Part shown: piece by piece, positions 1 through 39,407 of the stretch
Numbering within the stretch: position 1 is the first letter of the stretch
How the letters are laid out: the number at the start of each line of letters is the position of its first letter
Source: Bacteroidota bacterium
GTDB lineage: Bacteria > Bacteroidota > Bacteroidia > Sphingobacteriales > Sphingobacteriaceae
Direction of reading: 5' to 3'
DNA length: 39,407 nt
NCBI GenBank assembly: GCA_018828585.1
Contig: JAHJVW010000113.1
Coordinates: forward strand, 1-39,407
The notes under the pieces: model-generated
What the model saw: the letters and a program-made list of their open reading frames with translations, nothing else
Databases searched by the model: none
What the model was told of the DNA's origin: nothing
Translations under genes and position numbers: made by a program

Positions 1-117
1 ATAGAATCTTCATAAATTAGAATTGAGAAATGTGTAGAAATTACTCTAAAAAACATAAAATTATTTACCTACATTTATCACTATAATTTAAATCCATAAA
101 GCAAAATTGATTTAGAA

Positions 118-495
118 ATGCAAAAAATTTTAATCATAGATGATGAGATTGGTATTTGCTTAATTATGTCTAAATTTTTGACTAAAAACGGTTATCAAAC
201 AACTATTGCCGAAAGCGGCGAAACTGCTTTTGGTTTTTTAAGCAAAGAAACTTTCGATTTAGTCTTAAGCGACTTTCGTTTAGAAGATACCGATGGTAGA
301 GAAATATTAAAGAAAATAAAAAAAGAATATCCTAAAACTTCTGTAATTATTGTAAGTGGGTTTGGCGATCCTAATTTAGCTGCCGAGTTAATTAGTTTAG
401 GAGCTTATGATTTTATCAATAAACCCATTTATCCAAATGTGATCTTAGAAACAGTTAAGAATGCTTTGGATGACCAGCAAAAATCTTTTGCCTGA
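118..495 (+). CDS. Stand-alone response regulator receiver domain (CheY-like)
   Basis: A 125-residue single-domain receiver protein, expected to be cytoplasmic and phosphorylated by a histidine kinase. The acidic pocket is D8, D9 and E10. The likely phosphoacceptor is D52 in LVLSDFR, the switch Ser is S80 in IIVSGFG, and the conserved Lys is K102 in INKP. The length fits one receiver domain with no DNA-binding or enzymatic output domain, so output must come through protein contacts or phosphotransfer. No kinase gene is adjacent; the next gene is rlmH in the same direction 69 bases on, with its own possible -7 box. The partner and the process controlled cannot be read from the sequence. Family assignment is secure, role unknown. 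Confidence 0.9.
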   Translation: MQKILIIDDEIGICLIMSKFLTKNGYQTTIAESGETAFGFLSKETFDLVLSDFRLEDTDGREILKKIKKEYPKTSVIIVSGFGDPNLAAELISLGAYDFINKPIYPNVILETVKNALDDQQKSFA

Positions 496-545
496 TAGAT
501 TTTATATCTCCATTAAGATCCTCATCCAAATAATTGTTAGTTCTT

Positions 546-553
546 TAAATTTG
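546..553 (+). promoter_or_regulatory. Possible -7 box (TAAATTTG) for rlmH
   Basis: TAAATTTG matches the Bacteroidota -7 consensus TAnnTTTG and ends 11 bases before the rlmH ATG. No clear TTTG -33 element was found at the usual spacing, so this is a -7 match only. Confidence 0.4.
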
Positions 554-564
554 ATTAATCATTT

Positions 565-1038
565 ATGAAAATTACCCTTTTGGCTATTGGTAAAACTGAC
601 GATAAATATATTATCGAAGGAATTGAAAAATACCTCAAAAGGTTAAAACATTATATCAAGTTTGAATTGAAAGTAATACCTGATTTAAAAAACTCTAAAA
701 ATTTAAGTGAGGATGAGCAAAAAGCAAAAGAATCTGAGTTGTTCTTAAAAAACCTACAGAGCACAGATGATATCGTGATTTTAGATGAAAGAGGTGTTGA
801 ATTAAGTTCACTTCATTTTGCAGATTTCATCAATAAAAAAATGATTGCGAGTACGCAACATCTAGTTTTTTTAATCGGAGGTCCTTATGGCTTTGATCAA
901 AATATTTATCAAAAAGCAAAACATAAAATATCTTTATCGAAATTGACGTTTTCTCATCAAATGATTCGTCTATTTTTTGTGGAGCAAGTTTACAGAGCTT
1001 TCACCATTTTAAAAAGCGAACCTTATCATCACGAGTAA
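565..1038 (+). CDS. rlmH: 23S rRNA (pseudouridine-1915-N3)-methyltransferase RlmH
   Basis: 157 residues, the normal length of RlmH (SPOUT superfamily), which methylates N3 of pseudouridine 1915 in helix 69 of 23S rRNA using SAM. Visible family marks are LDERG at 73-77, the knotted SAM-site strand FLIGGPYGF at 102-110, the HQMIR...EQVYRAF helix at 131-146 and the C-terminal YHHE. Start is ATG at 565. The surface-protein gene begins 11 bases after its stop, so the two may be cotranscribed, though a functional link is unlikely. Nothing is missing or unusual. Confidence 0.97.
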   Translation: MKITLLAIGKTDDKYIIEGIEKYLKRLKHYIKFELKVIPDLKNSKNLSEDEQKAKESELFLKNLQSTDDIVILDERGVELSSLHFADFINKKMIASTQHLVFLIGGPYGFDQNIYQKAKHKISLSKLTFSHQMIRLFFVEQVYRAFTILKSEPYHHE

Positions 1039-1049
1039 ATTCAGATAGG

Positions 1050-3089
1050 TTGAAAATATATTTACACTATTTCACTTTATTATTAGTGGTACTTATACCG
1101 TTCAGTGTAAAGGGTCAAAAGCCTCCGACTAATGATAATTGCTCAGCCCCTATCACTTTAAGAGCCATTAATGGATATTGTTCCCAAGCTGGAGAATATA
1201 ATAACATTAACGCAACAGCAAGCGGGTTGGATAAAGCTTTAGAATGGCCATCTGCAGGAAATGATGTTTGGTTTAAATTTGTAGCAAATGCTTATGATAT
1301 CAACATAGACGTAAAAACTGGAGGAGGTCTTGGCACTTTAAGTAACCCACTAGTAGCGATTTACACAGTCTCAAATTGCACTAACTTTAATCAGGAAATA
1401 GGGAAATTATACGCTGATGCAAATCAGGGTTCTTATTATAAAGGTGGGTTAGTTGTCGGACAAACCTATTATATTAGAATAAGTGGAGGAAATAACAGCA
1501 CTGGCACTTTTCAGCTCTGCGTTGATAATTACTTTCCACCACTTCAACCTGGCCAAGATTTCTCCAATGCATCGCTTTTATGCAGCAAAGATGCATTTAC
1601 ACAAAATAAAGTTAGCGGGTCAGGGCTAGATAATAACGAAGCTAGCGGAACTTGTTTAAGTGGCTCTGGAGAGGCTAATTCTACATGGTATAAATGGATT
1701 GCAGCAAACGATGGAATCTTAACATTTACCATCACTCCTACCTCTACAAGTGATGATATAGATTGGGTTCTATTTGATTTAGGACCTTCGAATACACCAC
1801 AAAAACCAAACGCATCAAATGCATTACGTTGTGCAGCGGGAAGTGGAGTGACCTGCTCACCGAGCTATTATTTAACAGGCTTAAATTTAACCTCTACAGA
1901 TTTTAATGAGCAAGCTGGCTGTGGTATAGGTCAGGATGGTTTTGTAAGATACGTTGATGCTAAACAAGATCACTTATATGCGTTGTTAATCAATAATTTT
2001 ACAAGTACTGATAATGGTTTTAGACTTGATTTTACAGGTAGCACAGTAGAATTTTTAGGTCCAGCACCCTCTTTCCAAGCACAAAATACCCCCTGTGATA
2101 ATAATTTTAGCACTAGATATGTACCTGACGAAATCAGACCAGGTTATGATTTTAAATGGGATTTTGGTGAAGGAGCTATTACAAGAACAAGTACTAAAGC
2201 TGGTCCTGTAGATGTTAATTATACAGGCCCTGGCGACAGAACAGTTACTTTACAAGTTACTAGCCCTTTAGGGTGTACCAGTTATCGCTCTTATTTTTTT
2301 AAAGATTCTGGTCCATTACCAGCGCCTACTTTAGCAGATATTCCTAAAACTTACTGTGTAGGCGATACTTTAGTCATTACTCCAACCAATCAACCAGCTG
2401 GCTCTGAAGCAGTTTGGACGTTACCAACCGGAAAGGAAATCACTACCAGCGGTGAATTAGTCGTTCCTTTAACCACTGATTCTCTGTCCGGAACTTATAC
2501 TTTAAAATATACTGCAGAACCATGTTCAGGGTCGGCAAATACTATTGAAATCAAAGTTCTAAAAAAACCTATTGCAAATTTCGAAATTGATCCTACACCA
2601 GATCAATTGTATAGTGCCCCAATTCAATTTAACTTTGTAAACTCGAGTAAAAATGCAACTGGTTATCTATGGAATTTTGGAGATGGAGAAACCAGTACAG
2701 CTGTAAACCCTTCACACACTTATACAAAATCTGGCAGATATGTCATTAGCTTAGTATCCTATAATCAACAATGTGCAGACACTCTTACGCTTCCTGTTTT
2801 AAAAATATTAGAAGAAGGTGATGTTTTAGTCCCGAATGCATTTACTCCTAATGGGGATGGAAATAATGACCAGTTTAATGTGCTGATTGCCAATCTTAAA
2901 ACTTATCATATTGATATTTTTAATAGATATGGATCAATTGTTTTTTCTTCCGATAGAATTATTGATAGTTGGGATGGAACTTATAAAGGAAAACCAATGC
3001 CTGTTGGGGTTTATTATTTTATCATCAGTGCCGTTGATCTTACCGGAAATAAAATATTTAAAAAGAATAGCGTAACTTTAATTAGATGA
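1050..3089 (+). CDS. Secreted PKD-domain protein with gliding-motility/T9SS type B C-terminal domain
   Basis: 679 residues. The N-terminus is a signal peptide (hydrophobic run LLLVVLIPFSV, likely cleavage near KGQ), so export is by Sec. The start is TTG at 1050; no ATG gives the signal peptide, and AGATAGG lies just upstream. The central part has Cys-rich beta regions and two PKD-like segments: about 360-410 (FKWDFGEG) and 509-591 (YLWNFGDGE, HTYTKSG). Residues 592-679 form the CHU_C/TIGR04131-type domain (PNAFTPNGDGNNDQF, IFNRYG, WDGTYKG, PVGVYYFII), which directs type IX secretion and surface attachment or release in Bacteroidota. Ligand or adhesive role is unknown. Its TGA stop overlaps the ATG of a 42-codon gene. 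Confidence 0.9.
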   Translation: MKIYLHYFTLLLVVLIPFSVKGQKPPTNDNCSAPITLRAINGYCSQAGEYNNINATASGLDKALEWPSAGNDVWFKFVANAYDINIDVKTGGGLGTLSNPLVAIYTVSNCTNFNQEIGKLYADANQGSYYKGGLVVGQTYYIRISGGNNSTGTFQLCVDNYFPPLQPGQDFSNASLLCSKDAFTQNKVSGSGLDNNEASGTCLSGSGEANSTWYKWIAANDGILTFTITPTSTSDDIDWVLFDLGPSNTPQKPNASNALRCAAGSGVTCSPSYYLTGLNLTSTDFNEQAGCGIGQDGFVRYVDAKQDHLYALLINNFTSTDNGFRLDFTGSTVEFLGPAPSFQAQNTPCDNNFSTRYVPDEIRPGYDFKWDFGEGAITRTSTKAGPVDVNYTGPGDRTVTLQVTSPLGCTSYRSYFFKDSGPLPAPTLADIPKTYCVGDTLVITPTNQPAGSEAVWTLPTGKEITTSGELVVPLTTDSLSGTYTLKYTAEPCSGSANTIEIKVLKKPIANFEIDPTPDQLYSAPIQFNFVNSSKNATGYLWNFGDGETSTAVNPSHTYTKSGRYVISLVSYNQQCADTLTLPVLKILEEGDVLVPNAFTPNGDGNNDQFNVLIANLKTYHIDIFNRYGSIVFSSDRIIDSWDGTYKGKPMPVGVYYFIISAVDLTGNKIFKKNSVTLIR

Positions 3090-3214
3090 GTTTTATAGGC
3101 AAAAAAAGAAATTACAGATTCAGAGGAGAGAATGCTAATCGAGAAAAAAGGATTTTCTGGATATTGATCATTGCTGTGAGTTTATTTTTTATGCTGATAG
3201 AATATTTCAGGTAA
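3086..3214 (+). CDS. Small membrane peptide (42 aa), translationally coupled
   Basis: An ORF of 42 residues starting at ATG 3086, overlapping the preceding stop as ATGA, a common coupling arrangement. The product starts MSFIGKKRNYRFRG, carries a strongly basic N-terminal half, then one hydrophobic helix (IFWILIIAVSLFFMLIEY, about 23-40) and ends FR. This is the layout of a single-pass inner-membrane peptide with its N-terminus in the cytoplasm by the positive-inside rule. A terminator follows 15 bases after the stop, which fits it being the last gene of the rlmH/surface-protein unit. No family was recognised. It could be a chance ORF, but start overlap, composition and the terminator position argue for a gene. 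Confidence 0.6.
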   Translation: MSFIGKKRNYRFRGENANREKRIFWILIIAVSLFFMLIEYFR

Positions 3215-3229
3215 ATCTTAAAAATAAAA

Positions 3230-3251
3230 AGGTGATATTTTCATATCACCT
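3230..3251. terminator. Bidirectional intrinsic terminator
   Basis: AGGTGATAT and ATATCACCT pair as a 9-bp stem around a TTTC loop, between convergent genes. The A-rich run before it (read on the minus strand as TTTTTATTTT) suits termination of the DUF5606 gene; the T-rich run after it serves the plus-strand unit less well. Confidence 0.75.
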
Positions 3252-3271
3252 CTTAAATTTTAAAATAAACT

Positions 3272-3802
3272 TTATGGATTTTTACTTCCCCCGGTTTTCT
3301 TAACCGCTACACTTTTGGTGTTCCCAGCTTTATCACTTCTAGGCTTAGCTGCTTTCGCAGGATTTTTAATTGCCTTTGGTTTTTCTTTTACTTCTGTTTT
3401 TGATTCCTCTTCAACTTTTTCAGCTTCAGAGAATAAGGGCAAATCTTTTATAATATGGAACCAGTTTACAATTTTTTTAATATCTGAAGAATAAACTCGA
3501 GCCTCATCATGATCGGCAGCTACCTCAAAAAAGAATTTTCTCAACTCTTTTCCATCAGCCTTAGCTTCCGGAACTTTTACAGCAGTTTTCATCTTTTCAA
3601 AAATATCTTTCAACCTTAAATCTTCATCCTCACCATAAACAGTAATGTCTTCAAGTGATGCTAATTTAGCAGTAGACATATTCACGATAGTTTTAGACTT
3701 TTGTTCATCTAAACTTTCTAAAATGAAACCCGTTTTATTTTGCCCGATTAATTTATACAATCCCGGCTTACCGGAAACAGCTACTAAGCCTTCTAAATTC
3801 AT
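3272..3802 (-). CDS. DUF5606 domain protein
   Basis: 176 residues. The N-terminal part (about 1-140, beginning MNLEGLVAVSGKPGLYKL) matches the Bacteroidota-specific DUF5606 family as I recall it. The C-terminal tail from about 128 is low complexity, alternating acidic (EKVEEESKTEVKE) and Lys/Ala/Pro-rich stretches (NPAKAAKPRSDKAG), and is probably disordered. There is no signal peptide or membrane segment, so it is cytoplasmic. It lies 30 bases downstream of a cyclophilin gene in the same direction and is probably cotranscribed with it. Biochemical function is unknown; the family often sits near housekeeping genes. Start ATG 3802 is the only sensible one. Confidence 0.85.
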   Translation of the reverse strand: MNLEGLVAVSGKPGLYKLIGQNKTGFILESLDEQKSKTIVNMSTAKLASLEDITVYGEDEDLRLKDIFEKMKTAVKVPEAKADGKELRKFFFEVAADHDEARVYSSDIKKIVNWFHIIKDLPLFSEAEKVEEESKTEVKEKPKAIKNPAKAAKPRSDKAGNTKSVAVKKTGGSKNP

Positions 3803-3832
3803 ATGTTAGTTTTTAAATTTTATACTAGCAGA

Positions 3833-4294
3833 TTAATCTTCGATTACCTCGATAGATAAAATCTTATCTCCTTGTCTAATATCATCTACAACATCAACAT
3901 TTTCAACCACTTTACCAAAGCAAGTATGGTTTCTATCTAAATGTGCAGTATTCGCTCTGCTGTGACAAATAAAAAATTGTGATCCTCCAGTATTTCTTCC
4001 AGCATGTGCCATTGATAATACTCCTCTATCATGGTATTGATTTTCACCTGTTAACTCGCAATCAATATGATAACCTGGCCCGCCTGAACCTGCTTTGTGA
4101 GCAGTAGCCTCATCCTTTGAAAAAGGACAACCACCTTGAACCATGAAATTTGGGATCACACGATGAAAAGCTATTCCATTATAAAATCCTTCTTTTGCTA
4201 ATTTTTTAAAGTTAGCTACCGCTTTAGGTGCGTCTTTCTCGTAAAATTCAACGGTCATGTCACCTTTTGCAGTTTTTATTATTGCTTTACTCAT
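3833..4294 (-). CDS. Cytoplasmic peptidylprolyl isomerase, cyclophilin type
   Basis: 153 residues with no signal peptide, so a cytoplasmic prolyl cis-trans isomerase that assists folding. Core motifs are present: FHRVIPNFMVQGG at 43-55 with catalytic R45 and Q53, MAH at 95-97, GSQFFI at 104-109 and FGKVV at 127-131. The position equivalent to Trp121 of human cyclophilin A is H118 (TAHLD), a change usually linked to weak cyclosporin binding. The gene leads a two-gene unit with the DUF5606 gene and is divergent from the secreted protein at 4382. A -7 box lies 24 bases upstream of the ATG. Confidence 0.95.
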   Translation of the reverse strand: MSKAIIKTAKGDMTVEFYEKDAPKAVANFKKLAKEGFYNGIAFHRVIPNFMVQGGCPFSKDEATAHKAGSGGPGYHIDCELTGENQYHDRGVLSMAHAGRNTGGSQFFICHSRANTAHLDRNHTCFGKVVENVDVVDDIRQGDKILSIEVIED

Positions 4295-4318
4295 TTGATT
4301 TTTAATTTATAGAAAGGG

Positions 4319-4326
4319 CAAAATTA
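4319..4326 (-). promoter_or_regulatory. Possible -7 box (TAATTTTG) for the cyclophilin gene
   Basis: Read on the minus strand this is TAATTTTG, an exact TAnnTTTG match, about 24 bases upstream of the cyclophilin ATG. No convincing -33 TTTG was seen. Confidence 0.45.
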
Positions 4327-4381
4327 ATAAAATTTTCAGGCTAAGGGAACGTTTTAGTGCTTTATCCTTATTTTTAAAAAA

Positions 4382-5638
4382 ATGAAACGAATCCTACTCT
4401 TATTTATTCTATTTTCTTTGGTATCAAAAAGCTTTGCTTCTTCTATTTTAATCAACATGGATGAGCAGCAGCGTAATCACTTAAAAGCTTACGGAGTAGC
4501 TTTTTGGGTACTTAAAAAGGGTTTAGAAGTAGATTGGTTATTGAATTATAAAGGAGGTAGTTTTTTGATCGCTTATAATAGTACTTTAGAAAATGAGTTA
4601 AAAATCAGAGGCGTCAGCTATGATGTATTAGCTGATGCTAAAGTGAATGCCATTTTAACCGAAATCAATAATCCTGAAGTGAATATGGACTTGGTAAAGT
4701 TAGAAAAAGCGCCTAAAATTGCAGTTTATTCGCCTAAAAGTAAACTTCCTTGGGATGACGCCGTTACGATGGTGCTTACCTATGCCGAAATTCCTTATGA
4801 TGTGATTTATGATGAAGAAGTGGTTGGAGGTAAATTACCTGAATATGATTGGCTTCACCTACATCATGAAGATTTTACTGGCCAATACGGTAGGTTTTGG
4901 GCAAATTATAGAAATGCAGCGTGGTATCAAGATGATGTTAAATATCAAGAATTTACAGCTAAAAAGCTAGGATTTAAGAAAGTTTCTCAAATGAAATTAG
5001 CTGTTGCCGAGAAAATAAGAGATTTCTGTGGTGGTGGAGGTTTCCTTTTTGCGATGTGCTCTGGAACAGATAGTTATGATATTGCACTCGCTGCCGCGGG
5101 AATTGATATTTGTGAAAACATGTTCGATGGAGACGGCGTAACTCCCAATGCGCAATCTAAATTAGACTTTACCCAAACATTTGCTTTTCAAAATTTCAAA
5201 CTCGATTTAAATCCGATGAATTATGAGTTTTCTGATATTGATGTGACTAATAGTCGCCGCGTTGATCAGGCTCATGATTATTTTACACTTTTTGATTTCT
5301 CCGCAAAATGGGATGTGGTGCCAACTATGCTTACTCAAAATCATGAAAAAGTAGTCAAAGGCTTTATGGGACAAACTACCGCTTTTAAAGAATCATTATT
5401 AAAACCTAATGTTTTAGTCATGGGCGAGCTGAAATCGGCTGGTGAAGCTAGGTATATCCATGGCGAGTTTGGAAAAGGACAATGGACTTTTTACGGCGGT
5501 CACGACCCGGAAGATTACCAGCATTTAGTGGGTGATCCTCCTACTGATTTAAATCTTTATCCAAATTCTCCCGGTTATCGACTGATTCTAAATAATATTC
5601 TTTTTCCAGCTGCAAAAAAGAAGAAGCAAAAGACTTAA
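4382..5638 (+). CDS. Secreted Bacteroidota protein of unknown function (often labelled 'asparagine synthetase B')
   Basis: 418 residues with a clear signal peptide (MKRILLLFILFSLVSKSFA). I recognise the family as one widespread in Bacteroidota and commonly named asparagine synthetase B. The sequence does not support that name: there is no N-terminal catalytic Cys after Met as in class II amidotransferases, no SGGLDS ATP-pyrophosphatase loop, and the protein is exported. Conserved-looking stretches are NHLKAYGVAFWVLKKG, YDWLHLHHEDFTGQYG and a Gly-rich turn GGGFLFAMCSGTDSYD (about 218-233) that resembles a nucleophile elbow in class I amidotransferase-like folds; that last point is inference. 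GKGQWTFYGGHDPEDYQH near the C-terminus is also striking. Function unknown. It is a single-gene unit before truC. Confidence 0.8.
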   Translation: MKRILLLFILFSLVSKSFASSILINMDEQQRNHLKAYGVAFWVLKKGLEVDWLLNYKGGSFLIAYNSTLENELKIRGVSYDVLADAKVNAILTEINNPEVNMDLVKLEKAPKIAVYSPKSKLPWDDAVTMVLTYAEIPYDVIYDEEVVGGKLPEYDWLHLHHEDFTGQYGRFWANYRNAAWYQDDVKYQEFTAKKLGFKKVSQMKLAVAEKIRDFCGGGGFLFAMCSGTDSYDIALAAAGIDICENMFDGDGVTPNAQSKLDFTQTFAFQNFKLDLNPMNYEFSDIDVTNSRRVDQAHDYFTLFDFSAKWDVVPTMLTQNHEKVVKGFMGQTTAFKESLLKPNVLVMGELKSAGEARYIHGEFGKGQWTFYGGHDPEDYQHLVGDPPTDLNLYPNSPGYRLILNNILFPAAKKKKQKT

Positions 5639-5639
5639 T

Positions 5640-5647
5640 TATCTTTG
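5640..5647 (+). promoter_or_regulatory. Possible -7 box (TATCTTTG) for truC
   Basis: TATCTTTG matches TAnnTTTG exactly and begins 2 bases after the stop of the preceding gene, giving a leader of roughly 45-50 bases for truC. No clear -33 element. Confidence 0.5.
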
Positions 5648-5698
5648 TTGAAAATAATTAAGCTTTTGGCATTCTACCCAAAGTATTTAGTATAATAA

Positions 5699-6391
5699 AT
5701 GTTAGAGATTCTTTATCAGGATGATTATATAGTGGCTATAAATAAACCACATGGTTTGTTGGTTCATCAATCTTCCATCGCTCGTGATGCGGAAGAATTT
5801 GCATTGCAACTCTTAAGAGATCAAATAGGGAAAAATGTTTGGCCTGCGCATCGTTTAGATCGTAAAACTGGAGGTGTTTTATTATTTGGTTTAGATCAGG
5901 AGACTAATAAATTGCTTCAAGCCTTGTTTAGAGAAAATCAAATGCAAAAGAAATACTTAGCAATCGTTCGTGGTTACTTCCCTAATGAAATAGAGATTGA
6001 TTATCCTTTAAAAAAAGAAAATGGAGCTATACAAGAGGCTTATACGAAGGTGAAACTATTACAACATTTTGAAGTGCCCTTTGAAATTGGAAAATATCCC
6101 ACATCAAGATATTCGTTGGTAGAAGCACATCCACAAACGGGTAGAATGCATCAAATTAGAAAGCATTTGGCACACGTCATGCATCCAATCATTGGCGATC
6201 GGCCTCATGGATGTAACAAACAAAATAGATATTTTAAAAATGAATTTGTTATGGATACCATGATGCTTCATGCTTGTGAATTAGGTTTTAGTCATCCTTA
6301 TTCTAAAGATAAAATCCATTTAAAAGCGACCTTGTTGCCTGCTTTTGAAGGTATGCTTTCCATGATGAATCATTTAAACTTGACGACATAA
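5699..6391 (+). CDS. truC: tRNA pseudouridine-65 synthase TruC
   Basis: 230 residues, RluA family. It converts U65 of certain tRNAs to pseudouridine. The N-terminus MLEILYQDDYIVAINKP closely follows E. coli TruC from memory, and the catalytic motif HRLDRKTGG places the nucleophile at D54, the same number as in TruC. Further family marks are QKKYLAIVRG (about 103-112), RYSLVEAHPQTGRMHQIRKH (substrate loop) and HPIIGDRPHG. There is no N-terminal S4 domain, which also favours TruC over RluC or RluD. A bidirectional terminator follows. Confidence in RluA family is very high; the TruC subtype is likely. Confidence 0.9.
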   Translation: MLEILYQDDYIVAINKPHGLLVHQSSIARDAEEFALQLLRDQIGKNVWPAHRLDRKTGGVLLFGLDQETNKLLQALFRENQMQKKYLAIVRGYFPNEIEIDYPLKKENGAIQEAYTKVKLLQHFEVPFEIGKYPTSRYSLVEAHPQTGRMHQIRKHLAHVMHPIIGDRPHGCNKQNRYFKNEFVMDTMMLHACELGFSHPYSKDKIHLKATLLPAFEGMLSMMNHLNLTT

Positions 6392-6392
6392 A

Positions 6393-6422
6393 AAAATCCA
6401 GACAAAAAATTATCTGGATTTT
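6393..6422. terminator. Bidirectional intrinsic terminator between truC and the symporter gene
   Basis: AAAATCCAGA and TCTGGATTTT form a 10-bp stem separated by a short A-rich loop. A-run on one side and T-run on the other fit termination from both directions between convergent genes. Confidence 0.8.
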
Positions 6423-6443
6423 AAATTCTTACCAACTTAAAGT

Positions 6444-8060
6444 TTAATTAAACTTTGCTTTAATAGCTTTCATATATTTCTTCATTTCTTCTTTTACTTT
6501 AGGAGAGAGGATAATGAGACCAATCATATTTGGGAAAACCATAGCCAAAATCATGGCATCAGAAAACTTAACTACCGAATCTAAGGTGGCTGCAGCTCCA
6601 ATTACTACGAAAATCAGAAATATAATTTTATAAGTTATATCTGATGTTTTTGATCGTCCAAATAAATATTTCCAAGCTTGTAAGCCATAATATGACCAAG
6701 ATAACATCGTAGAAAAGGCAAACAAAACAATAGCAACAGTAAGCACATAAGAGAAATGTGGAATTACCGCATCAAATGCTAATGTTGTTAAATCAACACC
6801 TCCTGCAGCGATACCAGTAGCTTTAATGGTGACATTTCCAGCAGCATCAGTCATTCCATAATCAAACAAGCCATCCATGTTATAAAAAATAATAACTAAA
6901 GCTGTCATGGTACAAATTACTACGGTATCTATGAATGGTTCTAATAAAGATACCACACCTTCGCTGGCGGGATAACGAGTTCTTACTGCAGAGTGTGCAA
7001 TAGATGCTGAGCCTACCCCAGCTTCATTAGAAAATGCGGCTCTTCTAAAACCTGTGATTAATACGCCTAAAAACCCACCCATTCCTGCTGATGGGGAAAA
7101 TGCTTCTGAAAAAATTAAACCGAAAGCATGACCAACGTAATTAATATGCGCAAAAATAATAATCAGACAAGCTAAAACATACAAGCCAGCCATAAAGGGT
7201 ACAATACGCTCCGTCCATACGGCAATCCTTTTAATACCTCCCAAAATTACGATGGCTACAATTGCAGCAATTGCTAATCCTAGCAATGTTTTTACAAATC
7301 CTCCATCTAAACCAAAAGTTGAAGTTATTTGAGCTACGGCTTGGTTAGATTGAAATGCATTACCACCACCAAATGAAGCACCCACGCAAAGAATAGCAAA
7401 AACGATTGCCAGAGTTTTACCTAACGGGCCCATTTTTAACTCTGCTAATCCCTTTTTAAGATAATACATTGGCCCACCATGAATGGTTCCGTCTTTGTCG
7501 ACATCTCTATACTTCACACCTAAGGTACATTCCACAAATTTTGAAGACATGCCTAATAAACCGGCTAAAATCATCCAGAATGTTGCTCCTGGACCGCCAA
7601 CTGCAATTGCGACAGCTACACCAGCAATATTTCCAAGTCCTACCGTACCCGAAACGGCTGCGGTTAATGCTTGAAAATGACTTACCTCTCCATCTCTTCT
7701 TTCATCGTCAGAAGAAGGTAAAACGGCCTCGTCATCAGGGTGTGGTTTATTGGGTCCATTTCCTTCAACAAAATCATATTTACCCTGAACAACTTTAATA
7801 GCCATTGGAAATTTGCGAATATTTACAAAGGAAAAATAGAATGTAAAAAAAAGTGCTCCTCCAATTAAAATGATTAACACAATTGGAATACTAAGCGTAT
7901 CTGTTATTGGAATAGCTGTAAAAACAAGAGACTCCCAAGCGTCTGCTATGGGCGCAAAACCTTTATTAATCTTTTCATCGATTCCTTCCGCAGCAAACAA
8001 ATTATTGGATGCTAAAACTGCTGTTAATAATAAAATGCTTCGTAATAATTTTGATTTCAT
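6444..8060 (-). CDS. Sodium:alanine symporter, AGCS family
   Basis: 538 residues from the ATG at 8060. The reading frame stays open to 8099, but the upstream start would put 13 extra hydrophobic residues before a normal signal-like N-terminus (MKSKLLRSILLLTAVLA, then AEG), so 8060 is preferred. AGCS (AlsT/DagA) carriers move alanine or glycine with Na+ across the inner membrane. Marks include GGPGATFWMILAGLLGMSSK, GGPMYYLKKGL and FSNEAGVGSASIAH, plus about ten membrane helices. An acidic, polar segment (GPNKPHPDDEAVLPSSDDE) between early helices is longer than in many relatives and is probably a cytoplasmic loop. It is a single-gene unit, divergent from the APC permease. Confidence 0.93.
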   Translation of the reverse strand: MKSKLLRSILLLTAVLASNNLFAAEGIDEKINKGFAPIADAWESLVFTAIPITDTLSIPIVLIILIGGALFFTFYFSFVNIRKFPMAIKVVQGKYDFVEGNGPNKPHPDDEAVLPSSDDERRDGEVSHFQALTAAVSGTVGLGNIAGVAVAIAVGGPGATFWMILAGLLGMSSKFVECTLGVKYRDVDKDGTIHGGPMYYLKKGLAELKMGPLGKTLAIVFAILCVGASFGGGNAFQSNQAVAQITSTFGLDGGFVKTLLGLAIAAIVAIVILGGIKRIAVWTERIVPFMAGLYVLACLIIIFAHINYVGHAFGLIFSEAFSPSAGMGGFLGVLITGFRRAAFSNEAGVGSASIAHSAVRTRYPASEGVVSLLEPFIDTVVICTMTALVIIFYNMDGLFDYGMTDAAGNVTIKATGIAAGGVDLTTLAFDAVIPHFSYVLTVAIVLFAFSTMLSWSYYGLQAWKYLFGRSKTSDITYKIIFLIFVVIGAAATLDSVVKFSDAMILAMVFPNMIGLIILSPKVKEEMKKYMKAIKAKFN

Positions 8061-8167
8061 ATAAATTATAAAAATGGTGAAAAGGCAGAATATATTCATT
8101 TAATGCTTAATAACCAAGTTCATTACCTTTTTTTGTTTCTATAAAATCTATATCTGAAATTACGTAA

Positions 8168-8175
8168 CAAAAATA
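8168..8175 (-). promoter_or_regulatory. Possible -7 box (TATTTTTG) for the symporter gene
   Basis: On the minus strand this reads TATTTTTG, an exact TAnnTTTG match about 107 bases upstream of the symporter ATG. The long AT-rich leader makes chance matches likely. Confidence 0.3.
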
Positions 8176-8278
8176 TTCCGTCTTAAAAAAAAATGTAGAA
8201 TGTTTCACATTTTACAGTATTTTAGATTTTTTATTACACACAATATTTGTTTTATCCTAACTAAACGACAATTCTTAA

Positions 8279-9796
8279 ATGAGTTTATTTGTAAAAAAAT
8301 CGATTAGCCAATTACTGGCAGACGCGGCCGAATCTGAAAAAACCTTAAAAAGAACCTTAACCGCAAGTTCATTAATAGCTTTAGGTGTTGGTGCGATTAT
8401 AGGTGCCGGACTGTTTGTTAGAACTGCTGCCGCTGCGGCACAGCATGCTGGTCCATCTGTAACTATTGGGTTTATTATTGCGTCCATAGGCTGTGCATTA
8501 GCAGGTCTTTGCTACGCTGAACTTTCATCTTCAATCCCAATTGCGGGTAGTGCTTACACTTATAGCTATGCAACAATGGGTGAGTTAGTCGCCTGGATTA
8601 TTGGTTGGGATTTAATTTTAGAGTATGCAGTTGGTGCTGCAACAGTAGGTATTGCTTGGAGTGAGTACCTCAATAATCTGCTGGTAGAAGTGATACACGT
8701 ATCTCCCATTCCTTATGAATGGTGTCACTCTCCGTTTCAGCAAAGTTTAGATGGCACCCAACATGGCGTTATAAATTTACCTGCACTTTTTATAGTTTCA
8801 GTTTTAACATTACTTTTAATTAAAGGCACCCAAGAATCAGCATTGGTAAATGGAATTATAGTTATTGTAAAAGTTTCTATCGTAATATTAATTATCGTTA
8901 TTGGATGGCAATTTATAAACCCAGTTAACCATACTCCATATATTCCTGAAGCAACTACTTATACAGATCATCAAGGAATTACTTATGATTACGGAGGTAT
9001 TATGGGTATTTTAGGTGCTGCAGGTGTGGTATTCTTTGCCTTCATTGGTTTTGATGCAGTGAGTACAACTGCACAGGAAGCAATAAATCCAAAAAGAGAT
9101 ATGCCAATTGGCATCCTAGGTTCATTAGTAATATGTACCATTTTATATGTTCTTTTTTCTCATGTATTAACCGGTGTTGCAACTGTAGAAGATTTTAGAA
9201 CTACTGGAAGAGAAGCATCCGTAGCTTTTGCAATCAATAAATATATGATAGGGTATGCTTGGCTAGCACAGTATGTAACAGTAGCTATCTTATTTGGATT
9301 TTCATCCGTTATTTTGGTGATGTTACTGGGACAGTCTAGAGTATTCTACGCCATGAGTGCCGATGGTTTAATGCCTAAAATGTTTAGTGACTTACATCCT
9401 AAATTCAAGACTCCTTATAAAGCTAACTTATTAATTTTAGTCCTAGTTGGCTTATTTGCGGCTTTTATACCAGGAGATATTGTAGGTGATATGACCAGTA
9501 TAGGAACATTATTCGCCTTTATGCTGGTTTGCGCTGCGGTGATTATACTAAGAAGAACTAATCCAGAATTGCCTCGTCAGTTCAAAACTCCTTGGGTTCC
9601 TTTTGTTCCAATTTTAGGAATTTTAGTATGTGGCGCCATGATTTTTGGTCTAGGATGGATTAACTGGTTACGTTTAATTGTTTGGTTAGCTATTGGTTTC
9701 GTTATCTATTTTGGATACAGCAAAAAACATTCTCTATTACAAAAAGGTATACTTGTTGATCCTAAAGATCCACCAGCACCAAAAATAGAAGAATAA
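8279..9796 (+). CDS. APC superfamily amino acid permease (cationic amino acid transporter-like)
   Basis: 505 residues, an inner-membrane transporter with 12-14 predicted helices. The N-terminal helix 1 motif GVGAIIGAGLF (37-47) is the unwound substrate-binding segment typical of APC carriers. PIAGSAYTYSY, GWDLILEYAVGAA and GFDAVSTTAQEAINPKRDMP are typical of the CAT/YfnA branch (TC 2.A.3.3), which takes up Arg, Lys or neutral amino acids; the substrate cannot be decided here. The start ATG at 8279 follows a long AT-rich region. It is a single-gene unit closed by a strong terminator. Confidence 0.93.
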   Translation: MSLFVKKSISQLLADAAESEKTLKRTLTASSLIALGVGAIIGAGLFVRTAAAAAQHAGPSVTIGFIIASIGCALAGLCYAELSSSIPIAGSAYTYSYATMGELVAWIIGWDLILEYAVGAATVGIAWSEYLNNLLVEVIHVSPIPYEWCHSPFQQSLDGTQHGVINLPALFIVSVLTLLLIKGTQESALVNGIIVIVKVSIVILIIVIGWQFINPVNHTPYIPEATTYTDHQGITYDYGGIMGILGAAGVVFFAFIGFDAVSTTAQEAINPKRDMPIGILGSLVICTILYVLFSHVLTGVATVEDFRTTGREASVAFAINKYMIGYAWLAQYVTVAILFGFSSVILVMLLGQSRVFYAMSADGLMPKMFSDLHPKFKTPYKANLLILVLVGLFAAFIPGDIVGDMTSIGTLFAFMLVCAAVIILRRTNPELPRQFKTPWVPFVPILGILVCGAMIFGLGWINWLRLIVWLAIGFVIYFGYSKKHSLLQKGILVDPKDPPAPKIEE

Positions 9797-9801
9797 ATTT
9801 T

Positions 9802-9834
9802 AAAAAGGTTCGGGAATTTCACCGGACCTTTTTT
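9802..9834 (+). terminator. Intrinsic terminator after the APC permease
   Basis: AAAAAGGTTCGG pairs with CCGGACCTTTTTT (one G-U pair), followed by T-rich sequence, 5 bases after the permease stop codon. Confidence 0.88.
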
Positions 9835-9891
9835 GTTTTCACAACCTGCTATTCTTTTATATTGCAAATTCGATTATTTTATAAATTGCCT

Positions 9892-9899
9892 TACATTTG
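9892..9899 (+). promoter_or_regulatory. Possible -7 box (TACATTTG) for the MarC family gene
   Basis: TACATTTG is an exact TAnnTTTG match 20 bases before the chosen ATG at 9920. It also argues against the upstream TTG start at 9833, which would lie before the promoter and inside the previous terminator. Confidence 0.5.
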
Positions 9900-9919
9900 A
9901 TCACGTTAAATTCAAATTC

Positions 9920-10492
9920 ATGAAAAATTATTTCAATCTTAAAGAGATTCTGTCCGTGAGCATGATTTTGTTTGCCATTATTGATATTCTAGGATCTATC
10001 CCTGTAATTATTCAATTGAGACAAAAAGCAGGGCATATCCAATCAGAAAAGGCCACTACTGTTTCTTTATTATTGATGATCGTTTTTTTATTCTTGGGCG
10101 AAGGATTATTAAATATCATCGGCCTTGATATTTCTTCTTTTGCCATTGCAGGATCTATCGTGATTTTCATCATCGCTATGGAAATGGTTTTAGGTATTAA
10201 TTTTTTTAAAGAAGAAATACCAGAAGCAGTTTCTATTGTTCCTTTAGCCTTCCCGTTGATTGCAGGAGCGGGTACGATGACGACTTTATTGTCTCTAAAA
10301 GCAGAATATGCAACACCAAATATTGTAGTAGGAATTATTGTAAATATGATTTTTGTTTATATTGTACTTAAAAATTCTGTACACATCGAAAAGCTTTTTG
10401 GACCAACAGGATTACATATCCTAAGAAAAGCCTTTGGAATTATTCTTTTAGCCATCGCGATTAAGCTGTTTAGGAATAATACAGGGTTATAA
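9920..10492 (+). CDS. MarC family integral membrane protein
   Basis: 190 residues from ATG 9920. The frame is open back to 9833, but those 29 residues overlap the terminator and a -7 box and have no membrane-protein character. MarC proteins are six-helix inner-membrane proteins of unsettled function; the old link to multiple antibiotic resistance was withdrawn. Seen here: LFAIIDILGSIPVI in helix 1, the repeated-half segment VPLAFPLIAGAGTMTTLLSL (about 125-144), and a C-terminal GPTGLHILRKAFGIILLAIAI helix. Length is close to the family norm. Single-gene unit. Confidence 0.9.
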   Translation: MKNYFNLKEILSVSMILFAIIDILGSIPVIIQLRQKAGHIQSEKATTVSLLLMIVFLFLGEGLLNIIGLDISSFAIAGSIVIFIIAMEMVLGINFFKEEIPEAVSIVPLAFPLIAGAGTMTTLLSLKAEYATPNIVVGIIVNMIFVYIVLKNSVHIEKLFGPTGLHILRKAFGIILLAIAIKLFRNNTGL

Positions 10493-10878
10493 TTCTTTAA
10501 AAAAGCATTTCTCTGTCAGCTGTATCAACATTGGCTGATTGTATTCTTTTTGCCTCCTTATTCAAGTGAATCTTCTAACCCTGTTAAATGAGATTTTAAA
10601 GTGATGATGTTTTTTTGTGTACTCATTTTGTCTAAAGGAATAGCAGCGTGATGAAAAATCCCCCCTAACACCAATAGCTATTTAAATTTAAGAAAAAACA
10701 GGTAAATTACAAAGCATTAAATAAAATGAATTTCATCTACTTTTCAGGTTTTTATGGCTAATTTTTAAAATTAATAGTTGAATCCGATTTATTTAATTTA
10801 TATTTTCTTATTTTACTTCCTAATTATTTTTTTGATAATCACTCCAGATTATACTTTTTAAATAAACGTTAGAATGGC
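10493..10878. other. 386-base intergenic region, no gene seen
   Basis: Strongly AT-rich spacer between the MarC gene and the PAS sensor gene. The minus strand has a 22-codon ORF (ATG at 10626, stop at 10558, start MSTQKNIITLKSH) that is too short and isolated to call. TTTTGATAATC...TATACTTT before 10879 could be a weak promoter for the sensor gene, but spacing is off consensus. No RNA gene or repeat was recognised. Confidence 0.6.
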
Positions 10879-12522
10879 ATGAAGTTAATGACTATAAAGA
10901 ATATACCCATACAGCGTATACTTGTTGCTTTATTTTTACTGTTGGTGGTCGCTATTTTTTTAAATAGATATATTGAAAACAACAAAGTTAAAAAAAATGC
11001 AGACTTTGTTATTAAAACATTAAATAGAACACAAAGAAAAAATTCTTCGATTATACAGTTAAAAGATGGTATAGATGATATTCAAATTAACCTTTTAAGG
11101 TATCTTTTTTATAAAAATGAGGAAAGAAAAGAAATTGCATTAACTGCCCTACAAAAAGGAATAAGAGAAATTCCATCTAACCTATATGAATATCGCAAAA
11201 TCATTAATGATAAGGTAGAATTACAAATATATAATCAACTTCTAAAAGACATAAACATTTACCTAAAACATGCTACAGCTTTACAATCCTTAATTAAAGC
11301 GAAAAAAATGAACAAAGCCAGCGAATTTAATTCTTCGGTTGTCTATCACGATTATCATTTAACTAAAAATTCAATTAATAAATATTTTAGGTACTTGTAC
11401 CAAGCAGAAAATAAGGAGATTAGTCAAGCTCAAGTCGATTTAAATCAACGTCAAGACATGGGTTATTACTTTACTATAATCTTTACTGTTTTTTTAATAT
11501 GCTTGGGCTTGGTAATTTCAGAATCAATTACTCAGAAGAATAAGATCAACAAGGAATTATCTAAAAGCGAAAAAAGATACAAAGCTTTAATTGAGCATAC
11601 CACAGATATTTTGGAAACCGCGGATAGTAATGGTAAATTAATAAGCGTAAACCGCAGTTTTAAAGATAAGTTGGGTTATAACGAGGAGGATTTAAAAAAC
11701 CTATACCTTATTGATATCATGGCCCCTGAGTCTATTGATACATTTGTACCACACCCCAAAAAAGAAGAATTTGGGGAAATCATTACAGGTATTAAAAAGA
11801 CCCTAATGACTAAAAGTGGCAAGAAAATTTTAGTAGAAGGAAATATACTTTTGGATTTTGAAGGAGATCATTTTTCTGGATCTTCTGCCTATTATAATGA
11901 TGTTACCGAAAAAACATTAATGCAAAGAAAATTAGTTCATTCCGAATTAAAATATCGCAATTTGTTTAATTTAAGTCCTTTTGCTAACTGGCTAATTAAC
12001 CCTACTAACCTTAAAATAGAGCAGTTTAACCAAGAAGTGCTAGTGAGATATGGATATACTAAAGCAGAATTAAATAAGATGAATCTTGCAGATTTACACC
12101 TTCCTGAGGATAAGGAACGTATCCAACAAATGATACACCAAGCTTTATTAAATGAAGTAACAAAATATGAAATTAAACAGCAAAAGAAAGATGAAACATT
12201 GATTGATGTTGAATTTTATACAACCAGGATACTATTAGATGATGACATAGAAAGTGTTTTGGTTGTTTGTAAAGATGTTTCAGAAGAAAAATTTTATAAA
12301 AATTCACTCGAAGCTCAAAATAAAAGATTAAAAGATATCGCTTGGACACAATCTCATATAGTTAGGGCTCCTTTAGCAAGAATGATGGGATTGATGAGTC
12401 TTATTGAACACGAGTCAACCACGTTAACGGAAAAAGAAGAAATGTTACAATACTTATCAAGTTCAACTCATGAATTAGATCAAGTGATTAGCCACATTGT
12501 AAAAACAACTCATGAAGTATAA
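10879..12522 (+). CDS. Membrane PAS-domain sensor with HisKA-like H-box but no HATPase domain
   Basis: 547 residues. Helix TM1 is about 13-30 and TM2 about 196-216; between them lies a helical periplasmic sensor region of about 165 residues, of the CHASE3/four-helix kind. Two PAS folds follow, about 231-345 and 355-470 (each opening with KYRNLF- or RYKALI-type PAS starts). Residues 485-545 resemble a dimerisation/phosphoacceptor domain with H493 in SHIVRAPLARMMGLM. The protein then stops: the N, G1, F and G2 boxes of the ATPase domain are absent. This truncated form is, from memory, recurrent in Bacteroidota, so it may be natural rather than broken. It may act with another kinase in trans. 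Stimulus unknown. Confidence 0.85.
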   Translation: MKLMTIKNIPIQRILVALFLLLVVAIFLNRYIENNKVKKNADFVIKTLNRTQRKNSSIIQLKDGIDDIQINLLRYLFYKNEERKEIALTALQKGIREIPSNLYEYRKIINDKVELQIYNQLLKDINIYLKHATALQSLIKAKKMNKASEFNSSVVYHDYHLTKNSINKYFRYLYQAENKEISQAQVDLNQRQDMGYYFTIIFTVFLICLGLVISESITQKNKINKELSKSEKRYKALIEHTTDILETADSNGKLISVNRSFKDKLGYNEEDLKNLYLIDIMAPESIDTFVPHPKKEEFGEIITGIKKTLMTKSGKKILVEGNILLDFEGDHFSGSSAYYNDVTEKTLMQRKLVHSELKYRNLFNLSPFANWLINPTNLKIEQFNQEVLVRYGYTKAELNKMNLADLHLPEDKERIQQMIHQALLNEVTKYEIKQQKKDETLIDVEFYTTRILLDDDIESVLVVCKDVSEEKFYKNSLEAQNKRLKDIAWTQSHIVRAPLARMMGLMSLIEHESTTLTEKEEMLQYLSSSTHELDQVISHIVKTTHEV

Positions 12523-12723
12523 CTATTTACATGGGTAGCATTGTTAAGTTATGCAACAATAATGAACCAGCTTAAAAGTAATCACCAACCAATAGTGTAC
12601 TAAACTAGAAAGAAACTTTTAATTCAAAATTATGGTGTGTTGTTTATTTTACAACAATTGCTTTAAATAAAGGTATGCTTAAATAGGGAGCTAATAAAAT
12701 GCTAAATTTACGAATTAATTTAA

Positions 12724-13890
12724 TTAGGACCTTTTAATTAATCTGGCTACAAACATGGTATCGGCCTTAGCTTGATAACCTTTTATGAGTGTTTGCTCTT
12801 CAACTTCTAGATTAAAATTTTTGCAAAGCCATTGAGCTTGGTCTTCGTTTTCTTCTTTAAAAACAGAACAAGTGATATAAATTAATGGCTTTCCAGCTTT
12901 TAGATATTTCACCACATTTATGGCAATCTTTCTTTGTAAATCTGAATAGAATTTAATTTTATGCGTTGTAAATTGACTCATCATTTCGGGAGTGCGCCCC
13001 CAAGTACCTGAACCGCTACAAGGAGCATCCAAAATAATTCCATCAAACTCGTAATCATGTAAAAACAAATCCTGACTCTCGGTCAAATCAAATAGCTTAC
13101 GCTGATACCCTCTAATCCCTGCTAAGGCAAAACGTTCTTGAAGGTTATCCAAAATTGATTCCCTATTATCCGAAACTAACAATTTAATATCAGGCTGTTC
13201 GTCATATAATAATAAAGATTTACCACCAGATGCAGCACAGCAATCCCACCATTTATCCCATTTCTGAGGTTTAAAAAACTTACCTACCTTTTGCGAAGAC
13301 AAGTCCTGAACCTCGTAAATGCTTTTATCCAAAATAATTTGGTCTAATTTTGTGCCGTTGGGTAATGCAAAAGTCTGTTCATTAACTTGAGTAAACCGAG
13401 TTTCAGCTTCACTCAATAATTTTGCAATACGCTTTTCTTGTCCTCGCTTTACTCGGATGAACAAATCAGGCTGAATAAAATGAGATTTAAAAAAAGTTGG
13501 CGTTTCTATCCCTTCTGAAAGGTAATTGGCAAATGGAAAAACGTCAGCTAAAAGGAAATTAGGGTATTGTTGCTTAACAAGCTTTAGCTTTTCCTCTATT
13601 GAAAGATGAACCAATTCATCCCATTCGCATTTAAAATGATTCAAAAAAGAGTTTGGTTGTTCGTTACATAAAAACTCAGCAATTACTAACCTATTTTCTT
13701 GTGTTTCTTGCTTTAAGATATTTCCTAATCTAAAATGGTTGTATATCAATCGACTGGCAATTCGGCGATCTTTAGATCCCATTTGCTTATTTTGTCTATA
13801 ATGCAGTGCTAAAAAACGATGAAGAGGTTGATCTAAATTATATTGCGCTAATATATTTTGGAAGGTGCTGAGTTGATGAATTGCCTTCAT
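12724..13890 (-). CDS. RsmB/NOP2-family RNA 5-methylcytosine methyltransferase
   Basis: 388 residues, with a helical N-terminal RNA-binding region (1-140) and a Rossmann SAM domain. Seen: QDLSSQKVG (196-203) before the fold, SAM motif I WDCCAASGGKS (215-225), motif IV DAPCSGSG with C291, and motif VI YITCSVFKEENE with C341. In this family the motif VI Cys attacks C6 of the target cytosine and the motif IV Cys resolves the adduct; both are present. Target is probably 16S rRNA (like RsmB/RsmF), but the exact base cannot be told. It starts one base after the stop of the lipoprotein gene, so it is the last member of a guaA-lipoprotein-methyltransferase operon. Confidence 0.9.
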   Translation of the reverse strand: MKAIHQLSTFQNILAQYNLDQPLHRFLALHYRQNKQMGSKDRRIASRLIYNHFRLGNILKQETQENRLVIAEFLCNEQPNSFLNHFKCEWDELVHLSIEEKLKLVKQQYPNFLLADVFPFANYLSEGIETPTFFKSHFIQPDLFIRVKRGQEKRIAKLLSEAETRFTQVNEQTFALPNGTKLDQIILDKSIYEVQDLSSQKVGKFFKPQKWDKWWDCCAASGGKSLLLYDEQPDIKLLVSDNRESILDNLQERFALAGIRGYQRKLFDLTESQDLFLHDYEFDGIILDAPCSGSGTWGRTPEMMSQFTTHKIKFYSDLQRKIAINVVKYLKAGKPLIYITCSVFKEENEDQAQWLCKNFNLEVEEQTLIKGYQAKADTMFVARLIKRS

Positions 13891-13891
13891 C

Positions 13892-15157
13892 TTAATTTAC
13901 CTTTTTTAATTGACCCGATTCGAACTTCATTACCATTAAACTGCTGTTATAATATCCTGTTTTGGAATCTTTTACAAAAGCAAAGTCATTATGGATGCCA
14001 TCATAATTCTCCTTTTCAACTAAACTCATAAACTCTTTTCCTTTTTCATTCATCAATGATGCAAAATAATAGCCAATATCAAAACCTTTAACTGCATATT
14101 CGCTAGGCTCTAACTGAAATTTAGATCTATAATTCTTAATAAAAACAGCACTTCTCCCATACTTATAATTCACCTGATAAGAAGAAGTTGTGTATGCATT
14201 TAATCGCTCCATGATACGATAGTCTAAAAACGAAGCTCGCTCCCAACCTGGGTGCCCAACTAAAGTGATTTGATAAGTTTCACTTAGCTTAATTAACTCT
14301 TTAAAAATATCTGTTAAAAATAAACGATCTGTTGCTGGTAACACCACCACGTTAGAGCCTGTAGGACTTAAATATTTAAATACGTTAGCCATTCCAACAG
14401 CTTTGATTCCGATTTCGCTTACCGGAATTCCCTTAGCTAAACTATCCATTCCTTTTTTAAATGGTACGGCATATTTATACTCATCAGCCTGACCACTTCT
14501 AATCAAAACTACTTTCTTTGGTTTTAACTTTTGCTTTATAAAAGATGCTGCTTTAAAAGCATGTTGATCTAAAGAATTGTTAATACTTACTAAATATGGA
14601 TTTTGGAATAAATATGGATCTGACGCTGCTAGAGGCGATACCATTGGTATTTTTAAATTCCTACTATAAATAGAAAAAGTTTTAATTCCATTAGGAAAAA
14701 CCGGGCCTACTATTAAATTAGAGGCTTTAATTGCCCCTTTTGCAGCTAAATTTGCCAACTGAGTTGGATCATCCTTAGAATCAAAAAGCTGAAGCTTATA
14801 ATTTACTTTTGCATTTTGATGCGCCACAGAATCCACTCCCATTTTAAAACCTTGGTAAAAGTCTATTGCAATCTCTGATTTTTTCATATCACTAAGATTG
14901 GCATTTTGATAATTCACAGCACCTAAATCAAATGGCAAAATCAAAGAAATAATCATTTCTTCTGGGGATTTTGTTTTCTCAGAAGGTTCTAATTCTTTAA
15001 TTACTGGTTCTTCTTTCTGTTTATCTGGTGCTGGCGTTGGCCCTTTTTTTGTTGGAGCAGTTTTAGGCGAACAAGCACTTAAAAACATCCCTAACAAAAA
15101 AATTCCTATTATTTTATTCCCACTCAATCGTTGCAGGCGGTTTAGAACTAATATCAT
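13892..15157 (-). CDS. Periplasmic-binding-protein-like lipoprotein (Peripla_BP_6 type)
   Basis: 421 residues. Signal peptide II with lipobox LSAC (Cys at 29) anchors it to a membrane. A Pro/Lys/Glu-rich linker (about 30-65) leads to a type I periplasmic binding fold similar to LivJ-like amino acid receptors: [32 protein letters not shown] and [14 protein letters not shown]. No permease genes are adjacent, so transport is not shown; relatives in Bacteroidota sometimes carry LysM repeats, absent here. The ATG at 15157 overlaps guaA by 44 bases; the in-frame TTG at 15127 would give [19 protein letters not shown], a more standard signal peptide, and only 14 bases of overlap, and may be the true start. 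Confidence 0.8.
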
Positions 15158-16646
15158 ACACTACTCGGTTAACTCCTTTTATATTATTGATGATCTCATT
15201 AGATATTTTAGCCAACAAATCATAAGGTAAATGACTCCAATCTGCAGTCATTCCGTCTACTGATTCCACAGCTCTTAAAGCGACTACGTTTTCGTACGTA
15301 CGTTCATCACCCATTACGCCAACAGATTGAACAGGCAAATAAATTGCTCCTGCCTGCCAAACTTTATCATACCACCCAGAATCTTTTAAATTCTTGATAT
15401 AGATATAATCTGCCTCTTGTAATATACCTACTTTTTCAGGAGTAATATCTCCTAAAATTCTAATTGCTAAGCCAGGTCCAGGAAATGGGTGACGACCTAA
15501 AATATCATCTGGTAAACCTAAAGCCTTTCCAACCCTACGTACTTCATCCTTAAATAAGGATTTTAAGGGCTCAACAATTTTTAACTTCATAAAGTCAGGT
15601 AAACCGCCAACGTTATGGTGTGATTTAATAGTTGCAGACGGACCTCCGTTTACCGAAACTGATTCTATCACATCCGGATAGATTGTTCCTTGAGCTAGCC
15701 ATTTTACATCATTAATCTGATGAGCTTCATCATCAAATACTTCTATAAAAACCCTGCCAATTGCTTTTCTTTTTAACTCAGGATCAGATAATCCTTTTAA
15801 AGCGTCATAGAATCTTTGCTTAGCATCAACCCCTTTAACGTTTAATCCTAAATTCTTATAAGAATCTAAAACCGATTCAAACTCATTTTTTCTTAATAGA
15901 CCGTTGTCAACAAAAATACAATGTAGGCTTTTGCCAACTGCCTGATGTAGTATCAATGCTGCTACAGATGAATCTACTCCGCCTGATAATCCTAAAACCA
16001 CTTTATCATCTTTAATCTGCTCTTGCAAATCAGCGATAGTGGTTTCGGCAAATGCAAAAGGTGTCCAATCTTGTGAACAGCCACAAATATCAATTAAGAA
16101 GTTTTGCAATAATTGCTTACCATCAGCAGAGTGTGTCACCTCCGGATGAAATTGAATGCCATAAGTTTGGGTTCCCTTAATTTGATAAGCAGCTACCTTT
16201 ACGGTATCCGTACTTGCTATAATTTCAAATTCTTCTGGGATTTCTTTGATGGTATCGCCATGAGACATCCAAACCTGAGATCGTACAGGCAAATGCTGCA
16301 TTAAGGTATTATTGCTATGGATGTATTCTAAATTTGCTCTTCCATATTCTCTAATTTCAGACGGAGTAACTAATCCCCCTGAATGTTGAGCTATATATTG
16401 TGCACCATAGCAAACACCCAATAAAGGTAGTTTACCATGAAATTGACTAAAATCTATTTGTGGCGCATCAGCCTGACGAACTGACGAAGGACTTCCTGAA
16501 AGGATTATTCCTTTTGTATATTCATCAATTTCAGGAATCTTATTAAATGGGTGTATCTCACAATAAACATTCAGTTCGCGAACTCTTCTAGCGATGAGTT
16601 GGGTATATTGAGAACCGAAATCGAGGATCAGAATTTTCTCTTGCAT
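15114..16646 (-). CDS. guaA: GMP synthase (glutamine-hydrolysing)
   Basis: 510 residues from ATG 16646. It makes GMP from XMP, glutamine and ATP. The class I amidotransferase domain (1-190) has nucleophile C79 in GVCYGAQ and the His-Glu pair in [10 protein letters not shown]. The ATP-pyrophosphatase domain has the P-loop LSGGVDSS, and the C-terminal dimerisation domain has [14 protein letters not shown] and the ending KPPATIEWE. The frame is open two codons further to a TTG at 16652, but that codon overlaps the -7 box; the ATG is the normal family start. It leads the operon with the lipoprotein and RNA methyltransferase, and is divergent from the NlpC/P60 gene. Confidence 0.98.
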
Positions 16647-16649
16647 GGG

Positions 16650-16657
16650 CAAAGATA
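16650..16657 (-). promoter_or_regulatory. Possible -7 box (TATCTTTG) for guaA
   Basis: On the minus strand TATCTTTG is an exact TAnnTTTG match whose G is separated from the guaA ATG by only three bases (CCC). If used, the transcript would start at or next to the ATG, giving a leaderless or nearly leaderless mRNA. No clear -33 element was found. Confidence 0.45.
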
Positions 16658-16756
16658 AAAATTTATTTAAGGGTGCTTCATATATTTAACGATTTCATGA
16701 AGCTAAAATGACCGATGATTTGTAATTTAGATGAATAAGGAAAATAAACTCATGAA

Positions 16757-17392
16757 ATGAAAAGCATCTTTTGTAAAATCTTACTCGTATCAAGTATTTC
16801 ATCTTTAATACTCAGTTCATGCGAAAGATTTCATAATCGTTCGAATGTCATAGAGGCCAATCAAAGTATTTTAGATACTGCCCAGCGATATATCGTTTTA
16901 TCGAAAGATACCAGCAGCTCCATAAAAGATAGTACACCACACAGTGAAATTCCAAATAACACAGTATCTGTAGATACGTTACCGAACAAAGTGCAAGGTT
17001 CGCCAGATGCTTTGGTAGCCTATGCTGTTACATTTGAGGGTGTACCTTATGCTTATGGCAAACAAGACCCAGTTGAAGGCTTTGATAATTCAGGATTTGT
17101 AAATTATGTTTTTAAACATTTTTCGGTAGATGTTCCACGTTATACTGCAGAGTTTGCAAAAGTCGGACGATCAATTACAGAAGACAAAGCTGGTCCTGGC
17201 GACTTAATCCTATTTTCTATATCTGACACCTCTAAGAAAACAGTGGCACATGTTGGGATTATTACTTCTGAAACTGGCTTACCTATCTCATTTATACATT
17301 CCTCATCAGGCAAAAGTAGACAAGTATCCATCACTACGATGAATACTTATTATCAAAAACGTTTAATTGGTATAAGAACTTTATTTAGATAG
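16757..17392 (+). CDS. NlpC/P60-fold lipoprotein with catalytic Cys replaced by Asn
   Basis: 211 residues. A lipoprotein signal with lipobox LSSC (C22) is followed by a Ser/Thr-rich linker (about 23-82) and an NlpC/P60 (C40) domain (83-211). In active enzymes, which cut murein peptides, the motif is DCSGFV. Here it reads FDNSGFV, with N111 (codon AAT) in the Cys position. The His of AHVGIIT (H165) and H181 in FIHSSSGK remain, as do GVPYAYG and GPGDLILF. As seen it should lack peptidase activity and may bind cell wall or regulate an active partner. The M20 peptidase gene starts 4 bases downstream, so they are cotranscribed. Confidence 0.85.
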   Translation: MKSIFCKILLVSSISSLILSSCERFHNRSNVIEANQSILDTAQRYIVLSKDTSSSIKDSTPHSEIPNNTVSVDTLPNKVQGSPDALVAYAVTFEGVPYAYGKQDPVEGFDNSGFVNYVFKHFSVDVPRYTAEFAKVGRSITEDKAGPGDLILFSISDTSKKTVAHVGIITSETGLPISFIHSSSGKSRQVSITTMNTYYQKRLIGIRTLFR

Positions 17393-17396
17393 CATT

Positions 17397-18842
17397 ATGA
17401 AAAAAATTCTAAAATATGTTGGAATAATTATCATCATTTTAATTGCTTTTGTGCTTTTCAAAACGTTTACTTTTAAGAGTAAACAAATAAAAGAAGCACA
17501 GGTGCCTTTGTTAAAATTAGACGATTCCTGTGTTGTTCATCTACAAAAATCGATACAGTTCGAAACTATTTCTTACGATGATCCTAAGCAAATGGATAGT
17601 AGTCAGTTCAAAGGCTTTCAGCAATTTCTGATGCAAACTTATCCTTTGGTTTTTTCTAAAATGACTTTAGAGAAGGTGAACAATTTTAGTTTGATTCTAC
17701 ATTGGAAAGGAAAATCGGCGACAGCCAAGCCTATTATTTTAATGGCCCACCAAGATGTAGTTCCCATTGAAAAAGCAACATTAAATAAATGGGATGCTGA
17801 GCCGTTTTCAGGTCAGATAAAAAATGACTTTATTTATGGGCGGGGAGCTATAGATGATAAAGGCAGTTTAATATCCATTTTAGAAAGCGCCGAGTTACTG
17901 TTAAAGCAAAGTTTTATACCCGAAACAGATATTTATTTTGTGTTTGGACACGATGAGGAAATATCTGGTTTTAAGGGTGCAAAAGTGATGGCACAACTTT
18001 TTGCCGATAGAAAAATATCCCCCGCTTTTGTTTTGGATGAGGGAGGAATTATTACCGAATACAAAGTACCAAGGTTGAATAAAACTGCTGCTGTAGTAGG
18101 CATTGCAGAAAAAGGTTATCAAACTTTAGAATTGAAAATCAATATCCCAGGGGGGCATTCATCTATGCCAGAAGAGCATACTGCAATTGATGAGATGGCT
18201 AAAGCAGTGGTAAAATTAAAAGAAAATCAGTTTAAACCAGAAATTACCCCCATAGTAAAAAGCTTTTTGAGCTATATTGGACCGGAGATGCCTTTTATAA
18301 GCAAAATGGCCATGGCAAATCAGGGTTTATTTAAACCTATGATTATCAGTAATTATGCAAAATCAGCTGCTGGTAACGCAACTATTAGAACAACAACTGT
18401 TACAACTATTTTTAATGCAGGCCTTAAGGAGAATCTAATTCCTGGCGAAGCACAAGTTACTGTTAATTTTAGAACGCAACCAGGAGTGAGCAGACAAGAT
18501 GTGGTTGATCATGTAAAAAAAGTAATTAATAACGATTCTATAAAAATTACTCCAATAGGCAAAGGAAATGAACCTAAACAAATAGCAAATGTTGATGACC
18601 CCACTTTTAAATATATCCAAAAAACCATTTCTGCTTTTCATCAAAATATTATTGTCGCACCATATTTAGTTTTAGGTGCTACCGATGCAAGATATTTTGG
18701 AAACATCACTTCTCAAATATTTCGCTTTAGTCCATTTACCGATCCTGAAGGTTTTCATGGGGTAAATGAGCGAATCAAAATCTCAGAATATAAAAAAGGC
18801 ATTAGCTTCTATTATGAGTTGATTAAAAATTATAAACCTTAA
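17397..18842 (+). CDS. Membrane-anchored M20 family metallopeptidase
   Basis: 481 residues. A single N-terminal helix (about 6-24) anchors or exports it; the rest is the M20 fold with two zinc sites. Metal and catalytic residues are in MAHQDVVP (H118, D120), GRGAIDDKGS (D153), FGHDEEISG (E187, E188) and LDEGG (D214), with the C-terminal His in EGFHGVNERI. The length and the ordering resemble the Gly-Xaa carboxypeptidase/PM20D1 branch, which trims small dipeptides or N-acyl amino acids. The substrate is not evident. It starts 4 bases after the NlpC/P60 gene, suggesting a joint role in peptide turnover at the envelope, which is inference. Confidence 0.92.
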   Translation: MKKILKYVGIIIIILIAFVLFKTFTFKSKQIKEAQVPLLKLDDSCVVHLQKSIQFETISYDDPKQMDSSQFKGFQQFLMQTYPLVFSKMTLEKVNNFSLILHWKGKSATAKPIILMAHQDVVPIEKATLNKWDAEPFSGQIKNDFIYGRGAIDDKGSLISILESAELLLKQSFIPETDIYFVFGHDEEISGFKGAKVMAQLFADRKISPAFVLDEGGIITEYKVPRLNKTAAVVGIAEKGYQTLELKINIPGGHSSMPEEHTAIDEMAKAVVKLKENQFKPEITPIVKSFLSYIGPEMPFISKMAMANQGLFKPMIISNYAKSAAGNATIRTTTVTTIFNAGLKENLIPGEAQVTVNFRTQPGVSRQDVVDHVKKVINNDSIKITPIGKGNEPKQIANVDDPTFKYIQKTISAFHQNIIVAPYLVLGATDARYFGNITSQIFRFSPFTDPEGFHGVNERIKISEYKKGISFYYELIKNYKP

Positions 18843-18895
18843 TCCATCAATCTTTTCTGGAAAGCTTTTTGTAGGATATAAGGAAAAAAAATATC

Positions 18896-19095
18896 ATGAA
18901 AAATCAACAAGACCCAAAAGATTTAAAAAAAATACTGACGATAAAAAAATCACCAATGAGGATGAAAAAGTAGTTAATAAGAAAACCGAAAACAAACATG
19001 AAGCCACTAACGAAGAAAATTGGGTACATGATGTTAATGAAGAATTTGGTGATGATTTTGTCCTTCCAGATGAAGAAGATACTTTTGAAAAGTAG
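18896..19095 (+). pseudogene. Small acidic protein gene with frameshift at an A-run
   Basis: Starting at ATG 18896 the frame reads MKNQQDPKDLKKILTIKK and stops after 25 codons. In the next frame, from just after the A-run of eight at about 18924-18931, an open stretch reads KNTDDKKITNEDEKVVNKK and continues, highly acidic, to DEEDTFEK and TAG at 19093-19095. Adding one A restores a single frame of 66 codons plus stop. Composition is continuous across the join (Lys/Asp/Glu/Asn rich). It could be a true frameshift, a sequencing error in the homopolymer, or slippage. Product would be a small soluble, probably disordered protein of unknown function. It sits 53 bases after the M20 peptidase gene. 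Confidence 0.55.
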
Positions 19096-19119
19096 TCTTC
19101 TAAAATAGAAAACAGATGC

Positions 19120-19953
19120 TTAAATCTTTTTAAAATTTATATCAGCATGTTTCCCCTCACTTATGGTATAGTAACTTCTTCCGTCTTTAGTTAACCCTAC
19201 AGCTTCACCCTGTTTTTCTGGATTGTACGGCAATCCATCAAATGCTCTTTTTAAGCATTGTGGAATAGTTTCGTTTAGTTTTCTGTCCCAATAGAAAATA
19301 AAAATATAAGATTTAATTACTACCTCTTTTCCATCTCTGGATATATCACCAGCTGTAATCCATTTAGAACCTGGTCCACCAGGAAAAGTTAATGTCATTT
19401 CCTTTTTTAAAATAATGATATTTCCTTGCTTACTATTTAATGGAGCAGAATAAAGACCTACATGATCCTCTCTTTTAGAAACGATATAAATTTTTTGGTC
19501 ATGTTGGTCTATCATTAAACATTCTGCGTCTCGCGGACCGTCAGGATACTTAAAACGCAATTCTTCTACATTTTTAACTGCTATTTCGTCTTTAGATTTA
19601 ATGGCTAGATTGGGTTCATCAAACTTATAAATACTGATGTATTCTCTTCGAGCACTATTATCACCAATATCTCCAACAAAAAGCTGTGGCTTTCCATTTT
19701 TAGGGTAATTCATAGCGATATCTTCACAATCAATAACTTCTTTATTAAAGTTGAATACTGCTTGCGTTTCTCCTTGATTATCAATCAAAAAAACACGGCT
19801 TTTATCTCCGCTGTCATTATGAACCCAAAGTAAATTGTCTTTTTTTGAAGAAACGACTAAACCTGAACATTCATCGATATCACTATCCTGAAGTTTTTGT
19901 CCAAAAAGAAGATTTGAGCTTAAAATTAAAAAGAAGAAAATCAGATTTTTCAT
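19120..19953 (-). CDS. Secreted protein with beta-propeller-like repeats, function unknown
   Basis: 277 residues with a signal peptide (MKNLIFFFLILSSNLLFGQ). The mature part looks like a beta-propeller: repeated short strands with motifs LLWVHNDSGD, DCEDIAM, PQLFVGDIGDN, GPRDAECLMID, KIYIVSKRE and GEAVGLTKDGRSYYTISEG. The DAE and E-AVGL motifs are reminiscent of phytase-like or esterase-like propellers, but I cannot assign a named family. Its ATG directly follows the TAA of the dCMP deaminase gene with no gap, so it is the third gene of the transporter-deaminase operon. Function unknown. Confidence 0.75.
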   Translation of the reverse strand: MKNLIFFFLILSSNLLFGQKLQDSDIDECSGLVVSSKKDNLLWVHNDSGDKSRVFLIDNQGETQAVFNFNKEVIDCEDIAMNYPKNGKPQLFVGDIGDNSARREYISIYKFDEPNLAIKSKDEIAVKNVEELRFKYPDGPRDAECLMIDQHDQKIYIVSKREDHVGLYSAPLNSKQGNIIILKKEMTLTFPGGPGSKWITAGDISRDGKEVVIKSYIFIFYWDRKLNETIPQCLKRAFDGLPYNPEKQGEAVGLTKDGRSYYTISEGKHADINFKKI

Positions 19954-20421
19954 TTAGACAGAAACTTCATTGTCCTCTAATTTATTACAACTCACTCCAA
20001 ACTTATTTAGAAAATCAACACCTTCGTCATTGGCTAATCCTTTATAAGCAGCATAAGAATCTTTAAAAAAAACCTCTTTAATCCCTGATGATAATATTAA
20101 TCTAGCGCAAGCAATACAAGGAGAAAGCGTAGTATATAACGTTGCTCCCTGTATTTGAGTGCCATTTTTTATGGCATATAAAATAGCATTTTCCTCAGCA
20201 TGCAATGCTAAAGAACAACTATTTCTTGAGTCTCTAGGGCAACCATCTTTTGGCCATTCTTCATCGCAGTTATGCGTATTAGCCGGCGGACCATTATATC
20301 CTATTGAAATAATCCGAGTGTCTTTGGTCAGCACAGCGCCTACATGATTTTTTACGCAATGCGAACGCTTTGCTAAATCATCAGCCAAATTCATGAAAAT
20401 TTCATTAAACGTCAATTTCAC
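19954..20421 (-). CDS. dCMP deaminase (deoxycytidylate deaminase family)
   Basis: 155 residues. Zinc-dependent deamination of dCMP to dUMP for dTTP synthesis. The zinc and catalytic motifs are HAEENA (His and catalytic Glu) and PCIACA (two Cys). SIGYNGPPANTHNCD and the CPRDSRNSC segment are typical of ComEB/dCMP deaminases and supply the extra structural zinc site. The start is GTG at 20421 (MKLTFNEIFMNLADDL); an internal ATG would remove the first helix. The gene lies one base after the stop of the sugar transporter gene and abuts the secreted propeller gene. Confidence 0.92.
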   Translation of the reverse strand: MKLTFNEIFMNLADDLAKRSHCVKNHVGAVLTKDTRIISIGYNGPPANTHNCDEEWPKDGCPRDSRNSCSLALHAEENAILYAIKNGTQIQGATLYTTLSPCIACARLILSSGIKEVFFKDSYAAYKGLANDEGVDFLNKFGVSCNKLEDNEVSV

Positions 20422-20422
20422 T

Positions 20423-21850
20423 TTAATGACCTGCCGTTAGTTTTTTATCAAAATCAATTCCTTGTTTTCTTAAAATTCCACTTACTTTCCAAGCATAAAA
20501 AGCTAAATAAGCAAAACACAATACCCCTACAATATAACTATATTGGATACCAGTAAATTCTGATAAATACCCTTGAGACCAGCTGATAATTCCACCTCCC
20601 ATAATCATCATAATTAAGAAACTGCTTCCTTGACTGGTGTTTTTACCTAAACCACTTACCGCTAATGTGAAAATACATGGCCATAATGTACTACAAAATA
20701 AACCCACACTAATAAATGCATAAACACTAACCATTCCGCTGGTGAACATGCCTATAAATAAAGCTACAATACCTAATAATGAAAATATCAATAACATTCT
20801 AGCAGGATTTCCTTTACTCATCATATCCGCTGCTATTAAAACTAAAATTACTAACGCATAAATATAAAATGGTGTCAAATTATGTTTTGCTATCGCATTC
20901 ACTAACAAGAAAACGCCAAACGCTAAATAAGGGGCTATAAATCTAAATATCTTTTGTTTAGTCATATTATCAGTAAAAGCTTCAACAGCACCAGTCCATC
21001 TTCCAATCATCAAACTAGCCCAGTACAATGAAATATAAGGAGCGATCTCTTTTAGTTGAAACCCTAAATCCTTTTCCATATAGGCTGGTAAATTACTAGC
21101 CGTTGAAACCTCAACACCTACATAAACGAAAATAGCAATCATACCCATTACTAATTGTGGATATTTTAACGCTGAACCTTTAACGCTCTCATCTACTTTT
21201 GCCTCAACCAAGGTTGGCTTATCAGGCAAGGAAGATAGTTTCAAGAAAATAGCCACTAGTAAAAATGCCACTCCAACAACTAAATAAGGAATTTTAACAC
21301 TCTCAATACTAATATCAGTATTCACATTGGTACTAGATCCAAAAATCGCAAAACTTACAATGAGCGGTCCTATTGTTGTTCCAAAATTATTTACCCCACC
21401 TGCTAAAATTAATCTTTGAGAACCTGTACTAATAGGCCCTAAAGCAATTGCCAAGGGGTTAGCCACCGTTTGCTGTAGCGAAAAACCTAAAGCCACCACA
21501 AATAAACCTGTTAACATCAATGGAAATGATTGAAGATTTGCTGCAGGATAAAATAATAAAGTACCAAGGGCAGAAATAGATAATCCTAACGCCAAACTAT
21601 TTTTGTAGCCCAAGGTATTGATCAAATCTTTTTTCATCAATACACAAATTCCATTGTAAATAAGAGCCCCAACTGTATAGGCGATATAAAACGCTAATGA
21701 AACCCACTGACTTTGACTTTGAGTTAAATCAAAAGCCTTTTTAAATACTGGAATTAAAATATCATTACTGGCAGCAACAAAGCCCCAAAAAAAGAATACA
21801 GTAGCCAGTGGGACAAATTGCGCCCAGTTTGTTTTAGAATTTTGTTCCAT
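20423..21850 (-). CDS. MFS transporter, FucP-like sugar permease
   Basis: 475 residues with about 12 helices, inner membrane. The pattern FFFWGFVAASNDILIPVFKKAF in helix 1, LGFSLQQTVANPLA (helix 4), and GGVNNFGTTIGPL (helix 5) is that of the fucose/galactose/glucose:H+ symporter group (FHS family). The cytoplasmic loop between helices 6 and 7 (SLPDKPTLVEAKVDESVKG) is of usual length. Substrate is probably a monosaccharide but cannot be fixed. First gene of an operon with the dCMP deaminase and a secreted protein; no shared pathway is evident. The upstream region to the divergent lysE-like gene contains a TCCCTA/TAGGGA inverted repeat at 21944-21968 that might be an operator. Confidence 0.88.
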   Translation of the reverse strand: MEQNSKTNWAQFVPLATVFFFWGFVAASNDILIPVFKKAFDLTQSQSQWVSLAFYIAYTVGALIYNGICVLMKKDLINTLGYKNSLALGLSISALGTLLFYPAANLQSFPLMLTGLFVVALGFSLQQTVANPLAIALGPISTGSQRLILAGGVNNFGTTIGPLIVSFAIFGSSTNVNTDISIESVKIPYLVVGVAFLLVAIFLKLSSLPDKPTLVEAKVDESVKGSALKYPQLVMGMIAIFVYVGVEVSTASNLPAYMEKDLGFQLKEIAPYISLYWASLMIGRWTGAVEAFTDNMTKQKIFRFIAPYLAFGVFLLVNAIAKHNLTPFYIYALVILVLIAADMMSKGNPARMLLIFSLLGIVALFIGMFTSGMVSVYAFISVGLFCSTLWPCIFTLAVSGLGKNTSQGSSFLIMMIMGGGIISWSQGYLSEFTGIQYSYIVGVLCFAYLAFYAWKVSGILRKQGIDFDKKLTAGH

Positions 21851-22020
21851 TTTAGAATTTGGTTTAAACTAATTTCGCGATTGATGATATTAATTAAGCT
21901 AAATAAAGCTTTTTTTACAAGAAAAAAGAAAATAAATAACATCTCCCTAATTTAAATTAAACTAGGGATTTCCTTTTGAAAATCGCATATTCGCAATACA
22001 GATAACCATAGAATCATTAC

Positions 22021-22650
22021 ATGCTAGAGCTTATCGTTTCGGGAATTGGTTTAGGGATTGTTCTTTCTTTCTTAACAGGTCCTGTATTTTTCGCCTTAAT
22101 TAAAACAAGCATAGAAAAAGGGTTTTATGCTGGTCTAGCTTTAGCTTCTGGTGTAGTAGTTAGTGATTTCATTTACATGAGTATCACGCTATTTGGAACT
22201 TCTTTCCTAAGTTTCGAAAGTAAATACCGAATTCCTATCGGAATAGTTGGAAGTATCGTTTTGCTAAGTATTGGGCTATATTATTTACTTAAGAAAGTGA
22301 AAATTACTTACCAGGATGAAACTTCAAGGATTAGACATGCAGGTTACTTTTTCAAAGGATTTTTCATGTGTATATTTAATCCTTTTATTCTAATATATTG
22401 GGTGAGTGTAACTAGCGGGGTATATTCCATATATGGAGATTTAACTTCTCGTGAAATTATTCCTTTTTTTGGTGCTATACTCATTACCTTGTTCGGTATG
22501 GACACACTTAAAGCTTATTTCGCCCATAAAATGAGATATAAGATTAAGGAAAGTGCGATCAGAACTTTAAATAGAGTTGCAGGATCTTTAATCATAGTTT
22601 TCGCTCTAAAACTCATTTATAACTTGATTTTCACCCATACGCTCATTTAA
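22021..22650 (+). CDS. LysE/RhtB family amino acid exporter
   Basis: 209 residues with six hydrophobic helices, the LysE translocator layout. Seen: GIGLGIVLSFLTGPVFFALIKTSI (helix 1 and the conserved GP), GFYAGLALASGVVVSDFIYM (helix 2), and FFKGFFMCIFNPFILIYWVSV (conserved NP in the fourth helix). These proteins export amino acids or related metabolites. Substrate not deducible. A single-gene unit closed by a terminator, convergent with purF. ATG 22021 is the clear start. Confidence 0.9.
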   Translation: MLELIVSGIGLGIVLSFLTGPVFFALIKTSIEKGFYAGLALASGVVVSDFIYMSITLFGTSFLSFESKYRIPIGIVGSIVLLSIGLYYLLKKVKITYQDETSRIRHAGYFFKGFFMCIFNPFILIYWVSVTSGVYSIYGDLTSREIIPFFGAILITLFGMDTLKAYFAHKMRYKIKESAIRTLNRVAGSLIIVFALKLIYNLIFTHTLI

Positions 22651-22698
22651 GATGATAAATGATGTTAAATAACTTGTCATAAAAGTTTAGTAGAAATA

Positions 22699-22734
22699 AA
22701 AAAAGACCTTTATCTTATCAATAAAGGTCTTTTT
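22699..22734. terminator. Bidirectional intrinsic terminator between lysE-like gene and purF
   Basis: AAAAAGACCTTTAT and ATAAAGGTCTTTTT form a 14-bp perfect stem around CTTATCA, with A/T tails on both sides, between convergent genes. Confidence 0.9.
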
Positions 22735-22758
22735 AAGTAGTATGAATTTGATAAAAAA

Positions 22759-24663
22759 CTACAAATAAGCTCTTGAATTTTTACCTTCCATCCAGTTCAT
22801 AAAAGCTTTATTCACTACTTTATTCCCACCTGGTGTTGGATAATCGCCAGAAAAATACCAATCTCCCAAATGATCAGGACAAGCCTCATGTAATCCTTCT
22901 AAAGTTTGATAAATCACCTCCACTTTAGCTTCCACTTCTTTTGGAGTAATAATTTCGGCAATTTTTATTGATATTTCTTCAGGGGTAAAAGGAGCATAAA
23001 TTTCTTTCACATGATTGATTACTTTTTCTTTAGGTAAATCAGCCTGAGCTTTACATTTATTGTAAACATCTACAATAGTCTGTTCCATTCCACGCTCCCT
23101 TAGTAGCTGGATAGCAGCATCAAAAGCCACAAATTCACCCATCCTACTCATGTCTATCCCATAGCAGTCGGGATAACGGATTTGAGGCGCCGATGAAACA
23201 ATGATAATTTTTACAGGCCCTAAGCGGTCAAATATTCTTAAAATACTTTGTTTTAATGTCGTACCGCGAACAATAGAATCATCCACAGCAACTAAAGTAT
23301 CTACATCTCTTTTGATCAAACCGTAGGTAGTGTCATAAACATGAGCCACCATGTCACTTCGATCTGCATCCTGAGTGATGAATGTTCTCATTTTCACATC
23401 CTTAATTGCTAGCTTCTCGACCCTAGGCGTTATTTTCAAAATCCTATCTAATTCTTCATCTGTTAAATTATCGCGGCTTTGCACTAATGCATCTCTTTGT
23501 TTTTGCTTGGTATAGGCATGCAAACCTTCTACCAAACCATAGAAAGAAACTTCGGCAGTATTTGGTATATAAGAGAAAACCGTATGTTCCAAATCGTGAT
23601 TTACGCGATCTAAAATTCTTGGGCAAAGTAGTTGACCCAGTTTTTTTCGCTCTTTATAGATATCTGCATCGCTTCCTCTCGAAAAGTAGATTCGCTCAAA
23701 AGAACATGCTTTTTTCTCTACTGGTTCTCTGAAAATTTCATCGGTAATGGTACCATCTCGTTTGATGATCATGGCATGTCCTGGTTGAATTTCTTTAACC
23801 TGACCGATTTTGATATTTAAAGCAGTTTGCAAAGCCGGACGCTCTGATGCTGCTACAAAAATTTCATCATCTTGATAATAATAGGCAGGACGAATTCCAG
23901 CAGGATCTCTCAAAACAAAAGCATCTCCGTGACCAAATATTCCAGCAATGGTATATCCTCCGTCCCAAGTTTTAGCTGATTTCTTCAAGATCCGGTTCAC
24001 TTTTAAGTGATTAGCAATCAACTGAGAAATCTCTGCATTATCATAACCTTCACGCTTAAACTGATCGAATAAGAATTGATTTTCATCATCTAAAAAATGA
24101 CCTATTTTTTCTAATACCGTAACTGTATCTGCTCGCTCTTTTGGGTGCTGACCTAAATCATACAACTGCTGTAATAATTCATCAACATTTGTCATGTTGA
24201 AGTTTCCGGCAATTACTAAATTACGGGTCATCCAATTGTTCTGACGTAAAAAAGGATGGCAAGCTTCAATGCTATTTTTACCATGGGTGCCATAGCGCAA
24301 ATGCCCTAATAAAACTTCCCCTGTAAAACTGATATTTTCTTTTAACCATTCGGGATCATTTAATAACTCTGGATTTTCCTTTTCAACATCCGCAAATTTT
24401 TTCATCACATAAGAGAAAATATCCTGGACCGCATTTTTCTCCATCGACCGATGACGGCTGATGTATCGATTTCCGGGCTTTACATTTAGCTTTATGGTGG
24501 CAATTCCAGCTCCATCTTGACCGCGATTATGTTGTTTTTCCATCAACAAATACAGCTTGTTTAGGCCATAAAGCGAGGTGCCATATTTTTCCTGATAGTA
24601 AGAAAGTGGTTTTAGAAGTCTAATAAATGCGATACCGCATTCATGTTTAATAGAGTCGCTCAT
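22759..24663 (-). CDS. purF: Amidophosphoribosyltransferase, long Bacteroidota form
   Basis: 634 residues from ATG 24663. First committed step of purine synthesis: PRPP plus glutamine gives phosphoribosylamine. The class II amidotransferase nucleophile is C9 in HECGIAF, so an 8-residue propeptide must be removed to expose it, as in Bacillus PurF. RYGTHG, HNRGQDGAG and NFNMTN belong to this domain. The PRPP loop is VAVDDSIVRGTT. It is longer than the roughly 470-500 residues of most PurF proteins, with extra helical segments and a C-terminal extension. Of the Bacillus Fe-S ligand positions, Cys appears in KACSFERIYF and YPDCYGID, but no CxxC pair is seen. The frame extends to GTG 24684, which overlaps the -7 box, so the ATG is chosen. 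Confidence 0.95.
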   Translation of the reverse strand: MSDSIKHECGIAFIRLLKPLSYYQEKYGTSLYGLNKLYLLMEKQHNRGQDGAGIATIKLNVKPGNRYISRHRSMEKNAVQDIFSYVMKKFADVEKENPELLNDPEWLKENISFTGEVLLGHLRYGTHGKNSIEACHPFLRQNNWMTRNLVIAGNFNMTNVDELLQQLYDLGQHPKERADTVTVLEKIGHFLDDENQFLFDQFKREGYDNAEISQLIANHLKVNRILKKSAKTWDGGYTIAGIFGHGDAFVLRDPAGIRPAYYYQDDEIFVAASERPALQTALNIKIGQVKEIQPGHAMIIKRDGTITDEIFREPVEKKACSFERIYFSRGSDADIYKERKKLGQLLCPRILDRVNHDLEHTVFSYIPNTAEVSFYGLVEGLHAYTKQKQRDALVQSRDNLTDEELDRILKITPRVEKLAIKDVKMRTFITQDADRSDMVAHVYDTTYGLIKRDVDTLVAVDDSIVRGTTLKQSILRIFDRLGPVKIIIVSSAPQIRYPDCYGIDMSRMGEFVAFDAAIQLLRERGMEQTIVDVYNKCKAQADLPKEKVINHVKEIYAPFTPEEISIKIAEIITPKEVEAKVEVIYQTLEGLHEACPDHLGDWYFSGDYPTPGGNKVVNKAFMNWMEGKNSRAYL

Positions 24664-24683
24664 TGTTGTTTTAATGAAGCTCA

Positions 24684-24691
24684 CAAAATTA
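24684..24691 (-). promoter_or_regulatory. Possible -7 box (TAATTTTG) for purF
   Basis: On the minus strand TAATTTTG matches TAnnTTTG exactly and its last base lies 20 bases before the purF ATG. It overlaps the GTG that would otherwise extend the gene by seven codons. Confidence 0.5.
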
Positions 24692-24751
24692 GCACTTTAA
24701 AAGGTTTTGAGAAATTAAAAGCGTCATTCGCATCACATTTCTTTGCACAAA

Positions 24752-24867
24752 ATTAATGTGGGCTTTATATTAGAAAAGCAAAATCCATTTCGATTCGGTC
24801 GCAGCAGTCCCGCTTTGTGCTACAAGTCCGCTCGCTATTGGCCTGCGGGCTTTACGCTGCAATCGGG
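24752..24867. repeat. GC-rich dispersed intergenic repeat
   Basis: A block much richer in G+C than its surroundings, with motifs GATTCGGTCGCAGC, GTCCCGCTTTGTGCTAC, AAGTCCGCTCGC and GGCCTGCGGGC. Imperfect inverted parts (CGATTCGGTCGCAGC against GCTGCAATCGGG; CCCGC against GCGGG) suggest a folded element. From memory, near-identical blocks are scattered in many Flavobacteriia/Sphingobacteriia genomes. Only one copy is in the window, so copy number is not shown here. Confidence 0.55.
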
Positions 24868-24891
24868 TTTAGATTAGTTAAGTCTTTGCTA

Positions 24892-25656
24892 CTATTTTAT
24901 ACGCTGACTAAATAACCAGTTAAACATTAGAGGATCAGTATAAGCGCCAAGCCAAGAGAAATGCCCAGTTTCAGGATAAATGGTTAATGCCGGATGTGCT
25001 CCGGCTTTAAACAAAGCTTCAGTCATTTGTAATGAATATTTCGTAGGCACCGCAGGATCTTCCGCTCCATGAAACATCCAAATCGGGATATTAGCAATTA
25101 GACTCGCTTTTGAAATATCCCCGCCACCGCAAACTGGTACTGCAGCTGCGAATAAATTAGGGTAACGCTCAATGGCATCAAAAGTCCCAAAACCACCCAT
25201 AGACAAACCTGTGATATAAATTCTACTTTGATCGATGGGGTGTTTTGCTGCAAAATCATGAATCAAATCAATCAATAACTTCATCGTTATACTTGGACTT
25301 GAATTTAGCATCATTAGATTTTCAGCATCTGGTTTTGTAAAGTTGGACCAAGATTCATTTTCAGGAAGTTGGGGTGCTATCACATAACATGGATGCTGTA
25401 GCATCATTTGGTCTGATGCAAAATTCATCACTCCCCATTTTAGCTGTGCTTCATTATCATGACCACGTTCTCCGGATCCGTGTAAAAAAATAACTAAAGG
25501 AAATTTTCTAGAGGTGTTATAATCAGGACTTAATAAACGATAATTTAATGTGTCGCCTTCATTATTGCCATATTTTTCAAAGCTAAAGCGATTGCTTTGA
25601 GCAAATACAAATTGAGTTGTAAAAAAGAGGATTAATATGGAGTAAATAATTTTCAT
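24892..25656 (-). CDS. Secreted alpha/beta hydrolase (esterase/prolyl-oligopeptidase-like)
   Basis: 254 residues with signal peptide MKIIYSILILFFTTQFVFAQ. The alpha/beta hydrolase fold shows oxyanion region LHGSGERGHDN, nucleophile elbow GLSMGG with S152, acid D200 in GAEDPAVP and H232 in ETGHFSW. This is the layout of the PHB-depolymerase/feruloyl-esterase-like group (Esterase_phd, or DUF-type peptidase S9 relatives) seen often in Bacteroidota polysaccharide degraders. No carbohydrate-utilisation genes are adjacent, so the substrate is unknown. Single-gene unit, divergent from the lipoprotein gene at 25803. Confidence 0.88.
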   Translation of the reverse strand: MKIIYSILILFFTTQFVFAQSNRFSFEKYGNNEGDTLNYRLLSPDYNTSRKFPLVIFLHGSGERGHDNEAQLKWGVMNFASDQMMLQHPCYVIAPQLPENESWSNFTKPDAENLMMLNSSPSITMKLLIDLIHDFAAKHPIDQSRIYITGLSMGGFGTFDAIERYPNLFAAAVPVCGGGDISKASLIANIPIWMFHGAEDPAVPTKYSLQMTEALFKAGAHPALTIYPETGHFSWLGAYTDPLMFNWLFSQRIK

Positions 25657-25802
25657 ATCTATATAGGCTAAGGTTTATACTTTGATCATTCGAAAATACA
25701 AATATTTAAACTGAATCCTTTGCACTAATCAACTGTATCTGATTTATAATTATATTCGTAATATAGATAAACAAAAACATTAAACCTTTAATCAACATCA
25801 TC

Positions 25803-26231
25803 ATGAAAAAAGCATTAACATTCCTAACACTAATTATTATTTTAAGTTCTTGTAAAAAAGAGAAAACTTTTGAAGTAAATACCTATCCGCAAAAGTGGGA
25901 ATTGGTAAAGATGAGTGGTAATATTCCAAATTCTGAAACTACAGGAAATCAAATGCTATGGAAAGAAACTTACGTTTTTAACGCCGATTATACCTTTACT
26001 AAAACCAGAATCAAAGAGGGCACTACCACTTCAGCATCTGGAACTTTTGATACAGAAAAGATGGGTGATGAAAAATATTTTGTACTTCAATACACATCTT
26101 CTAGTGATTTAATTGGAAGCTGTAACTCAACAGCGTTAAAAGAACAATTATTTATTAAATCTAGCCAAGAGATTTATAGTACATGGCAAGCTTGCGATGG
26201 TCCAGGTTTAGATTATCAAAGAGTTCAATAA
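25803..26231 (+). CDS. Small lipoprotein, function unknown
   Basis: 142 residues. Lipobox ILSSC gives a lipidated C17 followed by KKEK. The mature part has alternating beta-like segments (KWELVKMSG, WKETYVFNADYTFTKTR, SASGTFD, YFVLQYTSS) as in lipocalin-like lipoproteins common in Bacteroidota, and a probable disulphide between the two later Cys residues. Its last 24 bases overlap the 3' end of nuoN on the opposite strand, so the two transcripts are convergent and there is no room for a conventional terminator between them. I cannot name the family. Confidence 0.75.
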   Translation: MKKALTFLTLIIILSSCKKEKTFEVNTYPQKWELVKMSGNIPNSETTGNQMLWKETYVFNADYTFTKTRIKEGTTTSASGTFDTEKMGDEKYFVLQYTSSSDLIGSCNSTALKEQLFIKSSQEIYSTWQACDGPGLDYQRVQ

Positions 26232-27677
26232 AAAAGGGAATATCCCAAATAGGATAATCAAAAACACTAAAAGTGAAATAACAACTGGCAATAAAGCACT
26301 TAACTTTGTTTCCTTTTTTATTTCATTAGATTTTTTTAAAAAGAAATTCAACGGTATCTTTAGATAGAAGAACAATGAAATCACGGTGGTTAATGCGGCA
26401 ATGATTAATAAAATTGTAACATAACTAGAGTCAGCTGCTGATGAAATTAAAGAAGTAAATACCAAAAACTTTCCGATAAATCCTGCAGTTGGAGGTAATC
26501 CTGTTAAAGAAACCATCAGGATAACGAGTAAAAATCCGAGGTATGGGATTTTCTTTCCTAAGCCTTTATAGTCCGAAATATTCAATACCCCAAAACGACT
26601 TTCGATATAAGAAATGGACATAAATGTTCCTGCATTCATTAAAGTATAAGCCAATAAGTAAAAAGTTAAAGCTTTTAATATTTGATCTTGAGGCAAGATA
26701 AAAAGCATGAGCATAAAACCGGTATGCCCAATAGAAGAATAAGCCATCATCCGCTTAGGATCGTCCTGAAAAGTGGCGACTATATTCCCTAAAATCATAG
26801 ATGCAGCTGAGACTATTAAAATGATTTGAACGAAGATACCCACTCCTATTAATTGTAAAATTGGTATCGACAAAAACAGAAAACCAAATACCGCAATCTT
26901 TGGAACGCTGGATAAAAATGAAGTCACGGAAGTTGGTGCTGTCTGGTAAGCATCCGGCGTCCAGAAATGGAATGGCACAAAGGATAATTTAAAGCCAATT
27001 CCAGCCATCAATAAAACGATAGCTAAAGCACTGCCTGAAGTTCCAATTTGCTGAAAGCCATTGATGATTTCAGTTCCATATAAATTAATAGAACCAGTAA
27101 AACCATAAATCAAACTAATCCCATAGAGCATCATAGCTGATGCCACAGCACCAAACAACAAGTATTTCATTCCGGCTTCTGCTTGTTTATTCTCATAAGC
27201 ACTGTAACTCACCATGAGGTAAGATGCTAAGGAAATCATCTCGATGGATAAATACAGCATCAATAGATTCGCAGATGAAATCAACAAAAACATCCCTAAA
27301 ACAGCTGCTAAAAAAATACTGATAAAATCATTGATTCCTTTTGGATGATTTTTTAAACGTTCATCCTGATAAAAGAAAATCAAAGCTAAAACTGAAGCGA
27401 ATAGTATTAAAAGTTTAAATTGAGTACCTGCTTTTGTTAAGCTGAACATCCCATTAAAAAGCAATTGGCTTTCGCCGATATTTGGGAATTGAATGATGAG
27501 GAAAACAGCACTCAACAACAAAGTCAACATCGCTGCAGCAAAAACCATCAGTTTGGATTTTTTGACGAATAAATCTAAAACAATGACCAACAAAAATCCA
27601 ATAGCTAACGTCCATTCGGGCTTCAAGTAAGAAAGCGAATGGAGGGTATCAGTGGTACTTTGTTGGATGTTTTGCAT
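26208..27677 (-). CDS. nuoN: NADH-quinone oxidoreductase subunit N
   Basis: 489 residues, one of the three antiporter-like proton-pumping subunits of complex I, inner membrane, about 14 helices. Seen: LLMLYLSIEMISLASYLMVSY (conserved Glu in helix 5), KYLLFGAVASAMMLYG, KLSFVPFHFWTPDAYQTAPT (helix 8 and Lys region), KRMMAYSSIGHTGFML and LTGLPPTAGFIGKF. It is normally directly after nuoM, but here it is separated from it by about 570 bases carrying a toxin-antitoxin locus on the other strand. It therefore needs its own promoter; a -7 box is present 17 bases upstream. The 3' end overlaps a convergent lipoprotein gene. Confidence 0.96.
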   Translation of the reverse strand: MQNIQQSTTDTLHSLSYLKPEWTLAIGFLLVIVLDLFVKKSKLMVFAAAMLTLLLSAVFLIIQFPNIGESQLLFNGMFSLTKAGTQFKLLILFASVLALIFFYQDERLKNHPKGINDFISIFLAAVLGMFLLISSANLLMLYLSIEMISLASYLMVSYSAYENKQAEAGMKYLLFGAVASAMMLYGISLIYGFTGSINLYGTEIINGFQQIGTSGSALAIVLLMAGIGFKLSFVPFHFWTPDAYQTAPTSVTSFLSSVPKIAVFGFLFLSIPILQLIGVGIFVQIILIVSAASMILGNIVATFQDDPKRMMAYSSIGHTGFMLMLFILPQDQILKALTFYLLAYTLMNAGTFMSISYIESRFGVLNISDYKGLGKKIPYLGFLLVILMVSLTGLPPTAGFIGKFLVFTSLISSAADSSYVTILLIIAALTTVISLFFYLKIPLNFFLKKSNEIKKETKLSALLPVVISLLVFLIILFGIFPFLLNSLII

Positions 27678-27694
27678 TTATTAACTTGAATTGG

Positions 27695-27702
27695 CAAATA
27701 TA
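27695..27702 (-). promoter_or_regulatory. Possible -7 box (TATATTTG) for nuoN
   Basis: On the minus strand TATATTTG matches TAnnTTTG exactly, 17 bases before the nuoN ATG. nuoN cannot be transcribed from nuoM without reading through an opposite-strand gene pair, so a local promoter is expected. Confidence 0.5.
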
Positions 27703-27739
27703 ATATTTTAGTGATGTCTAAGGTTTGACTAATCTTTTT

Positions 27740-27747
27740 TATCTTTA
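27740..27747 (+). promoter_or_regulatory. Possible -7 box (TATCTTTA) for the antitoxin gene
   Basis: Seven of eight positions match TAnnTTTG, 17 bases before the antitoxin ATG. A TTTG at 27724 is too close to be a normal -33 element. Confidence 0.3.
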
Positions 27748-27764
27748 AGAATAAAAAACTGACT

Positions 27765-27998
27765 ATGTACACAACTTATCATTTATCATCTGCGGAAGAA
27801 TTAAATTCTGATATTTTGGATGCCATTAAAACAACTTTTAAATCTAAACCTATTACCATTATTGTGGAAGAAGATGAAGATTTTGGATTAACTAAAGAAA
27901 TGAAAAAAACTTTGGATAATAGGTTAATGGAAGATAACGAACAATATTTGAGTGCTGATGAATCTATAAAGAAGCTGAATAAAAAATATGAATTATAA
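27765..27998 (+). CDS. Small antitoxin-like protein of a type II toxin-antitoxin pair
   Basis: 77 residues, mostly acidic and helical: MYTTYHLSSAEELNSDILDAI, a short IIVEEDEDFGLT segment, and a Lys/Glu-rich C-terminus (ESIKKLNKKYEL). No named DNA-binding fold was recognised, but size, charge and the 11-base overlap with a downstream ParE/RelE-like reading frame are those of an antitoxin gene. It lies between nuoN and nuoM, on the opposite strand from the nuo genes. The frame is intact, although the toxin is not. Confidence 0.7.
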   Translation: MYTTYHLSSAEELNSDILDAIKTTFKSKPITIIVEEDEDFGLTKEMKKTLDNRLMEDNEQYLSADESIKKLNKKYEL

Positions 27999-28250
27999 AA
28001 TTTTAATCTCATCTCGTACTCAAATTGAGATTGAAAATGCGATTAACTTTTATTCTATAAATAGTGATAGTGCTCCAAGGAACTTTGTTGAATCATTAAA
28101 TGAATGTTATTCATCCGTTATAAAAATATCAGGAGTTTAAAAATCAGAAAATTTCCCTATTCCTTATATTTTGTCATTGATGAAGAATTAAAAACTGTTA
28201 AATTATTAGCTTGTTTCCATAATAAACTAAATCCTAACAAAAGACCTTAA
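27988..28250 (+). pseudogene. Broken ParE/RelE-family toxin
   Basis: The ATG at 27988 overlaps the antitoxin stop region. The frame reads MNYKILISSRTQIEIENAI, then INFYSINSDSAPRNFVESL, and stops at TAA 28138-28140 after 50 residues. In another frame from 28143 it continues IRKFPYSLYFVIDEELKTV, LLACFHNKLNPNKRP to TAA 28248-28250. The two pieces match the N- and C-terminal parts of the ParE/RelE fold as I know it (C-terminal PYSLYFVI and HNKRNP), and the middle strand-turn region (usually about 15 residues with Arg) is missing. So there is an internal deletion plus frameshift, and the toxin is very probably dead. The end is 1 base from the nuoM stop, convergent. Confidence 0.75.
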
Positions 28251-28251
28251 A

Positions 28252-29847
28252 CTATTTAAACAGCATTAAAAATTGATTCACAGATGAACTCATCACATCA
28301 AAAACTAGCGAAGGCATTACGCCCAAAATTAAAGCTAATGCAGCAAGTGGTGTGAAGACAAGTATTTCTCTAAAATTCAAATCAACCAAATTTACTTTCC
28401 ATTCTTCCTTTTTTAACCTCAAGGTCCCAAAAAACATTCTTTGTAATGTCCAGAGGAAATAACCTGCCCCTAACAAAATCCCGAAGGCAGAAACAATGGC
28501 CATCCAATGAGGCAACAATCCGTTTAAATTATAAGAACTAAAAGCACCTATTAAGGTGAAGATTTCAGCGATAAAAGCAGAGAATCCTGGCAAACCAAGG
28601 GAAGCAAAAAAAGCAATCATTACAAAGCCAGTAAATATTGGCATGTGATTGGCCAGTCCTCTGAAATTATAAATATCTCGATCATGCACTCGATTATAAA
28701 TTACCCCAGCAATAAAGAACAACATCACTGAAAGGAAACCATGGGAAATCATCTGCATCATTGCTCCGTTTAAACCTTCAGACGTAAGTGAAGCGATTCC
28801 TATCAATACAAAACCCATGTGAGATATAGAAGAATAAGCGATTAATCGTTTCAAATCAGTTTGCGCCAAAGCGTTCATTGCGCCATAAATAATGGAGATT
28901 ACGCCTAATAATCCCATCCACCATGATAATGAAATCGCTACATCAGGGAAAATTCCATAAGCCATACGAATAATTCCGTAGGCACCAACTTTTAATAAAA
29001 TTCCTGCAAGGATAATAGAGATAGGTGTTGGTGCTTCAACGTGGGCATCTGGCAACCAAGTGTGAAATGGGAAAATAGGAACTTTGATTGCGAAAGCAAT
29101 AAACACAATGATAAAACCTAAAGATCTGGCAGATATACCCAAGATCTGTGTATGAGCTGCAATCGAAAAAATAGAACCCGCAGAATAATTTGCAGGATTC
29201 ATTGCATCCACCATGCTAAAGGTATGATTTCCTGTTGCTGGATCTGTAACAGAAAGATACAAACCTGCGATCACCAATAACATGAAGATGGAACCAAACA
29301 AGGTGTACAAAAAGAACTTGATGGCTGCATATTCTCTGCGAACCCCGCCCCACATTCCGATGAGGAAATAAAGTGGTAACAACATCAACTCATAAAAGAT
29401 ATAAAACAAGAATAAATCCAACGAACAAAAAACACCAATAATAGCGGTATCTAACAATAAGAACAAGGCAAAATATCCTCTCAGATTGGTTTTAATTTCC
29501 CAAGAAGAAAGTGAAGCAATCAGCATCACTAAAGCAGAAAGCCAGACTAAGCCAATAGAAAAACCATCGACACCTAATAAATAATCGATTTGTAAAGTCC
29601 CGAATGAGCCAACGTCTAAACGGATCCAATCTAATTTTTCTATCCATTGGTATTGTGATAATTTATTCACCCCTGCAAAAGTATCTCCAGTTTTAAACTG
29701 AAAATACATCCAAGTAGCAATTGCCAATTGAATCAATGAAACAACCACTGCCAGATATTTGAAATAGCTGTTTAGTCTTTTCGGCATCACTAAAATAAGT
29801 ACGCCAAAAACTAGAGGCAGAAATATGAGAACTGACAATAAACCCAT
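28252..29847 (-). CDS. nuoM: NADH-quinone oxidoreductase subunit M
   Basis: 531 residues, antiporter-like proton-pumping subunit of complex I, inner membrane, about 14 helices. Seen: LFYIFYELMLLPLYFLIGMWGG (conserved Glu), KFFLYTLFGSIFMLL, KVPIFPFHTWLPDAHVEAPTP (PFHTWLPDAH signature), KRLIAYSSISHMGFVL and LGLPGFSAFIAE. The start ATG overlaps the nuoL stop (TGATG), so translation is coupled. Length is in the family range. No residues appear missing. Confidence 0.97.
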   Translation of the reverse strand: MGLLSVLIFLPLVFGVLILVMPKRLNSYFKYLAVVVSLIQLAIATWMYFQFKTGDTFAGVNKLSQYQWIEKLDWIRLDVGSFGTLQIDYLLGVDGFSIGLVWLSALVMLIASLSSWEIKTNLRGYFALFLLLDTAIIGVFCSLDLFLFYIFYELMLLPLYFLIGMWGGVRREYAAIKFFLYTLFGSIFMLLVIAGLYLSVTDPATGNHTFSMVDAMNPANYSAGSIFSIAAHTQILGISARSLGFIIVFIAFAIKVPIFPFHTWLPDAHVEAPTPISIILAGILLKVGAYGIIRMAYGIFPDVAISLSWWMGLLGVISIIYGAMNALAQTDLKRLIAYSSISHMGFVLIGIASLTSEGLNGAMMQMISHGFLSVMLFFIAGVIYNRVHDRDIYNFRGLANHMPIFTGFVMIAFFASLGLPGFSAFIAEIFTLIGAFSSYNLNGLLPHWMAIVSAFGILLGAGYFLWTLQRMFFGTLRLKKEEWKVNLVDLNFREILVFTPLAALALILGVMPSLVFDVMSSSVNQFLMLFK

Positions 29848-31883
29848 CAGAGTATAATTTTATAAATCATAAAAGATAAAAACAAAAAAAGCATCCAAAT
29901 GAAATAATGCTGCAATTTACCATTTTGTGTTCCCCGCAACCAAATTCCAATCCTTTGCACTAGAGCTGCAACTCCATTTACTAACCCATCGATAATATAT
30001 TTATCAATCCAAGAGGAAATTTTAGAAAGGATTAAAGCAAAATCTCTTAAAAAATGAACAATTCCATCAATCACTTTTTGGTCAAACCAGTAAAAAATTT
30101 TAGTTTTTACTAAGAATAATTTTATTAAAAAAACATCGTAAAAAGAGTTAAAATACCACTGGTTGTAAGAAAATTTATAAAACCAAGTTCCTTGAAAATT
30201 GATGTTAATGGTTTTTTTTGCATACACATAATAAGTGGTGAAAATCAAAGCTATGCTGAGCATATTGATATACAAAGGAACTATTAGATGATAAATACCT
30301 TCGTTGTGTTGGTTGATATTAAAACCCTTATATAACCATGCACTATCTAAATTAAATGGATTAAAGGCGAAGAAAAAACCAAAGCAGAAAATACCTAAAA
30401 TTAGGATAGGAACCGTCATCCAGCGGCTTGCCTCATGAACTTCCAATTTTTGCGAGAGTTTTTCTGACAATCGAAACTTTCCAAAAAAGACTTTGAAAAC
30501 CACTCTGAAAATGTAAAAAGTAGTGAGCCAAGAAGTGATGGAAATGAACAAGGGAAATAACCAATAAATTCCACCATTCACATCAGCGTATTGAAAAACA
30601 CTAATTAAAATGGCATCTTTTGATAAGTAGCCAGAAGTGAACGGCAATCCTGAAAGCGCACAAGCTGCCAATAGAAAAACAAAGCCAGTAATCGGCATAA
30701 ATTTTCTTAAGCCTCCCATATAATCCAGGTTTTGCTCATCAAAGTCGAGCTGATGTTTTTCTTTTAGATGATGTAATTCGTGAATCACCGCACCAGCAGT
30801 CAGAAACAATAAACACTTAAAGAAAGCATGGGTAATCAGATGAAATATCGCGGCAGCATTATCTCCTACTCCTACCGCTAAAATCATAAATCCTAGTTGT
30901 GAAATGGTAGAAAATGCCAGAACTTTTTTAATATTGCTTTGCGTTAACGCGATGGTAGCGGCCATAAAAGCGGTGAATAAACCAATGATAGCCATACTGG
31001 TTAAAACCAACTCATTAAAGAGCGGCACAATCCTCAACAACAAAAAAACACCTGCTGCAACCATTGTTGCTGCATGAATTAAAGAGGAAACCGCCGTTGG
31101 ACCTTCCATGGCATCGGGCAACCAAGTGTGTAGTGGAAATTGTGCCGATTTTGCAATAGCGCCTGCAAAGAAACAAAAGCCCGCAATAGTCAACCAATAA
31201 TCAGGCATCGTATTAAAAGGAGAAACCCAAAGTCCGTTTTTAACAAAAGAAGAACTGATTAAATTCTCGGGTCCAAATAAAACAGAAAGGTCTAAAGTAT
31301 GAAACTGTGTCAGTAAAATCATTAAACCAATCAGGAAACCTACATCTCCAATTCGGTTCATGATCATGGCTTTTTTATTGGCTTGAACTGCCTTGTCTCT
31401 GGTAAACCAGAACCCAATGAGTAGGTAAGAAGCAAAACCAACCAGCTCCCAAAAAGCATATAATATAAAGAGGTTATCTGCTAAAACCACACCCAACATG
31501 GCAAAGCAAAACAGACTAAGATAAGCGAAATAACGGTACTTCAATACATCTTTCCGCATATATTCCACTGAATAAATATGAACCAGCAATGAAATAAGAG
31601 ATATCATTAATAGCATGATGACCGTTAAATCATTTAGTAAAATACCAACATCAATTTTCACATGCTGTAACTGAACCCAATGCCAGCTAAAATGTAAAGT
31701 TTGCTTTTTCCAAACTGCTAGAAACAAGAATAAAGAGGCTATAAATGAAGCTCCAATACTTAGAATTCCGATTGCTGGGGCTACTTTCTTAAAAATCAAG
31801 GAAAGTAAAAAGGCTAAAAACGGAGCTGTGATGGCGACAAAAGCCAAACACATTAAAAGATATGGAGAAAGCAGATTCTCCAT
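29847..31883 (-). CDS. nuoL: NADH-quinone oxidoreductase subunit L
   Basis: 678 residues, the distal antiporter-like subunit of complex I with the long lateral helix. Seen: LFILYAFWELVGFASYLLIGFW (conserved Glu), NRIGDVGFLIG, KSAQFPLHTWLPDAMEGPT (PLHTWLPDAM signature), KKVLAFSTISQLGFM and LSGLPFTSGYLSKD. The C-terminal part from about 540 carries several extra hydrophobic segments for the lateral helix and anchor. Somewhat longer than E. coli NuoL (613), as is common in Bacteroidota. It starts directly after the nuoK stop. Confidence 0.97.
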   Translation of the reverse strand: MENLLSPYLLMCLAFVAITAPFLAFLLSLIFKKVAPAIGILSIGASFIASLFLFLAVWKKQTLHFSWHWVQLQHVKIDVGILLNDLTVIMLLMISLISLLVHIYSVEYMRKDVLKYRYFAYLSLFCFAMLGVVLADNLFILYAFWELVGFASYLLIGFWFTRDKAVQANKKAMIMNRIGDVGFLIGLMILLTQFHTLDLSVLFGPENLISSSFVKNGLWVSPFNTMPDYWLTIAGFCFFAGAIAKSAQFPLHTWLPDAMEGPTAVSSLIHAATMVAAGVFLLLRIVPLFNELVLTSMAIIGLFTAFMAATIALTQSNIKKVLAFSTISQLGFMILAVGVGDNAAAIFHLITHAFFKCLLFLTAGAVIHELHHLKEKHQLDFDEQNLDYMGGLRKFMPITGFVFLLAACALSGLPFTSGYLSKDAILISVFQYADVNGGIYWLFPLFISITSWLTTFYIFRVVFKVFFGKFRLSEKLSQKLEVHEASRWMTVPILILGIFCFGFFFAFNPFNLDSAWLYKGFNINQHNEGIYHLIVPLYINMLSIALIFTTYYVYAKKTININFQGTWFYKFSYNQWYFNSFYDVFLIKLFLVKTKIFYWFDQKVIDGIVHFLRDFALILSKISSWIDKYIIDGLVNGVAALVQRIGIWLRGTQNGKLQHYFIWMLFLFLSFMIYKIIL

Positions 31884-32189
31884 TTACCCTCGCAAAGAAT
31901 TAGCTTTATTAGGATCAATATTTTGGGTGCGTTTGTACAAATTCATGATGATGACCAAAGCCACCGCGACCGCAGCCGCCGCCAAAACAATGATGAACAA
32001 CCCAAACATTTGTCCCGTATTATCTACTTTATCATAGCGGCTAAAAGCGACTAGATTCAAAATCGAAGCATTGAGCATCAATTCAATGCCCATTAAAATT
32101 TGAATGGCATTTTTACGAGTGATGACTGCAAATAATCCTAAAGAGAATAAAGCGGCGCCAATAAAAAGAAAGTGTTGAAGTGGAATCAT
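31884..32189 (-). CDS. nuoK: NADH-quinone oxidoreductase subunit K
   Basis: 101 residues, three-helix subunit of complex I. Helix 2 ILMGIELMLNASILN carries the conserved Glu used in proton transfer, with a second acidic site lacking clear assignment; helix 3 is FGLFIIVLAAAAVAVALVII. The normal partner immediately upstream is nuoJ, but here the stop codon of a PIN-domain toxin gene overlaps the nuoK ATG as ATGA, so nuoK translation is now coupled to the toxin reading frame. Confidence 0.95.
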   Translation of the reverse strand: MIPLQHFLFIGAALFSLGLFAVITRKNAIQILMGIELMLNASILNLVAFSRYDKVDNTGQMFGLFIIVLAAAAVAVALVIIMNLYKRTQNIDPNKANSLRG

Positions 32190-32602
32190 GGTTGATGGTT
32201 ATCCCAATATTCTTTAGGTGTAACAATCTTGGTTTTTTTATAGATCGAGAAAGTAAAATCTTGAGAATTCCCAGTAATGATATAATCAGCTTCACACTCA
32301 TCTGCCAATTCTAAAATCATGTTGTCCTTTTCATCTTTGATTAAATTCAATTTTATTAAAGGGGTGAAAAATTTAGCTTTGGAAGCAATATCTGTAAGAA
32401 CATTCTCAGCTCTATTAAAAAAATCAGGAAACTTTGAAAACTTTGGTCTGGTCAATACTTCATAATATTCAGCCATTAATTCATCTGAGATGCATAATTC
32501 AAACTTATCTTCAAATAAAAAGTAATTCAGTATCAAATTTGGATAGCTTCTTTGAATCAAAGCAGAAACGATAAAATTGGTATCAATGATTACTTTTTGC
32601 AT
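32186..32602 (-). CDS. PIN-domain toxin (VapC-like, PIN_3 family)
   Basis: 138 residues. PIN domain ribonucleases cut RNA using a cluster of acidic residues. Here these are D7 (VIIDTNFIVSAL), E45 (LMAEYYEVL), D93 (DEKDNMILELA) and D106 (ADYIITGN), so the active site appears complete. The order and the GNSQDF motif match the 'toxin component, PIN family' group. It follows a 76-residue protein gene that overlaps its start by 20 bases, the usual antitoxin-first arrangement. It lies inside the nuo operon between nuoJ and nuoK and shares ATGA with nuoK. RNA target unknown. Confidence 0.85.
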   Translation of the reverse strand: MQKVIIDTNFIVSALIQRSYPNLILNYFLFEDKFELCISDELMAEYYEVLTRPKFSKFPDFFNRAENVLTDIASKAKFFTPLIKLNLIKDEKDNMILELADECEADYIITGNSQDFTFSIYKKTKIVTPKEYWDNHQP

Positions 32603-32813
32603 TGTTCCTAACCGCTCTTACTTCACTATTAATTTCTTCTAAACTCATATTTGATAAACCATATTTCTCTGCCAACTCTACACTTTTACTCAAATTCATA
32701 CGGGTCAACTCTTTGCTAACTAACTCTAACAAATCAGAAAAAGACAATTTCTCTTCTTTAAGTCCAAATTTATTGAATTCGATATCTGAAATGGCTACAT
32801 TTAATGTCTTCAT
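32583..32813 (-). CDS. Putative antitoxin of the PIN-toxin pair
   Basis: 76 residues: MKTLNVAISDIEFNKFGLKEE, then helices rich in Leu and charged residues (KLSFSDLLELVSKELTRMN) and a tail that is basic (VRAVRNNAKSNH). The N-terminal beta-like stretch and following helices resemble small Bacteroidota antitoxins, though no named family was recognised. Position (first gene, overlapping the toxin start by 20 bases) is the main evidence. A -7 box lies upstream, in the 49-base gap after nuoJ, so the pair may be transcribed on its own as well as from the nuo promoter. Confidence 0.7.
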   Translation of the reverse strand: MKTLNVAISDIEFNKFGLKEEKLSFSDLLELVSKELTRMNLSKSVELAEKYGLSNMSLEEINSEVRAVRNNAKSNH

Positions 32814-32831
32814 ATTTATTTAAATCTTATT

Positions 32832-32839
32832 CAAATTTA
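32832..32839 (-). promoter_or_regulatory. Possible -7 box (TAAATTTG) for the antitoxin/PIN pair
   Basis: On the minus strand TAAATTTG matches TAnnTTTG exactly, in the nuoJ-antitoxin gap. A TTG lies 15 bases upstream, shorter than the usual -33 spacing. If used, it would also feed nuoK, L and M. Confidence 0.45.
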
Positions 32840-32862
32840 CTAAAAATGTTTTACCAATAATC

Positions 32863-33414
32863 CTAATCAACTTTAGACTCTTTCCTCGCAATATTGGCTG
32901 CTCCAATCAAAACCATCATCAATAAAATGGAAACCATTTCTAAAGGCAACAAGTATTTACTCATCAGGTTGATGCCGATATTTCTAATGGTATTATCCGA
33001 AACAGAAATCACATTCCCATTCGCAGCCGAGGCCTTTATCCAATTCAGGTTTTCAAAATCAATCTGAAAGAAAATGAAACCCAAAACCGCTAAAAATAAA
33101 ACCGAAATTAAAGCTCCCGGCAAACGATGAGCAGACAATAAACCCGAAGGAATTTTGTCCATCCCTTCCAATGATTCTTTCGATGAAAGTAGAAATGCAA
33201 AAAGTAATAACACCAAAACACCGCCTACATAAATCACCACTTGAGTTAAAGCCACAAAATCCGCCAAAGCGAAAACATACAATCCTGCAACAGCAAAAAG
33301 AGTCACAAAAAACATAAAAACCGAGCGTACCAAATGTTGACTGAACACCACAAAAGCAGCGCTTCCGATGGCAATTGCAGTTAAAACATAAAATATGATT
33401 TGTGCTATACTCAT
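32863..33414 (-). CDS. nuoJ: NADH-quinone oxidoreductase subunit J
   Basis: 183 residues, five-helix subunit of complex I. Helix 3 ALTQVVIYVGGVLVLLLFAFLL carries the conserved Tyr-Val-Gly-Gly segment (pi-bulge region) of the proton path. Start overlaps the nuoI stop as ATGA. The usual next gene nuoK is displaced by the antitoxin/PIN insertion starting 49 bases downstream. Confidence 0.95.
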   Translation of the reverse strand: MSIAQIIFYVLTAIAIGSAAFVVFSQHLVRSVFMFFVTLFAVAGLYVFALADFVALTQVVIYVGGVLVLLLFAFLLSSKESLEGMDKIPSGLLSAHRLPGALISVLFLAVLGFIFFQIDFENLNWIKASAANGNVISVSDNTIRNIGINLMSKYLLPLEMVSILLMMVLIGAANIARKESKVD

Positions 33415-34001
33415 TTTTTATCTTCTTCCATTTTTTTTAGAGCTGCCAATTTTGCTGCTTGTCTTTCGGCTTGTTGCTTTTCTAATTCCAAACGCTTTTC
33501 TTCTGCTTCAGCCTCCGTCATGGTGGCGAATTTATAATTCAAATCCGAGATATGCGTCACACTTTTATCGTAACCGGGCGTCATGGTAATACATTCTGTC
33601 GGGCAAACCGTGGTACACAAACCGCAGAACATGCACTTCGCCATATCGATATCAAATTTGGGCGCATACAAACGTTTAACCGAACCATCCGAAGTTTTCC
33701 CAATCACATCCGTTGCTTTGATGCTTTCAATATCTATACAATCTACCGGACAAATTTTGGCGCATAAATCACACACAATGCAATCATCCATCTCCACCGT
33801 CAACTGGTAACGCCCCACCTCTGGCACCGGCAATTTTTGATGTGGATATTGAACCGTCGCAATCCCATTCTGCTGCTCAAAATAATCCGCTTCCTTAATC
33901 CCCTTCACTTTTTTAGAATGTGTGGCAGCACCAAAATGTTGGAGCGTTAAACTCAAACCCTTCCATGCCGTCTTCAATCCGTTAAAAGCTTCTTTAATCA
34001 T
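33411..34001 (-). CDS. nuoI: NADH-quinone oxidoreductase subunit I (2x[4Fe-4S] ferredoxin)
   Basis: 196 residues, peripheral-arm subunit carrying clusters N6a and N6b. Two ferredoxin motifs: C74, C77, C80, C84 (CIVCDLCAKICP) and C123, C126, C129, C133 (CMFCGLCTTVCP). An N-terminal amphipathic part docks it to NuoH. The C-terminus from about 160 is a Glu/Ala/Lys-rich predicted helix (EAEAEEKRLELEKQQAERQ) not present in E. coli NuoI and probably variable. A 215-base repeat-filled gap separates it from nuoH, larger than normal for this operon. Confidence 0.96.
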   Translation of the reverse strand: MIKEAFNGLKTAWKGLSLTLQHFGAATHSKKVKGIKEADYFEQQNGIATVQYPHQKLPVPEVGRYQLTVEMDDCIVCDLCAKICPVDCIDIESIKATDVIGKTSDGSVKRLYAPKFDIDMAKCMFCGLCTTVCPTECITMTPGYDKSVTHISDLNYKFATMTEAEAEEKRLELEKQQAERQAAKLAALKKMEEDKK

Positions 34002-34025
34002 TTATATTTTTTTATTTAACCTTTT

Positions 34026-34228
34026 TTGTCACCCTGAGCGGAGTCGAAGGGCCTACAAAAAAGAATGCCGCTTTAATCTCTACCTTTCGGCAGACAGGCT
34101 TAACCCATCTTTCAAACGTATTAAAAATCTTGCTCAAATTGTGCACTCTGTGCAAATCCTCCGTGTCTTCCGTGGTTAGCCTTCGACTCCGCTCAGGCTG
34201 ACAACTTCGACTCCGCTCAGGCTGACAA
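34026..34228. repeat. Dispersed repeats in the nuoI-nuoH gap (24-bp tandem plus inverted copy)
   Basis: CTTCGACTCCGCTCAGGCTGACAA occurs twice in perfect tandem at 34181-34204 and 34205-34228. An inverted relative, TTGTCACCCTGAGCGGAGTCGAAGG, lies at 34026-34050. Between them are other phrases recalled as dispersed in Bacteroidota genomes, including TGCACTCTGTGCAAATCC and TCCGTGTCTTCCGTGGTTA (about 34141-34178). The last tandem copy overlaps the 3' end of nuoH and contains its stop codon. No transposase is linked, so this looks like a REP-type element cluster. Confidence 0.8.
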
Positions 34229-35293
34229 TAATATCAACCTCCACAATCCCGAAATCACCAAACATCCAAAAGCAATCGGCGTTAAAACCTTCCAACAAAG
34301 TGTCATCAACTGGTCGACACGTAAACGTGGTAATGTCCAGCGAATCCACATTTGTGCAGCCACCACCAATAAACATTTTCCCATCACCCAAAATATCCCC
34401 CAAAAAACTCCTGTCGTATAATCTGCTAAATGCAAACTACCGATATTTGGTAAGGGTGTATTCCAACCTCCTAAAAATAGGGTGACACCCAACATAGCCA
34501 CCAAAAACATCATGGCGTACTCTGCCAAAAATATAAAAGCGAAACGTAAACCTGTATATTCTGTATGAAAACCACCAATCAATTCCGATTCTGCCTCAGG
34601 CAAATCAAACGGAGCTCGATTACATTCGGCCAGCGAAGCGATGAAATAAATTACATACGCTACCAATAAATGTGGTGCCTGAAAAACATTCCACGCCAAT
34701 ATGCCTCCAATTTTATTGACTTCTAAAACCCCGAAAAACTTAATTTGTTCGGTCGCTAAAACGCCTTGATTATAATTGATGACTTGTAAATCCAACGATT
34801 GGGAAATCATCACGGCAGAGATGATAGCGAAACCAATAGGAATCTCATAAGAAACCATTTGCGCCACCGAACGCACCGCACCCAATAAACTGTACTTATT
34901 GTTTGAGCCCCATCCCGCCATTAATATCCCTAAGGCTTCAATAGAAATAATAGCGAATACATAAAAAACGCCCAAATTCATATGGGCTGGAACCAATCCC
35001 GGAGCCCAAGGCAGAGCTACAAAACCCAAATACACCGCCACAAAAATAATAACAGGCGCAATGGTGAATAGTACTTTATCTGCCAAAGCCGGAACGATGT
35101 ATTCTTTTTGAATGAGTTTGAGGATATCAGCAGCGGTTTGCAACCAGCCAAATTTCCCAGTTTCCATTGGCCCTAAACGGTCCTGAATAAAAGCCGAAAT
35201 CTTACGCTCGGCATAAACGCTCACCAAAGAAAAGGCAGCAATAAAGCCAAAAATAGAAATGGCAACCAGAAAATAGATGACGTAAAAATTCAA
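34217..35293 (-). CDS. nuoH: NADH-quinone oxidoreductase subunit H
   Basis: 358 residues, the membrane subunit that forms the quinone site at the arm junction. Seen: SVYAERKISAFIQDRLGP (ERK-RxG signature), GILMAGWGSNNKYSLLGAVRSVAQMVSYEIP, AECNRAPFDLPEAESELIGGFHTEYTG and the C-terminal WTLPRLRVDQLM. The start is TTG at 35293, with an in-frame TAG two codons upstream and no ATG until about residue 43, so TTG is forced. Its last three codons and TGA fall in a 24-bp dispersed repeat. nuoG is not upstream; an accessory gene is. A -7 box lies 24 bases upstream. Confidence 0.95.
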   Translation of the reverse strand: MNFYVIYFLVAISIFGFIAAFSLVSVYAERKISAFIQDRLGPMETGKFGWLQTAADILKLIQKEYIVPALADKVLFTIAPVIIFVAVYLGFVALPWAPGLVPAHMNLGVFYVFAIISIEALGILMAGWGSNNKYSLLGAVRSVAQMVSYEIPIGFAIISAVMISQSLDLQVINYNQGVLATEQIKFFGVLEVNKIGGILAWNVFQAPHLLVAYVIYFIASLAECNRAPFDLPEAESELIGGFHTEYTGLRFAFIFLAEYAMMFLVAMLGVTLFLGGWNTPLPNIGSLHLADYTTGVFWGIFWVMGKCLLVVAAQMWIRWTLPRLRVDQLMTLCWKVLTPIAFGCLVISGLWRLILLSA

Positions 35294-35317
35294 TCCCTAA
35301 GCCTTTGTTTTGCGCTG

Positions 35318-35325
35318 CAAATCTA
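35318..35325 (-). promoter_or_regulatory. Possible -7 box (TAGATTTG) for nuoH
   Basis: On the minus strand TAGATTTG matches TAnnTTTG exactly, about 24 bases before the TTG start. nuoH would need such a promoter because nuoA-G are not directly upstream. Confidence 0.45.
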
Positions 35326-35378
35326 AGGAATTTAGGTGGGGTTTGTAGAATGTATAGTAAAATGGTAGAGATTTGGTT

Positions 35379-36428
35379 TTATCTATTATTTTTTAAATAT
35401 CCTCTAGTTATACAATTATCATTTATTCTTTCTAGGGCTGTTAAAAATTCAGTTGTGTCTAAGAAATAACTAGGATATGCCTTTTTTAATAACCTCATTG
35501 AATTGGCAGCTACTAAAACTACTGCATTCTTTGATTGTTCCTTAATATTCTTTTCTATTTCTAAATACTTTTCAGATGCCTTTTCTAAAGAGTTTTTGTC
35601 AAAAACAGTTATTTGTACAGATTTGGTCTCAATATTTATATTAATAAGGTAATAATCACCAGGAAAATTTTGCTGCTCTAGATGATTCGTTGTTACACCT
35701 AATACTCTTAAAGTTTCTATAATTTTTAATTCCTTACAGCTATTATAACATTCTATCATCAAATCTTCCATTGACTTATCAGTATGAAGTTTAAGAACTG
35801 GTAATTGTTCTTTGATAGCAAATAGAGAACTAACTATTTTAAAAAATGAAAGCCATTCATCTGGTCCTTTGCTTGACTTTAAAGAAGTGTTAGTAATAAT
35901 GCCAGCTGTTTCAACAGCAGTTGCCCAGTTGTGTTGTAATTTTGTTCTTATTTGCAACTCTAACCTTAGGCCATCATATTTTTCAACTTTAGAATTGTAT
36001 TTATAAACGAAATGAATACTTCTGTATCCCGAATCTTTAGGTTCATCAACATAATCACTAATTCTTTCAAGTTTGTGTGATAACCTCGAATCTTGAATTA
36101 ATTTCTTTAATTTTTCTAAATCTCTAACGTCTTTGAGTACGGCTCTAAATCCGCCGATATCTTGCATCCCTCCCAACCCCATTTTTTCATTTAAGTCTAA
36201 TTTATATTCGATGGACGTTAATCTTTTAAGTCTTTGAGAAACTAAAATAGGTGTGACTTTATTACTTGAGGAAAGTTTTATTAAACTGTTTTTCATTACT
36301 CTTAGTGGATGTAAGTGGTGGGACCTCCAAGTATTAATTATTTCCAAAGCATCATTAACTTCCAATTCTGAACTTGAAGTCATTAAAATCTCACCTGCCC
36401 TCGTTATTCTATTTCTTGAAAAAAACAT
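35379..36428 (-). CDS. RelA/SpoT-domain protein with unassigned C-terminal half
   Basis: 349 residues. The (p)ppGpp-synthetase-type nucleotidyltransferase domain covers about 30-180: RLKRLTSIEYKL (66-77), MQDIGGFRAVL (88-98, with D90 and R95), SDYVDEPKDSGYRSIHFVY (124-142; Y135 would stack on the acceptor guanine) and LELQIRTKLQHNWA (156-169; E157, Q159). All key synthetase residues look intact. There is no HD hydrolase, TGS or ACT domain, so it is a small alarmone synthetase-like protein. Residues 180-349 are helical then mixed (YYLININIETKSVQITVF, VVLVAANSMRLLKKAYP) and unrecognised. In accessory regions such proteins include toxSAS toxins and phage-defence enzymes; that role is inference. 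No antitoxin is adjacent. Confidence 0.85.
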   Translation of the reverse strand: MFFSRNRITRAGEILMTSSSELEVNDALEIINTWRSHHLHPLRVMKNSLIKLSSSNKVTPILVSQRLKRLTSIEYKLDLNEKMGLGGMQDIGGFRAVLKDVRDLEKLKKLIQDSRLSHKLERISDYVDEPKDSGYRSIHFVYKYNSKVEKYDGLRLELQIRTKLQHNWATAVETAGIITNTSLKSSKGPDEWLSFFKIVSSLFAIKEQLPVLKLHTDKSMEDLMIECYNSCKELKIIETLRVLGVTTNHLEQQNFPGDYYLININIETKSVQITVFDKNSLEKASEKYLEIEKNIKEQSKNAVVLVAANSMRLLKKAYPSYFLDTTEFLTALERINDNCITRGYLKNNR

Positions 36429-36446
36429 ATATGAAAAAACTGTTTT

Positions 36447-36479
36447 TAAATATAACTTTTAAAGTTTTTATCTTCCAAA
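36447..36479 (-). promoter_or_regulatory. Possible promoter of the RelA/SpoT-domain gene
   Basis: On the minus strand, TTTG (36476-36479) is followed after 21 bases by TATATTTA (36447-36454), seven of eight bases of TAnnTTTG; spacing fits the Bacteroidota -33/-7 arrangement. The ATG is 18 bases further. Confidence 0.5.
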
Positions 36480-36504
36480 TTGTTGAAAAATCACTAGCTA
36501 TCTC

Positions 36505-36627
36505 AACTGTCCTTAGTCTTAAGCGAAGCGTGACTAAGGATTTACAAATAGAAAAGAGTCTCCAAACTCGTTAAGCAAAACTAAACAAAAACCTATTTGT
36601 GAGACCTCTCCTTTCGTCGAGGTGACG
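36505..36627. repeat. 123-bp dispersed repeat, copy 1
   Basis: Same orientation and length as 38166-38288, with 9 mismatches by eye. It contains CCTTAGTC (36511-36518) against GACTAAGG (36532-36539), and ACAAATAG (36544-36551) against CTATTTGT (36593-36600), then GAGACCTCTCCTTTCGTCGA and GGTGACG. So it can fold into two hairpins. Recalled as a common scattered element in Sphingobacteriia. No coding sequence. Confidence 0.9.
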
Positions 36628-36636
36628 TTCCTATTT

Positions 36637-36720
36637 CTGTCATGCTGAACTGGTTTCAGCATTTTTTTATAGCAATGTCAGTGCAAATAGAGATTCCGAA
36701 ATAAATTCGGATGACAAAAC
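36637..36720. repeat. Second dispersed repeat type (TCATGCTGAACTGG... family)
   Basis: GTCATGCTGAACTGGTTTCAG with GCATTTTT, then GAGATTCCGAAATAAATTCG with GGATGACA. TGCTGAA/TTCAGCA and TCCGAA/TTCGGA inverted pairs give two short hairpins. This phrase pair is, from memory, a common dispersed element of Bacteroidota intergenic regions. The rest of the gene-free stretch 36429-36796 is AT-rich with nothing else recognised. Confidence 0.65.
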
Positions 36721-36796
36721 GTGTGGAGAAGTTCATCTCACCCACAAATCAAAACTCATTTCAATACAATTATTAAAATTCGTATTTTAGAGGAAA

Positions 36797-36979
36797 AGAA
36801 AAACGATAAAAAAGGCAAATGCAATTGAAGCGATTAATGAAATGCCCTATGATTTTGATTTGGAATTATTGATTGAAAAATTGGTTTTCATTGAAAAGGT
36901 AGAGGCTGGGTTATCGCAATTAGAAATAAGAAAAACCACTCCTCATGAAGATGTGAAATAATTGATTAAAAAATGGTAA
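36797..36979 (+). pseudogene. Decayed antitoxin gene (RelE/ParE-partner type)
   Basis: A frame reading (R)KTIKKANAIEAINEMPYD, then FDLELLIEKLVFIEKVEAG, LSQLEIRKTTPHEDVK, TAA, LIKKW, TAA. It closely resembles a small Bacteroidota antitoxin that, from memory, reads MKT.KANAIEAINEMP...HEEVK..VKKW. The expected start ATG is AGA at 36797, and an in-frame TAA at 36959-36961 interrupts the last segment. No toxin frame follows; sequence after 36980 has no ParE/RelE motif. So both ends are damaged and the toxin is lost. It could not be translated from a normal start. Confidence 0.7.
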
Positions 36980-37033
36980 TAAAATGAGTAGAAAGTTATT
37001 TGAAAGCTAGATCAATAGTATATAAAATTTCTT

Positions 37034-37330
37034 CTATACACCCTCCATCTCTTCCATCAAAGCTTTTTGAAAAGTATATGCGGATTGCAAATTATACCAT
37101 AATTCACTATTTGTTCCCAATGCTTTTCCAATTTTAATCGCAAGAGTGGCTGAAATATCTCTTTTTCCAGCAAAAATCAAACTTAAATTATTTGGAAAAA
37201 TTCCTATTTGTGCAGCAAAATCCTTTTTTTGAATTTCACGGGCTTCTATCTCCTCCAATAAAAACTCCCCCGGATGAAATGCTTCAATTTCAATTTCAGC
37301 ACCTTTAGAATTAAAGACCTGATTGTTCAT
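37034..37330 (-). CDS. HigA-family XRE-type antitoxin, orphan
   Basis: 98 residues. The region HPGEFLLEEIEAREIQKKDF to IFAGKRDISATLAIKIGKAL is a helix-turn-helix of the HigA/VapI family (HPGE motif, then LSxIxxGKRxIS, then LWYNLQSAY, typical of HigA). HigA normally follows higB, encoding a RelE-fold mRNase, in one operon; the gene upstream here is the AbiGi-family gene, 39 bases away, and no HigB is visible. It could be an orphan antitoxin, a regulator of the abiGi gene, or the residue of a TA locus. DNA-binding is expected from the family, the operator is not known. Confidence 0.85.
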   Translation of the reverse strand: MNNQVFNSKGAEIEIEAFHPGEFLLEEIEAREIQKKDFAAQIGIFPNNLSLIFAGKRDISATLAIKIGKALGTNSELWYNLQSAYTFQKALMEEMEGV

Positions 37331-37369
37331 TTTATAATAGTTTTAGTTATTAACAACATCATAAGATAA

Positions 37370-38104
37370 TTAAAAATCAGTTAGAATTTGTTCTGTAGTA
37401 ATAATTCTAGAATATAATCTTTCAATATCTTCTAAAGTAAAACGAGTTCCTTTTGACTTTCTTAAGACTTCAATAAAATCTGGTATTTCTAATTCATCAT
37501 TTATGATGATATATTTTATGTCATTTGGCTCAAATCGCAATTTCAAATTTTCTATCTTTTTGTTAGCTATTTGTTTAACTTCAGATTTAAATTTATCTCC
37601 TCTTACAATCATCTGTGCTTCTTTAAAGGATGGCACAAATCTCCATTCTTTTTCATCAGCAAATTTGTAATCCGAAAAAACTTGACCATTTCTAATTAGA
37701 TCTGCTTGATAATTTTTCATGTACCTGACAATTTCTGCTAAATTTAACTCTGTATCAGTGAGTTCATTTATTTTTTTTCCGAAAAATAATATTTCAAATG
37801 CTTTGTAATAACTATCTATCAGTGTAGAGTTTTTATCTACATAAAGAACTGGATTCAATTTTTTAGATTTACCCCATTCCCTTTTTAATCCTATTCCATA
37901 GGAACCATATTTTGAAATATGCTCTTTAATCTCAGATAATGGTATATCACAAAAACTAACCATTGGAATTGCATAATGTAAATTTCCATTTTCAGATTCT
38001 ATGTTTTCTAAGCAATATTTAATATTAAAATCATTTTTAAGAATGCCTATCAAAGCTTCTTTAGAACTAGTAAAGTGGATAAGAGAATTGGAACTTAGTG
38101 ACAT
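37370..38104 (-). CDS. AbiGi-family protein (abortive infection antitoxin-like)
   Basis: 244 residues, no signal peptide. I recognise the AbiGi family (Pfam 'putative abortive phage resistance protein AbiGi'): SNSLIHFTSSKEALIGILKN at the N-terminus, MVSFCDIPLSEIKEHISKYG (about 48-67) then YGIGLKREWGKSKKLNPVLYV (69-89), and DEKEWRFVPSFKEA (149-162). In lactococcal AbiG, AbiGi works with AbiGii, a nucleotidyltransferase-type toxin, as a phage-defence pair. No AbiGii-like gene is next to it; the neighbour on the same strand is the HigA-like gene. So it may be an orphan or have a new partner. Start ATG 38104. Confidence 0.75.
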   Translation of the reverse strand: MSLSSNSLIHFTSSKEALIGILKNDFNIKYCLENIESENGNLHYAIPMVSFCDIPLSEIKEHISKYGSYGIGLKREWGKSKKLNPVLYVDKNSTLIDSYYKAFEILFFGKKINELTDTELNLAEIVRYMKNYQADLIRNGQVFSDYKFADEKEWRFVPSFKEAQMIVRGDKFKSEVKQIANKKIENLKLRFEPNDIKYIIINDELEIPDFIEVLRKSKGTRFTLEDIERLYSRIITTEQILTDF

Positions 38105-38165
38105 TTAAATAAATTTTAGAATTGTATGAATTTAAAACTAATATTAATTAAATCAAAAGTAACCC

Positions 38166-38288
38166 AACTATCCTTAGTCTTAAGCTAAGCATGACTAAGG
38201 ATTTACAAATAGAAAAGAGTCTCCAGACTCGTCAAGTAAAGCTAAATGAAAACCTATTTGTGAGACCTCTCCTTTCGTCGAGGTGACG
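38166..38288. repeat. 123-bp dispersed repeat, copy 2
   Basis: Direct copy of 36505-36627 with 9 mismatches. It ends 8 bases past the stop of the methyltransferase gene. With copy 1 it brackets the decayed antitoxin, HigA-like and AbiGi-like genes. Confidence 0.9.
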
Positions 38289-38296
38289 TAAACTAA

Positions 38297-39367
38297 CTAA
38301 ATATGCACCAACACCCACAATTCCACCATTTCTACAGCTCGCCAATATTGGTCTCGCTTGGTTTTATCTGAAGCTTTTTTCACTGGCTTTCTGGTACATT
38401 TTTCTAATTGAAACCGCCCACCTTCCGCCAGTTCCATTTCTATAGGATGGATATCAGTAACCTCAGTAACCTGCGCTAGGTTAGAAAACAGAAGCACAAT
38501 TTTTCCATTAGGAAGCAGTCTTTTTTTTGCTTCAGCAAAGAATTCAGGAAAAAGGTTTTCATCATAATAAATAGCTTGCTCTAAGGCCTCCATTTCTTGG
38601 TTAGCAGGCAACCAAGGTGGATTAAAAACAATCAATTCTGTTTCCTTTTCCCACTTCCCAAATAGTGAAGCATAATCCAACTCAATCTTTCTGGATAGTT
38701 TGGTTTCTCCCATCATCTCGTTTAACCCGATGATTGCATTGGCGTTGGTGTCTGTCACAAATACTTTTTGGAAACCATGTTTAACCAATTGTAAAGAAAG
38801 TACGCCGCTACCTACGCCAACTTCAATCGCGGTTTTCTTTTGCCCAGAATAATACTTTAACCAATTATCAAATAGGAAAAGATGTTCAAAACGGGTGGGA
38901 AAATAAACCCCATAATAGGGATAGATTTTATCTCTTAATACCGGAATAGTAATTCCTTTTATATACCACTGCCAGGCACTGTTTAATCCCTGAACATCAG
39001 GGAAGGTAAGCCTAAAATCAGGTTGTTCTGGATAGAGTTTTCTCAGCCATCCTATTTCCGGTGACTTATTAACCGTTAACAAATGATTTTTCACTTGTAG
39101 CAGAATGAAATGGGAATAAAAGCGAAAGGCTTTACGATAAGCTCTTTGTTCTAAAAAAGTTTCATTGGGATGCGTTTCTTTCAGCACTAACTGTAACTCA
39201 TGTAAAAGCTCCAATCCAAATGAATATCTTCCTTCTACTAAAACATACTCTTGTGCAAATATTGATTCCAGCGTTAAAGATAAATCAGAACCTTTTCTAA
39301 ACGAAGTGGTCTTCACATCATCAGCAATTATGGCTGGTCGGTTGGCTTGCAAGGTTTGGTTTGTCAA
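38297..39367 (-). CDS. Class I SAM-dependent methyltransferase (HemK/RsmC-like small domain)
   Basis: 356 residues. The N-terminal half (1-170) is helical and unassigned. The SAM domain begins with motif I IEVGVGSGVL (181-190), acidic motif II VTDTNANAI, then FNPPWLPA (248-255) as motif IV. NPPW-type motifs occur in enzymes that methylate N atoms of glutamine, adenine or guanine (PrmC, RsmC, RlmG relatives); the precise target cannot be read. The C-terminal basic segment (RKPVKKASDKTKRDQY) may bind RNA. Start is uncertain: ATG 39367 gives MTNQTLQANRPA, a plausible N-terminus. Confidence 0.82.
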   Translation of the reverse strand: MTNQTLQANRPAIIADDVKTTSFRKGSDLSLTLESIFAQEYVLVEGRYSFGLELLHELQLVLKETHPNETFLEQRAYRKAFRFYSHFILLQVKNHLLTVNKSPEIGWLRKLYPEQPDFRLTFPDVQGLNSAWQWYIKGITIPVLRDKIYPYYGVYFPTRFEHLFLFDNWLKYYSGQKKTAIEVGVGSGVLSLQLVKHGFQKVFVTDTNANAIIGLNEMMGETKLSRKIELDYASLFGKWEKETELIVFNPPWLPANQEMEALEQAIYYDENLFPEFFAEAKKRLLPNGKIVLLFSNLAQVTEVTDIHPIEMELAEGGRFQLEKCTRKPVKKASDKTKRDQYWRAVEMVELWVLVHI

Positions 39368-39407
39368 ATTCTTCGTGTTTCTTTAAGTGATGAATTAAAA
39401 AGATGGA

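Follow-up and report, generated by a model that had tools for sequence, protein, structure and literature searches.

Dead relatives of peptidoglycan hydrolases can prove to be regulators or anchors. Among proteins with an intact NlpC/P60 domain, YkfC of Bacillus cereus has its role in peptide recycling, while MepS (Spr) of E. coli is a murein endopeptidase lipoprotein with a catalytic Cys. Active NlpC/P60 peptidases go under the name of C40 in the part of the family literature drawn on here, where the separate papain-like family DUF1175 (PF06672) is called inactive and said to bind peptidoglycan (PMC10318531). The portion of the YkfC structure paper used here gives a catalytic triad of Cys238-His291-His303 and two SH3b domains, names Tyr226, Trp228, Asp237, Ser239 and Ser257 as contacts of gamma-D-Glu, and places Asp237 and Arg255 in the hydrogen-bond network of the active site (PMC2954226). 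The closest described case of a non-catalytic NlpC/P60 protein is RipD (Rv1566c) of Mycobacterium tuberculosis, which, in the excerpts of two papers, binds peptidoglycan without hydrolysing it (PMC12067865, PMC6628586), and which has Ala83-Ser132-Glu144 as the corresponding residues (PMC12067865).

The window (i.e., the whole stretch of 39,407 nucleotides that was analysed, from a Bacteroidota bacterium) contains an ORF of 211 aa at 16757..17392 on the forward strand, with orthologues in seven further genomes. The product scored 63.4 bits against Pfam NLPC_P60 (PF00877; cut-off 23) over residues 95-207, and this was its sole Pfam match at E<=0.001, DUF1175 being another Pfam family. A hydrophobic signal sequence leads to the lipobox LSSC, read from the translation at residues 19-22 (16811..16822, forward strand); by the lipobox reading alone the product is a predicted bacterial lipoprotein, lipidated at Cys22, and Cys occupied this place in all eight orthologues. 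A variable linker follows, and then a C-terminal NlpC/P60 domain of about residues 81-210 (16997..17386, forward strand), delimited by the Pfam match, model confidence and structural comparison. In an AlphaFold2 model built with nine sequences, pLDDT was 80-94 in blocks across residues 81-210, while every block of the first 80 residues fell below 55, such that a long N-terminal helix modelled there was of low confidence. When residues 81-210 of the model were compared with solved structures, they matched 7cfl (Z = 21.7, 1.5 A over 124 residues), YkfC (3h41, Z = 20.4), MepS entries (Z = 16-19) and RipD (4jxb, Z = 16.5); the predicted domain therefore has the NlpC/P60 fold. Its motif reads FDNSGFV, with Asn111 at the position of the catalytic Cys. 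The first-pass annotation had described an NlpC/P60 lipoprotein whose catalytic Cys is replaced by Asn, and ORF, Pfam score, lipobox and motif all agree with this. The genome that supplied the window has four other NlpC/P60 genes, all with Cys.

The protein scored 45.2 bits against the RipD family model NF033743 (cut-off 215) and is not a RipD. The two share the NlpC/P60 fold (Z = 16.5 for 4jxb, 15.9 for 4lj1) and a replaced nucleophile, although in RipD the His is replaced also, according to the excerpts, while here Asn111 is accompanied by a variable position 165. Their architectures differ, RipD having, in the same excerpts, an N-terminal NlpC/P60 domain with pentapeptide repeats, whereas the domain described here lies at the C-terminal end and is preceded by a lipobox and an N-terminal element. 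MepS is likewise an NlpC/P60 lipoprotein (40-43 bits; Z = 16-19 for 2k1g, 8xud and 7v6s), but keeps the catalytic Cys (Ser in the 7v6s chain) where the window protein has Asn; against the MepS equivalog NF008096 the latter reached 51.2 bits, below the cut-off of 186. YkfC resembles the window protein in fold and, by motif, in the gamma-D-Glu pocket residues named in the portion of the paper used.

When 301 genomes of the family were searched with the protein, 207 gave matches, and the residue at the nucleophile position was read only in the loci that were fetched. Of 41 loci aligned, 30 had Cys (Cys-types) and 11 had Asn (Asn-types), the latter representing eight distinct genomes including that of the window. 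The family was covered more widely by scanning DNA for the Asn motif, with the pattern G[FILM]DNxGF (x being any residue that DSN specifies), which occurred at 61 places in 399 family genomes; eight of these were the Asn-type genes. Fifty of the other 53 places were examined, and in no case did the matching sequence code for NlpC/P60, while the three outside that check comprise two that read GIDNWGF and one with a stop. Across 345 genomes of the phylum, GFDNxGF occurred at 13 places, of which only the window's own was NlpC/P60. Motifs that read GVDN, for instance, or in which the Gly is not followed by Phe, escape these patterns; within their reach, the carriers of the Asn-type gene are eight genomes forming one clade of one genus. 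No description of an Asn-type NlpC/P60 protein from this group was found among the titles and abstract openings listed from the open-licence literature.

Alignment of the orthologues, which the first-pass annotation had proposed as a check, gave Asn at position 111 in eight of eight Asn-types, rather than uniformly Cys, so that the Cys of C40 peptidases is absent throughout the clade. All 20 aligned Cys-type homologues had Cys there, seven of them coming from the corresponding locus in genus g21; four other Cys-type loci (G141, G052, G095, G156) are not among these 20, and all four read FDCSGF. His165 of the window protein (17249..17251, forward strand, within AHVGI) occupies the position of the catalytic His, which was His in 20 of 20 Cys-types but in the Asn-types was His in three, Gln in two, and Ser, Tyr and Asn in one each. 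His181 (17297..17299, forward strand, within FIHSS) occupies the third catalytic position, where seven Asn-types had His and one Tyr, compared with 18 His and two Gln among the 20 Cys-types. It had been claimed that both His are kept; this holds for the window protein itself, but among its orthologues only the second is largely retained.

Asn111 was one of 32 invariant columns among 131 in the Asn-types, with a site rate of 0, while position 165 ranked 95th of 131 from the slowest. The Asn codon was AAT in seven genes and AAC in one, and two bases must change to turn Cys (TGY) into Asn (AAY). Between the window's genome and the closest one, G138, dS for the whole gene was 1.08 and dN was 0.20; by the resulting dN/dS of about 0.19 the gene is under purifying selection. 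No internal stop was present in any of the eight genes. The protein has therefore been maintained, while its catalytic dyad has not. Catalysis has very probably been lost from the Asn-types, because position 165 may be His, Gln, Ser, Tyr or Asn among the eight, and the drift of this His within the clade came after the change from Cys to Asn, because three members still have His. The earlier view of a protein that is dead yet constrained was thus supported by the fixed Asn, the variable His position, the purifying selection and the presence of the gene throughout one clade.

The former substrate groove was assessed by mapping the YkfC pocket, as described in the portion of the paper used, on to the Asn-types by motif and spacing rather than by a superposed complex. 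Tyr98 (17048..17050, forward strand), the motif equivalent of YkfC Tyr226, was present in eight of eight Asn-types and 20 of 20 Cys-types. Position 100 (Tyr100 in the window protein, corresponding to Trp228) was aromatic in seven Asn-types and Thr in G054. Asp110 (Asp237) was present in all eight, and Ser112 (Ser239) in seven, with Ala in G084; Asp110-Asn111-Ser112 (17084..17092, forward strand) thus places Asn111 between two presumed pocket residues. Position 130 (Ser257) was small in all eight, being Thr in three, Ser in three and Ala in two. By contrast, Arg128 (Arg255), which was invariant in 20 of 20 Cys-types, was Arg in five Asn-types, Lys in two and Thr in one, and of the stretch TGTDST, also invariant in Cys-types, only the Asp was kept. 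The residues that match the gamma-D-Glu pocket are therefore mostly, but not wholly, retained. The loss of Arg128 and TGTDST tells against an unchanged ligand and, since retention of the pocket is incomplete, the ligand may have changed.

A second feature sets the Asn-types apart. Residues 20-55 (16814..16921, forward strand) form an element of 36 residues around the predicted lipidated Cys that was found only in Asn-types; when the eight sequences were aligned it had seven invariant columns. Run on 251 family genomes, a profile of this element matched its eight source genes and no other protein at E<=0.01, while a search of the 18 genus genomes gave six weak further matches (E = 0.048-0.78). 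It was not apparent by eye in the aligned Cys-types. The clade-wide changes are therefore two, the replacement of Cys by Asn and the N-terminal element, for which a docking or placing role is suggested.

The gene lies beside guaA (15114..16652, reverse strand), which is directly upstream and divergent in all eight Asn-type loci, with lipoprotein and rsmB-like genes behind it. In genus g21 a Cys-type gene was found at the corresponding place, on the same side of guaA, in seven genomes, with a small ORF between the two genes in six of the seven; in one g21 genome (G114) guaA lies beyond the contig end and the placement rests on other neighbours. Two further g21 genomes, G021 and G077, had a Cys-type gene at 1.9 and 4.5 kb from guaA. 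The g21 gene encodes the same domain, with 40-48% identity to the Asn-types over the aligned part, but reads FDCSGF, has the invariant His and by eye lacks the N-terminal element. Within the window's own genus, 17 of 18 genomes yielded guaA, the eighteenth (G143) being 77% complete; eight of the 17 had the Asn-type gene and nine had no NlpC/P60 gene at the locus, nor did the Asn-motif pattern match anywhere in those nine. The M20 gene directly adjoins guaA in five of the nine, and four smaller genomes had neither gene. These four (G133, G123, G128 and G118) are of 2.2-2.8 Mb, with no NlpC/P60 gene at the guaA locus and no M20 found at E<=1e-60. Two conserved-block genes of G108 (L084:5611-6239 and L084:10602-11737) were each split into two frames, through either frameshifts or sequencing errors.

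A tree of 25 rows, made from GuaA and the neighbouring lipoprotein and rooted on g21, placed the eight carriers in one clade with good, not full, support (SH-aLRT 94.8, bootstrap 93). Its inner forks were partly resolved, but every member of this clade has the gene and there was no loss inside it. In the domain tree also the Asn-types formed one clade, with support of 99/91 when all eight were included and 100/100 with seven rows (i.e., without G054). With a Flavobacterium outgroup, the Asn clade fell among the Cys-types of the family, and their joint group had support of 100/100. The tree did not show the Asn-types and the syntenic g21 genes as one group; forcing the two together was 5.8 log units worse, with a p-AU of 0.159, by which their union is not rejected. 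Since the tree neither rejects nor supports this union, orthology with the g21 gene rests on the locus.

The next gene downstream of the Asn-type gene encodes an M20 peptidase (17397..18842, forward strand; Peptidase_M20, 112 bits) that starts 4 bases past the stop codon, and the first-pass annotation had taken this spacing as a functional hint. The 4-base gap was present in the window and in G138, but G065 has a gap of 6 bases and G084 one of 44; M20 was next door in only these four of the eight genomes. In G040 and G054 it was on the same contig at distances of 7.4 and 8.9 kb, respectively, and in G097 and G113 it was on another contig. Given that M20 also stands beside guaA in five genomes without the Asn-type gene, it is not a conserved neighbour and a functional link is not supported, adjacency not being conserved, even though M20 in G040 and G054 remains within 9 kb. 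The G113 homologue of M20 (G113:C1:740773-742215) has one in-frame TAA.

Comparison with G138 revealed a patch of divergence that covers the linker and domain, with approximate limits of 16907..17396. DNA identity was 72-76% over 16951-17400, compared with 92.5% over the preceding 150 bases and 97.3% over the following 150; dS was 0.17 for codons 1-50 and 1.9 for codons 51-211, while other genes in a stretch of 14 kb had dS of 0.07-0.4, except that at 19120-19953. The simplest cause would be the replacement of linker and domain, but not of the tail, by a divergent Asn-type allele. Since the comparison concerns one pair of genomes, it supports no trend. The exception, at 19120-19953 on the reverse strand, encodes 277 aa with a signal-like start, which neither Pfam nor NCBIfam matched at E<=0.001. 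Its dS was 2.2, compared with less than 0.4 for most neighbours, and it is apparently a second patch of recombination, some 2 kb away from the first. Among the 28 of 35 window genes that were matched on the G138 contig, this gene and the Asn-type gene had the highest dS, the next value being 0.75. Three adjacent genes at 32863-35293 (reverse strand) had dS of 0.53-0.75, above most, and perhaps represent a further exchange patch. An ORF of 547 aa at 10879-12522 (forward strand) had no match on the G138 contig at E<=1e-20, although the flanking genes were 96-98% identical; this reflects either an insertion in the window genome or a loss in G138.

Several explanations may be given for a domain that has kept its fold without its nucleophile. 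The reading that we favour, and consider somewhat better than evenly balanced, is that the Asn-type protein is a membrane-anchored, non-catalytic binder of stem peptides, perhaps with a docking tail. The predicted lipid anchor would place it in the envelope, where the former active-site groove would still hold, but no longer cut, the L-Ala-gamma-D-Glu stem peptide of peptidoglycan; the protein might then tether the envelope to the wall, or mark and shield stem peptides, while the N-terminal element would dock a partner or set the protein's place. It may be that it works like RipD, by analogy. The least credible explanation is that the Asn reflects a decaying gene or an error of sequencing or assembly; while the gene is absent from the locus in nine of the 17 genus genomes with guaA, an Asn that takes two base changes, recurs in eight genomes and is written with two codons, in genes that lack internal stops, have a dN/dS well below one and suffered no loss within the clade, makes this very unlikely. 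It is also decidedly improbable that the protein remains an enzyme with changed chemistry based on Asn111. Strict fixation of the Asn, unlike a position that has been freed, could be expected of such an enzyme, but five of the eight proteins have Gln, Ser, Tyr or Asn at the position of the general base, and no papain-fold hydrolase that uses Asn as its nucleophile is known to us.

A more serious rival, tentative and on balance unlikely, is that of a regulatory pseudoenzyme, in which the dead domain binds and controls another envelope protein and wall binding is secondary or lost; the partner might, with as little assurance, be a Cys-type NlpC/P60 paralogue, an amidase or an envelope machine. 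The clade-specific N-terminal element fits protein docking, Arg128 and TGTDST are not kept, and Cys-type paralogues coexist with the Asn-type in five of eight genomes (the window's own, C30; G138, C99; G040; G054; and G084, C15). However, no neighbouring gene is conserved except on the side of guaA, not every genome has a close Cys-type paralogue (G097 and G113 had one match each at E<=1e-5, which was the Asn-type itself), and the presumed pocket residues are mostly retained. The suggestion of a wall-binding or regulatory subunit, made from the window alone, is therefore plausible, with indirect support from those residues, the RipD precedent and the N-terminal element. The patch of divergence relative to G138 admits one further, improbable interpretation: a constant N-terminal docking element would be joined to a dead NlpC/P60 module, the exposed face of which is exchanged between strains as a cassette. 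If true, the module might serve at the wall as a decoy, a shield or a means of recognition, diversifying against the peptidoglycan hydrolases of rivals or against phages, and a dedicated partner would read the N-terminal element.

Whichever role is correct, the Asn-type protein represents, at the level of sequence, an independent and well-supported instance of an NlpC/P60 lipoprotein that has probably ceased to be catalytic. RipD is the clear NlpC/P60 precedent found in print, to which the Asn-type would add an independent example from Bacteroidota, one with a lipid anchor. The conserved N-terminal element offers a testable candidate for a docking site. The Cys-type gene of g21 at the corresponding locus, the clade of eight Asn-types and the relatives within the same genus that are without the gene together provide a comparative series, with which one may ask what a wall hydrolase is worth once cutting stops.
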